Origin: Acidobacteriota bacterium
GTDB lineage: Bacteria > Acidobacteriota > Thermoanaerobaculia > UBA5066
Direction: 5' to 3'
Assembly: GCA_030278895.1 (NCBI GenBank)
Contig: JARXKK010000018.1
Span: 1 to 36,989 of the forward strand
DNA length: 36,989 bases
The translations under genes and the position numbers were made by a program. Positions 1 through 36,989 of this stretch are shown one piece after another. The notes below the pieces were generated by a model, which did not search any database, had not been told where the DNA came from, and worked only from the letters and a program-made list of their open reading frames with translations. Position 1 is the stretch's first letter. Every line of letters begins with the position of its first letter.

Positions 1-2
1 AG

Positions 3-602
3 GAAGCCGAGGCGCGGGTGAAGGCGGGCGGGCGCGAGACGCTCTTCCTCCTCGAGCACACCGACGTCATCACCGCGGGCCGCAACTCCGACCTGGGCGA
101 GCTCCTCGTCTCGGAAGATCTTCTCCTGCAGCGAGGCGTGCAGCTCCGAATCACCGACCGCGGTGGCAAGCTCACGTTCCACGGCCCGGGCCAGCTCGTC
201 GCCTATCCGGTCCTCGACCTCTCGCAGGGCCACCGGGACGTGAGGCGTTACGTGCGCAACCTCGAAGACGTGCTCATCCGCACCGCGGGAGACTTCGGAG
301 TCGCGGCAGCGCGCAGCTCCGCTCCCGAGCGCTGGGCCTCGATATGGGTGGGCAACGACAAGCTCGCGGCGATAGGCGTCCACCTGTCGCGCTGGGTCAC
401 GACGCACGGGTGCGCCCTCAACGTGACGACCGACCTGGCAAGGTTCTCGCTCTTCATCCCGTGCGGCATCGCCGACGGCGGCGTGACGTCTCTTTCGAAG
501 GAGAACGCCGGACAACCTCCGCCAGCATTGCCTGCGGTCGCCGAACGCTTCGTGAGCCACTTTCTCGACGTCTTCGAAAGGGAGAAGGGTGAATCGCCAT
601 GA
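3..602 (+). CDS. lipB: Octanoyltransferase LipB (5' end outside window)
   Basis: LipB moves the octanoyl group from acyl carrier protein to the lipoyl domains of 2-oxoacid dehydrogenases and GcvH, the first step of endogenous lipoate synthesis in the cytoplasm. The frame is open from base 3, and the family normally has about 20-30 more residues before the LLEH motif, so the gene is cut by the window edge; the GTG at 18 is probably internal. Visible family motifs are LLEHTDVITAGR, RGGKLTFHGPGQLVAYP, the catalytic lysine in DKLAAIGV, WVTTHGCALNV, and the acyl-accepting cysteine in IPCGI followed by VTSL. All catalytic residues are present. The stop overlaps the next start (ATGA). LipA, the next enzyme of the pathway, lies 1.3 kb downstream on the same strand. 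Confidence 0.93.
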   Translation, partial: EAEARVKAGGRETLFLLEHTDVITAGRNSDLGELLVSEDLLLQRGVQLRITDRGGKLTFHGPGQLVAYPVLDLSQGHRDVRRYVRNLEDVLIRTAGDFGVAAARSSAPERWASIWVGNDKLAAIGVHLSRWVTTHGCALNVTTDLARFSLFIPCGIADGGVTSLSKENAGQPPPALPAVAERFVSHFLDVFEREKGESP

Positions 603-1267
603 CGGAGCACGAAAGCCGGGGGATCTACGAGCTCCTGACCGCGCGCATCGCGCCGTACACCGGAGAGGGCGAAACGCTGTCCTTCGACCGGATCGTGCGC
701 GCCCCGGTGGACGACGAGACCGTCGGCCTGGTCGCGCAGGCGCTCGTCGACGAGGACGCGGACACCCGCCGGGCCGGCCTTTTCGTCTTCGCGGGCCTTC
801 AAGACGACACACGGGACCGCCTGGAGCCGTTCCGGCCGCTCGCCGGGAAGATTCGCGATCTCCTGCTCGACGTCGAGCCGGCCGTTCGGTGCGACGCGCT
901 CATGGCGTTCGCCTACTTCGATCCCGAGGATCTCCACGTGGCGGTGCGCGAGTTCCTCACGGACCCGAACGGCCGCAACCGTCTGCAGGCCGTGCGGATT
1001 CTCGACGCCGAATGCAGCTCGCAGAATCTGCCGACCCTTCTCACGCTGGGCGTGGACCCGTACCACGAGGGCGCCAAGGACGCCCGCGACGAGCGTGAAT
1101 GGCTCGTCGTCCGCGAGGCCGCGCGCGCCGCCGTCGAGCACACGGTGGACGTCCGCTTCCCGGCGCCCCTTGAGGAGGAAGAAGTGGAAGGGGTCCGCTG
1201 CGTCTACCACGCATGGGACCCCGTATGGCAGTGGGCCGCGCGAGAAGGGATCCGGGGGCGCGGCTAG
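599..1267 (+). CDS. HEAT-like repeat protein of unknown function
   Basis: This 222-residue cytoplasmic protein has no signal peptide or membrane segment. The middle (about residues 35-175) is a run of paired amphipathic helices with the spacing and Asp/Arg/Ala pattern of HEAT-like repeats: ALVDEDADTRRAGLFVFAGL, then DVEPAVRCDALMAFAYF, then TDPNGRNRLQAVRIL. The C-terminus is acidic (LEEEEVEG), followed by aromatic residues. Its ATG overlaps the lipB stop (ATGA), so it is translationally coupled to lipB, although a role in lipoylation is only suggested by that position. HEAT arrays usually bind proteins. No catalytic motif is visible, and the call rests on repeat appearance alone. Confidence 0.6.
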   Translation: MTEHESRGIYELLTARIAPYTGEGETLSFDRIVRAPVDDETVGLVAQALVDEDADTRRAGLFVFAGLQDDTRDRLEPFRPLAGKIRDLLLDVEPAVRCDALMAFAYFDPEDLHVAVREFLTDPNGRNRLQAVRILDAECSSQNLPTLLTLGVDPYHEGAKDARDEREWLVVREAARAAVEHTVDVRFPAPLEEEEVEGVRCVYHAWDPVWQWAAREGIRGRG

Positions 1268-1271
1268 GCCG

Positions 1272-1829
1272 TCACCTCGGCCAGAGCCACCCGAAGAAGC
1301 CCGCCGTCAGGAGCGCGTAGATGAGGCCGTCGAACGTGGACTTCAGGGTCGTCATCCAGTTCTTCTTGTACCAGATCGTGTTCTGCCACAGCGCGAGCGC
1401 ATAGCCATAGAACGCCGTCGCGCCCGCGAAGCGGAAGACCTTGAGGTAGTGAGATCCCGCCGGCAGCGCGCGGCCGGAAATGTAGGCCGCGGTGATCCCG
1501 ACGACGACGCAGTACAGGAACCACTGCGACAGCGAGCTTCCCATCGACCAGGGTCCTTTCGGGAGAATCGTCAGCGAACCGGCCGGCCCCTTGCTGTACT
1601 TCTCGACGAATGCCGGGTTCTTCATGTCCCCCGCGCTGGGAAGCGGGAACATGTAGTCCCCCGGCGCGAGGTCGAAGGGGCGGAGCGCGTCCATGACGCC
1701 GTCCTCGGCCGGGAGCTTCTTGTAATCCGACTTGTGATACGGCAGGACCATGTGAATGACCGAGCTGACGACGAACACGGCGACCGCGGAAAGAAGGATG
1801 GGGAGCCAGAGCGATGCGATGGACACCAT
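1272..1829 (-). CDS. Conserved-looking integral membrane protein, function unknown
   Basis: The 185-residue product starts with a membrane segment (about residues 5-28) that ends in [18 protein letters not shown] soluble stretch of about 75 residues follows, then two or three further membrane segments (about 103-120, 130-150 and 165-183). The ATG at 1829 is preceded by a strong Shine-Dalgarno sequence (GAGGAGG), which fixes the start. The His/Lys/Asp/Tyr-rich juxtamembrane motif looks conserved, but I do not recognise a named family. The gene converges on the HEAT-like gene with a 4-base gap and diverges from lipA. Confidence 0.65.
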
Positions 1830-1882
1830 CGGAGCCTCCTCGTTTTGAGATCGTTTATCGGGCGGATCCTACCCCGTCCCGG

Positions 1883-1888
1883 TATGCT
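1883..1888 (+). promoter_or_regulatory. Possible -10 box of lipA (leaderless)
   Basis: TATGCT lies 6 bases before the GTG chosen as the lipA start. No Shine-Dalgarno sequence sits between them, and no good -35 box is visible 16-18 bases upstream. The spacing would place the transcription start at or next to the start codon. Confidence 0.35.
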
Positions 1889-1894
1889 CGTTCG

Positions 1895-2791
1895 GTGAAC
1901 GCCACGGACCGCCCGACGTACGGAATCACGCCCCGGCCCGAGTGGCTGAAGGTCCGCCTCTACGACAACGACCTGTCGCGCGGCATCGCGGCTCTCGTCG
2001 CCGACAAGGGCCTCAACACGGTGTGCCAGGAAGCGCGCTGCCCGAATCTCTTCGAGTGCTGGGGCCTCGACAAGACCGCCACCTTCATGCTCATGGGCGA
2101 CGTGTGCACGCGCCGCTGCGGCTTCTGCGCGGTCACCCAGGGAGCCGGAAGGCCGCTCGACCCGGCGGAGCCGCGGCACGTAGCCGAGGCCGTGAAAACG
2201 CTAGGGGTCCTTCACGCGGTGGTGACCTCCGTGAACCGCGACGAGCTGCCCGACGGCGGCGCCGCGCACTTCGCGGCCACGATCCGGGAGATCCGGGCGC
2301 TCACCCCCGGGGTCACGGTCGAGGTCCTCATTCCGGATTTCCTCGGCAGCGAGGCGGCGCTTTGCGCCGTCCTCGACGAGCGGCCGGAGGTCCTGAACCA
2401 CAACACGGAGACCGTCGAGCGCCTGTACAGGCGCGTGCGGCCGGACGCGATCTACGCGCGCTCGCTGGAGCTCCTCGCTCGCTCTGCCAAGAGGAGAGAC
2501 GAGGAGAAGAACGGGATTTCTTTGAGAGTGAAGAGCGGCATCATGGTTGGTCTCGGCGAGTCGAGAGAGGAGCTCTCCGCGACTCTCGGGGATCTCCGCT
2601 CTTCCGGCGTGGACTTCGTGACCGTCGGCCAGTACCTGCAGCCACACGCGCGCCGGCTGCCGGTCGAGCGGTACTACACGCCCGATGAGTTCGAGGAGAT
2701 CAAGCGGGAGGGCGAGGCGATGGGGTTCGGAGTTGTCGAGTCAGGGCCGCTCGTGAGATCGAGTTACCACGCGCGGCGTGCGCTTGCCTAG
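1895..2791 (+). CDS. lipA: Lipoyl synthase LipA
   Basis: This radical SAM enzyme inserts two sulfurs into protein-bound octanoyl groups to make lipoyl groups, acting after LipB. Both cluster motifs are present: the auxiliary cluster cysteines as CX4CX5C (C44, C49, C55) and the radical SAM motif CTRRCGFC (C71, C75, C78). The C-terminal RSSYHA carries the serine that ligates the auxiliary cluster. The GTG at 1895 gives 298 residues, normal for LipA, and begins just before the conserved [16 protein letters not shown] stretch. An upstream in-frame ATG at 1814 would add 27 residues unlike the family and overlap the divergent gene. The last four bases overlap the convergent ferredoxin gene through a shared CTAG. 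Confidence 0.95.
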
Positions 2792-3018
2792 CCGTCGTTC
2801 CCGATGGCCTCCACCGGGCAGGAATCCATGGCTTCCTGGCACTGGGCCTCTTCTTCGGGGGTACCCGCCTGCTTCATCACGAACGAGAATCCCTTGTCTT
2901 CCTGGCGCGTGAAATTGGCCGGCGCGGTGACGCGGCAGACGTCGCAGTCGATACACTGCGTGTCGACGTAGAACTTCCCGGGCGCATTTTCCTCGTAACG
3001 GTCGTCTTTGTTCGCCAT
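2788..3018 (-). CDS. Small single-cluster [4Fe-4S] ferredoxin
   Basis: This is a 76-residue cytoplasmic electron carrier. The ligands are C22, C25 and C28 (CIDCDVC) plus C67 in CPVEAI, a pattern for one [4Fe-4S] cluster. A fifth cysteine, C60, lies just before the last ligand. The protein is acidic, as usual for ferredoxins. I chose the ATG at 3018 because the protein then begins [11 protein letters not shown], a typical soluble start; ATGs at 3036 and 3054 are in frame but add an uncharged segment. There is no Shine-Dalgarno sequence. It converges on lipA with a 4-base overlap. LipA needs reducing electrons, so a partnership is possible but not shown. Confidence 0.85.
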
Positions 3019-3027
3019 CGCGGAGAA

Positions 3028-3033
3028 AGATAA
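3028..3033 (-). promoter_or_regulatory. Possible -10 box of the ferredoxin gene
   Basis: On the minus strand TTATCT lies 9 bases before the ferredoxin ATG at 3018. No Shine-Dalgarno sequence follows and no convincing -35 box is visible, so this is a weak call supported mainly by the same arrangement at other genes in the window. Confidence 0.25.
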
Positions 3034-3087
3034 CATGCCCGAATCTGGACTCACTCATCAGCTTGCATCATTTTTTCGCCGATACCC

Positions 3088-3756
3088 ATGAAGCCACGCC
3101 GACTCCTCCCCCTCTTTCCGCTCCCGAATGTCCTCCTCCTTCCGGAGACGGACCTCCCGCTCCACGTCTTCGAACCCCGCTATCAGGCGATGCTCGCGGA
3201 CGCGCTCGCGGGCGAGCGGCTCATCGGGATCCAGCTCCTGAATCCGGCGGGTCCTCCGGACGACGCGGGCCGGCCGGCCGTCTTCGAGGTGGGCTGCGCG
3301 GGCGAGGTCGTGGAGCACGAGTCGCTCGAGGACGGCCGTTCGAACATCCTCCTCCGGGGCACGTTCCGTTACCGGATCGCCGGCGAGCGGAGCACGTCCA
3401 CGCCCTATCGGGTGGCCGAGGTCGTCCCGCTTCCCATGCGGCCTCTCGCGCCCTCACCCGGCGCTCCGACCCGAGTCGAGCTGCGGCATCTCCTGGCGAA
3501 GAAAGTGGAGCGCCTCGCGGACTCCGTCGGGCGCTCGCATTCGCGCTCGCTGCCCCCCGAGCTTTCGGACGAAGGGTTCGTGAACGAGGCGCTCACGCGC
3601 CTCGGTCTGGACGCCGAAGAGGGCTACCGGGTCCTCGTGATGGACCGCCTCGAAGAACGGTACGACTGGGCGCTCGCGCACATCGAGGGAGTCCAGAAGA
3701 GGCTCGACTTCCTCGCGCCGTTTCGGCGGCCCGAGTTCGATCCCCGCTGGAACTGA
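3088..3756 (+). CDS. Stand-alone LON substrate-binding domain protein
   Basis: The 222-residue protein matches the N-terminal substrate-binding domain of Lon protease: LPLFPLPNVLLLPETDLPLHVFEPRY at the start, then a central beta-rich part (FEVGCAGEVVEHE, ILLRGTFRYRIAGE, YRVAEVVPL), then a helical end. There is no AAA ATPase or Ser-Lys protease domain, and it stops before the neighbouring AAA gene on the other strand. Such LON-only proteins are common in bacteria, and their role, probably peptide or misfolded-protein binding, is largely unknown. It has no signal peptide, so it is cytoplasmic. The ATG at 3088 sits immediately before the conserved domain. Confidence 0.85.
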   Translation: MKPRRLLPLFPLPNVLLLPETDLPLHVFEPRYQAMLADALAGERLIGIQLLNPAGPPDDAGRPAVFEVGCAGEVVEHESLEDGRSNILLRGTFRYRIAGERSTSTPYRVAEVVPLPMRPLAPSPGAPTRVELRHLLAKKVERLADSVGRSHSRSLPPELSDEGFVNEALTRLGLDAEEGYRVLVMDRLEERYDWALAHIEGVQKRLDFLAPFRRPEFDPRWN

Positions 3757-3760
3757 GGCG

Positions 3761-5251
3761 TCAGGCCTTCGACGCCGGCATCGCGCGGTCGTGCGCCCAG
3801 CTCTTGATGGCCTTGATCTGCTCGTCCATCGTCCTCGACAGGGGCACGGTCGCCGTCAGCATCTTCGACATGTCGTCCTCGTTGAGCTTCCGCCCCTGGT
3901 TGAAGGCCTCCACGGCGGCGGCCTGAACGGCGGCCTCGATCTCCGAGCCCACGAAGCCCTTTGTCGCCTTCGCCAGGAACACGACGTCGAAAAGGCTCGC
4001 ATCGGACCCGACCTTCTTCAGGTGGACGTTGAAGATGGCCTTGCGCTCGTTCTCGTTCGGCAGGTCGAGGAAGAACACCTGGTCGAAACGGCCCTTGCGA
4101 ATGATCTCGGCGGGCAGAAGGTGGATGCGGTTCGCCGTGGCCGCCACGAACACGAGCCCCTGCTTCTCCTGCATCCACGTGAGAAACGTCGAGAAGATGC
4201 GCCCGAGCGAAGCGTCGCCGCCCGTCGAGGCCTCCCGGCCGCCCGTGATCGCCATCTCGATCTCGTCGATCCACAGGAGCGCGGGAGAAAGCGACTCCAC
4301 CGTGCGGAGCGCGCGCTGAAACGTCTGCTCCGGATTGTCCGTGCCGAAGACGAGGTTCATGTCGAGGCGGAAGAGCGGCAGGTTCCAGAGGGCGGAGATC
4401 GCCTTGACGGAGAGCGACTTTCCGCAGCCCGACATGCCCATGAGGAGAATCCCCTTCGGTACTGGCATGCCGGCGTCGAGCGCCTCCTTCGTGAAGAGCT
4501 TCTTGCGCTTCACGAGCCACTCCTTCAGGTTTTCGAGCCCCCCTATGTCCGCGAGGGAGAAACGCGGCGGCACGAACTCCAGAACGCCGTCCTTGCGCGT
4601 CGCCTGCTCCTTTTCGGCGAGGACCTCGAAATAGGATTCCTCGTCGAAGACGGGCCGGCGCGAGAAGACCCGCGACACGACGTGCTCGGTCTCGTCCTGC
4701 GTGAGCCCCTTCAGACCCATCGCGAGACGCTTCGCGTCTTCGTCCGAGAGGCCCTTCTCGCCAAAGAAGCGCTTCCCGAGGTGGCCGAGGAGAAAAAGGA
4801 TTTCGCTCTCGTCCGGAAGGTCGTAGTCGAGAACGTAGATCTCTTTCTTGAGGTCGTCGGGGATGACGAGGCGCGGCGAGACGAGGACGAGGAAACGCCC
4901 CTTTCCCTTCAGGGCCCTGTAAGCGTCCCGGAGCCGCCGCACGACTTCGGGTTTGGCGACGAACGCGGTGAGGTCCTTCATGAGGAAGAACCCCGGCCCG
5001 GGCGCCGCGATGATCGCGTCGAGGGCCTTGAGGGCGTCAGCGGTGTCCGGCCAGCGCTCCGTTCCCGCCACGATGCCGTCCACGCAGGTCCAGACGGCGA
5101 AAGGCACGGGCTTGTCGTAGAACTTCTGGGCGAGGGTGGCGATGGCGCGCTCGACGCGCCCCTCCTCCCAGGACACGACGTAGAGAAGCGGGTAGCCGCC
5201 CAGCAGGGCGCGCCGAATCCGCTCGGGCCCCCGGACCGCGATTTCACTCAT
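3761..5251 (-). CDS. Ycf46-like AAA+ ATPase
   Basis: This is a 496-residue AAA+ ATPase with an N-terminal degenerate RecA-like part (about residues 1-230: YPLLYVVSWEEGRVERAI, FFLMKDL, LVLVSPRLVIPDDLKKEI) followed by one AAA module. Walker A is GMSGCGKS (Lys about residue 278), Walker B is LLWIDEIE (about 325-332), sensor 1 is ATAN, and the arginine fingers lie in RKGRFD. The two-part layout and motifs such as DIGGLENLKEWL resemble Ycf46, known from cyanobacteria and plastids and linked there to photosynthetic regulation. No photosynthesis gene is near here, so the role is open. I chose the ATG at 5251, after a GTGGGA ribosome-binding-like stretch, over the longer frame from 5311. It is divergent from the pentapeptide gene and convergent with the LON gene. 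Confidence 0.85.
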   Translation of the reverse strand: MSEIAVRGPERIRRALLGGYPLLYVVSWEEGRVERAIATLAQKFYDKPVPFAVWTCVDGIVAGTERWPDTADALKALDAIIAAPGPGFFLMKDLTAFVAKPEVVRRLRDAYRALKGKGRFLVLVSPRLVIPDDLKKEIYVLDYDLPDESEILFLLGHLGKRFFGEKGLSDEDAKRLAMGLKGLTQDETEHVVSRVFSRRPVFDEESYFEVLAEKEQATRKDGVLEFVPPRFSLADIGGLENLKEWLVKRKKLFTKEALDAGMPVPKGILLMGMSGCGKSLSVKAISALWNLPLFRLDMNLVFGTDNPEQTFQRALRTVESLSPALLWIDEIEMAITGGREASTGGDASLGRIFSTFLTWMQEKQGLVFVAATANRIHLLPAEIIRKGRFDQVFFLDLPNENERKAIFNVHLKKVGSDASLFDVVFLAKATKGFVGSEIEAAVQAAAVEAFNQGRKLNEDDMSKMLTATVPLSRTMDEQIKAIKSWAHDRAMPASKA

Positions 5252-5275
5252 TCCCACGAATGTTACAGGCTCCGT

Positions 5276-5281
5276 TAGACT
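5276..5281 (+). promoter_or_regulatory. Possible -10 box of the pentapeptide gene
   Basis: TAGACT lies 8 bases before the GTG start at 5290. There is no Shine-Dalgarno sequence between them and no clear -35 box, which fits a leaderless or near-leaderless transcript. Confidence 0.3.
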
Positions 5282-5289
5282 ACGCGGCC

Positions 5290-6786
5290 GTGAACCCGGA
5301 ACATCTTGCAATCCTGCAGTCCCCCGCGTGGAACGAGTGGCGGGCCGAGCGGCCCTCCCTGACGCCGGACTTCACGGAAGTTCGACTCAGCGGCGCCGAT
5401 CTCTCGGGGAAAAACCTCTCGGGCGCCGACCTCTCGCGGGCGAAGTTCGAGGGGTGCAACCTCGCGGGCGCCAGCCTTTCGCGCGCCCATTTCACGGGAG
5501 CATCCCTGAACGGCTCGAACCTCGACCGGGCCGACCTCTCCGAGACGGACCTCGACTACCTGCTCTTCGAGCGCGTTTCGTTCATCGGCGCGATCTTCCG
5601 GAACGCGACACTGAGAAGCGCCACCGTCCGCGAGTCGGTCATGACCGCCGTGGACATGACCGGCGCGAAGCTGGACGGGACCGACTTCACCGCGACCGAC
5701 TTCTCCTTTGGCCGCCTCCTCTACGCGAATTTCCGAGGCGCGCAGCTCGACCGCTGCGTCTTCGAAGGAACCGACCTCACCCAGGCGGTCTTCGACGGCG
5801 TGACGTACCGGAAGGGCAATTTCGACAAGGCGAACCTGACGCTCTCTTTCTTTCGCGACGCGAAGCTCACGGGCACGTCGTTCAAGGGCGCCAAGCTCCA
5901 GCGCGCGGTTCTCCGCGGCGCCGAGGCGAACGGGGCCGACTTCACGGGCGCCGACCTCTCCGAGGCGGACTTCGAGCGCGTCGTCGCGCAGGGCGCGATC
6001 TTCACGGACGCCGTTCTTCGGAAGACGAGCGCCCACCGCGCGGATTTCCGGAACGCGACCTTTCTGAGCGCGCAGCTCGAAGAGACCGACTTCACCGGGG
6101 CCTCTCTCGACAAGGTCGACCTCCGGACGCCGAAGATGCGGCTCCCGAATTTCACGGCAGCGCGCCTCCTCGAGGCGAACGGCGCCCGTGCGAACCTCCG
6201 CGGATCGAACTTCACGGAGGCCGATCTCTCGGGCGCCGACCTCTCGGAGGCGAATCTCGAAGGCTGCATCATGGCGAAGGTGAAGCTCGCGCGGACGAAC
6301 CTCCGCCGCGCGAACATGAAGCGATCCCGGCTCTCGGGAGCGATCGCGGTGGGAGCGAACCTGTCCGGCGCCAACCTCTTCGGCATCGAGGCCGAGGACG
6401 CCGATTTCTCGGCAAGCGACCTGCGATTCGCGCAACTCGTCGGCGCGAAGCTCGACGGGGCTGCCTTCAAGCAGGCGAATATCGGCGGTGCCGACTTCTC
6501 GGAGGCGCGGCTCGGCGGCACCTCTTTCATCGGGGCATTCGGGGAGAATGCGAAGTTCACGGGGCAGCTCCACCTGAAGCTGGTCCTGGCCGCGAGCTCG
6601 TTTCTCGGCTCGGCCAAGAAGAAGAGCGAGCAGGCGGAGCGCGAGAAAGAGGCCGAGCGCCTCTCGAAGCTCGCCATGCTCGAGCGAAACGCGGACGATC
6701 GCGCGCGCGCGATGGGCGTTCGGCGCGACGCCGACCCCCCGAAAGAGCCGACTCGTTCATCGCCGGGAACCCCGAAAAAGGGCTGA
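5290..6786 (+). CDS. Large pentapeptide-repeat protein
   Basis: This 498-residue protein is almost wholly pentapeptide repeats A(D/N)LSx, from about residue 35 to 425 (for example GADLSGKNLSGADLSRAKFE). These predict a long right-handed four-sided beta helix. The leader NPEHLAILQSPAWNEWR is typical of a class of bacterial pentapeptide proteins, which is why I start at the GTG at 5290 and not at the ATG at 5260. The C-terminus leaves the repeat: a helical, charged segment (KKKSEQAEREKEAERLSKLA) and a Pro/Lys-rich tail. Some pentapeptide proteins mimic DNA and protect gyrase (Qnr, MfpA); this one is far longer and has no resistance context, so its function is unassigned. Confidence 0.9.
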   Translation: MNPEHLAILQSPAWNEWRAERPSLTPDFTEVRLSGADLSGKNLSGADLSRAKFEGCNLAGASLSRAHFTGASLNGSNLDRADLSETDLDYLLFERVSFIGAIFRNATLRSATVRESVMTAVDMTGAKLDGTDFTATDFSFGRLLYANFRGAQLDRCVFEGTDLTQAVFDGVTYRKGNFDKANLTLSFFRDAKLTGTSFKGAKLQRAVLRGAEANGADFTGADLSEADFERVVAQGAIFTDAVLRKTSAHRADFRNATFLSAQLEETDFTGASLDKVDLRTPKMRLPNFTAARLLEANGARANLRGSNFTEADLSGADLSEANLEGCIMAKVKLARTNLRRANMKRSRLSGAIAVGANLSGANLFGIEAEDADFSASDLRFAQLVGAKLDGAAFKQANIGGADFSEARLGGTSFIGAFGENAKFTGQLHLKLVLAASSFLGSAKKKSEQAEREKEAERLSKLAMLERNADDRARAMGVRRDADPPKEPTRSSPGTPKKG

Positions 6787-6790
6787 CGGG

Positions 6791-8233
6791 CTATTTTTTT
6801 GCGGCCGGGCGCGTAATCACGAGCGGTCCCGGCTCAGGGCTCGGCTTCGGATTTTGGGCCGCCTTCGGTTTGAACGATTCCTTCGGCTTGCCGGCCATCG
6901 CGTCGTGCAACGCGGAGGCCTGTTGCTTGAGGTCGTCGAGAACGGTCTTGTCGACGAGCATCGGTTCCGGACGACCCGTGGCCTCGGCCAGAAACCCCGT
7001 GATGCCGGCAGGCGCCTCGTAGAAGGTGACGACCCGCGCCGGAGCCTCCCCTTCGGTGAGGAGCTCGAGCGTGGCGACGGGCTTTTCCTTCGCGGCCTTT
7101 CCGGCGCGCCTCGGAAGGAACGCCCTCACCTCGGCGCGCGAGACGCCGCTTCCGAGGGCCTCGGCCACGCTCGCGGGGATGTCGCGTCCCGCCGAGCGCC
7201 ACGCCCCGTCCACTTTCTCGGCCCCCGCCCGAAACTCGTCCGCCGCGAAGGAAACGCGCCGGAGGGCGGGAAGATCGACCGGCAGGACCTTGCCTTCGCG
7301 CCACGCCGAAATCTCCGTATCGAGAGACTCGCGGACCCGGTCGTCCACCACAGCCACGACGTTGCCGACCTTCGCGTAGATCTTGCCTCCGGCGTCCGCC
7401 TTCGCGGATCCGAACGAGACCGTCACGACGACCTCGACGCCCTTCTCGAGCCTCACGGTCGCCCACCCCGGAGCCAGGCCGACGCGCGCCAGGTCCCCCA
7501 CCGGGATGGCCGGAAACTCCGAAATCTTCGCGCTCGCGAGATCGCTCAACAGGCGGTCGACGAACGCGTCCGCGGCGAAATCCGAAACGGGCTTCTCCAT
7601 CTTCCAGCCGCCCGCGGCTCGATCCGGCTTGGCGCCCCGGGCGACGACGACCGTGCTCGGGCCTTTCGCGATCGTGAGGCGCGTGATCTCGAGAGGCGGC
7701 GTCTCGAAGAGCGAGCGGCTGCGGTAGTCGTCCGCCGGCTTCGTGAGGCCCGCGAGCGGCGCCGCGCGGACGGCCGCGAAACGCGCGCCCTCCGCCGCTG
7801 CGGTCGCGTCCGTCCCTGGAATCGCCTGACCAAACAGGAACGTCTTCACGGACTTGTCCTTGAACGTGAGCGTCGCCTTCGCCTTGGGCGTGTCGAGTCC
7901 GAACTCCTTCGGGTCGACGTCGGTGCGCACGTCGCCGACGACGTCGAGCCGCCCGAGGTCGCCCACGAGATTCTCGGCCGCGAATCCGTCCGCGGGTCCC
8001 TCGGGTTCGCCTTTGAGGGTCCAGCGGTTCTTCTCGCGGCGGAGGAGCTCCACCGGCGCGAGGCCGGGGCGCTCGAGACGGACCGACAGGACGTCCTCGG
8101 CGTTCACGTCCGCGAGACGCTTCGCGGACTTCGCGCGCTCCTCCGACGTCGGCTGCTTGCGCTCGAACAGCACGACGAACGCGAGGAGAGCGAGAAAGAC
8201 GCCGCTCAGGATGAGGAGTTTCTTCGTCGGCAT
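6791..8233 (-). CDS. DUF4340 protein of a Gld-type ABC export operon
   Basis: The 480-residue protein has one N-terminal membrane anchor (about residues 5-23) and a large, presumably periplasmic, beta-rich region. The repeated pattern of short strands plus FGLDTPKAKATLTF, VKTFLFGQA and YRSRSLFETPPLEITRLTI is the signature of DUF4340. The C-terminus is Pro/Lys-rich. It is the last gene of a minus-strand operon after the gldA-, gldF- and gldG-like genes, 7 bases after gldG. That order is widespread in bacteria that do not glide. The biochemical role is unknown; it may be a periplasmic partner of the ABC exporter. The stop is 4 bases from the convergent pentapeptide gene. Confidence 0.85.
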   Translation of the reverse strand: MPTKKLLILSGVFLALLAFVVLFERKQPTSEERAKSAKRLADVNAEDVLSVRLERPGLAPVELLRREKNRWTLKGEPEGPADGFAAENLVGDLGRLDVVGDVRTDVDPKEFGLDTPKAKATLTFKDKSVKTFLFGQAIPGTDATAAAEGARFAAVRAAPLAGLTKPADDYRSRSLFETPPLEITRLTIAKGPSTVVVARGAKPDRAAGGWKMEKPVSDFAADAFVDRLLSDLASAKISEFPAIPVGDLARVGLAPGWATVRLEKGVEVVVTVSFGSAKADAGGKIYAKVGNVVAVVDDRVRESLDTEISAWREGKVLPVDLPALRRVSFAADEFRAGAEKVDGAWRSAGRDIPASVAEALGSGVSRAEVRAFLPRRAGKAAKEKPVATLELLTEGEAPARVVTFYEAPAGITGFLAEATGRPEPMLVDKTVLDDLKQQASALHDAMAGKPKESFKPKAAQNPKPSPEPGPLVITRPAAKK

Positions 8234-8240
8234 GGAACGG

Positions 8241-9719
8241 TCACTTTCTCCGGCGGGCCCAGATCGCGATGCCCATGGCGATGGCGGCGAGCGGGAGGAG
8301 AAGCATGACCACGAACGCGACCTGGCCCATGTCGCTCCGCGTGAGCGTCACGGCGACCTGATCCGCCATCTTCGGAGGAATCGCCACGAGCGACTCCCGC
8401 TCGAGCGCCCAGTTCGCCGCCGAGGACAGGAGCAGGCGGTTCGAGGCGTTCGCGATTCCCGCGTTCGAGGCCCAATCCGCGTCTCCGAACACGACCGCGC
8501 GGCCCTTCTTCTTCGGGGCAGCGCCGGGAGCCTCGTCCTGCTCGACAGCCGCTGCCAGAGAGACGGGACCGGCGACGTCCTTGTCGTCTTTCTGCGGCCG
8601 GCCGGATTTCTCGAGATCCTTGAGACTCGTCTCGCCCCAGCCGTCGGCCGACGTCTCGACGAGAACGGTCGTTTTCCAGCCCGGGACCGGAACTTTCGCG
8701 ACGCTCACCGAACGCGCGAGCGGGAAGACGACCGGCATCCCCGTGAGGAGCTTCGTCACGGGATGGGCCCGGTAGGACTTCGCGAAAACCGTCTCGGCCC
8801 CCATCATCGGAAGCGCGTTCTTCGGGTCCACGACGACGTCGCTGTCGAGCGTGAGGCCCATGGACGAGAGGAGCGGAGAGAGCCCGAAATCGGAGAGCGC
8901 GGCGCGCGCCCCCGGCGAGAACTCCACGTCGAGGAACAGAAGGGCGCGGCCGCCGGCATCGAGGTACTTTTTCAGGACGTCGCGCTCGGCCTCGGTGAAG
9001 GGAGAACGGGGACCCGCCACGACCACGAGGTCGGCCCCTTCGGGAACAGCAGCGGCGCCGAGCGAGGCCCACCCCTCGACCGTGCAGTTGTCGGCCTTGA
9101 GCGACTCGGCGACCTCGGAAAACCCTTCGCGGCTCCGGGCGGCGTCGAACGCGCGCTCGCCGTGACCGGACGTGAAGAGAACCTTCGGGACCTTTCCCTG
9201 CGTGACGGCGAGGATCGCGGACGTGAACTCCTGCTCGCCGCGAAAGTTCTTGACCGAAGGATCGCCCCCCATGCGGGCGCGCGCGTAGTCGTACTCGACG
9301 ATGCGGTCCTCCGTGACGATCTTCTTCTTGTCGCCCGCCCGGAAGACGACGGCGAGGTTTCGAACGCCCGTCTCCTCGACGAACGTCTTCGCGCGCGCGG
9401 GATTGCGCGTGGGGTCGAGCGTCTCGACCGTGAGCATGGCGCTCTTCGCCTTGTAGCGCTTGAGAAGCTCGTCCACCTCGGGATAGAGAGGCGTCCCCGC
9501 CGTCATGAAGACGGTGACCTGGACGGGCGCCTTGAGGTCCTTGAGGACGTTCACCGTCTTGTCGGAAAGCGAGTAGCGGCCGGTCGTCGTCCAGTCGAAG
9601 CGCGCATAGCGCCTGGAGCCGATGTAGTTCACGAGCACGAGGATGCCGAGGCCGAGGACGACGGAGATCGCGAGCGTCGCGCGATACGTGGAGCGGGAAG
9701 GGACCGTGTTGGATTCCAT
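8241..9719 (-). CDS. GldG-like ABC-transport auxiliary protein
   Basis: This 492-residue protein has an N-terminal membrane segment (about residues 14-32, ISVVLGLGILVLVNYIG), a large periplasmic domain starting RFDWTTTGRYSLSDKTVNVLKDLKAPVQVTVFM, and a C-terminal membrane segment (about 468-487). The RYSLS.KT..VL..L..PV.V.VF motif is diagnostic of the GldG/ABC auxiliary family. The internal stretch DLVVVAGPRSPFTEAERDVLKKYLDAGGRALLFLD is the rossmann-like part. I start at the ATG at 9719, one base after the permease stop; the open frame runs further upstream but there overlaps the permease gene. With GldF and GldA it probably forms one membrane complex. Substrate unknown. Confidence 0.88.
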   Translation of the reverse strand: MESNTVPSRSTYRATLAISVVLGLGILVLVNYIGSRRYARFDWTTTGRYSLSDKTVNVLKDLKAPVQVTVFMTAGTPLYPEVDELLKRYKAKSAMLTVETLDPTRNPARAKTFVEETGVRNLAVVFRAGDKKKIVTEDRIVEYDYARARMGGDPSVKNFRGEQEFTSAILAVTQGKVPKVLFTSGHGERAFDAARSREGFSEVAESLKADNCTVEGWASLGAAAVPEGADLVVVAGPRSPFTEAERDVLKKYLDAGGRALLFLDVEFSPGARAALSDFGLSPLLSSMGLTLDSDVVVDPKNALPMMGAETVFAKSYRAHPVTKLLTGMPVVFPLARSVSVAKVPVPGWKTTVLVETSADGWGETSLKDLEKSGRPQKDDKDVAGPVSLAAAVEQDEAPGAAPKKKGRAVVFGDADWASNAGIANASNRLLLSSAANWALERESLVAIPPKMADQVAVTLTRSDMGQVAFVVMLLLPLAAIAMGIAIWARRRK

Positions 9720-9720
9720 C

Positions 9721-10458
9721 TCAGCGCCCCTTGTTCGCCTCGAGGGCGCGCGTGGACAGGAAGAGGAAGAAGACGACGGTCGAGACGACGTAGAGGATGC
9801 GCCTCGTGTCGACAATGCCTCTCGAGAAATCGTCCATGTGCTCGAGGATGTTCAGATACGACAGGGCGTCGCGCATTCCGGGAAAAGGCAGGAAGTCCCG
9901 CGCGACCCCGATGATGAAGGTGCCGAGGATGAGGACGAACGCGAGAATCGCCGCGACGATCTGGTTCTTCGTGAGCGCCGAGGCAAACGTGCCAGCGGAG
10001 ATGAAGAGCGCCCCGACAAGCGCGATCCCGAGGTAGCCCGCGAGGACCGGGCCCATGTCGAGCCCTCCGAAGCGGGAGAGAAGAAGCGGGTAGAGCGCGG
10101 TCGGCACGAACAGGAACAGGAAGAAGCACCAGGCGCCCGCGAACTTCGCGGAGACGACGGTCGCTTCGGACACGGGCGCCGTCAGGAGAGTCTCGATGGA
10201 CCCCGACCTGCGTTCCTCCGTCAGGAGGCGCATGGCGATGATCGCCGAAACGAGCATGAGGAAAATCCACTGAAACACGTTGGTGAAGAACGTGGACATG
10301 AGGGCCATCCGAGGCGTCTCGGGCGAATTGAGCGCGCCGACGAGGACCATGAACACCCATCCGCTCACGAGCAGGAACGACGTGAGCACGAGGTATCCGA
10401 GCGGGGAGACGAAGTACGAGAAGAACTCCCGCTTCACGATCGCGAGGAACGCTCTCAC
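9721..10458 (-). CDS. GldF-like ABC-2 type permease
   Basis: The 245-residue integral membrane protein has six predicted membrane segments. It begins with the typical ABC-2 permease leader IVKREFFSYFVSPLGYLVL and carries the cytoplasmic motif LLTEERRSGSIETLLTAPVSEATVVSAKF, which contacts the ATPase. It is the transmembrane half of the export complex with the upstream ATPase. The GTG start at 10458 overlaps the ATPase stop (GTGA), so translation is coupled. It is slightly shorter than many relatives but complete at both ends. Confidence 0.9.
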   Translation of the reverse strand: MRAFLAIVKREFFSYFVSPLGYLVLTSFLLVSGWVFMVLVGALNSPETPRMALMSTFFTNVFQWIFLMLVSAIIAMRLLTEERRSGSIETLLTAPVSEATVVSAKFAGAWCFFLFLFVPTALYPLLLSRFGGLDMGPVLAGYLGIALVGALFISAGTFASALTKNQIVAAILAFVLILGTFIIGVARDFLPFPGMRDALSYLNILEHMDDFSRGIVDTRRILYVVSTVVFFLFLSTRALEANKGR

Positions 10459-11465
10459 GCGCCGACCTCCGTACCCTGAGGCGGCGTCGTCGCGTCCGGA
10501 TCGAGGGCGCCCGGCAGCGTGTCGCTTTCGACGGCCGCGTCACGCGACACGAGTCGCACGAAGACGTCCTCGAGCGAAACCTCGCGCGGGGTGAGCTCGA
10601 GAAGAGTCCACCCGCGGAGGACGGATTCCCTGAAGACCGATTCGCGGAGGTCCGTGCCCGGGACGCCCTCCAATATGACGCGCGTCTCGCCTCCGGCGCC
10701 GATGCGCGACGCCCCCGCGACACCGGGGAGCTGGCGAAGGACGCCGTCTGCCTCGGGAACCTCGCCCTTCAGCGCAACCGTGACGCTGGGGGTCTGGGAC
10801 ATCTGGTGGCGGAGGGTCTCGGGGGTCCCCGACGCCACGATGCGTCCCTTGTCGATGATGAGAATACGGTCGCACACGAGCTCCACCTCGGGAAGGATGT
10901 GCGTCGAGAGGAGGATCGTGTGGTCCTTCCGGAGATCGCGGATGAGCGCGCGGACCTTCACGATCTGCCGCGGGTCGAGGCCGACGGTGGGCTCGTCCAG
11001 GACGAGGACCTTCGGCTTGTGGACGAGCGCCCCCGCGAGGCCGACGCGCTGCCGATACCCTTTCGAGAGGTTTCCGATGGGCTTCGCGGCGACGTCGTCG
11101 ACGAAGCACTTCCCGAGCGCCTCGTCGACGCGCGCCTTGACGTCGCGACGCGCCACGCCGCAGAGCTCCGCGCGAAACGCCACGTATTCCCGCACCCGCA
11201 TTTCCGGGTAAAGGGCGAGCGTCTCGGGAAGGTAGCCGAGCGAGCGCTTCGCCAGGATCGGGTTCTCCGCGAGGTCCACGTCCGCGAGCGTGACCCGGCC
11301 GGCCGTCGGCGTCAGGAAGCCCGTGATCATGCGCATCGTCGTGGTTTTTCCGGCCCCGTTCGGGCCCAAAAACCCGAGGATCTCGCCGCTTTCGACGCGA
11401 AAGCTCACGTCCGTGACGGCCGGCGTTCCGTAAAACGATTTCGAGAGTCCGTGTGCTTCGAGCAT
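10455..11465 (-). CDS. GldA-like ABC transporter ATPase
   Basis: This 336-residue ABC ATPase has Walker A GPNGAGKTT (about residues 34-42), signature LSKGYRQRVGLAG, Walker B VLVLDEPTVGLDP and the H-loop LSTHIL. After about residue 220 it has the extra C-terminal domain found in ABC-2 exporter ATPases, ending in a region (LLELTPREVSLEDVFVRLV) followed by a flexible tail. The ATG at 11465 is preceded by GGAGGT about 12 bases upstream and starts the domain directly (MLEAHGLSKSFYGTPAV); the open frame continues upstream but without family similarity. First gene of the four-gene export operon, divergent from the EamA transporter gene. Confidence 0.92.
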   Translation of the reverse strand: MLEAHGLSKSFYGTPAVTDVSFRVESGEILGFLGPNGAGKTTTMRMITGFLTPTAGRVTLADVDLAENPILAKRSLGYLPETLALYPEMRVREYVAFRAELCGVARRDVKARVDEALGKCFVDDVAAKPIGNLSKGYRQRVGLAGALVHKPKVLVLDEPTVGLDPRQIVKVRALIRDLRKDHTILLSTHILPEVELVCDRILIIDKGRIVASGTPETLRHQMSQTPSVTVALKGEVPEADGVLRQLPGVAGASRIGAGGETRVILEGVPGTDLRESVFRESVLRGWTLLELTPREVSLEDVFVRLVSRDAAVESDTLPGALDPDATTPPQGTEVGA

Positions 11466-11568
11466 TTTTTTCTGGTGACCTCCGCGGAGCCTCGACCGGA
11501 CACCGCGTCGCCGCCGGCGGGCCGCAGAAGCGGTGAGAATATAGCAGGCCTTGTGGGAGAGTGAGAAC

Positions 11569-12462
11569 GTGACGGCGCCGCTCAAACGACCCCTCGCCGT
11601 CCTCGCCGCGCTCACGGCCATCGTCATCTGGGCCGTGAACTACCCCGCGATGAAGGTGGCTTTTCGCGAGCTTTCCCCGCTCGCGTTCACGGGATGGCGG
11701 TTTCTTCTCGCCACGACGCTTCTCTTCGCCGAGGCGCTCGTCCGGCGGGAACGGCTCGTTCCGCCGCCCGGCGCGCGCGGCCTCGCCGTGCTGCTCGCGC
11801 TCTCCGGCGTCGCCTTGTACCAGTGGCTCTACGCGCTCGGTCTCGCCTCCACGAGCGGCTTTTCCGCGGCCCTCCTGAACTCGGTCTCGCCGCTCATCGC
11901 GATGTTCCTCGTCGTGCTCCTCGGGTGGGAGCGGATGTCGCCCCTCGCGGGCGCGGGATCCCTTCTCGCATGGGGAGGCGTCGCCCTCTTCGTCACGTCG
12001 GCCCGCGGCGCGGACTTCGGGAGCACGGCGGGAAACCTCATGTGCCTCGGGGCGGCCACGTCCTGGGCCGTTTACAACGTGGCGTCGGCGCGCGCCGGCC
12101 GGCTGCTGTCGCCTCGCGCCGCGCAGCTCGCGACCTTCGGCGGCGGCACCGTCCTGATTCTCGCGTACGCGCTTCCCGACATGCTCCGGCAGGACTATTC
12201 GCGGGTCAGCGCGTCGACATGGGGGCTCGTCGTCTTTTCGGCCATCCTGCCCCTCGCCGTCGCCTTCCGCCTGTGGCTCGAGGCCGTGCGAACGCTCGGC
12301 GTCGCGCAGGCGACGAGCTTCGGCTTTCTCGTGCCCGTTCTCGCCGGCATCGCGTCGGCGATCTTCACGGGCGAGCAATTCAACGCGCAAAAGGTTCTGT
12401 CGGCCGTCGTCGTTCTCTCCGGCCTCGCGCTCATTCGGGTCGCGCGGACACGGACGCGTTAG
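11569..12462 (+). CDS. EamA/DMT-family transporter
   Basis: This 297-residue protein has ten hydrophobic segments in two similar halves, the layout of EamA (drug/metabolite) transporters. Family marks include IVIWAVNYPAMKVAFRELSPLAFTGWRF in the first half and SWAVYNVASARAGRLLSP at the start of the second. Such proteins export or import small metabolites. I start at the GTG at 11569, 7 bases after GGGAGAG; a TTG at 11551 is in frame but lies before that site. It is the first gene of a four-gene plus-strand run; the next start follows 27 bases later, so it is a candidate exporter for whatever the three enzymes make. Confidence 0.88.
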   Translation: MTAPLKRPLAVLAALTAIVIWAVNYPAMKVAFRELSPLAFTGWRFLLATTLLFAEALVRRERLVPPPGARGLAVLLALSGVALYQWLYALGLASTSGFSAALLNSVSPLIAMFLVVLLGWERMSPLAGAGSLLAWGGVALFVTSARGADFGSTAGNLMCLGAATSWAVYNVASARAGRLLSPRAAQLATFGGGTVLILAYALPDMLRQDYSRVSASTWGLVVFSAILPLAVAFRLWLEAVRTLGVAQATSFGFLVPVLAGIASAIFTGEQFNAQKVLSAVVVLSGLALIRVARTRTR

Positions 12463-12489
12463 GATCCCGGAGGAGTTTCTGGAGGTCCG

Positions 12490-13818
12490 ATGTACCGTTC
12501 CGTGGCCCGCGTCGTCGATCTCACCGATCCCACGCTCAACCAGCTCCACGCTGTCACGGTCGAGGACGCCCGCGCGCGCGTGGCCTCGGGCGACGCCGCG
12601 GCCGTCGCGGCCCTCGACGGGTCGTACGCTCTCGTGGGCGTGGACGGCATCACGGTGAGGCTCGCGCGGTCGCTCGACCGCCCGCTCCGCTACTTCCTCG
12701 CGAAGGAAGCGGACGGCCCGTATCTCGTCGTCGCGGACCGGATCGACGCCGTGCACGACTGGCTGAAAGCTCACGGGCACGGCGACCAGTTCCACCCGAG
12801 CTACACGCGCATGGTGCCGGCGCACCACGTCGTCACGCTCCGCCTCATCGGCTGCCCGGACCCCGCCCCGAGCTACGTGCGGACGTTCACGCCCGCGCGC
12901 AACGTTCTTCCGCAGGATCTCGACGAGATCGGGCGCCTCTACGTCGGATCGCTCGCAGACGAGATCGCGAAGTGGGTCGAAACGATTCCCGAATGCGAGC
13001 CGATTGGCGTCGCCTTCTCGGGCGGGATCGACAGCGGCGCCGTCTTTCTCGTCACGCACCACGTTCTCCGCAGCCTCGGCATGAGCCCCGCGCGCCTCAA
13101 AGCCTTCACGCTCTCGGCCGGGAACGGCCCGGACCTTCCTCAGGCCCGCCGCTTCCTCGACGCGCTGGACCTCGGCTTCTTCCTCGAGGCCATCGACGTC
13201 GATCCCGCGTCCCTGAATCCGCGCGAGACCGTTCGTCTCATCGAGGACTACAAGCCGCGCGACGTCGAGTCCGCCACGATGGCCCTCGCGCTCTTCCGCG
13301 GGATCAGGCAACGCTACCCGGATTGGCGCTTCGTCCTCGACGGCGACGGCGGCGACGAGAATCTGAAGGACTACCCCATCGAGGAGAATCCGGAGCTCAC
13401 GATCCGGAGCGTCGTCAACAACCTGATGCTCTACCAGGAAGGCTGGGGCGTCGGCTCGCTCAAGCACTCCGACACGTACACGGGCGGGCAGAGCCGTTCC
13501 TGTGCGCGAACATATGCGCCGCTTCAGGCCTGCGGCTTCTCCGGCTTCAGCCCTTTCACCAGGCCGCGCGTGATCGCGGTCGCCGAAGGCATCCCGTTCG
13601 CTGCGTTGACGGAGGGAAGCGTCGAGAAGCTCTATGGGCTGAAGGGCGAGATCGCCTCGCGGGGAGTTCGCGCACTCACGGGCTTCTCGATGCCCGTCTT
13701 CCCGAAACGCCGCTTCCAGAACGGTGCCGGCGGGGACGCGGTCTTCGCGCGTCTCTTCGGTGGCACCGAGGCCCAGTATCGCGCCGCCTTCCTCTCGCGT
13801 TACCTCGGCGCTGCTTGA
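12490..13818 (+). CDS. Asparagine-synthetase-like enzyme with degenerate glutaminase half
   Basis: The 442-residue protein has an ATP-pyrophosphatase domain of the asparagine synthetase type: PP-loop SGGIDS (residues 177-182) and GDGGDE (AsnB usually has GDGADE). AsnB-like enzymes adenylate a carboxylate and join it to an amine. The N-terminal part keeps only later class-II glutaminase features (LDGSYALVGVDG, RPLRYFLAKEADGPYLVVADRIDAV). The start MYRSV lacks the Cys2 nucleophile, and the first ~60 residues of a normal glutaminase domain are missing. It therefore probably cannot use glutamine and may use ammonia or act as an intramolecular or intermolecular amide synthase, as AsnB relatives in antibiotic pathways do. 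Strong GGAGG sites precede the ATG. Its stop overlaps the next gene's TTG (TTGA). Confidence 0.82.
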   Translation: MYRSVARVVDLTDPTLNQLHAVTVEDARARVASGDAAAVAALDGSYALVGVDGITVRLARSLDRPLRYFLAKEADGPYLVVADRIDAVHDWLKAHGHGDQFHPSYTRMVPAHHVVTLRLIGCPDPAPSYVRTFTPARNVLPQDLDEIGRLYVGSLADEIAKWVETIPECEPIGVAFSGGIDSGAVFLVTHHVLRSLGMSPARLKAFTLSAGNGPDLPQARRFLDALDLGFFLEAIDVDPASLNPRETVRLIEDYKPRDVESATMALALFRGIRQRYPDWRFVLDGDGGDENLKDYPIEENPELTIRSVVNNLMLYQEGWGVGSLKHSDTYTGGQSRSCARTYAPLQACGFSGFSPFTRPRVIAVAEGIPFAALTEGSVEKLYGLKGEIASRGVRALTGFSMPVFPKRRFQNGAGGDAVFARLFGGTEAQYRAAFLSRYLGAA

Positions 13819-14819
13819 TCGACCTCGAGACCGCGGACCGGGGAGCACGAGACGCCTGGATCGTCGGCCTCCGGCCGCCGCGGAACGCCGTGGACCCTCT
13901 CCGTCCCAACGGCTTTTTCGTGGAGGACGAGCCTCGGCCCGGAGGGGGCACGGACCGGGTGGCGACCATCCTCCTCACGGATCGCGAGTGCCCGTGGCGC
14001 TGCCTCATGTGCGATCTCTGGAAGAACACGCTCGAAACTCCCACGCCGGGAGGCGCGATCCCAGCGCAAATCCGATTCGCGCTCGAGAGGTTGCCTTTCG
14101 CGAACGTCCTGAAACTTTACAGCGCGGGCAGCTTCTTCGACCGCGCGGCGATCCCGAAGGAGGATGAAGCGGAGATCGCTTCGCTTTCGCGCGGTTTCGA
14201 GCGCGTCGTCGTTGAGTCCCATCCGGCACTCGTCGGCGATGCGACTCTGAGGTTTCGCGATCTGCTCGGAGGTCCGCAACTCGAGGTCGCGATCGGGCTC
14301 GAGACGGCGAATGAAGAGATTCTCAGAAGGCTCGATAAAGAGATGACCGTCGCCCAGTTTCAGGCCGCGGCCTCTTTCCTTCTCAGAAATCAGATCTCTC
14401 TCCGTGTCTTCGCCCTCGTGGGACTTCCATTCCTGAGAAAGGAAGAATGGCCCGCGGCGACGCGCGCGAGCATCGCCCTTTCGCTAAGGGCTCGAGCGCG
14501 GGTCGTCTCCCTCATTCCGACGCGCCTGGGCAACGGGGCGCTCGAAGAGCTGCACCGCAACGGCCACTTCGAGCCTCCGACACTTCGCGATCTGGAAATG
14601 GCGCTGGAAGATTTCCTGGAAGGTGAAGAGGGGCGGGGCCCCGCGGCAGGCATCGTCGTCGCGGACCTTTGGGACGCTGACGCCCTCGAGGCGCCCGCAT
14701 GCTGCCGCGCAGCGCGCATCGAGCGATTGCGCTCCATGAACCTCCTTCAAAGACATCTTCCTCTTCCTCTCTCTTCCTCTCTCTCCCCTCTTTGCCTCCA
14801 GCATTTCGATCTCCCGTGA
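13815..14819 (+). CDS. Radical SAM enzyme of unknown substrate
   Basis: This 334-residue protein has the radical SAM motif CPWRCLMC (C59, C63, C66) followed by DLWKNT. Downstream are KLYSAGSFFDRAAIP, RVVVESHPALV, LEVAIGLETANEEILRRLDKEMT and a late VSLIPTRLGNGALEELH. These resemble the Elp3-like/RaSEA (TIGR01210) branch of radical SAM proteins, some of which act on tRNA; that resemblance is from memory and weak. The C-terminus ends with ACCRAARIERL and a low-complexity Leu/Pro/Ser tail coded by a pure pyrimidine tract. The TTG start at 13815 overlaps the previous stop and the TGA stop overlaps the next GTG, so it is coupled on both sides. There is no extra [4Fe-4S] SPASM domain; the paired CC near the end is the only further cysteine cluster. 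Confidence 0.85.
   Translation: MIDLETADRGARDAWIVGLRPPRNAVDPLRPNGFFVEDEPRPGGGTDRVATILLTDRECPWRCLMCDLWKNTLETPTPGGAIPAQIRFALERLPFANVLKLYSAGSFFDRAAIPKEDEAEIASLSRGFERVVVESHPALVGDATLRFRDLLGGPQLEVAIGLETANEEILRRLDKEMTVAQFQAAASFLLRNQISLRVFALVGLPFLRKEEWPAATRASIALSLRARARVVSLIPTRLGNGALEELHRNGHFEPPTLRDLEMALEDFLEGEEGRGPAAGIVVADLWDADALEAPACCRAARIERLRSMNLLQRHLPLPLSSSLSPLCLQHFDLP
14755..14793 (+). repeat. 39-base uninterrupted pyrimidine tract
   Basis: Every base from 14755 to 14793 is C or T. The tract contains the unit CTCTTCCTCT twice in tandem from 14761. It codes the Leu/Pro/Ser tail of the radical SAM protein, just before the coupled start of the flavoprotein gene. It could be prone to strand slippage or to triplex formation; neither is shown. 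Confidence 0.8.
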
Positions 14820-16177
14820 CCAGCACCTTTGACGTCGCGATCGTCGGGTCCGGATTCGCCGGCTCGCTTTTCGCGCTCGTCGCGCGTCGCATCGGCCTCT
14901 CCGTCGTACTCCTCGAAAAGGGATCGCACCCGCGCTTCGCGATCGGTGAGTCCACCACGCCCCTCACGAACCTGCTCCTCGAGAGCCTCGCCATTCGCTA
15001 CGGCCTGCCGCGCCTCCTCCCGTTGACGAAGTGGGGCCGCTGGCAGGCGGCGTATCCCGAGGTCGGCGCGGGCCTGAAGCGCGGGTTCACGTTCTTCGCG
15101 CACGAGGCCGGGCTCCCCTTCGCGAACCAAGGCGACGGCCGAGACCGGCTTCTCGTCCCCGCCAGCCCCCGTGACGAGATCGCGGACACGCACTGGTACA
15201 GGCCCGATTTCGACCACTTTCTCGTGAAGGAAGCCGAAGCGGAGGGCGTCGACTACCGCGATCGCTTCACGCTTCAGGGCGTCCGCCGGAGCGGCGACAC
15301 CTGGGAGCTCGAGGGCAGGCGGAACGATGCACCCGCTGCCCTGACGGCGCGCTTCCTCGTGGATGCGTCCGGGCGAGACACGGCGCTGGCCAGGACGCTG
15401 CGCGCCCCCCTCGCGTCACCTGCCGGCATGCCCCGCACGCAGGCGCTCTTCTCCCATTTCGCCGGCGTGAGGCGCCTCGACACGATGCCGGAATTCCGGA
15501 GTGCCTCGGTATCCCCCTATCCGCTCGACGACGCGGCCGTGCATCACGTCTTCGAAGGAGGCTGGATATGGATCCTTCGTTTCGCAAACGGGATCACGAG
15601 CGCGGGCATTGCGGCGACGGAGACTTTCGCCCGAGAGCTCGATCTCGAGGCGGGTGAGCCCGCGTGGCGCCGGGTCCTCGACCGCTTTCCGGCGATTCGC
15701 GCCCAGTTCGCGGGCTCCCGCGCGCTGCGGGGCTTCGATCATTCTCCGGCCCTCGCGTTTCGGCGCGCCCGCGCGGCGGGCCCCGGCTGGGCACTCCTTC
15801 CCTCGGCGGCCGCGTTCGCCGACCCGCTCCTCTCGACGGGCTTTCCGCTGGCTCTGCTCGGGATCGACCGCCTCGCCCGCGCCCTCGCGGAAGACTTCGG
15901 AACGCCCCGCTTCGATTCCCGCCTCGCGGAATACGAAACGGTCACGCTCGCGGAGGCGGACCGCACCGCCGCCTTCGTCGGATCGCTCTACACGGTCCTC
16001 GGCGACTTTCCGCGCTTCGTCGAGCGCGCGTCGCTCTATTTCAGGTTTGCGGAATCCGTGGAGGCGATCGCGCGCGCGAACCCGTCGGATGACTTCTCGC
16101 GTTCGATCGCCTTCCTCGACCTGCCCGAGCTCGCCGGCGTCAGCGCCCCTTGCGCGACTTCTTCGGCGCCGGTTTGA
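14816..16177 (+). CDS. Flavin-dependent halogenase-like oxidoreductase
   Basis: The 453-residue FAD protein has the Rossmann motif GSGFAG (11-16), LLEKG (33-37), GESTTP (44-49), LKRGFTFF with K88, a VDASG motif near 182-186, WIWILRF (250-256) and DPLLSTG (336-342). These are the landmarks of the tryptophan-halogenase/FAD-monooxygenase group. K88 matches the lysine that carries reactive chlorine in halogenases. WxWxIP is changed (Leu-Arg instead of Ile-Pro), and the Glu that tryptophan halogenases have before STG is Leu. It may be a phenolic-type halogenase, a hydroxylase or a saturating reductase. The GTG start at 14816 overlaps the radical SAM stop (GTGA). The 3' end overlaps the convergent amidase gene by 38 bases. 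No flavin reductase partner is in the window. Confidence 0.8.
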   Translation: MTSTFDVAIVGSGFAGSLFALVARRIGLSVVLLEKGSHPRFAIGESTTPLTNLLLESLAIRYGLPRLLPLTKWGRWQAAYPEVGAGLKRGFTFFAHEAGLPFANQGDGRDRLLVPASPRDEIADTHWYRPDFDHFLVKEAEAEGVDYRDRFTLQGVRRSGDTWELEGRRNDAPAALTARFLVDASGRDTALARTLRAPLASPAGMPRTQALFSHFAGVRRLDTMPEFRSASVSPYPLDDAAVHHVFEGGWIWILRFANGITSAGIAATETFARELDLEAGEPAWRRVLDRFPAIRAQFAGSRALRGFDHSPALAFRRARAAGPGWALLPSAAAFADPLLSTGFPLALLGIDRLARALAEDFGTPRFDSRLAEYETVTLAEADRTAAFVGSLYTVLGDFPRFVERASLYFRFAESVEAIARANPSDDFSRSIAFLDLPELAGVSAPCATSSAPV

Positions 16178-17924
16178 CCGGTCGGGCCGGCTCCGGCGCC
16201 GCCCGCATCGTGACCGCCGCAGGCACCGGGCCGTAGAGCGGCGGCGGCGGCCCGCCGAAGAAGCTCACCACGGCCGACGCCAGGGCCTCGGCGACCGCGT
16301 CGCGGAAACCGCGCGTCTTCACGAGGGCGCGGTCCTCTTCGTTGCCGAGGTTCGCGAGCTCGACGAGGACGCGATTCGGAACCCGGTTGTACCGGAGAAC
16401 GGCCGGCACCCACTCACGGCCTCCCCGGATCACGTGCGTGCGCACCGGCGAGAACGGGTGGACGGGCAGGCCGGCCTCGCGCAGCGCGGAGACGATCGCG
16501 TTCGCGAGGGTCGTGGACGCGCCTTCCGACGCGACGCGCTCCTTGCGGTTGAAGGAGACGACGGGCTGCTCCTTCACCTCCCGATACCCCGCGTACGCGG
16601 GGCCGGTCTTGCTGTAGCGGTCCCTCAGATAGCGCTCGCCCGGCACGTAGACCATCGCGCCGCGCACGGACGGGTGCAGCGAGTCCGCATGCAGCGACAC
16701 GAAGACGGTCCGCTCGGGCGGCACCTTTTCGCCGCCCGGTCCCGGCCGCCTGATCAGGCTGTTCGCGAGGTACCAGCGGAGATTCACCCCGATGGTGGGA
16801 TCCTGCAACGCATAGACCGGCTCGGTGAGGAGGACCTGGTTCCGCGCACTGCGAAGCGCGTCTCGCTCGGGAACTCTCCACCCGAGCGCGGTGTCCCGCG
16901 TCGTCATGAGGACTTCGGCGCGCGTCCTCTCGGAGAGGATCCTCTTGAGCCGGCACGCGACGTCATAAACGTACGTCGACTCCCAGACGCCGCCGTGAAG
17001 AGTGCCCGTGTCGCGGCCGCCGTGGCCCGCGTCGAGGATCACGCGCACGCCGAGGAGCCCGCGGGCAATCTCGGGACGCGCGAACTGCGCCGTCTCGGCC
17101 TTCTCGCGCGCCCTTTCGACGTACCGGGCGTCGTCCTTCGGCAGGAACTCCTCGGAGAGGAACTCGAGCGGAACTTTCACGGGAAAACCCACCGGGATCG
17201 CATGAACGTTCTCGATGCCGGAACGCGCGGCGATCGTCAACGCGAGCTCGTTCACGTCGACCGCATCGAGACGACCGGTGAACCGGACGACGACGGCCGA
17301 ATAGAGCGCCTCCCCCTTGCGGAGCCTGTACACCGCGTAGCGGCCTGCCTCGTCGCGGTCGAAGACGAGGTTCGGCGGCTCGGTGTCGGGCACGGGCTCG
17401 GCGTCCCGGAACGGGTTCGTGAGCAGCTCCGCGGGAATCCGGATCATCGCGCCGGGCGGGACGATGTCGCCCGTGAGAGAGTTCTCCTTCGCGAGCAGAG
17501 CCGCGTTGCCGGGCGCGCCGGTGAACCACTCGGCGACGTCGGCGAGGCTCTCCTCCTCGACGGCGATGTGGAGCCAGCCCGCCGTCGCGCGCACGTCGGA
17601 CGGGAAGAGCGCCTGGATCGCGGCGCGGCGCGCCTCGTCCGAGAGCGCTCCGAAGGAGAGCACCGCGCTCCGGGAGCCGGACGCGACTCCCGACAGCGCG
17701 AGAACGCGTTCGGCCGTCGCTTCGTCCTTCGAGACGCGGCGCGCGAAATCGCCCGGCGCCTCGCCCTCGAGGGGCCGCATTTCCACGGTGATGGCTCCGT
17801 CCACGCGCTGGACGGTGAAATCGCGGGACACCTCGACGCGGCGGACGTGGCCGAGCGGGGACGATGCGGCCGAAAACAGGAAGACGGCGCAGGCCGCGGC
17901 GGCGAGAGCGGGGCGGACGCTCAA
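16140..17924 (-). CDS. N-acetylmuramoyl-L-alanine amidase with LysM-like segments
   Basis: This 594-residue secreted or anchored cell-wall enzyme cuts the bond between N-acetylmuramic acid and the peptide stem. A signal peptide or anchor is visible at residues 1-22 (ALAAAACAVFLFSAASS). Two LysM-like stretches follow: one ending NSLTGDIVPPGAMIRIPAELL and one starting YAVYRLRKGEALYSAVVVRF. The Amidase_3 domain (about 300-555) shows VILDAGHGGRDTG, the Glu in GGVWES, SLHADS and VELANLGN, which hold the zinc ligands and catalytic Glu. The tail is Pro/Lys-rich. The TTG start at 17924 overlaps the gatA stop (TTGA), an unusual coupling between a tRNA-dependent amidotransferase and a wall enzyme. Confidence 0.9.
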   Translation of the reverse strand: MSVRPALAAAACAVFLFSAASSPLGHVRRVEVSRDFTVQRVDGAITVEMRPLEGEAPGDFARRVSKDEATAERVLALSGVASGSRSAVLSFGALSDEARRAAIQALFPSDVRATAGWLHIAVEEESLADVAEWFTGAPGNAALLAKENSLTGDIVPPGAMIRIPAELLTNPFRDAEPVPDTEPPNLVFDRDEAGRYAVYRLRKGEALYSAVVVRFTGRLDAVDVNELALTIAARSGIENVHAIPVGFPVKVPLEFLSEEFLPKDDARYVERAREKAETAQFARPEIARGLLGVRVILDAGHGGRDTGTLHGGVWESTYVYDVACRLKRILSERTRAEVLMTTRDTALGWRVPERDALRSARNQVLLTEPVYALQDPTIGVNLRWYLANSLIRRPGPGGEKVPPERTVFVSLHADSLHPSVRGAMVYVPGERYLRDRYSKTGPAYAGYREVKEQPVVSFNRKERVASEGASTTLANAIVSALREAGLPVHPFSPVRTHVIRGGREWVPAVLRYNRVPNRVLVELANLGNEEDRALVKTRGFRDAVAEALASAVVSFFGGPPPPLYGPVPAAVTMRAAPEPARPVKPAPKKSRKGR

Positions 17925-19408
17925 CTCACCGCGCCCGGAGCGCGACGCGAGAGAACGCCGGACGCATCCTCGAGAACGCGAGCGAGCGCGAAAAGCAGCG
18001 GCTCCGCGTCGCCCGGCCCGATGAACTGCATCCCGATCGGGAGACCGTCACGAGAGAAGCCCGACGGCACCGAGACCGCGGGAAGGCCGGCGAGACTCGG
18101 CGGGACCGTGAACACGTCGGCAAGGTACATCGCGAGCGGGTCGCCCGTCTTCGCCCCCAGCGCGAATGCAGGCTCCGGCGACGTTGGGCAGAGGATAGCG
18201 TCCACGTGCCGGAAAGCCGCGGCGAAGTCCCGCGCGAGAAGCGCGCGAACTTTCTGGGCGCGGCCGTAATACGCGTCGTGATACCCGGACGAGAGTGCGA
18301 ACGTCCCGAGCAGGATGCGCCGCTTGACCTCGGGACCGAAGCCCTCCGACCGTGTTCGCCGGTAGAGTGCGGCGAGCGAACCCTCGCCCTTCCGCGTGCC
18401 GTACCTCACGCCGTCGAAGCGCGCGAGATTCGAGGAAGCCTCGGCCGTGGCCGTGAGGTAGTAAACCGGCACGGCAAAGGGCACGCGCGGGACGGACACC
18501 GTCGTGACGGTGGCCCCCGCGGCCCGCAGCGTCTCGGCCGCCTTCTCGAAGGACGCCTTCACGTCCTCGTGAAGGCCACCCTCCGCGGACGCGGCCTCGG
18601 CGAGGAGTCCGATCCGCTTTCCGTCGAGCCTCGCCCACGCTGCCGCGCCGACGTCCGGCACCGGCGTCGTAAGAGACGTCGCGTCCTTCGGGTCGGCGCC
18701 CGCCATGACCGCGAAGGCCCGCGCGCCCTCCTCCACGGATCGCGTGAGCGCGCCCGCCTGGTCGAACGACGACGCGAACGCGATGAGGCCGTAGCGCGAA
18801 ACGCGCCCGTAGGTCGGTTTCCAGCCCACCAGCCCGCAGAGGGCGGCCGGCTGGCGCACGGACCCGCCCGTGTCCGTCCCGATCGAAAGCGGCACGGCGC
18901 GCGCGGCGACCGCCGCCGCCGAGCCTCCCGAGGAACCGCCCGGCACGCGCGCCGGATCCCAGGGGTTCCGGACCGGGCCGTAGGCCGAGTTTTCGTTCGA
19001 GGAGCCCATGCCGAATTCGTCGCAATTCGTCTTCCCGACGACCACGGCGCCCGCGTCCACGAGGCGCGCGACGCACGTCGCATGATCCGCCGACACGAAT
19101 CCGGCGAGGATCTTCGAGCCCGCGGTCGACGGGCGGCCTGCGACGTTGATGTTGTCCTTGACGGCGAGCGGGACGCCCGCGAGCGAAAGCCGTTCACCCG
19201 CCCCGACGCGCCGATCGACGGCCTCGGCCTCGCGGAGAGTCGCCGCCGGGTCCGTCGAAAGGAAGGCTCCGAAGTCTCTTTGCGCCTTCGCAACGCGCGC
19301 GAGAGATTCCTCCGCGATCGCGCGCGCCGTCACGCGCCCGGAGCAGACGGCTTCGGCGAGAGCGACGAACGACCCCTCGAGAAGCGCAGCCGGGGAAAAC
19401 GTCGTCAC
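17921..19408 (-). CDS. gatA: Glu-tRNA(Gln)/Asp-tRNA(Asn) amidotransferase subunit A
   Basis: GatA is the glutaminase subunit of GatCAB, which converts misacylated Glu-tRNA(Gln) or Asp-tRNA(Asn) to the correct amide form. The 495-residue product has the complete amidase signature: K84 in PLAVKDNIN, S159 in PGGSSGGS and S183 in GTDTGGSVRQP, the Ser-cisSer-Lys triad. GKTNCDEFGMGSSNENSAYGPVRNPW is the usual GatA substrate loop. The GTG at 19408 follows the gatC stop by 5 bases; the frame stays open far upstream on the minus strand, but that part is the shadow of the sensor-kinase gene. GatB is not in the window. Confidence 0.95.
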   Translation of the reverse strand: MTTFSPAALLEGSFVALAEAVCSGRVTARAIAEESLARVAKAQRDFGAFLSTDPAATLREAEAVDRRVGAGERLSLAGVPLAVKDNINVAGRPSTAGSKILAGFVSADHATCVARLVDAGAVVVGKTNCDEFGMGSSNENSAYGPVRNPWDPARVPGGSSGGSAAAVAARAVPLSIGTDTGGSVRQPAALCGLVGWKPTYGRVSRYGLIAFASSFDQAGALTRSVEEGARAFAVMAGADPKDATSLTTPVPDVGAAAWARLDGKRIGLLAEAASAEGGLHEDVKASFEKAAETLRAAGATVTTVSVPRVPFAVPVYYLTATAEASSNLARFDGVRYGTRKGEGSLAALYRRTRSEGFGPEVKRRILLGTFALSSGYHDAYYGRAQKVRALLARDFAAAFRHVDAILCPTSPEPAFALGAKTGDPLAMYLADVFTVPPSLAGLPAVSVPSGFSRDGLPIGMQFIGPGDAEPLLFALARVLEDASGVLSRRAPGAVS

Positions 19409-19413
19409 CGGGT

Positions 19414-19701
19414 TCAGTCTCTCGTGACGACGCGTGGAACCACGAAGTGCCCATGCGCGAACTCGGGCGCGTTCGCCTCGACGACCGCGACGGGAAGGCA
19501 CGCATCCACGGCGTCCGCGCGGAGGGGCATCGCGCGGGGCGTCTCCTCGCCGGCGAGGAGCTCGTCCGGAATGTCCCGGAGCGCATCGAAATGATCGACG
19601 ATTCTCGTGAGCTGCTCGGCCATCGCGCTCCGCTCGGCGTCCGTCAGCTCGAGCGACGCGAGCGCGGCCACCTTCGAGACGAGCCCGAGGTCGATCTTCA
19701 T
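19414..19701 (-). CDS. gatC: Glu-tRNA(Gln)/Asp-tRNA(Asn) amidotransferase subunit C
   Basis: GatC is the small subunit that wraps around GatA and GatB. The 95-residue protein has the family layout: V..VA.LA.LELTDAERSAMAEQLTRIVDHFDALRDI, then the extended region with LRADAV and a C-terminal APEFAHGHFVVPRVV. Normal length. It is the first gene of the gatC-gatA-amidase operon. A TATACT box lies 6 bases before the ATG with no room for a Shine-Dalgarno sequence, so the mRNA is probably leaderless. Confidence 0.93.
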   Translation of the reverse strand: MKIDLGLVSKVAALASLELTDAERSAMAEQLTRIVDHFDALRDIPDELLAGEETPRAMPLRADAVDACLPVAVVEANAPEFAHGHFVVPRVVTRD

Positions 19702-19707
19702 CGAGAA

Positions 19708-19713
19708 AGTATA
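19708..19713 (-). promoter_or_regulatory. -10 box of gatC (leaderless)
   Basis: TATACT on the minus strand ends 6 bases before the gatC ATG at 19701. The start of transcription would fall at the ATG itself. No clear -35 box is visible at 17 bases. Confidence 0.45.
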
Positions 19714-19722
19714 GCGACCCGC

Positions 19723-19751
19723 TTGACGCCCGCCGGGCTCGCCCGTACCGT
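19723..19751 (+). promoter_or_regulatory. Sigma-70-like promoter of the sensor kinase gene
   Basis: TTGACG (19723-19728), a 17-base spacer and TACCGT (19746-19751) form a recognisable housekeeping-type promoter, with an expected start near 19758. It interlocks with the divergent gatC promoter region. Confidence 0.5.
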
Positions 19752-19771
19752 CTCAAGAGAGAGTCGCAACC

Positions 19772-21772
19772 GTGAGGCCCTTTCTCCTCTTTCGCCCCGG
19801 CGGCGAGGTACCGGAGGCCATTCGGAGTCCGCTCGAGAAAGCGGGCACCGAGGTTCTCGTGGCGCGCTCGCTGGGGGAGGCCGGCGCGCTCCTGCAGAGT
19901 GCCATGCCGGACGTCCTCCTCATCATTCCCCCCGGCACCGCTGCCGACGCGGCGACCCTCCTGTCGCTCCTGCCCCAGACGGTCGCGCCCCCCTCGGTCT
20001 TCGTCCTCAGCGACGAGGGAGCCCCGCGCCGTCCCCTCGCGCTCGAGACGATCGCACGCAATCCGTGGAACCGGGCCACGGCGGCGCTGGGCGACGGTTC
20101 GGACGACCCGGCCCCGGCGATCCTCCTCTCGCGGGTCCAGCTCACCTCGCTTCTCGAGCTGTGGGAGCAGCTCGCGACCGAGGGTCGCGACTTCGTGGAG
20201 CACGCGCTCCGGGCTCTCTCGCTCTCCCTCGACGCGTCGCGCGTCAGCCTGTTCCGCTGGAAGGCGGGTTCGGCGGTCGCCACGCTCGTGGGCTCGAGCC
20301 TCGGCCCGGGAGTCGTCGGCCGCGAGGTCGAGATCGCGCGGTACCCGGAGCTGCGCGCGGCCGCCTCTCGCTCGGGCCCCGTCCTCGTGGAGGAGATCGA
20401 CCGCGATCCCCTCATGGGAGAGGCCAAGGGTTTCCTCGAGGGCGCTCCGATCCGGTCCCTGCTCTGCCGACAGCTTCCCGGCGAAGGCAGCGACCTCTAC
20501 CTCCATGCGGTCCGCGAGCGCGCGCCGTTCGGCCTCGTGGACGTGGCCCTCCTCGGAGCAGCCGCCCGCCTGCTTCGGGCCGCGCACGACCAGGGCCGGC
20601 CGAAGGAGCCTCTCGAGAAGAATCCCGACCGCAAGCGCCTGCGCACCGTGCAGCGCATCCTGACGGGGATTCCCGACGCAACCGCGATGGTCGGGCCGAC
20701 GGGCGAGATCCTCATCGTGAATGCTCCCTTCTGCGCGCTCTCGGGCCGCCTCGAGTCCGAGCTGATCGGGCTCGACTATCACGCTCTGCTCCGCCCGACG
20801 GTGCCCGAGGACACGCTCGACGAGCCCCCGCACCCGGACGGCTCGCCTCTCGCGCGAGAAAGGGTGCGCCTTCTCACCGGCTCGGGCCGGACGATCCCCG
20901 TCGAGGTCATTTCGATGCCGACGCCCGACGAAACGGCCGGACAGGCCGGCTGGTCGACGCTCACTCTTCGCGACCGCCGGAAGGAAAACTCGCGCGCGGC
21001 GCGCGAGAAAGAGCTCGCCAAGGACCTCACCGAGACCTCTCATCGACTCGAATCTCTCGATCGGAGCGTGCGGGAAGCCGAGGTCATGCGCGCGCGCTTC
21101 TGGACGGCGGCCGCCCACGAGCTCCGGACTCCTCTCGCGATCGTGCAGAGCTACCTCGAGGTCGTCCTCACCGATCTCGCCGCCGAAGTCCCCGAGAGGC
21201 CGACCCAGCTCCTCAAGACGGCCTCGGACGGGCTCTCGCGTCTCGAAAGGCTCATCGCCGACGTGCTCGACGCGGCGGTCACCGGCCGCGCGCGGGATAC
21301 GCTCCACCTCGCCGAGATCGACCTCGCCGAGGTCGTCCGCGGCCTCTCGGGCGCGCTCTCGGCGGCGGCGTTCAAACGCGGGCTCCGTCTTCAGGTGGAC
21401 GTCCCGAAGGGACTGCCCCGCGTGAGCGGAGACCGCGAGAAGATCGAGCGACTGCTCACGAATCTCTTCGACCACTCCCTGAGGACGACGCCCCGCTCGG
21501 ATGAGCCTGTCCTCCTCGTCGCGTCGCGTGAGAGCGATCGCACCGTGATCCGGATCGTGGACAAAGGGCCGACGATCTCCTCCGAGCGGGCCGCCCATCT
21601 CTTCGACGACGTCGGGGCCTCGCGCAGCGGAGGCGAGTTCGGGCTCTCCGTCGCGCGGCGCCTCGCGGACGCGATGAAGGTCGACCTCACCGCGTACCCG
21701 GAACAGGACGGCTCGAACGTGAAGCGCGTCACATGGCCGGCCGCTCCCGGGCGAAGCGGGACATCCCGCTGA
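19772..21772 (+). CDS. GAF-PAS sensor histidine kinase with degenerate ATPase motifs
   Basis: This 666-residue cytoplasmic protein has no membrane segment. Parts in order: a degenerate receiver-like region (about 1-110), a GAF-like region (about 130-270, LSLDASRVSLFRWKAG), a PAS-like region (about 300-400, ILTGIPDATAMVGPTGEILIVNAPFCALSG), a coiled linker, a HisKA domain with H449 in AHELRTP, and a HATPase domain. The ATPase is altered. The N-box reads TNLFDHSL with His568 where the magnesium-binding Asn normally is, and the G1 box reads DKGPT instead of DxGxG. Autokinase activity is doubtful, and a sensing or scaffolding role is possible. No response regulator lies next to it. The GTG start at 19772 follows a GAGAGAG site; the end overlaps the next gene by 40 bases. 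Confidence 0.82.
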   Translation: MRPFLLFRPGGEVPEAIRSPLEKAGTEVLVARSLGEAGALLQSAMPDVLLIIPPGTAADAATLLSLLPQTVAPPSVFVLSDEGAPRRPLALETIARNPWNRATAALGDGSDDPAPAILLSRVQLTSLLELWEQLATEGRDFVEHALRALSLSLDASRVSLFRWKAGSAVATLVGSSLGPGVVGREVEIARYPELRAAASRSGPVLVEEIDRDPLMGEAKGFLEGAPIRSLLCRQLPGEGSDLYLHAVRERAPFGLVDVALLGAAARLLRAAHDQGRPKEPLEKNPDRKRLRTVQRILTGIPDATAMVGPTGEILIVNAPFCALSGRLESELIGLDYHALLRPTVPEDTLDEPPHPDGSPLARERVRLLTGSGRTIPVEVISMPTPDETAGQAGWSTLTLRDRRKENSRAAREKELAKDLTETSHRLESLDRSVREAEVMRARFWTAAAHELRTPLAIVQSYLEVVLTDLAAEVPERPTQLLKTASDGLSRLERLIADVLDAAVTGRARDTLHLAEIDLAEVVRGLSGALSAAAFKRGLRLQVDVPKGLPRVSGDREKIERLLTNLFDHSLRTTPRSDEPVLLVASRESDRTVIRIVDKGPTISSERAAHLFDDVGASRSGGEFGLSVARRLADAMKVDLTAYPEQDGSNVKRVTWPAAPGRSGTSR

Positions 21773-23028
21773 AGACGACCGGCCCACGGTGGGGGCAGGC
21801 CGGGGTCCGGCGCGCGTTCGGAGCGCTGATGCGGCGTCCCGACGCGCGCGCAGCCGCTTCCATCGCGCGACCCGCCGATCAGGTGCGGATCGTGGGAGGC
21901 GCCGTCCGGGATGCGTTTCTCGTGAGGAAGGGCGGCGACCTGGATCTGGCCGTACCGTCCGGGACCGCCGGAGCTTTCGCGGAGCGCCTCGCGGCCCGCG
22001 CCGGCACGCGGGTCGTCGCGGTCGGCGCGGCGCCGCGGCGAATCCTCAAGGTCCCGTTCCACGGCCGCGAGATCGACGTATGGGAAGAGGAAGGCGGGCC
22101 GGACGCCGACCTGATGCGGCGCGACTTCACGGTGAACGCGCTCGCATTCGCGCTGCCGGACGGCTCGTTCACGAGCGCTCCGGGAGCGCTGGCGGATCTC
22201 GAGGCAAGGCGACTCACGCCGCCGCGGCCGGGCGTTTTTCTGGAAGATCCGCTTCGGGTGCTGCGCGCGGCGCGGTTACTCGCGGAGCTCGCGGGATTCC
22301 ACGTCGCGCGCCGAGCGATGCCGGAGCTCCGGGAAGCGGCGAATTTTCTTAGAGGGGTAAAAGAAGAGAGGCGCCTCGTCGAGCTCGACAAGATTCTCGG
22401 CGCGCCCGCGGCCGGGAGAATGCGCGCGCTGCGGTTTCTCGAGCGAACGAGCGCCCTCGCCATCCTCTTTCAGGGCACGACGGCGCGCGAGCGCCGCCGT
22501 GGAGTCTCTTTAGTCGGTAAGATGGCGACTCCCTCCCCCCGCGTTGCGCGGGCGCTGCTGCTCCTTCCGATGGGTCCGAAGAGAGCCGAAGATTTTCTTA
22601 GAAGGTGGAAGACCAGCCGAACGGAGCAGAGGCTTGCAAGCCGCCTTTTCGCCTTGCCCCTCCGCGGCCCTCGCTGCCCGCCCACCCGCTGGGACGTCGC
22701 GGAGCTGCTCCGGCTCTCTTCCCCTTTCGAAGAAGAATCTCTTCTCTTCCTCTTCGCAGCGGGCGACTCGCGCGCGCGCGCCCTTGCCCGCGCGGCGCAG
22801 TCCGTCCTCCGCCGCCCGGCTGCGCTCCACCGGATCCTCAAGCCCGTTCGCCCGCTTCCACTCGCAGAAATCTCTTCTCTTCTCGACCTGAATGAAGGCC
22901 CCGATCTGGGGCGGGCGCTCTCGGCGTTCGACCTCGCCCTCGCCTCCGGCGCGATCCGCGGCCCCGGCGCGGCCCGGGCCTGGCTCAAGGACCGGCGCGC
23001 GCTTGGAAACCCGCCTTCCGGCTGCTAA
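21733..23028 (+). CDS. Poly(A) polymerase / CCA-type tRNA nucleotidyltransferase
   Basis: A class II nucleotidyltransferase of 431 residues. It shows RIVGGAVRDAFL, the metal-binding GDLDLAV (two Asp), the RRDFTVNALAF motif and EDPLRVLRAARLLAEL, the head and neck parts of CCA-adding enzymes and bacterial poly(A) polymerases. It either adds or repairs tRNA CCA ends or polyadenylates RNA; the sequence does not decide. No C-terminal HD domain is visible; the last half is helical, with Arg- and Leu-rich runs. The ATG at 21733 overlaps the kinase gene by 40 bases. The ATG at 21829 would also leave the catalytic core intact and cannot be excluded. The second half carries several patches of AT-ending codons. 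Confidence 0.85.
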   Translation: MAGRSRAKRDIPLKTTGPRWGQAGVRRAFGALMRRPDARAAASIARPADQVRIVGGAVRDAFLVRKGGDLDLAVPSGTAGAFAERLAARAGTRVVAVGAAPRRILKVPFHGREIDVWEEEGGPDADLMRRDFTVNALAFALPDGSFTSAPGALADLEARRLTPPRPGVFLEDPLRVLRAARLLAELAGFHVARRAMPELREAANFLRGVKEERRLVELDKILGAPAAGRMRALRFLERTSALAILFQGTTARERRRGVSLVGKMATPSPRVARALLLLPMGPKRAEDFLRRWKTSRTEQRLASRLFALPLRGPRCPPTRWDVAELLRLSSPFEEESLLFLFAAGDSRARALARAAQSVLRRPAALHRILKPVRPLPLAEISSLLDLNEGPDLGRALSAFDLALASGAIRGPGAARAWLKDRRALGNPPSGC

Positions 23029-23031
23029 TCT
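23003..23031 (+). promoter_or_regulatory. Promoter of pilT inside the end of the upstream gene
   Basis: TTGGAA (23003-23008), a 17-base spacer and TAATCT (23026-23031) sit over the last codons and stop of the nucleotidyltransferase gene, about 30 bases before the pilT ATG. It would allow separate expression of pilT. Confidence 0.45.
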
Positions 23032-23061
23032 AAAGCGTCCTTCCAGCGGACATCAAACACC

Positions 23062-24508
<1,447 letters not shown>

Positions 24509-24519
<11 letters not shown>

Positions 24520-26287
24520 GCTTCCTGAGCCAGCGCGCCTTCAGGCGCCTGGCGTCCGGGGGGGCGTCCGCAAGGGCGTCGATCTTCCACACGGACGCGC
24601 GCCGCGCGCCGAGCCGGATGCGGAGTGTCGCGAGGACGTCCCGTCGGAACACCGTCACGGCCACGCGACTCCCCGGCTTGCGCTCCTTTTCGAGGCGAGC
24701 GACCCGTTCTTCGGTCGCGCGGAGGCCGTCGACGGCCGCGAGCAAATCGCCCGCGTTGACGCCTCCTCGCTCCGCGGGGCCGTCCGACAACACCTCCGCC
24801 ACGACGAGTCGCCCGTCCTCGGCTTTCACCTTCCAGCCGAACGTCGCGCGGACACGCGGAGGCTGAGCGTCCGTAATGCCCTCCTCAGCCTCGGGCACCT
24901 CACGAAGCCGCAGGCCTGCAATCCGGAGCAGCCGTGCGAGATCCGGCGTCCCCGTGCCGCGCACGTAGCGGTCGAAGAAGCCGCGAACGAGCGGGCCCGC
25001 GCCCGCGACACGGGCGGACGCCTCCTCGAAAGCCCCGGGCGGATAACCCTTCCCCTTCGCGGCGTACGCCCGGAACAGCCTGCGCATGACGTCGTCCAGT
25101 CCGCGTCCTCCGCCCGTCGCCCGCCGGAGCGTCAGGTCGAGCGCGAGCCCGAGAAGGCCTCCGCGCCGGTAGTAGCTCTCCGAGACGTTCGGCGAGTTCT
25201 CGTCCGGACGGTAGAAGCGGATCCAGGTGTCGAAGGAAGCCATCTCCGCGCTCTGAACCTTCCGGCCCGGAGTTTCGAGGTGGCCCTTCCACTGGGCCGT
25301 CCATTGCTCGAAAGCCTGCGCTTCCGTGAGCAGCCCCGCGCGGAGCGGGAGCAGGGTCTCGTAGTACGACGTCATGCCCTCGAGAGCCCAGAGATCCTTG
25401 GTGTAGACCTCGTGCGCGTAGTCGAACGGGCCGAAAGCCTCGGGTCGGATGCGCTTCACGTTCCACGCGTGGAAGAGCTCGTGCGCGAAGAGGAGCAGCG
25501 CGTCGCGGTAGGCCTTCTCTGGCCGGAAGGCATGCGGATCGAGCGCCACCGATTGCGAAGCCCGGTGCTCGAGGCCGCCACGGGCGCCCGGCGACAGGTG
25601 CACGAGGAAGAGGTAGCGTTCGTAGGGAAGGCCTCCGAAAAGAGCCGACGCTTCCCGGACCAGCTTCTTCAGATCCCTGACGATTCGAGAGGAATCCTCG
25701 TTGCCGCGGCCGCAGATCGCCAGCGTGTGCGGGACGCCCTCCACCGAAAACGTAAACATGCGGTGCGTCCCGCATTCAAAGGGCGAGTCCACGAGCTCGT
25801 CGTAGTCGGCCGCGCGAAAGACGCCGCGTTTTTCCGGGAGGGCCATCGACGTCTTCCAGCCGCGCGGGAGCCGGAAGGCGACTTCCTGCGGCTCGTCCTT
25901 GCGCCCCTCCACGTAAAAGAACAGGTTCGCCCCGTTTCCGTAGCCGTGCGAGGCGTCGAGATGAGACGTTCTGACGGTCAGGTCGTGGGCGTAGACGCGA
26001 TAGTGAATAGAAAGAGGAGAAAGAGAATTTGCTTTGAAAGAAGGAGAAAGAGAGACGCGCCAGACGTTTTTCGCAATCTTCTCGGCCGCGAGTGGCCGCC
26101 CGCTCTTATCCTTCGCAGAAAAATCTCTGATGTGTCTCGAGAATTCGCGCACGAGGTAAGAGCCGGGCGTCCAGACCGGCAGAACGATATCCAGGCTCGC
26201 GGCGTCGTTCGGGTCGACCTCCATCGTGATGTCGTAGAGGTGAGTCTCGGGCCGCGGCATTGCGACGGTGAAACGTGTCGTGCGCAT
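24509..26287 (-). CDS. M61-family (glycyl aminopeptidase-like) zinc peptidase with PDZ domain
   Basis: A 592-residue metallopeptidase. An N-terminal beta domain (about 1-160, VDPNDAASLDIVLPVWTPGSYLVREFSRHIRDF) is followed by the catalytic part with GGLEHRAS, the zinc motif HELFH (H269, E270, H273) in AHELFHAWNVKRIRP, and the third ligand E303 in WALEGMTSYY. A PDZ-like domain follows at about 490-565 (VAEVLSDGPAERGGVNAGDLLAAVDG). This order is that of peptidase family M61. No signal peptide is visible, so it is probably cytoplasmic, unlike some secreted relatives. Last gene of the lexA operon, 13 bases after the hydrolase. Residues near 78-95 are coded by AT-ending codons quite unlike the rest. 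Confidence 0.9.
26001..26055 (-). other. Patch of AT-ending codons inside the M61 gene
   Basis: On the coding strand about 17 successive codons (for SLSPSFKANSLSPLSIH) use TCT, CTT, CCT, AAA, GCA, AAT and ATT, while neighbouring codons nearly all end in G or C. The coding strand here is pyrimidine-rich. Similar shorter patches occur in the nucleotidyltransferase, radical SAM and lipA genes. Confidence 0.7.
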
Positions 26288-26300
26288 GACTCGAGGATAT

Positions 26301-27125
26301 CTAACGATCGAGGAAGGCGAGAACCCGCCGTGCGAACGCGACCGGCCGCTCCGTGGGCGGCACGTGTCCGCAGCGCGGGAGGATCTCGAGACGCGCGTTC
26401 GGCAGGGCGCGCGCGAGGCGGCGTCCGGCCGCGAGCGGGAAGATGCGGTCGCGGTCTCCCCAGAGGATGAGCGTCTCGTTCGTGATCCGCGCGAGGTCGC
26501 GGGGCTTCATGACGTCTTCCCCTGCCGCCATCGACGCCACGAGTTTCATGAGCTGCGGCCGGTTCCGCCTGCGCCCCTTGTAGAGCGCCGCGGCGAGCGC
26601 AACGAGCGGATGCCCGAGAATCCGCGAGTTCACGCTCGTCGAAAGGAGGCGGCGCGAGTCTTCGAAGCTGCCCGGTACGAATGGGAGCGACGTTGCGAGA
26701 AAGTCGATGGTCTCGGCCACCGGCTGCCCCGCGGCGTCCACGAGGACGAGCCGCCTCACGAGGCGCGGGTGGTGTCGCACGATGTCGAGCGCCACGGCGC
26801 CTCCGAGCGAGTGCCCCAGGAGGTCCACGCGCCTCGGCCTGTCGGGCAGCGCCTCGATGGCGCCGACGACGGCGTCGGCGAGGAGGCGGATGCGATATGT
26901 GACGCCGGACCCCGCCGGTTTGTCGCTCCAGCCGTGTCCGAGCAGGTCCACCGCGAGGACGCGCCGCTTCCGCGCGAAAAGCGGCAGCGTGAGCGCCCAC
27001 TCACCGTGATCCGCCCCGATGCCGTGCAGCAGAACGAGCGGCGGGGCGCCGTCCGGGCGCGAGGCTCCGGCATCGAGGCACCCCACGCAGAGGCCGGAGG
27101 GAAGCGCGAGCCGGAGACGCTTCAA
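26301..27125 (-). CDS. Alpha/beta-fold hydrolase
   Basis: A 274-residue single-domain hydrolase. The oxyanion loop is LVLLHGIGADHGEW, the nucleophile elbow is GHSLGG, the acid is in LILWGDRDRIFP and the catalytic histidine is in RCGHVPPTERP; the triad is complete. VLAVDLLGHGWSDKP is typical of the epoxide hydrolase/esterase/C-C hydrolase group, which is too broad to name a substrate. No signal peptide. It starts at the ATG at 27125, 10 bases after lexA, and is followed by the M61 gene after 13 bases, so all three are probably one transcript and may respond to DNA damage. Confidence 0.88.
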   Translation of the reverse strand: MKRLRLALPSGLCVGCLDAGASRPDGAPPLVLLHGIGADHGEWALTLPLFARKRRVLAVDLLGHGWSDKPAGSGVTYRIRLLADAVVGAIEALPDRPRRVDLLGHSLGGAVALDIVRHHPRLVRRLVLVDAAGQPVAETIDFLATSLPFVPGSFEDSRRLLSTSVNSRILGHPLVALAAALYKGRRRNRPQLMKLVASMAAGEDVMKPRDLARITNETLILWGDRDRIFPLAAGRRLARALPNARLEILPRCGHVPPTERPVAFARRVLAFLDR

Positions 27126-27135
27126 GTCTTTCGCT

Positions 27136-27750
27136 TCAGTACTTTCGCATCAACCCGACGACGACGCCTTGCACCTTGAGGTCGCCCTCGGCGACCCAGA
27201 TCGGCTTCATGCGCTCGTTCGCGGGCTGGAGCCGGATGCGGCCATCGGACTCCCGGTAGAAGCGCTTGAGCGTGGCCTCGCCGTTCAGGAGCGCCGCCAC
27301 CATCTCGCCGTTCGAAGCCTTCTCGCGGCGATTCACGACGACGTAGTCTCCGTCGTGAATGCCGTCGTCGATCATCGAGCTCCCGTTCACGCGCAGCACG
27401 TAGTTCTGCCCCTTGCGCGTCAGCACTTCGGGGACTGCGACCATCTCGGGGTCGGAATCGGATTCCATCTCGATGGGCTGTCCAGCGGCGATGCGCCCCG
27501 CGATCGGGATCTCGACCGCCCCCGCACGTCGGTCCTCTTCGGCCAAAACCAGAGACCTCCGCTTGTTCCAGTCGCGCACGAGCACGCCCTTCTCGAGAAG
27601 CAGCTTGATGTGCTTCTGGAGCGTCCCGAACGAGGAGTAGCCGAACTCCTCGCAGATTTCGCGTTGCGTGGGGGAAAGGCCCCTCTTCTGGCGATAGGCC
27701 CGAATGAAGTCGAGGATTTCTTTTTGCTTCGGAGTCAGGGTCAGTGCCAT
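27136..27750 (-). CDS. lexA: SOS repressor LexA
   Basis: LexA represses DNA-damage genes and cleaves itself when RecA filaments form. The 204-residue protein has the N-terminal winged helix (LTPKQKEILDFIRAYRQKRGLSPTQREICEEFG), the cleavage site A89-G90 in GRIAAGQP, the nucleophile S125 in NGSSMIDDGI and the general base K162 in ATLKRF. All are intact. The DNA-reading helix (PTQREICEEFGYSSFGTLQKHI) differs from the SXXAVXXXLXXLE-like pattern of common LexAs, so its operator may be non-standard. The ATG at 27750 has no strong Shine-Dalgarno sequence and follows an AT-rich region with inverted repeats. First gene of lexA-hydrolase-M61. Confidence 0.94.
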   Translation of the reverse strand: MALTLTPKQKEILDFIRAYRQKRGLSPTQREICEEFGYSSFGTLQKHIKLLLEKGVLVRDWNKRRSLVLAEEDRRAGAVEIPIAGRIAAGQPIEMESDSDPEMVAVPEVLTRKGQNYVLRVNGSSMIDDGIHDGDYVVVNRREKASNGEMVAALLNGEATLKRFYRESDGRIRLQPANERMKPIWVAEGDLKVQGVVVGLMRKY

Positions 27751-27765
27751 ATTTAGTAAGGCTTT

Positions 27766-27829
27766 CTGTAGCTTCTTCCTAATATAATAAGGAAAATATA
27801 AGATTTCTTAGAATAAATATTGGCTACAG
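27766..27829. promoter_or_regulatory. AT-rich lexA control region with inverted repeats
   Basis: CTGTAGC (27766-27772) and its inverted copy GCTACAG (27823-27829) flank a strikingly AT-rich core. Inside lies TTCCTAATATAATAAGGAA (about 27776-27794), with 5-base perfect arms and an A/T-only centre. Two TATATT boxes on the minus strand (27781-27786 and 27795-27800) could be -10 elements for lexA. Autoregulation by LexA is the usual case, so one of these repeats may be its operator; which one cannot be told from sequence alone. Confidence 0.45.
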
Positions 27830-27902
27830 CCTCTCACCTTTGCCACACGCGCAAGATAGGCGTAAATCCTGGGCGCGTCAAGGAAAAATCTCTTCCATGC
27901 TC

Positions 27903-27908
27903 TACACT
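27903..27908 (+). promoter_or_regulatory. Possible -10 box of the 27917 gene
   Basis: TACACT lies 8 bases before the GTG start at 27917, with no Shine-Dalgarno sequence between. No good -35 match was found. Confidence 0.3.
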
Positions 27909-27916
27909 GAACCGCC

Positions 27917-28360
27917 GTGCCCGAACTGATTGAGCCGAAGACCGGAGTGTCCCTGAGCCGTCGCATCCTGCGCGTCGCGCTCCTCGGTCTCGTTCTCGCG
28001 CTCCTCGCTTTCGGCGGGATTCTTTTTCTGTTCAACCGGCCCTTCAGCAGCAGCCCGCCGACACTCACCGCTTCGCGCCTCACCGTCGGCAACCGCCTGT
28101 TCCCCGTCCAGGTGGCGGTTTTCCCGGAGCGCGTCGCCCTGCACAAGCCGCGCTTCTTCGGGCATATGGAGAATTCGATCTCGATCGACCAGATCGCGTC
28201 CGTGAAGATCCAGGCGAGCGTCGTCTTCGCGGACGTCGTTCTCGACACGACGGGCGGGTCTCCCCCGCTGGTGATCCACGGTCTCTTCAAGAAAGACGCC
28301 GAAACCCTGCGCGAACAGATCACCGCCGCCCGCGAGAACCGGCGGAAGCCGCCGGCCTGA
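27917..28360 (+). CDS. Small single-span membrane protein with PH-like cytosolic or periplasmic part
   Basis: The 147-residue protein has one strong membrane segment (about residues 18-40, VALLGLVLALLAFGGILFLF) and then a beta-rich domain: LTVGNRLFPVQVAVFPERVALHKPRFFGHMENSISIDQIASVKIQASVVFADVVLDTTGG. The alternation ending in a helix (DAETLREQITAAREN) resembles bacterial PH-like domains, but the match is by eye. Function unknown. The GTG at 27917 is the only sensible start. It diverges from lexA and precedes the lipoprotein gene by about 80 bases. Confidence 0.65.
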   Translation: MPELIEPKTGVSLSRRILRVALLGLVLALLAFGGILFLFNRPFSSSPPTLTASRLTVGNRLFPVQVAVFPERVALHKPRFFGHMENSISIDQIASVKIQASVVFADVVLDTTGGSPPLVIHGLFKKDAETLREQITAARENRRKPPA

Positions 28361-28379
28361 TCTTTCTGACTCATTTGTC

Positions 28380-28393
28380 CAAACCGCGGTTTG
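28380..28393. promoter_or_regulatory. 14-base perfect palindrome upstream of the lipoprotein gene
   Basis: CAAACCGCGGTTTG is a perfect palindrome 50 bases before the lipoprotein ATG. With no loop it is better read as a protein-binding site than a terminator. TTGTCC (28375-28380) and TACGCT (28403-28408) lie on either side but are 22 bases apart, too far for a standard promoter. The sequence CAAACCGCGG recurs in the terminator at 29106-29115. Confidence 0.4.
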
Positions 28394-28443
28394 CGGGGAA
28401 AATACGCTGACCGAGAATCCGAAAAACAGATGGAGGAAATGGA

Positions 28444-29073
28444 ATGAAGAACGCTCTCAAGATCACCGCGGCGGCTCTGTGCTGCCTGGCCCTCGTCGCG
28501 TGCAGCCAGAAGGTCCCCGCCGAAGCCGCACTCAAGGCGGCCGACACCTCCATGAACGAGGTCAGGGCCGACGGCGCCAAATACGCTGCGGAGCAGATGA
28601 AGGGACTCACGGCCTCCTACACCGCCGCCCAGGAAGCGTTCAACAAGGGCGACTACAAGGCCGCGATGGAACTCGCGCAGGGCGTCCCCGCCAAGGCCAA
28701 GGACGTCGCCGCCGCCGCTGCCGCCAAGAAGGACGAGCTCACGAAATCCTGGAATGCGCTGAACGCTTCTGTTCCGGGCATGGTCGAGCAGTTCAAGGCG
28801 AAGGTCGATGCCCTGAGCGCGATGAAGAAGCTGCCCAAGGACATGGATGCCGCCAGGCTCGACGCCGCGAAGGCGAGCCTTTCCGACATCACGAAGTCCT
28901 GGGGCGAGGCTTCCGATGCTTTCAAGTCGGGCAACCTGATCGACGCGAACGCCAGGGGCAACGCCGTGAAGGCGAAGGTCGCCGACGCGATCGCCGCCCT
29001 CGCTCCCGCTGCCGCCCCTGCCGCCGCTCCTGCTCCCGTGGCCGCTCCCAAGGCCAAGCCGGCCAAGAAGTAG
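28444..29073 (+). CDS. Alanine-rich helical lipoprotein
   Basis: The 209-residue protein has a signal peptide with a lipobox, LVAC, placing the lipidated cysteine at residue 20, so it is anchored in a membrane facing the periplasm. The rest is Ala/Lys-rich amphipathic helix with repeated AAKA and DAAK patterns, predicted to be coiled coil, and the end is an Ala/Pro run (APAAAPAPVAAPKAKPAKK) that may span the wall. A strong GGAGG precedes the ATG. It looks like a structural envelope lipoprotein, somewhat like DUF4398-type proteins; function unknown. It ends in a strong intrinsic terminator. Confidence 0.8.
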   Translation: MKNALKITAAALCCLALVACSQKVPAEAALKAADTSMNEVRADGAKYAAEQMKGLTASYTAAQEAFNKGDYKAAMELAQGVPAKAKDVAAAAAAKKDELTKSWNALNASVPGMVEQFKAKVDALSAMKKLPKDMDAARLDAAKASLSDITKSWGEASDAFKSGNLIDANARGNAVKAKVADAIAALAPAAAPAAAPAPVAAPKAKPAKK

Positions 29074-29095
29074 ACCCCTCGAATCCCGGAACCTC

Positions 29096-29125
29096 AGGCC
29101 CGCGGCAAACCGCGGGCCTTCTTTT
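29096..29125 (+). terminator. Intrinsic terminator after the lipoprotein gene
   Basis: AGGCCCGCGG (29096-29105), loop CAAA (29106-29109), CCGCGGGCCT (29110-29119): a perfect 10-base-pair stem, followed by TCTTTT. It stops plus-strand transcription before the convergent argJ gene, whose stop is at 29128. No T-tract serves the minus strand. Confidence 0.88.
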
Positions 29126-29127
29126 CG

Positions 29128-30315
29128 TCAGCTCCGGTAGTCCGCGTTGACCGAGACGTAGGCGTGCCCGAGGTCGCACGAGAGCTTTCGGGCCTTCGCC
29201 TTGCCGGCGCCGAGGTCGACGACGATGGGAACGCGCTCTCGCGAGAAGATCCGCTCGGCTCGACTCTCGCTGTACTTCGCCGGGAGGCCGTTCTTCACGA
29301 GCGTCAACGGGCCGAGCGTCAGCGAGACGCGCGTCGGCGACAGGCGCGCGCCGCTCCGTCCGACGGCGGCGAGAATACGGCCCCAGTTCGGGTCGCCTCC
29401 GGAGAGCGCCGTCTTCACGAGCGGCGAGGTCGCGATCGCGTGCGCCGCCGCCTTCGCCTCGATTGCGTTGTGGGCGCCGACGATCGAGATCTCGAGGACG
29501 CGCGTCGCCCCTTCGCCGTCTCGCACCATCATCCAGGCGAGCGCGCGGCAGACCTTCGTGAGGGCCGCGCGGAACGCGGCGCCTTCACCCGGCTTCCGGA
29601 GCTCGCGCCCGCCCATTTCGCCCGAGGCCATCACGAGGAGCGTGTCGTTCGTGGACGTGTCGCCGTCGACGGAGATCGCGTTGAAGCTCTCTTCCGCGGC
29701 CGCCCGGAGAGTCGCCTTGAGATACGCCGGGCTCGCCGCCGCATCGGTCATGACGAACGCGAGCATCGTCGCCATGTTCGGGTGAATCATGCCCGCGCCC
29801 TTCGCGACGCCCACGACGCGTCCCCGCCGGCCGGCGATGACGAACGACGCCTGGGCCACCTTCGGACCGACGTCCGTCGTGAGGATCGCGTGCGACGCGG
29901 CCTCGAGGCCCGAGGCCGACAGGCGCGCCTTCGCGTCCGGAAGCGCCGCTCGGATCTTCGCGTCCGGCAGGAGAACGCCGATGACGCCCGTCGACGAAAC
30001 GAGCACTTCTTCCTTCGGACATCCGAGAAGGGCGGCCGCGCAGTCGCGCACCCGGCGCGCCGAATCCATCCCCGGCGCGCCCGTAATCGCGTTCGCGCAG
30101 CCGGCGTTTACGACGACGGCGCGCACCCGGCCGCCGCTTCTCTCGAGGTCTCGCGCGCCGAGGACCACCGGAGCTGCCTGAAAGCGGTTGCGCGTAAACA
30201 GGGCCGCGGCGTTCGCGCCCCTTGAAGCCACAAGAAGCGCGAGGTCGAGACGCTTCTTGTCCTTGCGGATGCCCGCGCGAACCCCGGACGCGAGGAAGCC
30301 CCTCGGAAGCCTCAC
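29128..30315 (-). CDS. argJ: Ornithine acetyltransferase / N-acetylglutamate synthase ArgJ
   Basis: ArgJ moves the acetyl group from N-acetylornithine to glutamate, recycling acetyl groups in arginine synthesis; some versions also use acetyl-CoA. The 395-residue precursor cuts itself before T183 in KGAGMIHPNMATML, which becomes the N-terminal nucleophile of the beta chain. Other motifs are VVVNAGCANAITG, VLVSSTGVIG, NAISVDGDTSTNDTLL and GGDPNWGRILAAVGRSG. All are intact. The GTG start at 30315 overlaps the argH stop (GTGA). It is the last gene of the operon. Because argA and argE are absent here, the acetyl cycle probably depends on ArgJ. Confidence 0.95.
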   Translation of the reverse strand: MRLPRGFLASGVRAGIRKDKKRLDLALLVASRGANAAALFTRNRFQAAPVVLGARDLERSGGRVRAVVVNAGCANAITGAPGMDSARRVRDCAAALLGCPKEEVLVSSTGVIGVLLPDAKIRAALPDAKARLSASGLEAASHAILTTDVGPKVAQASFVIAGRRGRVVGVAKGAGMIHPNMATMLAFVMTDAAASPAYLKATLRAAAEESFNAISVDGDTSTNDTLLVMASGEMGGRELRKPGEGAAFRAALTKVCRALAWMMVRDGEGATRVLEISIVGAHNAIEAKAAAHAIATSPLVKTALSGGDPNWGRILAAVGRSGARLSPTRVSLTLGPLTLVKNGLPAKYSESRAERIFSRERVPIVVDLGAGKAKARKLSCDLGHAYVSVNADYRS

Positions 30316-31685
30316 GACGTGCCTCCCGCGAGGCGCCGGACGGCGGCCTTGGCCGCACGTGCCACCTGCCGCGGCGACGTGCCGCCGGTGGAGTCCCGCT
30401 TCGCGAGCGCGCGCCTGACGTCCAGAGCTTGAAGATCCTGGCTGGTGATTTCCTTCGATGGCCCGAGAGCCGCCAGCGTCGCGCCGAGCGCCTCGGCTTC
30501 CGCGATACGGCGGCCGACGACTTCGTGCGCCTCGCGGAAGGGCATGCCCCTCTTCGCGAGCGCGTCCGCAAGCTCGGTCGCGAGCAGGCGGTCGTCCGAG
30601 GCCGCGAGCGCCATGCGCTCGCGGTCGAGGTGGAGCCCTTCGATGAGGGCCGTGAGCGCGGGGAGGGCGACGGCGAGGACGCCGCGCACGCGAAAGACCG
30701 GTTCCTTGTCGAGCTGGAGGTCCTTGTCGTACGCGAGCGGCAGGCCCTTGAGCAGCGCGAGGAGCCCGGTCAGCTCGCCGATCGCGCGGCCGGCGTGTCC
30801 GCGGGCGAGCTCGAGCACGTCCGGGTTCTTCTTCTGCGGCATCCGCGAGGAGCCCGTCGCAAGCGCGTCCGGAAGTGCCGCGAAGCCGAACTCGTCCGAC
30901 GTGAAGGCGATGAGGTCTTCCCCGAGCCGCGAGAGGTGCACGAGAAGGAGCGTCGCGGCGAAGAGAAATTCCGCCGCCGCGTCACGGTCGGAGACCGCGT
31001 CGAGCGAATTCGCCGTGGGGCGGAGGAATCCGAGGCTTCGGGCGAGCGCCTCGCGGTCGATCGGGAGAGGCGTGCCCGAGAGCGCGCCGGAGCCGAGCGG
31101 GCATTCGTCTGCCCGCGAGGCCGCGTTGTCGAAGCGGCCCGCGTCGCGCCTCAGCATCTCCACGTAGGCGAGGCACCAGTGGCCGAACGTGACGGGCTCG
31201 GCGCGTTTCATGTGCGTGTAGCCGGGCATGGGCGTCGCGGCCTCGGCTTCCGCGCGCCGCGCGAGCGCGAGCGCGAGGGCACGCGCGGAGGCGGCGCCCT
31301 CTGCGAGCGCGTCCTTGACGTACAGGCGGAAGTCCGTCGCGACCTGGTCGTTCCGCGAGCGCCCCGTGTGCAATTTTCCCGCGAGCGGACCCACCTTGGC
31401 GGCGAGGCGGGCCTCGACGAAGGAGTGCACGTCCTCGTCGTCCGCGTCGGGCGGAAGGCCCGTCTTCGCGACCTCGACGCCGATCTCCTCGAGGCCGGCC
31501 ACGAGCTTCTTGACGTCGGCGGAAGACAGCACGCCCGCGGCACCGAGCGCTTCGGCCCAGGCGATCGACCCGCGGAGGTCCTCGGCGAGAAGCGCGCGGT
31601 CGAACACGAACGAGTCGTTGAAGGCGCGAAGGGCTTGCGCGGGAGGCTCGGTGAACCGCCCGCCCCAGAGCTGGCGACGGGTCAA
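30312..31685 (-). CDS. argH: Argininosuccinate lyase ArgH
   Basis: ArgH splits argininosuccinate into arginine and fumarate, the last step. The 457-residue protein has the fumarase/aspartase superfamily signature GSSRMPQKKNPD with the mobile-loop catalytic serine, KLHTGRSRNDQVATDFRL, and the catalytic His in PGYTHMKRAEPVTFGHW. Standard length. The TTG start at 31685 begins TRRQLWGGRF, the usual ArgH N-terminus, 4 bases after the argG stop, with AAGGGTGA as ribosome-binding site inside argG. Confidence 0.95.
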   Translation of the reverse strand: MTRRQLWGGRFTEPPAQALRAFNDSFVFDRALLAEDLRGSIAWAEALGAAGVLSSADVKKLVAGLEEIGVEVAKTGLPPDADDEDVHSFVEARLAAKVGPLAGKLHTGRSRNDQVATDFRLYVKDALAEGAASARALALALARRAEAEAATPMPGYTHMKRAEPVTFGHWCLAYVEMLRRDAGRFDNAASRADECPLGSGALSGTPLPIDREALARSLGFLRPTANSLDAVSDRDAAAEFLFAATLLLVHLSRLGEDLIAFTSDEFGFAALPDALATGSSRMPQKKNPDVLELARGHAGRAIGELTGLLALLKGLPLAYDKDLQLDKEPVFRVRGVLAVALPALTALIEGLHLDRERMALAASDDRLLATELADALAKRGMPFREAHEVVGRRIAEAEALGATLAALGPSKEITSQDLQALDVRRALAKRDSTGGTSPRQVARAAKAAVRRLAGGTS

Positions 31686-31689
31686 CGTC

Positions 31690-32925
31690 TCACCCTTCCC
31701 CGGACACGACGGCCTGGTAAGTCGTGCCGGCCTTCAGGCGCAGGCGGCCCTTCGTCGGCAGGCCGAAGAGCCTGATGAATCCGGCCGCGTCGGCCGGCGT
31801 GTAGCCGCGCATGTCGAACGACGCGAGGTGCGCCGAGTAGAGCGCGTGCGGCGACGTGCGTCCGATGACGGAGGACGAGCCCTTGAACAGCTTGAGTGTG
31901 ACGTCGCCGGTCACGGTCGGCATGAGCGCGTTCATGAACGCGTCCAGCGCCTCGCGGAGCGGCGAGAACCATTGGCCGAAGTAGACAAGCTCGGCATAGC
32001 GTGCTGCGAGCTTTTCCTTCTCGTGGGCGCTGTCGCGGTCGAGAGTCAGCGTCTCGAGGGCGCGGAGCGCCATGACGAGAAGGGTGCCGCCGGGCGTCTC
32101 GTAGACGCCGCGCGACTTGATGCCCACGAGGCGGTTCTCGACGATGTCCACGCGGCCCACACCGTGGCGGCCGGCGATCTCGTTGAGCTTCTGGATGAGC
32201 GCCACCGGCGCGAGCTTCTCGCCGTTCACCGCGACGGGCAGCCCCGCCGCGAAGGAGATCGTCACGCGCTCCGGCGTGTCGGGGGCCTTCTCGGGGTCGA
32301 CCGTCAGCTTGAACATCGACTCCTCGGGCTCGAAGCCCGGCTCCTCCAGCGGGCCGCCCTCGTGCGAGATGTGCCAGAGGTTGCGGTCGCGCGAATACAG
32401 GTCCTTCTTCGTGGAGGAGACGGGGATTCCGCGCGCCGCCGCATAGTCGATCGCGTCCTCACGCGACTGGATGTCCCATTCGCGCCAGGGCGCGATGATG
32501 GCGAGCTCTGGCGCGAGCGCCATGTACGCGAGCTCGAACCGGACCTGGTCGTTGCCCTTCCCCGTGCACCCGTGCGAGAAGGCGTCGCACCCGGTCGCGA
32601 GGGCGACCTCCACTTGTTTCTTGGCGATCAGGGGGCGCGCCGTGGCCGTCCCCAGGAGGTAGTCGTGCTCGTAGACGGCGCCGGCCTTCAGGACCGGAAA
32701 GAGGTAGTCGCGCGCGAACTCGTCCTTCGCGTCGATGAGGAAGAACTCCGACGCGCCGGTATTCTTGGCCTTTTCCGCGAGCCCCGCGGTCTCTTCGGCC
32801 TGGCCGACGTCAACCGCGACGGCGACCACCTCGCAGCCGTAGTTTTCCTTGAGCCAGGGAATGATGATGGACGTGTCGAGCCCGCCCGAGTAGGCGAGCG
32901 CGACCTTCTTCACTTTCGGCTTCAC
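31690..32925 (-). CDS. argG: Argininosuccinate synthase ArgG
   Basis: ArgG joins citrulline and aspartate using ATP. The 411-residue protein has the PP-loop AYSGGLDTS near the start, [29 protein letters not shown] and the ATP/citrulline-binding stretches that follow ([15 protein letters not shown]). The GTG at 32925 overlaps the argD stop (GTGA) and follows AAGGAGAAAG, so the start is firm; an open frame continues upstream only as a shadow of argD. Complete at both ends. Confidence 0.96.
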
Positions 32926-34136
32926 GAGACTTTCTCCTTCGGCGCTTCGCGGAGGATTTCTTCGAGCGCCTTGACGAATCCGGATAGCGCCGGGCGGGGC
33001 ACGACGTACGGCGGCAGGAGGCGAAGGACCTTCGTCCGCGAAGTCCCGACGACGAAGCCCTTCGCGAGAAGCGCCTTCTGAACTTCCGCGGCGTCGCGCG
33101 AGAGCTCGATGCCCCACATGAGGCCGCGGCCCCTCACGTCGACGATCTGCCCCCTGCTGCGCTTCTTCGCGCTCCGGAGCTTCTTCCCGAACCACTCGCC
33201 CGTCTCGCGGTTCTTCTCCAGGTAGCCGCCTTCCACGATCTCGTCGAGCGTCTCGAGGCCGAGCCGGCACGCGATGGGATTGCCGCCGAAAGTCGTGCCG
33301 TGGTGCCCCGGGTGGACGAGGGCCGCGATCCGCGCGCCGACGAGAACGACGCCGAGCGGCAGGCCGCCGCCGATGGGCTTGGCGAGCGTCACGAGGTCGG
33401 GCACGACGCCGAGCTCCTGAAAGACGAACATGTGCCCCGTGCGTCCGAGGCCGGACTGGATCTCATCGAGGACGAGCGCCGCGCCCACGCGGTCGGCCGC
33501 GGCCCGCGCGGCTTTCACGTATTCGGGCGTGAGCGGCACGATGCCGCCCTCCCCCATGATGGGTTCCAGGAAGATTGCGGCCGTCTCGGGTGTGACGGCG
33601 CGCTCGAGCGCAGCGACGTCGTTCGGCGGAAGGAAGACCGTTTCACCCACGAGCGGCAGGAACGGCGTCCGATAGCCCTCGTTCCCCGTGAGGGCGAGCG
33701 CACCCATCGTGCGCCCGTGAAAACCGCCCTCGAGCGCGACCATCCGGCTCCGGCCGGGCGCCGCGAGACGCGTGAACTTGATAGCCGCTTCGATCGCCTC
33801 GGTTCCGCTGTTGCAGAAGAAGACGCGCGGCATCCCGGAGAGCTGCGTGAGGCGTTCGGCGAGAAGACCCTGCGCCGGGTGGTAGAAGAGGTTCGAGACG
33901 TGGAGGAGGTGATTCGCCTCCTCGCGGAGCGCCTTCACGAGGCGCGGGTGGCGGTGGCCGAGCGCGTTCACCGCGATGCCGGCGAGAAGGTCCCAGTAGA
34001 CCTTCCCGTCCGCGTCGACGAGCTTCGCGCCCTTGCCGGAGAGCGGGTGGAAGGGCGTGCGCTTGTACGTGCCGAGGATGTTGTCGGCATCGCGCCTTTC
34101 GACGAGAGACGGAGCTTCAGGCGGCGGCTGATGCAA
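32922..34136 (-). CDS. argD: Acetylornithine aminotransferase ArgD
   Basis: A PLP-dependent class III aminotransferase that converts N-acetylglutamate semialdehyde to N-acetylornithine. The 404-residue protein shows [43 protein letters not shown], the PLP lysine in [12 protein letters not shown], and [12 protein letters not shown] chose the TTG at 34136 because GGAGG lies 8 bases upstream inside argB; the gene then overlaps argB by 20 bases. The upstream frame to 34181 has no family similarity. It may also serve lysine synthesis as DapC, as some ArgD enzymes do. Confidence 0.94.
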
Positions 34137-34920
34137 GGCGGGTTCCTCCGATGCCCTCGGCGAGCGCCGAGGCGTGACCATTCGGTCCGGCGATGACGAC
34201 CTGGGAGACGCCCGCCTTCACGGCCTCGAGGCAGGCGACGAGCTTCGGGCGCATGCCGCCGCCGACGGCGCCCGAAGACAGCATGGTCCATGCGGCATCG
34301 GCGTCGAGCTCTCTCACGAGCTTTCCCTCGGCGTCGAGAAGGCCTTCGACGTCCGTGAGGAAGACGAGCCTCTCGGCGCCAAGGGCGATCGCGAGAGCGG
34401 AAGCGGCGGAATCGGCGTTGACGTTGAGGAGCGTGCCCTCCCTCCCGAGCGCGACGGACGCCACGATCGGGAGCAGATCAGCGCCCAGGATGGCGCGGAT
34501 GAGCTTTGGATTCGAGAACGTGACGCGGCCGACGAATCCGAAGTCCACGCCGTCGAGGCGAGGATGGAATTCGGCCCAGAGGGTCTCGCCATCGGCCCCC
34601 GAAAGACCCGCGGAGGTCACGCCGAGAGAGCGAAACTCGGCGACGAGCGACTTGTTCACGAGGCCCGACAGGATCGAGACGACGACGTCGAGCGTCTCGG
34701 GGTCCGTGATCCGGAGCCCGCGGTACGTCTTCTTCGGAATCTTGAGCGCCTGAAGCGACGCGTCGATCCGCTTGCCGCCGCCGTGCACGACGACGATGCG
34801 CTGCCCGGCGGTCCACCGCGCCGCAATCGCGGCGAGCGCCGTCGCCCGCTGCCCGGCGTCTTCGAGGAGGCTGCCGCCCAGCTTGACGACGATGGGACGC
34901 CCGACACGGGTCGCGCTCAC
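34117..34920 (-). CDS. argB: Acetylglutamate kinase ArgB
   Basis: ArgB phosphorylates N-acetylglutamate, often the feedback-controlled step. The 267-residue amino acid kinase has VVKLGGSLLED, VVVHGGGKRIDASL, SAGLSGADGETL, LLNVNADSAASALAIALGAERLVFLTDVEGLLD and GGMRPKLVACLEAVKAGV. The N-terminus is short and lacks the N-terminal helix that makes arginine-sensitive ArgB enzymes hexameric, which suggests an arginine-insensitive form. The GTG at 34920 overlaps the argC stop (GTGA). Confidence 0.94.
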   Translation of the reverse strand: MSATRVGRPIVVKLGGSLLEDAGQRATALAAIAARWTAGQRIVVVHGGGKRIDASLQALKIPKKTYRGLRITDPETLDVVVSILSGLVNKSLVAEFRSLGVTSAGLSGADGETLWAEFHPRLDGVDFGFVGRVTFSNPKLIRAILGADLLPIVASVALGREGTLLNVNADSAASALAIALGAERLVFLTDVEGLLDAEGKLVRELDADAAWTMLSSGAVGGGMRPKLVACLEAVKAGVSQVVIAGPNGHASALAEGIGGTRLASAAA

Positions 34921-35945
34921 GAGAGGCCCTCCGTCTCCGGATGGCCGAACACCCGGTTCATGTTCTGCACGGCCTGGGACGCCGCGCCCTTCAGAAGGTT
35001 GTCGATGACCGAAACGAGGACGCCGCGCCCGCCCGGGAGGAGCGCGAAGCCGATGTCGGCGCGGGGCGTCCCGACGACGTCGCGCAGTTCGGGCAGCTCG
35101 CCTGCCGGCCGCACGCGGACGAACGGCTGGCCGTCGTAGCGCGCGAAGGCGGCCGCGACGTCCGCGGCGCCGACGCCCGCGCGAAACGTGACGTGCAGCG
35201 TCGTGAGAATTCCGCGCACGACGGGGAGCAGATGCGGCACGAAGACGAACGGGGCCTCGTGAGACAGGCCGAGCTCCTGCCGCATCTCGGGTTCGTGCCG
35301 GTGGACGCCGACGCCGTAGGCTTTGAAGTTGCCGTCGAGCTCCGAGAAGGAGTACGCGACGTCGCTCTTCTTCCCCGCCCCCGACACACCGCTCTTGCTG
35401 TCGCAGACGACCGCTTCGCCCGGCGCGAGGAGAGCTAGCAGGGGTTTGAGCGCGAGGAGCACCGACGTCGGGTAGCACCCGGGGTTCGCGACGAGCCGGG
35501 CACCGGCGAGCTCCTCGCCGCACCACTCCGTGAGGCCGTAGACCGCCTCGGCGAGGAGGCCCGGCGCCGGATGCTCGAACCCGTACCACTTCGGATAGTC
35601 GGCCGCGTCCCGGAGGCGGAACGCCCCCGAGATGTCGATGACCTTCGCGCCCGAGTCGAGAATCTTCGGCGCGACTTCGGCCGACGTTTCGTTCGGCGTC
35701 GCGAGGAAGACGACGTCGGGCCGGCTCGCGTCGAGGCGCCCCTGGGAGAACGGCTCGGCGTCCGGGCCGGCCGCCCTACCGAGGAGCGGGTGCAGACGCG
35801 CGAACGGAACCGGCCGCACGTCCTTCTTCCCGGAGGAGAACACGGACACGATCTCGGCGTGGGAATGTCGCGCGAGCAGGACGCACAGCTCCGCTCCCGA
35901 GTACCCCGTGGCGCCGAGGATCGCGGCCCTCGTCTTTCGCTCCAT
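34917..35945 (-). CDS. argC: N-acetyl-gamma-glutamyl-phosphate reductase ArgC
   Basis: ArgC reduces acetylglutamyl phosphate to the semialdehyde with NADPH. The 342-residue protein has the nucleotide-binding ILGATGYSGAEL, FLATPNETSAEVAP, the active-site cysteine in ANPGCYPTS, and the catalytic His region VGVHRHEPEM. The ATG at 35945 lies 11 bases after the argR stop, with an A-rich GGGAAAAAG stretch before it. It is the first enzyme gene of the operon and probably co-transcribed with argR. Confidence 0.95.
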   Translation of the reverse strand: MERKTRAAILGATGYSGAELCVLLARHSHAEIVSVFSSGKKDVRPVPFARLHPLLGRAAGPDAEPFSQGRLDASRPDVVFLATPNETSAEVAPKILDSGAKVIDISGAFRLRDAADYPKWYGFEHPAPGLLAEAVYGLTEWCGEELAGARLVANPGCYPTSVLLALKPLLALLAPGEAVVCDSKSGVSGAGKKSDVAYSFSELDGNFKAYGVGVHRHEPEMRQELGLSHEAPFVFVPHLLPVVRGILTTLHVTFRAGVGAADVAAAFARYDGQPFVRVRPAGELPELRDVVGTPRADIGFALLPGGRGVLVSVIDNLLKGAASQAVQNMNRVFGHPETEGLS

Positions 35946-35956
35946 CTTTTTCCCGT

Positions 35957-36454
35957 TCAACCGCGCCCCCGGCGGGCGCGTCCCGCGGCGAGGCCCGGCT
36001 CGAGGCGGCGCGCCAGACGGTTTGCGGCCGCGATCGTGGCCGCCGCGAGGAAGATCGTGTCGTCCCCGGCGATCGTCCCGACGACCCCTTCGAGCGCAGC
36101 CTCGTCCAGGGCGCGTGCCACGGGATGGGCGGCCGCCGGCGGCGTCTTGACGACGACGAGATTGCCCGCCGCCCGCACGCCCAGAACCCACTCGCGGAGC
36201 GCGCGCTCGAGGCGCTCCTCGGAGCGGGCCCGAAGCTCGCCTTCGGTCGTCGACTCCTCGCCCGGGACCACGTACCCGCCGGAGGTCTTCGCGAGGCCGA
36301 GGTCCTTGAGGTCCCTCGAGAGCGTGGGCTGCGCCACGTCGATGCCGCGGCGCGCGAGGCGATGCTGCAGCTCCTCCTGCGAGTGCACCGCGCCGTCGCG
36401 TATGAGCTTGAGGATCTCGTCGCGGCGCCGGAGCGCCGTCGCATGACTATTCAC
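35957..36454 (-). CDS. argR: Arginine repressor ArgR
   Basis: ArgR is a hexameric regulator that binds DNA when arginine is bound. The 165-residue protein has the winged helix (residues 10-60) with the Ser-Arg DNA-reading motif in AQPTLSRDLKDLGL (S46, R47) and the C-terminal oligomer/arginine domain with GTIAGDDTIF carrying the Asp pair that contacts arginine. A short Arg-rich tail follows. The GTG at 36454 is the start; no Shine-Dalgarno sequence is present and the -10 box is 7 bases away, so the mRNA is probably leaderless. Leading the arg operon, it likely controls itself and the six enzyme genes through the palindrome over its promoter. Confidence 0.93.
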   Translation of the reverse strand: MNSHATALRRRDEILKLIRDGAVHSQEELQHRLARRGIDVAQPTLSRDLKDLGLAKTSGGYVVPGEESTTEGELRARSEERLERALREWVLGVRAAGNLVVVKTPPAAAHPVARALDEAALEGVVGTIAGDDTIFLAAATIAAANRLARRLEPGLAAGRARRGRG

Positions 36455-36469
36455 GTTTGTGAATATTCA
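36449..36469. promoter_or_regulatory. ArgR operator (ARG-box-like) over argR promoter and start
   Basis: ATTCACGTTTGTGAAT (36449-36464) has two perfect 6-base arms around GTTT. It runs into TGAATATTCA (36460-36469), itself a perfect 10-base palindrome, and a related TGACTATTCA lies at 36444-36453. TGAAT/ATTCA half-sites match the known ArgR box. The site covers the -10 box, expected start point and start codon, the classic place for autorepression. Confidence 0.65.
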
Positions 36470-36490
36470 TTCATTTGCTCCGCGCGTCAA
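36462..36490 (-). promoter_or_regulatory. Promoter of the arg operon
   Basis: On the minus strand TTGACG (36490-36485), a 17-base spacer and AATATT (36467-36462) fit a housekeeping promoter. The -10 box lies 7 bases before the argR GTG and within the palindromes. Confidence 0.6.
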
Positions 36491-36539
36491 GCATTTTCTT
36501 TTCGTGACGCAGGGCACGCGGCGGGAGGTCGCGGAGGAC

Positions 36540-36545
36540 TAGAAT
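36540..36545 (+). promoter_or_regulatory. Possible -10 box of the sigma factor gene
   Basis: TAGAAT lies 6 bases before the ATG of a short leader frame at 36552. No -35 box is evident 17 bases upstream. The expected start point is at or beside that ATG. Confidence 0.35.
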
Positions 36546-36551
36546 TCACGC

Positions 36552-36584
36552 ATGGGGCACGCTTACCGACGGACCTCTCCGTGA
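36552..36584 (+). CDS. Possible 10-codon leader peptide
   Basis: ATG at 36552 opens a 10-codon frame (MGHAYRRTSP) whose TGA overlaps the ATG of the sigma factor gene (TGATG). With the -10 box just upstream it could be a leaderless leader frame that couples translation to the sigma gene. A chance frame is equally possible; the peptide has no recognisable feature. Confidence 0.25.
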   Translation: MGHAYRRTSP

Positions 36585-36989
36585 TGAGTCCGACCCGCTC
36601 TTCCGAGTTCGAGGCCGAGATCGGGCGGTTGCCGGAGAAGTTGCGCCGCTTCTTCCTGTCCCGGGGCGTGCGCACCGAGGACGACGCGAGAGACCTCGCG
36701 CAGGAAACGCTTCTGCGCGTCCTTCAGAGGCTCTCACGGGGCGAGCTTCTCGATTCGCCGGAGGCGTTTTCGCTCGGGGTGGCCAAGAACGTCTTCTTCG
36801 AATACTGCCGCCGGGTGGCGAAAGCCCATGCTCACGACGGCCTTTCGGGCGCGGTCGATCTCGCCGGAGGCGAAGATCCCCTGACCGAGGCGCTCGCCTC
36901 GAGTCAGGCCATTCGATTCCGGCGGGCGCTCGATCTCCTGCCCGAGCGCATGAAGAGCCTCCTCCTCAAGCGGTTCGTGGAGGAGGTGC
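36584..36989 (+). CDS. ECF-type sigma-70 factor (3' end outside window)
   Basis: 135 residues are visible before the window ends. The region RTEDDARDLAQETLLRVLQRL matches sigma region 2.1-2.2 and AFSLGVAKNVFFEYCRRVAK matches 2.3-2.4; ALDLLPERMKSLLLKRFVEE begins region 4. No sigma region 1 or 3 is present, so it is of the ECF (group 4) type, which directs RNA polymerase to a small regulon. The start is the ATG at 36584 or the GTG directly before it at 36581; neither has a Shine-Dalgarno sequence. It diverges from argR. No anti-sigma gene can be judged because the window ends. Confidence 0.82.
   Translation, partial: MSPTRSSEFEAEIGRLPEKLRRFFLSRGVRTEDDARDLAQETLLRVLQRLSRGELLDSPEAFSLGVAKNVFFEYCRRVAKAHAHDGLSGAVDLAGGEDPLTEALASSQAIRFRRALDLLPERMKSLLLKRFVEEV

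Follow-up and report, generated by a model that had tools for sequence, protein, structure and literature searches.

In a window of 36,989 nucleotides (the whole stretch of DNA that was analysed) from an uncultured acidobacterium of the class Thermoanaerobaculia, the arginine repressor gene argR appears to start inside a pair of ARG boxes. With a probability of about 80%, we propose that this pair is a tandem operator lying over the argR promoter and first codons, and that argR heads a leaderless operon that would be repressed by arginine. The boxes, their spacing, the promoter hexamers, the start codon, the gene order and the conservation of this layout are read directly from the DNA. The genes are arranged in the order argR-C-B-D-G-H-J, all on the (-) strand, with argR first (Table 1).

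Table 1. Features of the argR operon and of its control region in the window.
Feature	Coordinates	Strand	Basis or remark
-35 hexamer TTGACG	36485..36490	(-)	promoter scan; TTGAC conserved in relatives
-10 hexamer AATATT	36462..36467	(-)	promoter scan, 4/6; inside box 1
ARG box 1, AATGAATGAATATTCACA on the argR strand	36458..36475	(-)	10/10 core matches; covers the -10 hexamer
Long palindrome ATTCACGTTTGTGAAT	36449..36464	(.)	seam: right half of box 1 and left half of box 2
ARG box 2, CGTGAATAGTCATGCGAC on the argR strand	36438..36455	(-)	8/10 core matches; covers the start codon and codons 2-5
argR GTG start codon	36452..36454	(-)	box-2 positions 2-4
argR, arginine repressor, 165 aa	35957..36454	(-)	profile matches and solved relatives
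argC	34917..35945	(-)	TIGR01850, 3.4e-108; ATG start at 35945 read by eye
argB	34117..34893	(-)	TIGR00761, 4.3e-65; upper limit is the HMM match start
argD	32922..34181	(-)	TIGR00707, 1e-125
argG	31690..32916	(-)	PRK00509, 1.5e-173; upper limit is the HMM match start
argH	30312..31685	(-)	TIGR00838, 3e-152
argJ	29128..30315	(-)	PRK05388, 1.2e-141

The initial annotation had named the first gene as that of an arginine repressor, and its product gave full-length matches to the ArgR-family profiles PRK03341 (2.5e-37) and TIGR01529 (2.7e-34) across residues 4-152, at bit scores of 128.1 and 118.3 that lie below the curated cut-offs of 200 and 130.45, respectively. The closest solved sequence was 3ere (7e-25). 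ArgR could be aligned with 3ere (residues 9-148) and 1b4a (residues 10-151), GTIAGDDT included, and it has the winged-helix and the arginine-binding domains with the GDDT motif; these profiles and alignments bear out the assignment. Residues G130, D132 and T133, which we take to bind arginine, were invariant across 21 relatives. ArgR here is probably an ordinary regulator, for which the family property of binding to ARG boxes as an arginine-dependent hexamer is predicted.

The ARG box consensus of E. coli is the 18-bp wnTGAATwwwwATTCAnw, against which the core matches of Table 1 were counted. Two palindromic 18-bp boxes of the form TGAATN4ATTCA stand in tandem upstream of and within argR, with a period of 20 bp (about two helical turns) and a 2-bp gap (AA). 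A PWM trained on 42 boxes from 21 argR loci, all outside this genus, gave held-out scores of 25.6 for box 1 and 15.1 for box 2, and the tandem scored 40.6 versus 10.5 at the next place in the window. The exact word TGAATN4ATTCA occurs once in the 3.47-Mb assembly, at the operator site. A single ARG-like word, TTAGAATAAATATTGGCT, lies downstream of argJ (27808-27825; PWM score 15.5, second best in the window), and no good partner box for it was found in a PWM scan of the window.

Earlier reading of this region had taken two palindromes, ATTCACGTTTGTGAAT (0.04 matches expected per window with up to three mismatches allowed) and TGAATATTCA (36460-36469), as ARG boxes that overlap each other, the -10 box, the expected start point and the GTG. 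The overlaps agree with the coordinates and ARG boxes are present, but the units of binding would be 36458-36475 and 36438-36455 rather than the named palindromes. The palindrome ATTCACGTTTGTGAAT arises because the neighbouring half-sites of boxes 1 and 2 are complementary to each other, and it is no separate element. Since this seam forms a perfect 6-bp inverted repeat, its function might lie in a hairpin of the RNA at the start codon, with no DNA operator involved, which we consider very improbable: among 25 aligned rows, four of five seam pairs were broken in 2 to 7 rows and the fifth was invariant, with no compensatory change, and in a leaderless gene the upstream arm would lie outside the transcript. 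The hairpin was rejected on this absence of covariation.

A sigma-70-like promoter (TTGACG, 17-nt spacer, AATATT; 9/12 matches) precedes argR, where 0.1 such matches were expected between 36300 and 36700. Its -10 hexamer occupies the positions 13 to 8 nt before the GTG, with 7 nt from the end of the -10 to the GTG; from the promoter spacing, the predicted transcription start is 36454 or a position no more than about 3 nt away. Little choice of start codon is left, because an in-frame stop lies five codons upstream of the GTG and no further in-frame start comes before codon 23, inside the DNA-binding domain. None of five SD-like four-letter words occurred within the 21 nt upstream of box-2 position 2, in the window or in 28 other rows. 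The longest SD match reached at least 4 at 0 of 25 argR starts versus 16 of 23 argF starts, 9 of 19 carA starts and 129 of 500 random places. With the -10 in the range of about 7-13 nt upstream of the start codon and the SD lacking, initiation at argR is likely leaderless, and the leaderless promoter put forward in the initial annotation is the simplest reading of these features.

The same ArgR operator could instead serve a leadered transcript, either from a promoter farther upstream, with ArgR acting as a roadblock, or through a short SD-less leader that is translated. About 130 bp separate argR from the divergent ORF at 36584, the -10 is weak, and in L253 and L027 the right half of box 2 seems, by eye, to contain the start codon, so that a short leader would result. 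This alternative is unlikely in view of the missing SD, of the single promoter-like match in 36300-36700, and of the fixed distance between TTGAC and the start codon, which is 36-39 nt in all 25 aligned loci described below. The divergent ORF itself (36584-36988, (+) strand) resembles an ECF sigma factor and is cut by the window end; a similar ORF adjoins argR in three named loci of the same genus (L113-L115, 90-98% identity) and was unmatched beside argR in the remaining named loci listed.

In the leaderless reading, a sigma-70-type promoter would set the first transcribed nucleotide at the argR start codon or no more than about 3 nt from it, yielding an mRNA that begins with the gene. Under ample arginine, a hexamer of ArgR with bound arginine would occupy both boxes and shield the -10, the start point and the start codon, so that RNA polymerase would be blocked and the whole argR-C-B-D-G-H-J operon repressed, argR included. 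ArgR binding, the leaderless start and repression by arginine are what we infer from the arrangement, and autoregulation of argR is likely.

An ArgR match was found in 43 of 60 related genomes, and 29 of the 30 listed argR loci were inspected (L031 was dropped because its frame lies at a contig end). The 20-bp period was best or tied-best in 25 of these 29 loci, the exceptions being L008, L027, L032 and L033. The operator alignment has 25 rows and leaves out L026, L027, L032 and L033: L026 (on a contig shared with L133) has the tandem with no start codon inside, L027 seems by eye to start at box-2 positions 12-14, and no tandem was found in L032 or L033. In 32 of 34 loci (the 25 aligned and nine named ones) an ATG or GTG occupies box-2 positions 2-4; L011 and L013 have CCG there and start one codon upstream, and in several relatives an in-frame start one or two codons farther upstream offers an alternative. 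Since box 2 is also coding sequence, the first residues of ArgR are fixed as V/M-N-x-H/Y-A/S. Asn and His codons within codons 2-5 ended in T in 64 of 64 cases versus 42 of 131 elsewhere in argR, which argues that codon choice in codons 2-5 is constrained by the DNA word. Because the genomes are related, the counts given here for the relatives are not independent of one another.

A 38-bp operator model, applied with strict filters that lose weak sites, matched 29 of 148 genomes of the class at one place each (some read on both strands), and argR stood beside every match that was fetched. Conservation of the palindrome upstream of argR in relatives had been proposed as a check, and it holds in these genomes. 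Strong ArgR matches (E<1e-34) occurred in 27 of the 60 relatives; 25 of these 27 have the operator, and the model had no match among the remaining 33. Because 25 of the 29 matched genomes were used to build the model, the informative parts are the empty 33, the newly matched G062-G065 and the lack of second sites. In family f8 of the class (G024 and G048, for example) only distant ArgR matches, of about 40% identity, were present, and the 38-bp model scan found no operator of the argR type there. Downstream of argR, argC was found in 27 of the 32 nearest named loci; of the five others, L119 stops too soon and the four Rokubacteria loci lack argC at that place.

Between -250 and +60 of the match start, no ARG box was found at 36 argF or 26 carA loci, among them those of the window's own genus (in part of these genomes a close ArgR is lacking); the best PWM score there was 8.6, and every training box scored at least 12.3. 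Boxes at argF and carAB, which had been expected, are thus present at 0 of 36 and 0 of 26 loci, and a whole arg operon under ArgR would mean argR-C-B-D-G-H-J, with argF and carAB left out. Elsewhere in the genus, 29 stretches outside argR carry words with one mismatch (L232 and L245 share their context). In each of the 29, the best place falls within a frame that is free of stops for at least 160 codons, with no partner box found beside it; in at least two stretches this place differs from the word. These single near-matches look like chance. Because argF and carAB have no boxes and the single near-matches are chance-like, the predicted regulon is one operon that contains its own regulator, and a reach of ArgR beyond it is not supported.

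The argR boxes could themselves be chance AT-rich words in a GC-rich genome, given that promoters are AT-rich and that ATGAAT and ATTCAT are simple words. We regard this as less probable still than the hairpin, because the held-out PWM scores stand far above the rest of the window, the boxes are conserved across genera and families, and the best places in the single near-match stretches of the genus lie in stop-free frames without partner boxes.

Tandem boxes of the same period were also found beside arg genes in other Acidobacteriota, at 20 of 20 chosen places; this is no rate, because the places were picked by eye for AT-rich spacers. The pattern behind them was loose, with R forced at the place of the start codon, and it matched 86 of 396 genomes versus 3 with the reversed control. 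When L252 and L253 are added to the 20 places, box-2 positions 2-4 are occupied by an open in-frame start codon in six: argC in L252, L285, L297 and L298, from three other Acidobacteriota families (L298 has, by eye, a GTG farther in as a possible alternative start), and argF in L284, where the case is clear, and in L286, where it is doubtful, with a later ATG preceded by an SD-like word. Of 48 more distant named loci, one has the start-in-box layout, at a Propionibacteriaceae argC (L173). In a Phycisphaerales argR locus (L149, 4970-5010) a probable ATG lies, by eye, inside an ARG-like box in a different register.

The layout was also found by PWM scan at four Rokubacteria argR loci (L116, L117, L126 and L143), and the argR operators of Rokubacteria and Acidiferrales scored 28 to 32. 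This extension comes from the weaker method, because the tandem model gave nothing at E<=1 on five Rokubacteria and Acidiferrales genomes and the PWM scan alone was positive. In these four loci argR is about 60% identical to that of the window with no argC behind it, and in three of them an argD-like gene (34-36% identity) follows. When 46 ArgR rows were placed in a tree, the three Rokubacteria tested nested among Thermoanaerobaculia with weak support, so that a transfer between phyla or a binning error is possible.

On balance we favour, with less confidence than the operator itself, a fusion of operator and start: in leaderless arg genes the downstream ARG box would form the first five codons and so write the N-terminus M/V-N/H-x-H/Y/N-A/S. 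This arrangement would have persisted at argR throughout Thermoanaerobaculia and in a few Rokubacteria and would recur at argC and argF, through reuse or repeated evolution of one promoter design. The findings matter in four respects: (i) Thermoanaerobaculia gain a concrete predicted ArgR site and a one-operon regulon; (ii) in a compact design, the functions of promoter, operator and coding sequence would be combined in one 38-bp stretch; (iii) in such genomes DNA binding, besides protein function, would shape how ArgR, ArgC and ArgF begin at their N-termini; and (iv) start codons in such genomes could be read off the operator.

In the openly licensed literature we found no report of Acidobacteria ArgR regulons or of a leaderless argR, and a search of it for an ArgR operator overlapping a start codon, or for ArgR at the argC translation start, was empty. 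The available portion of an E. coli and Klebsiella start-site study does not name argR as leaderless. The system resembles that of E. coli ArgR in the repressor family, the 18-bp consensus and the two tandem boxes over a promoter; in E. coli argR itself the gap is 2 bp. The two 18-bp ARG boxes of E. coli have a canonical gap of 3 bp (excerpts of PMC6640053 and PMC6245113), whereas here the gap is 2 bp and the start codon lies inside box 2. E. coli ArgR controls many operons, carAB and argF included, in contrast to the single operon here. Autoregulation of argR is a core feature of gammaproteobacterial ArgR regulons (PMC5343134, in part). In leaderless genes a -10-like signal lies at about 12 bp, and such genes make up 13.3% on average in three Acidobacteria (PMC3160421, in part). 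At argR the -10-like signal spans nucleotides 13 to 8 upstream of the start codon, which fits this, but here, unlike in ordinary leaderless genes, the -10 and the start codon would also be parts of a repressor site.

In S. coelicolor, ARG boxes of 20 nt are adjacent without separation, and box 2 of argG lies at -2 from the start codon, on a fragment that is shifted by ArgR (PMC5839063; PMC3293853, in part). The argG and argC sites there share the 20-bp period, and at argG also a box overlapping a start codon, with the layout described here. In contrast, S. coelicolor argR is last in argCJBDR and several arg operons are controlled, whereas argR comes first in the present operon and, throughout a class, has its start codon at the left end of box 2. 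Both autorepression and overlap with a start codon have precedents, in the argR of gammaproteobacteria and in Streptomyces argG, respectively. ArgR control is thus known, and the conserved placing of the start codon in the operator is a variant of it.
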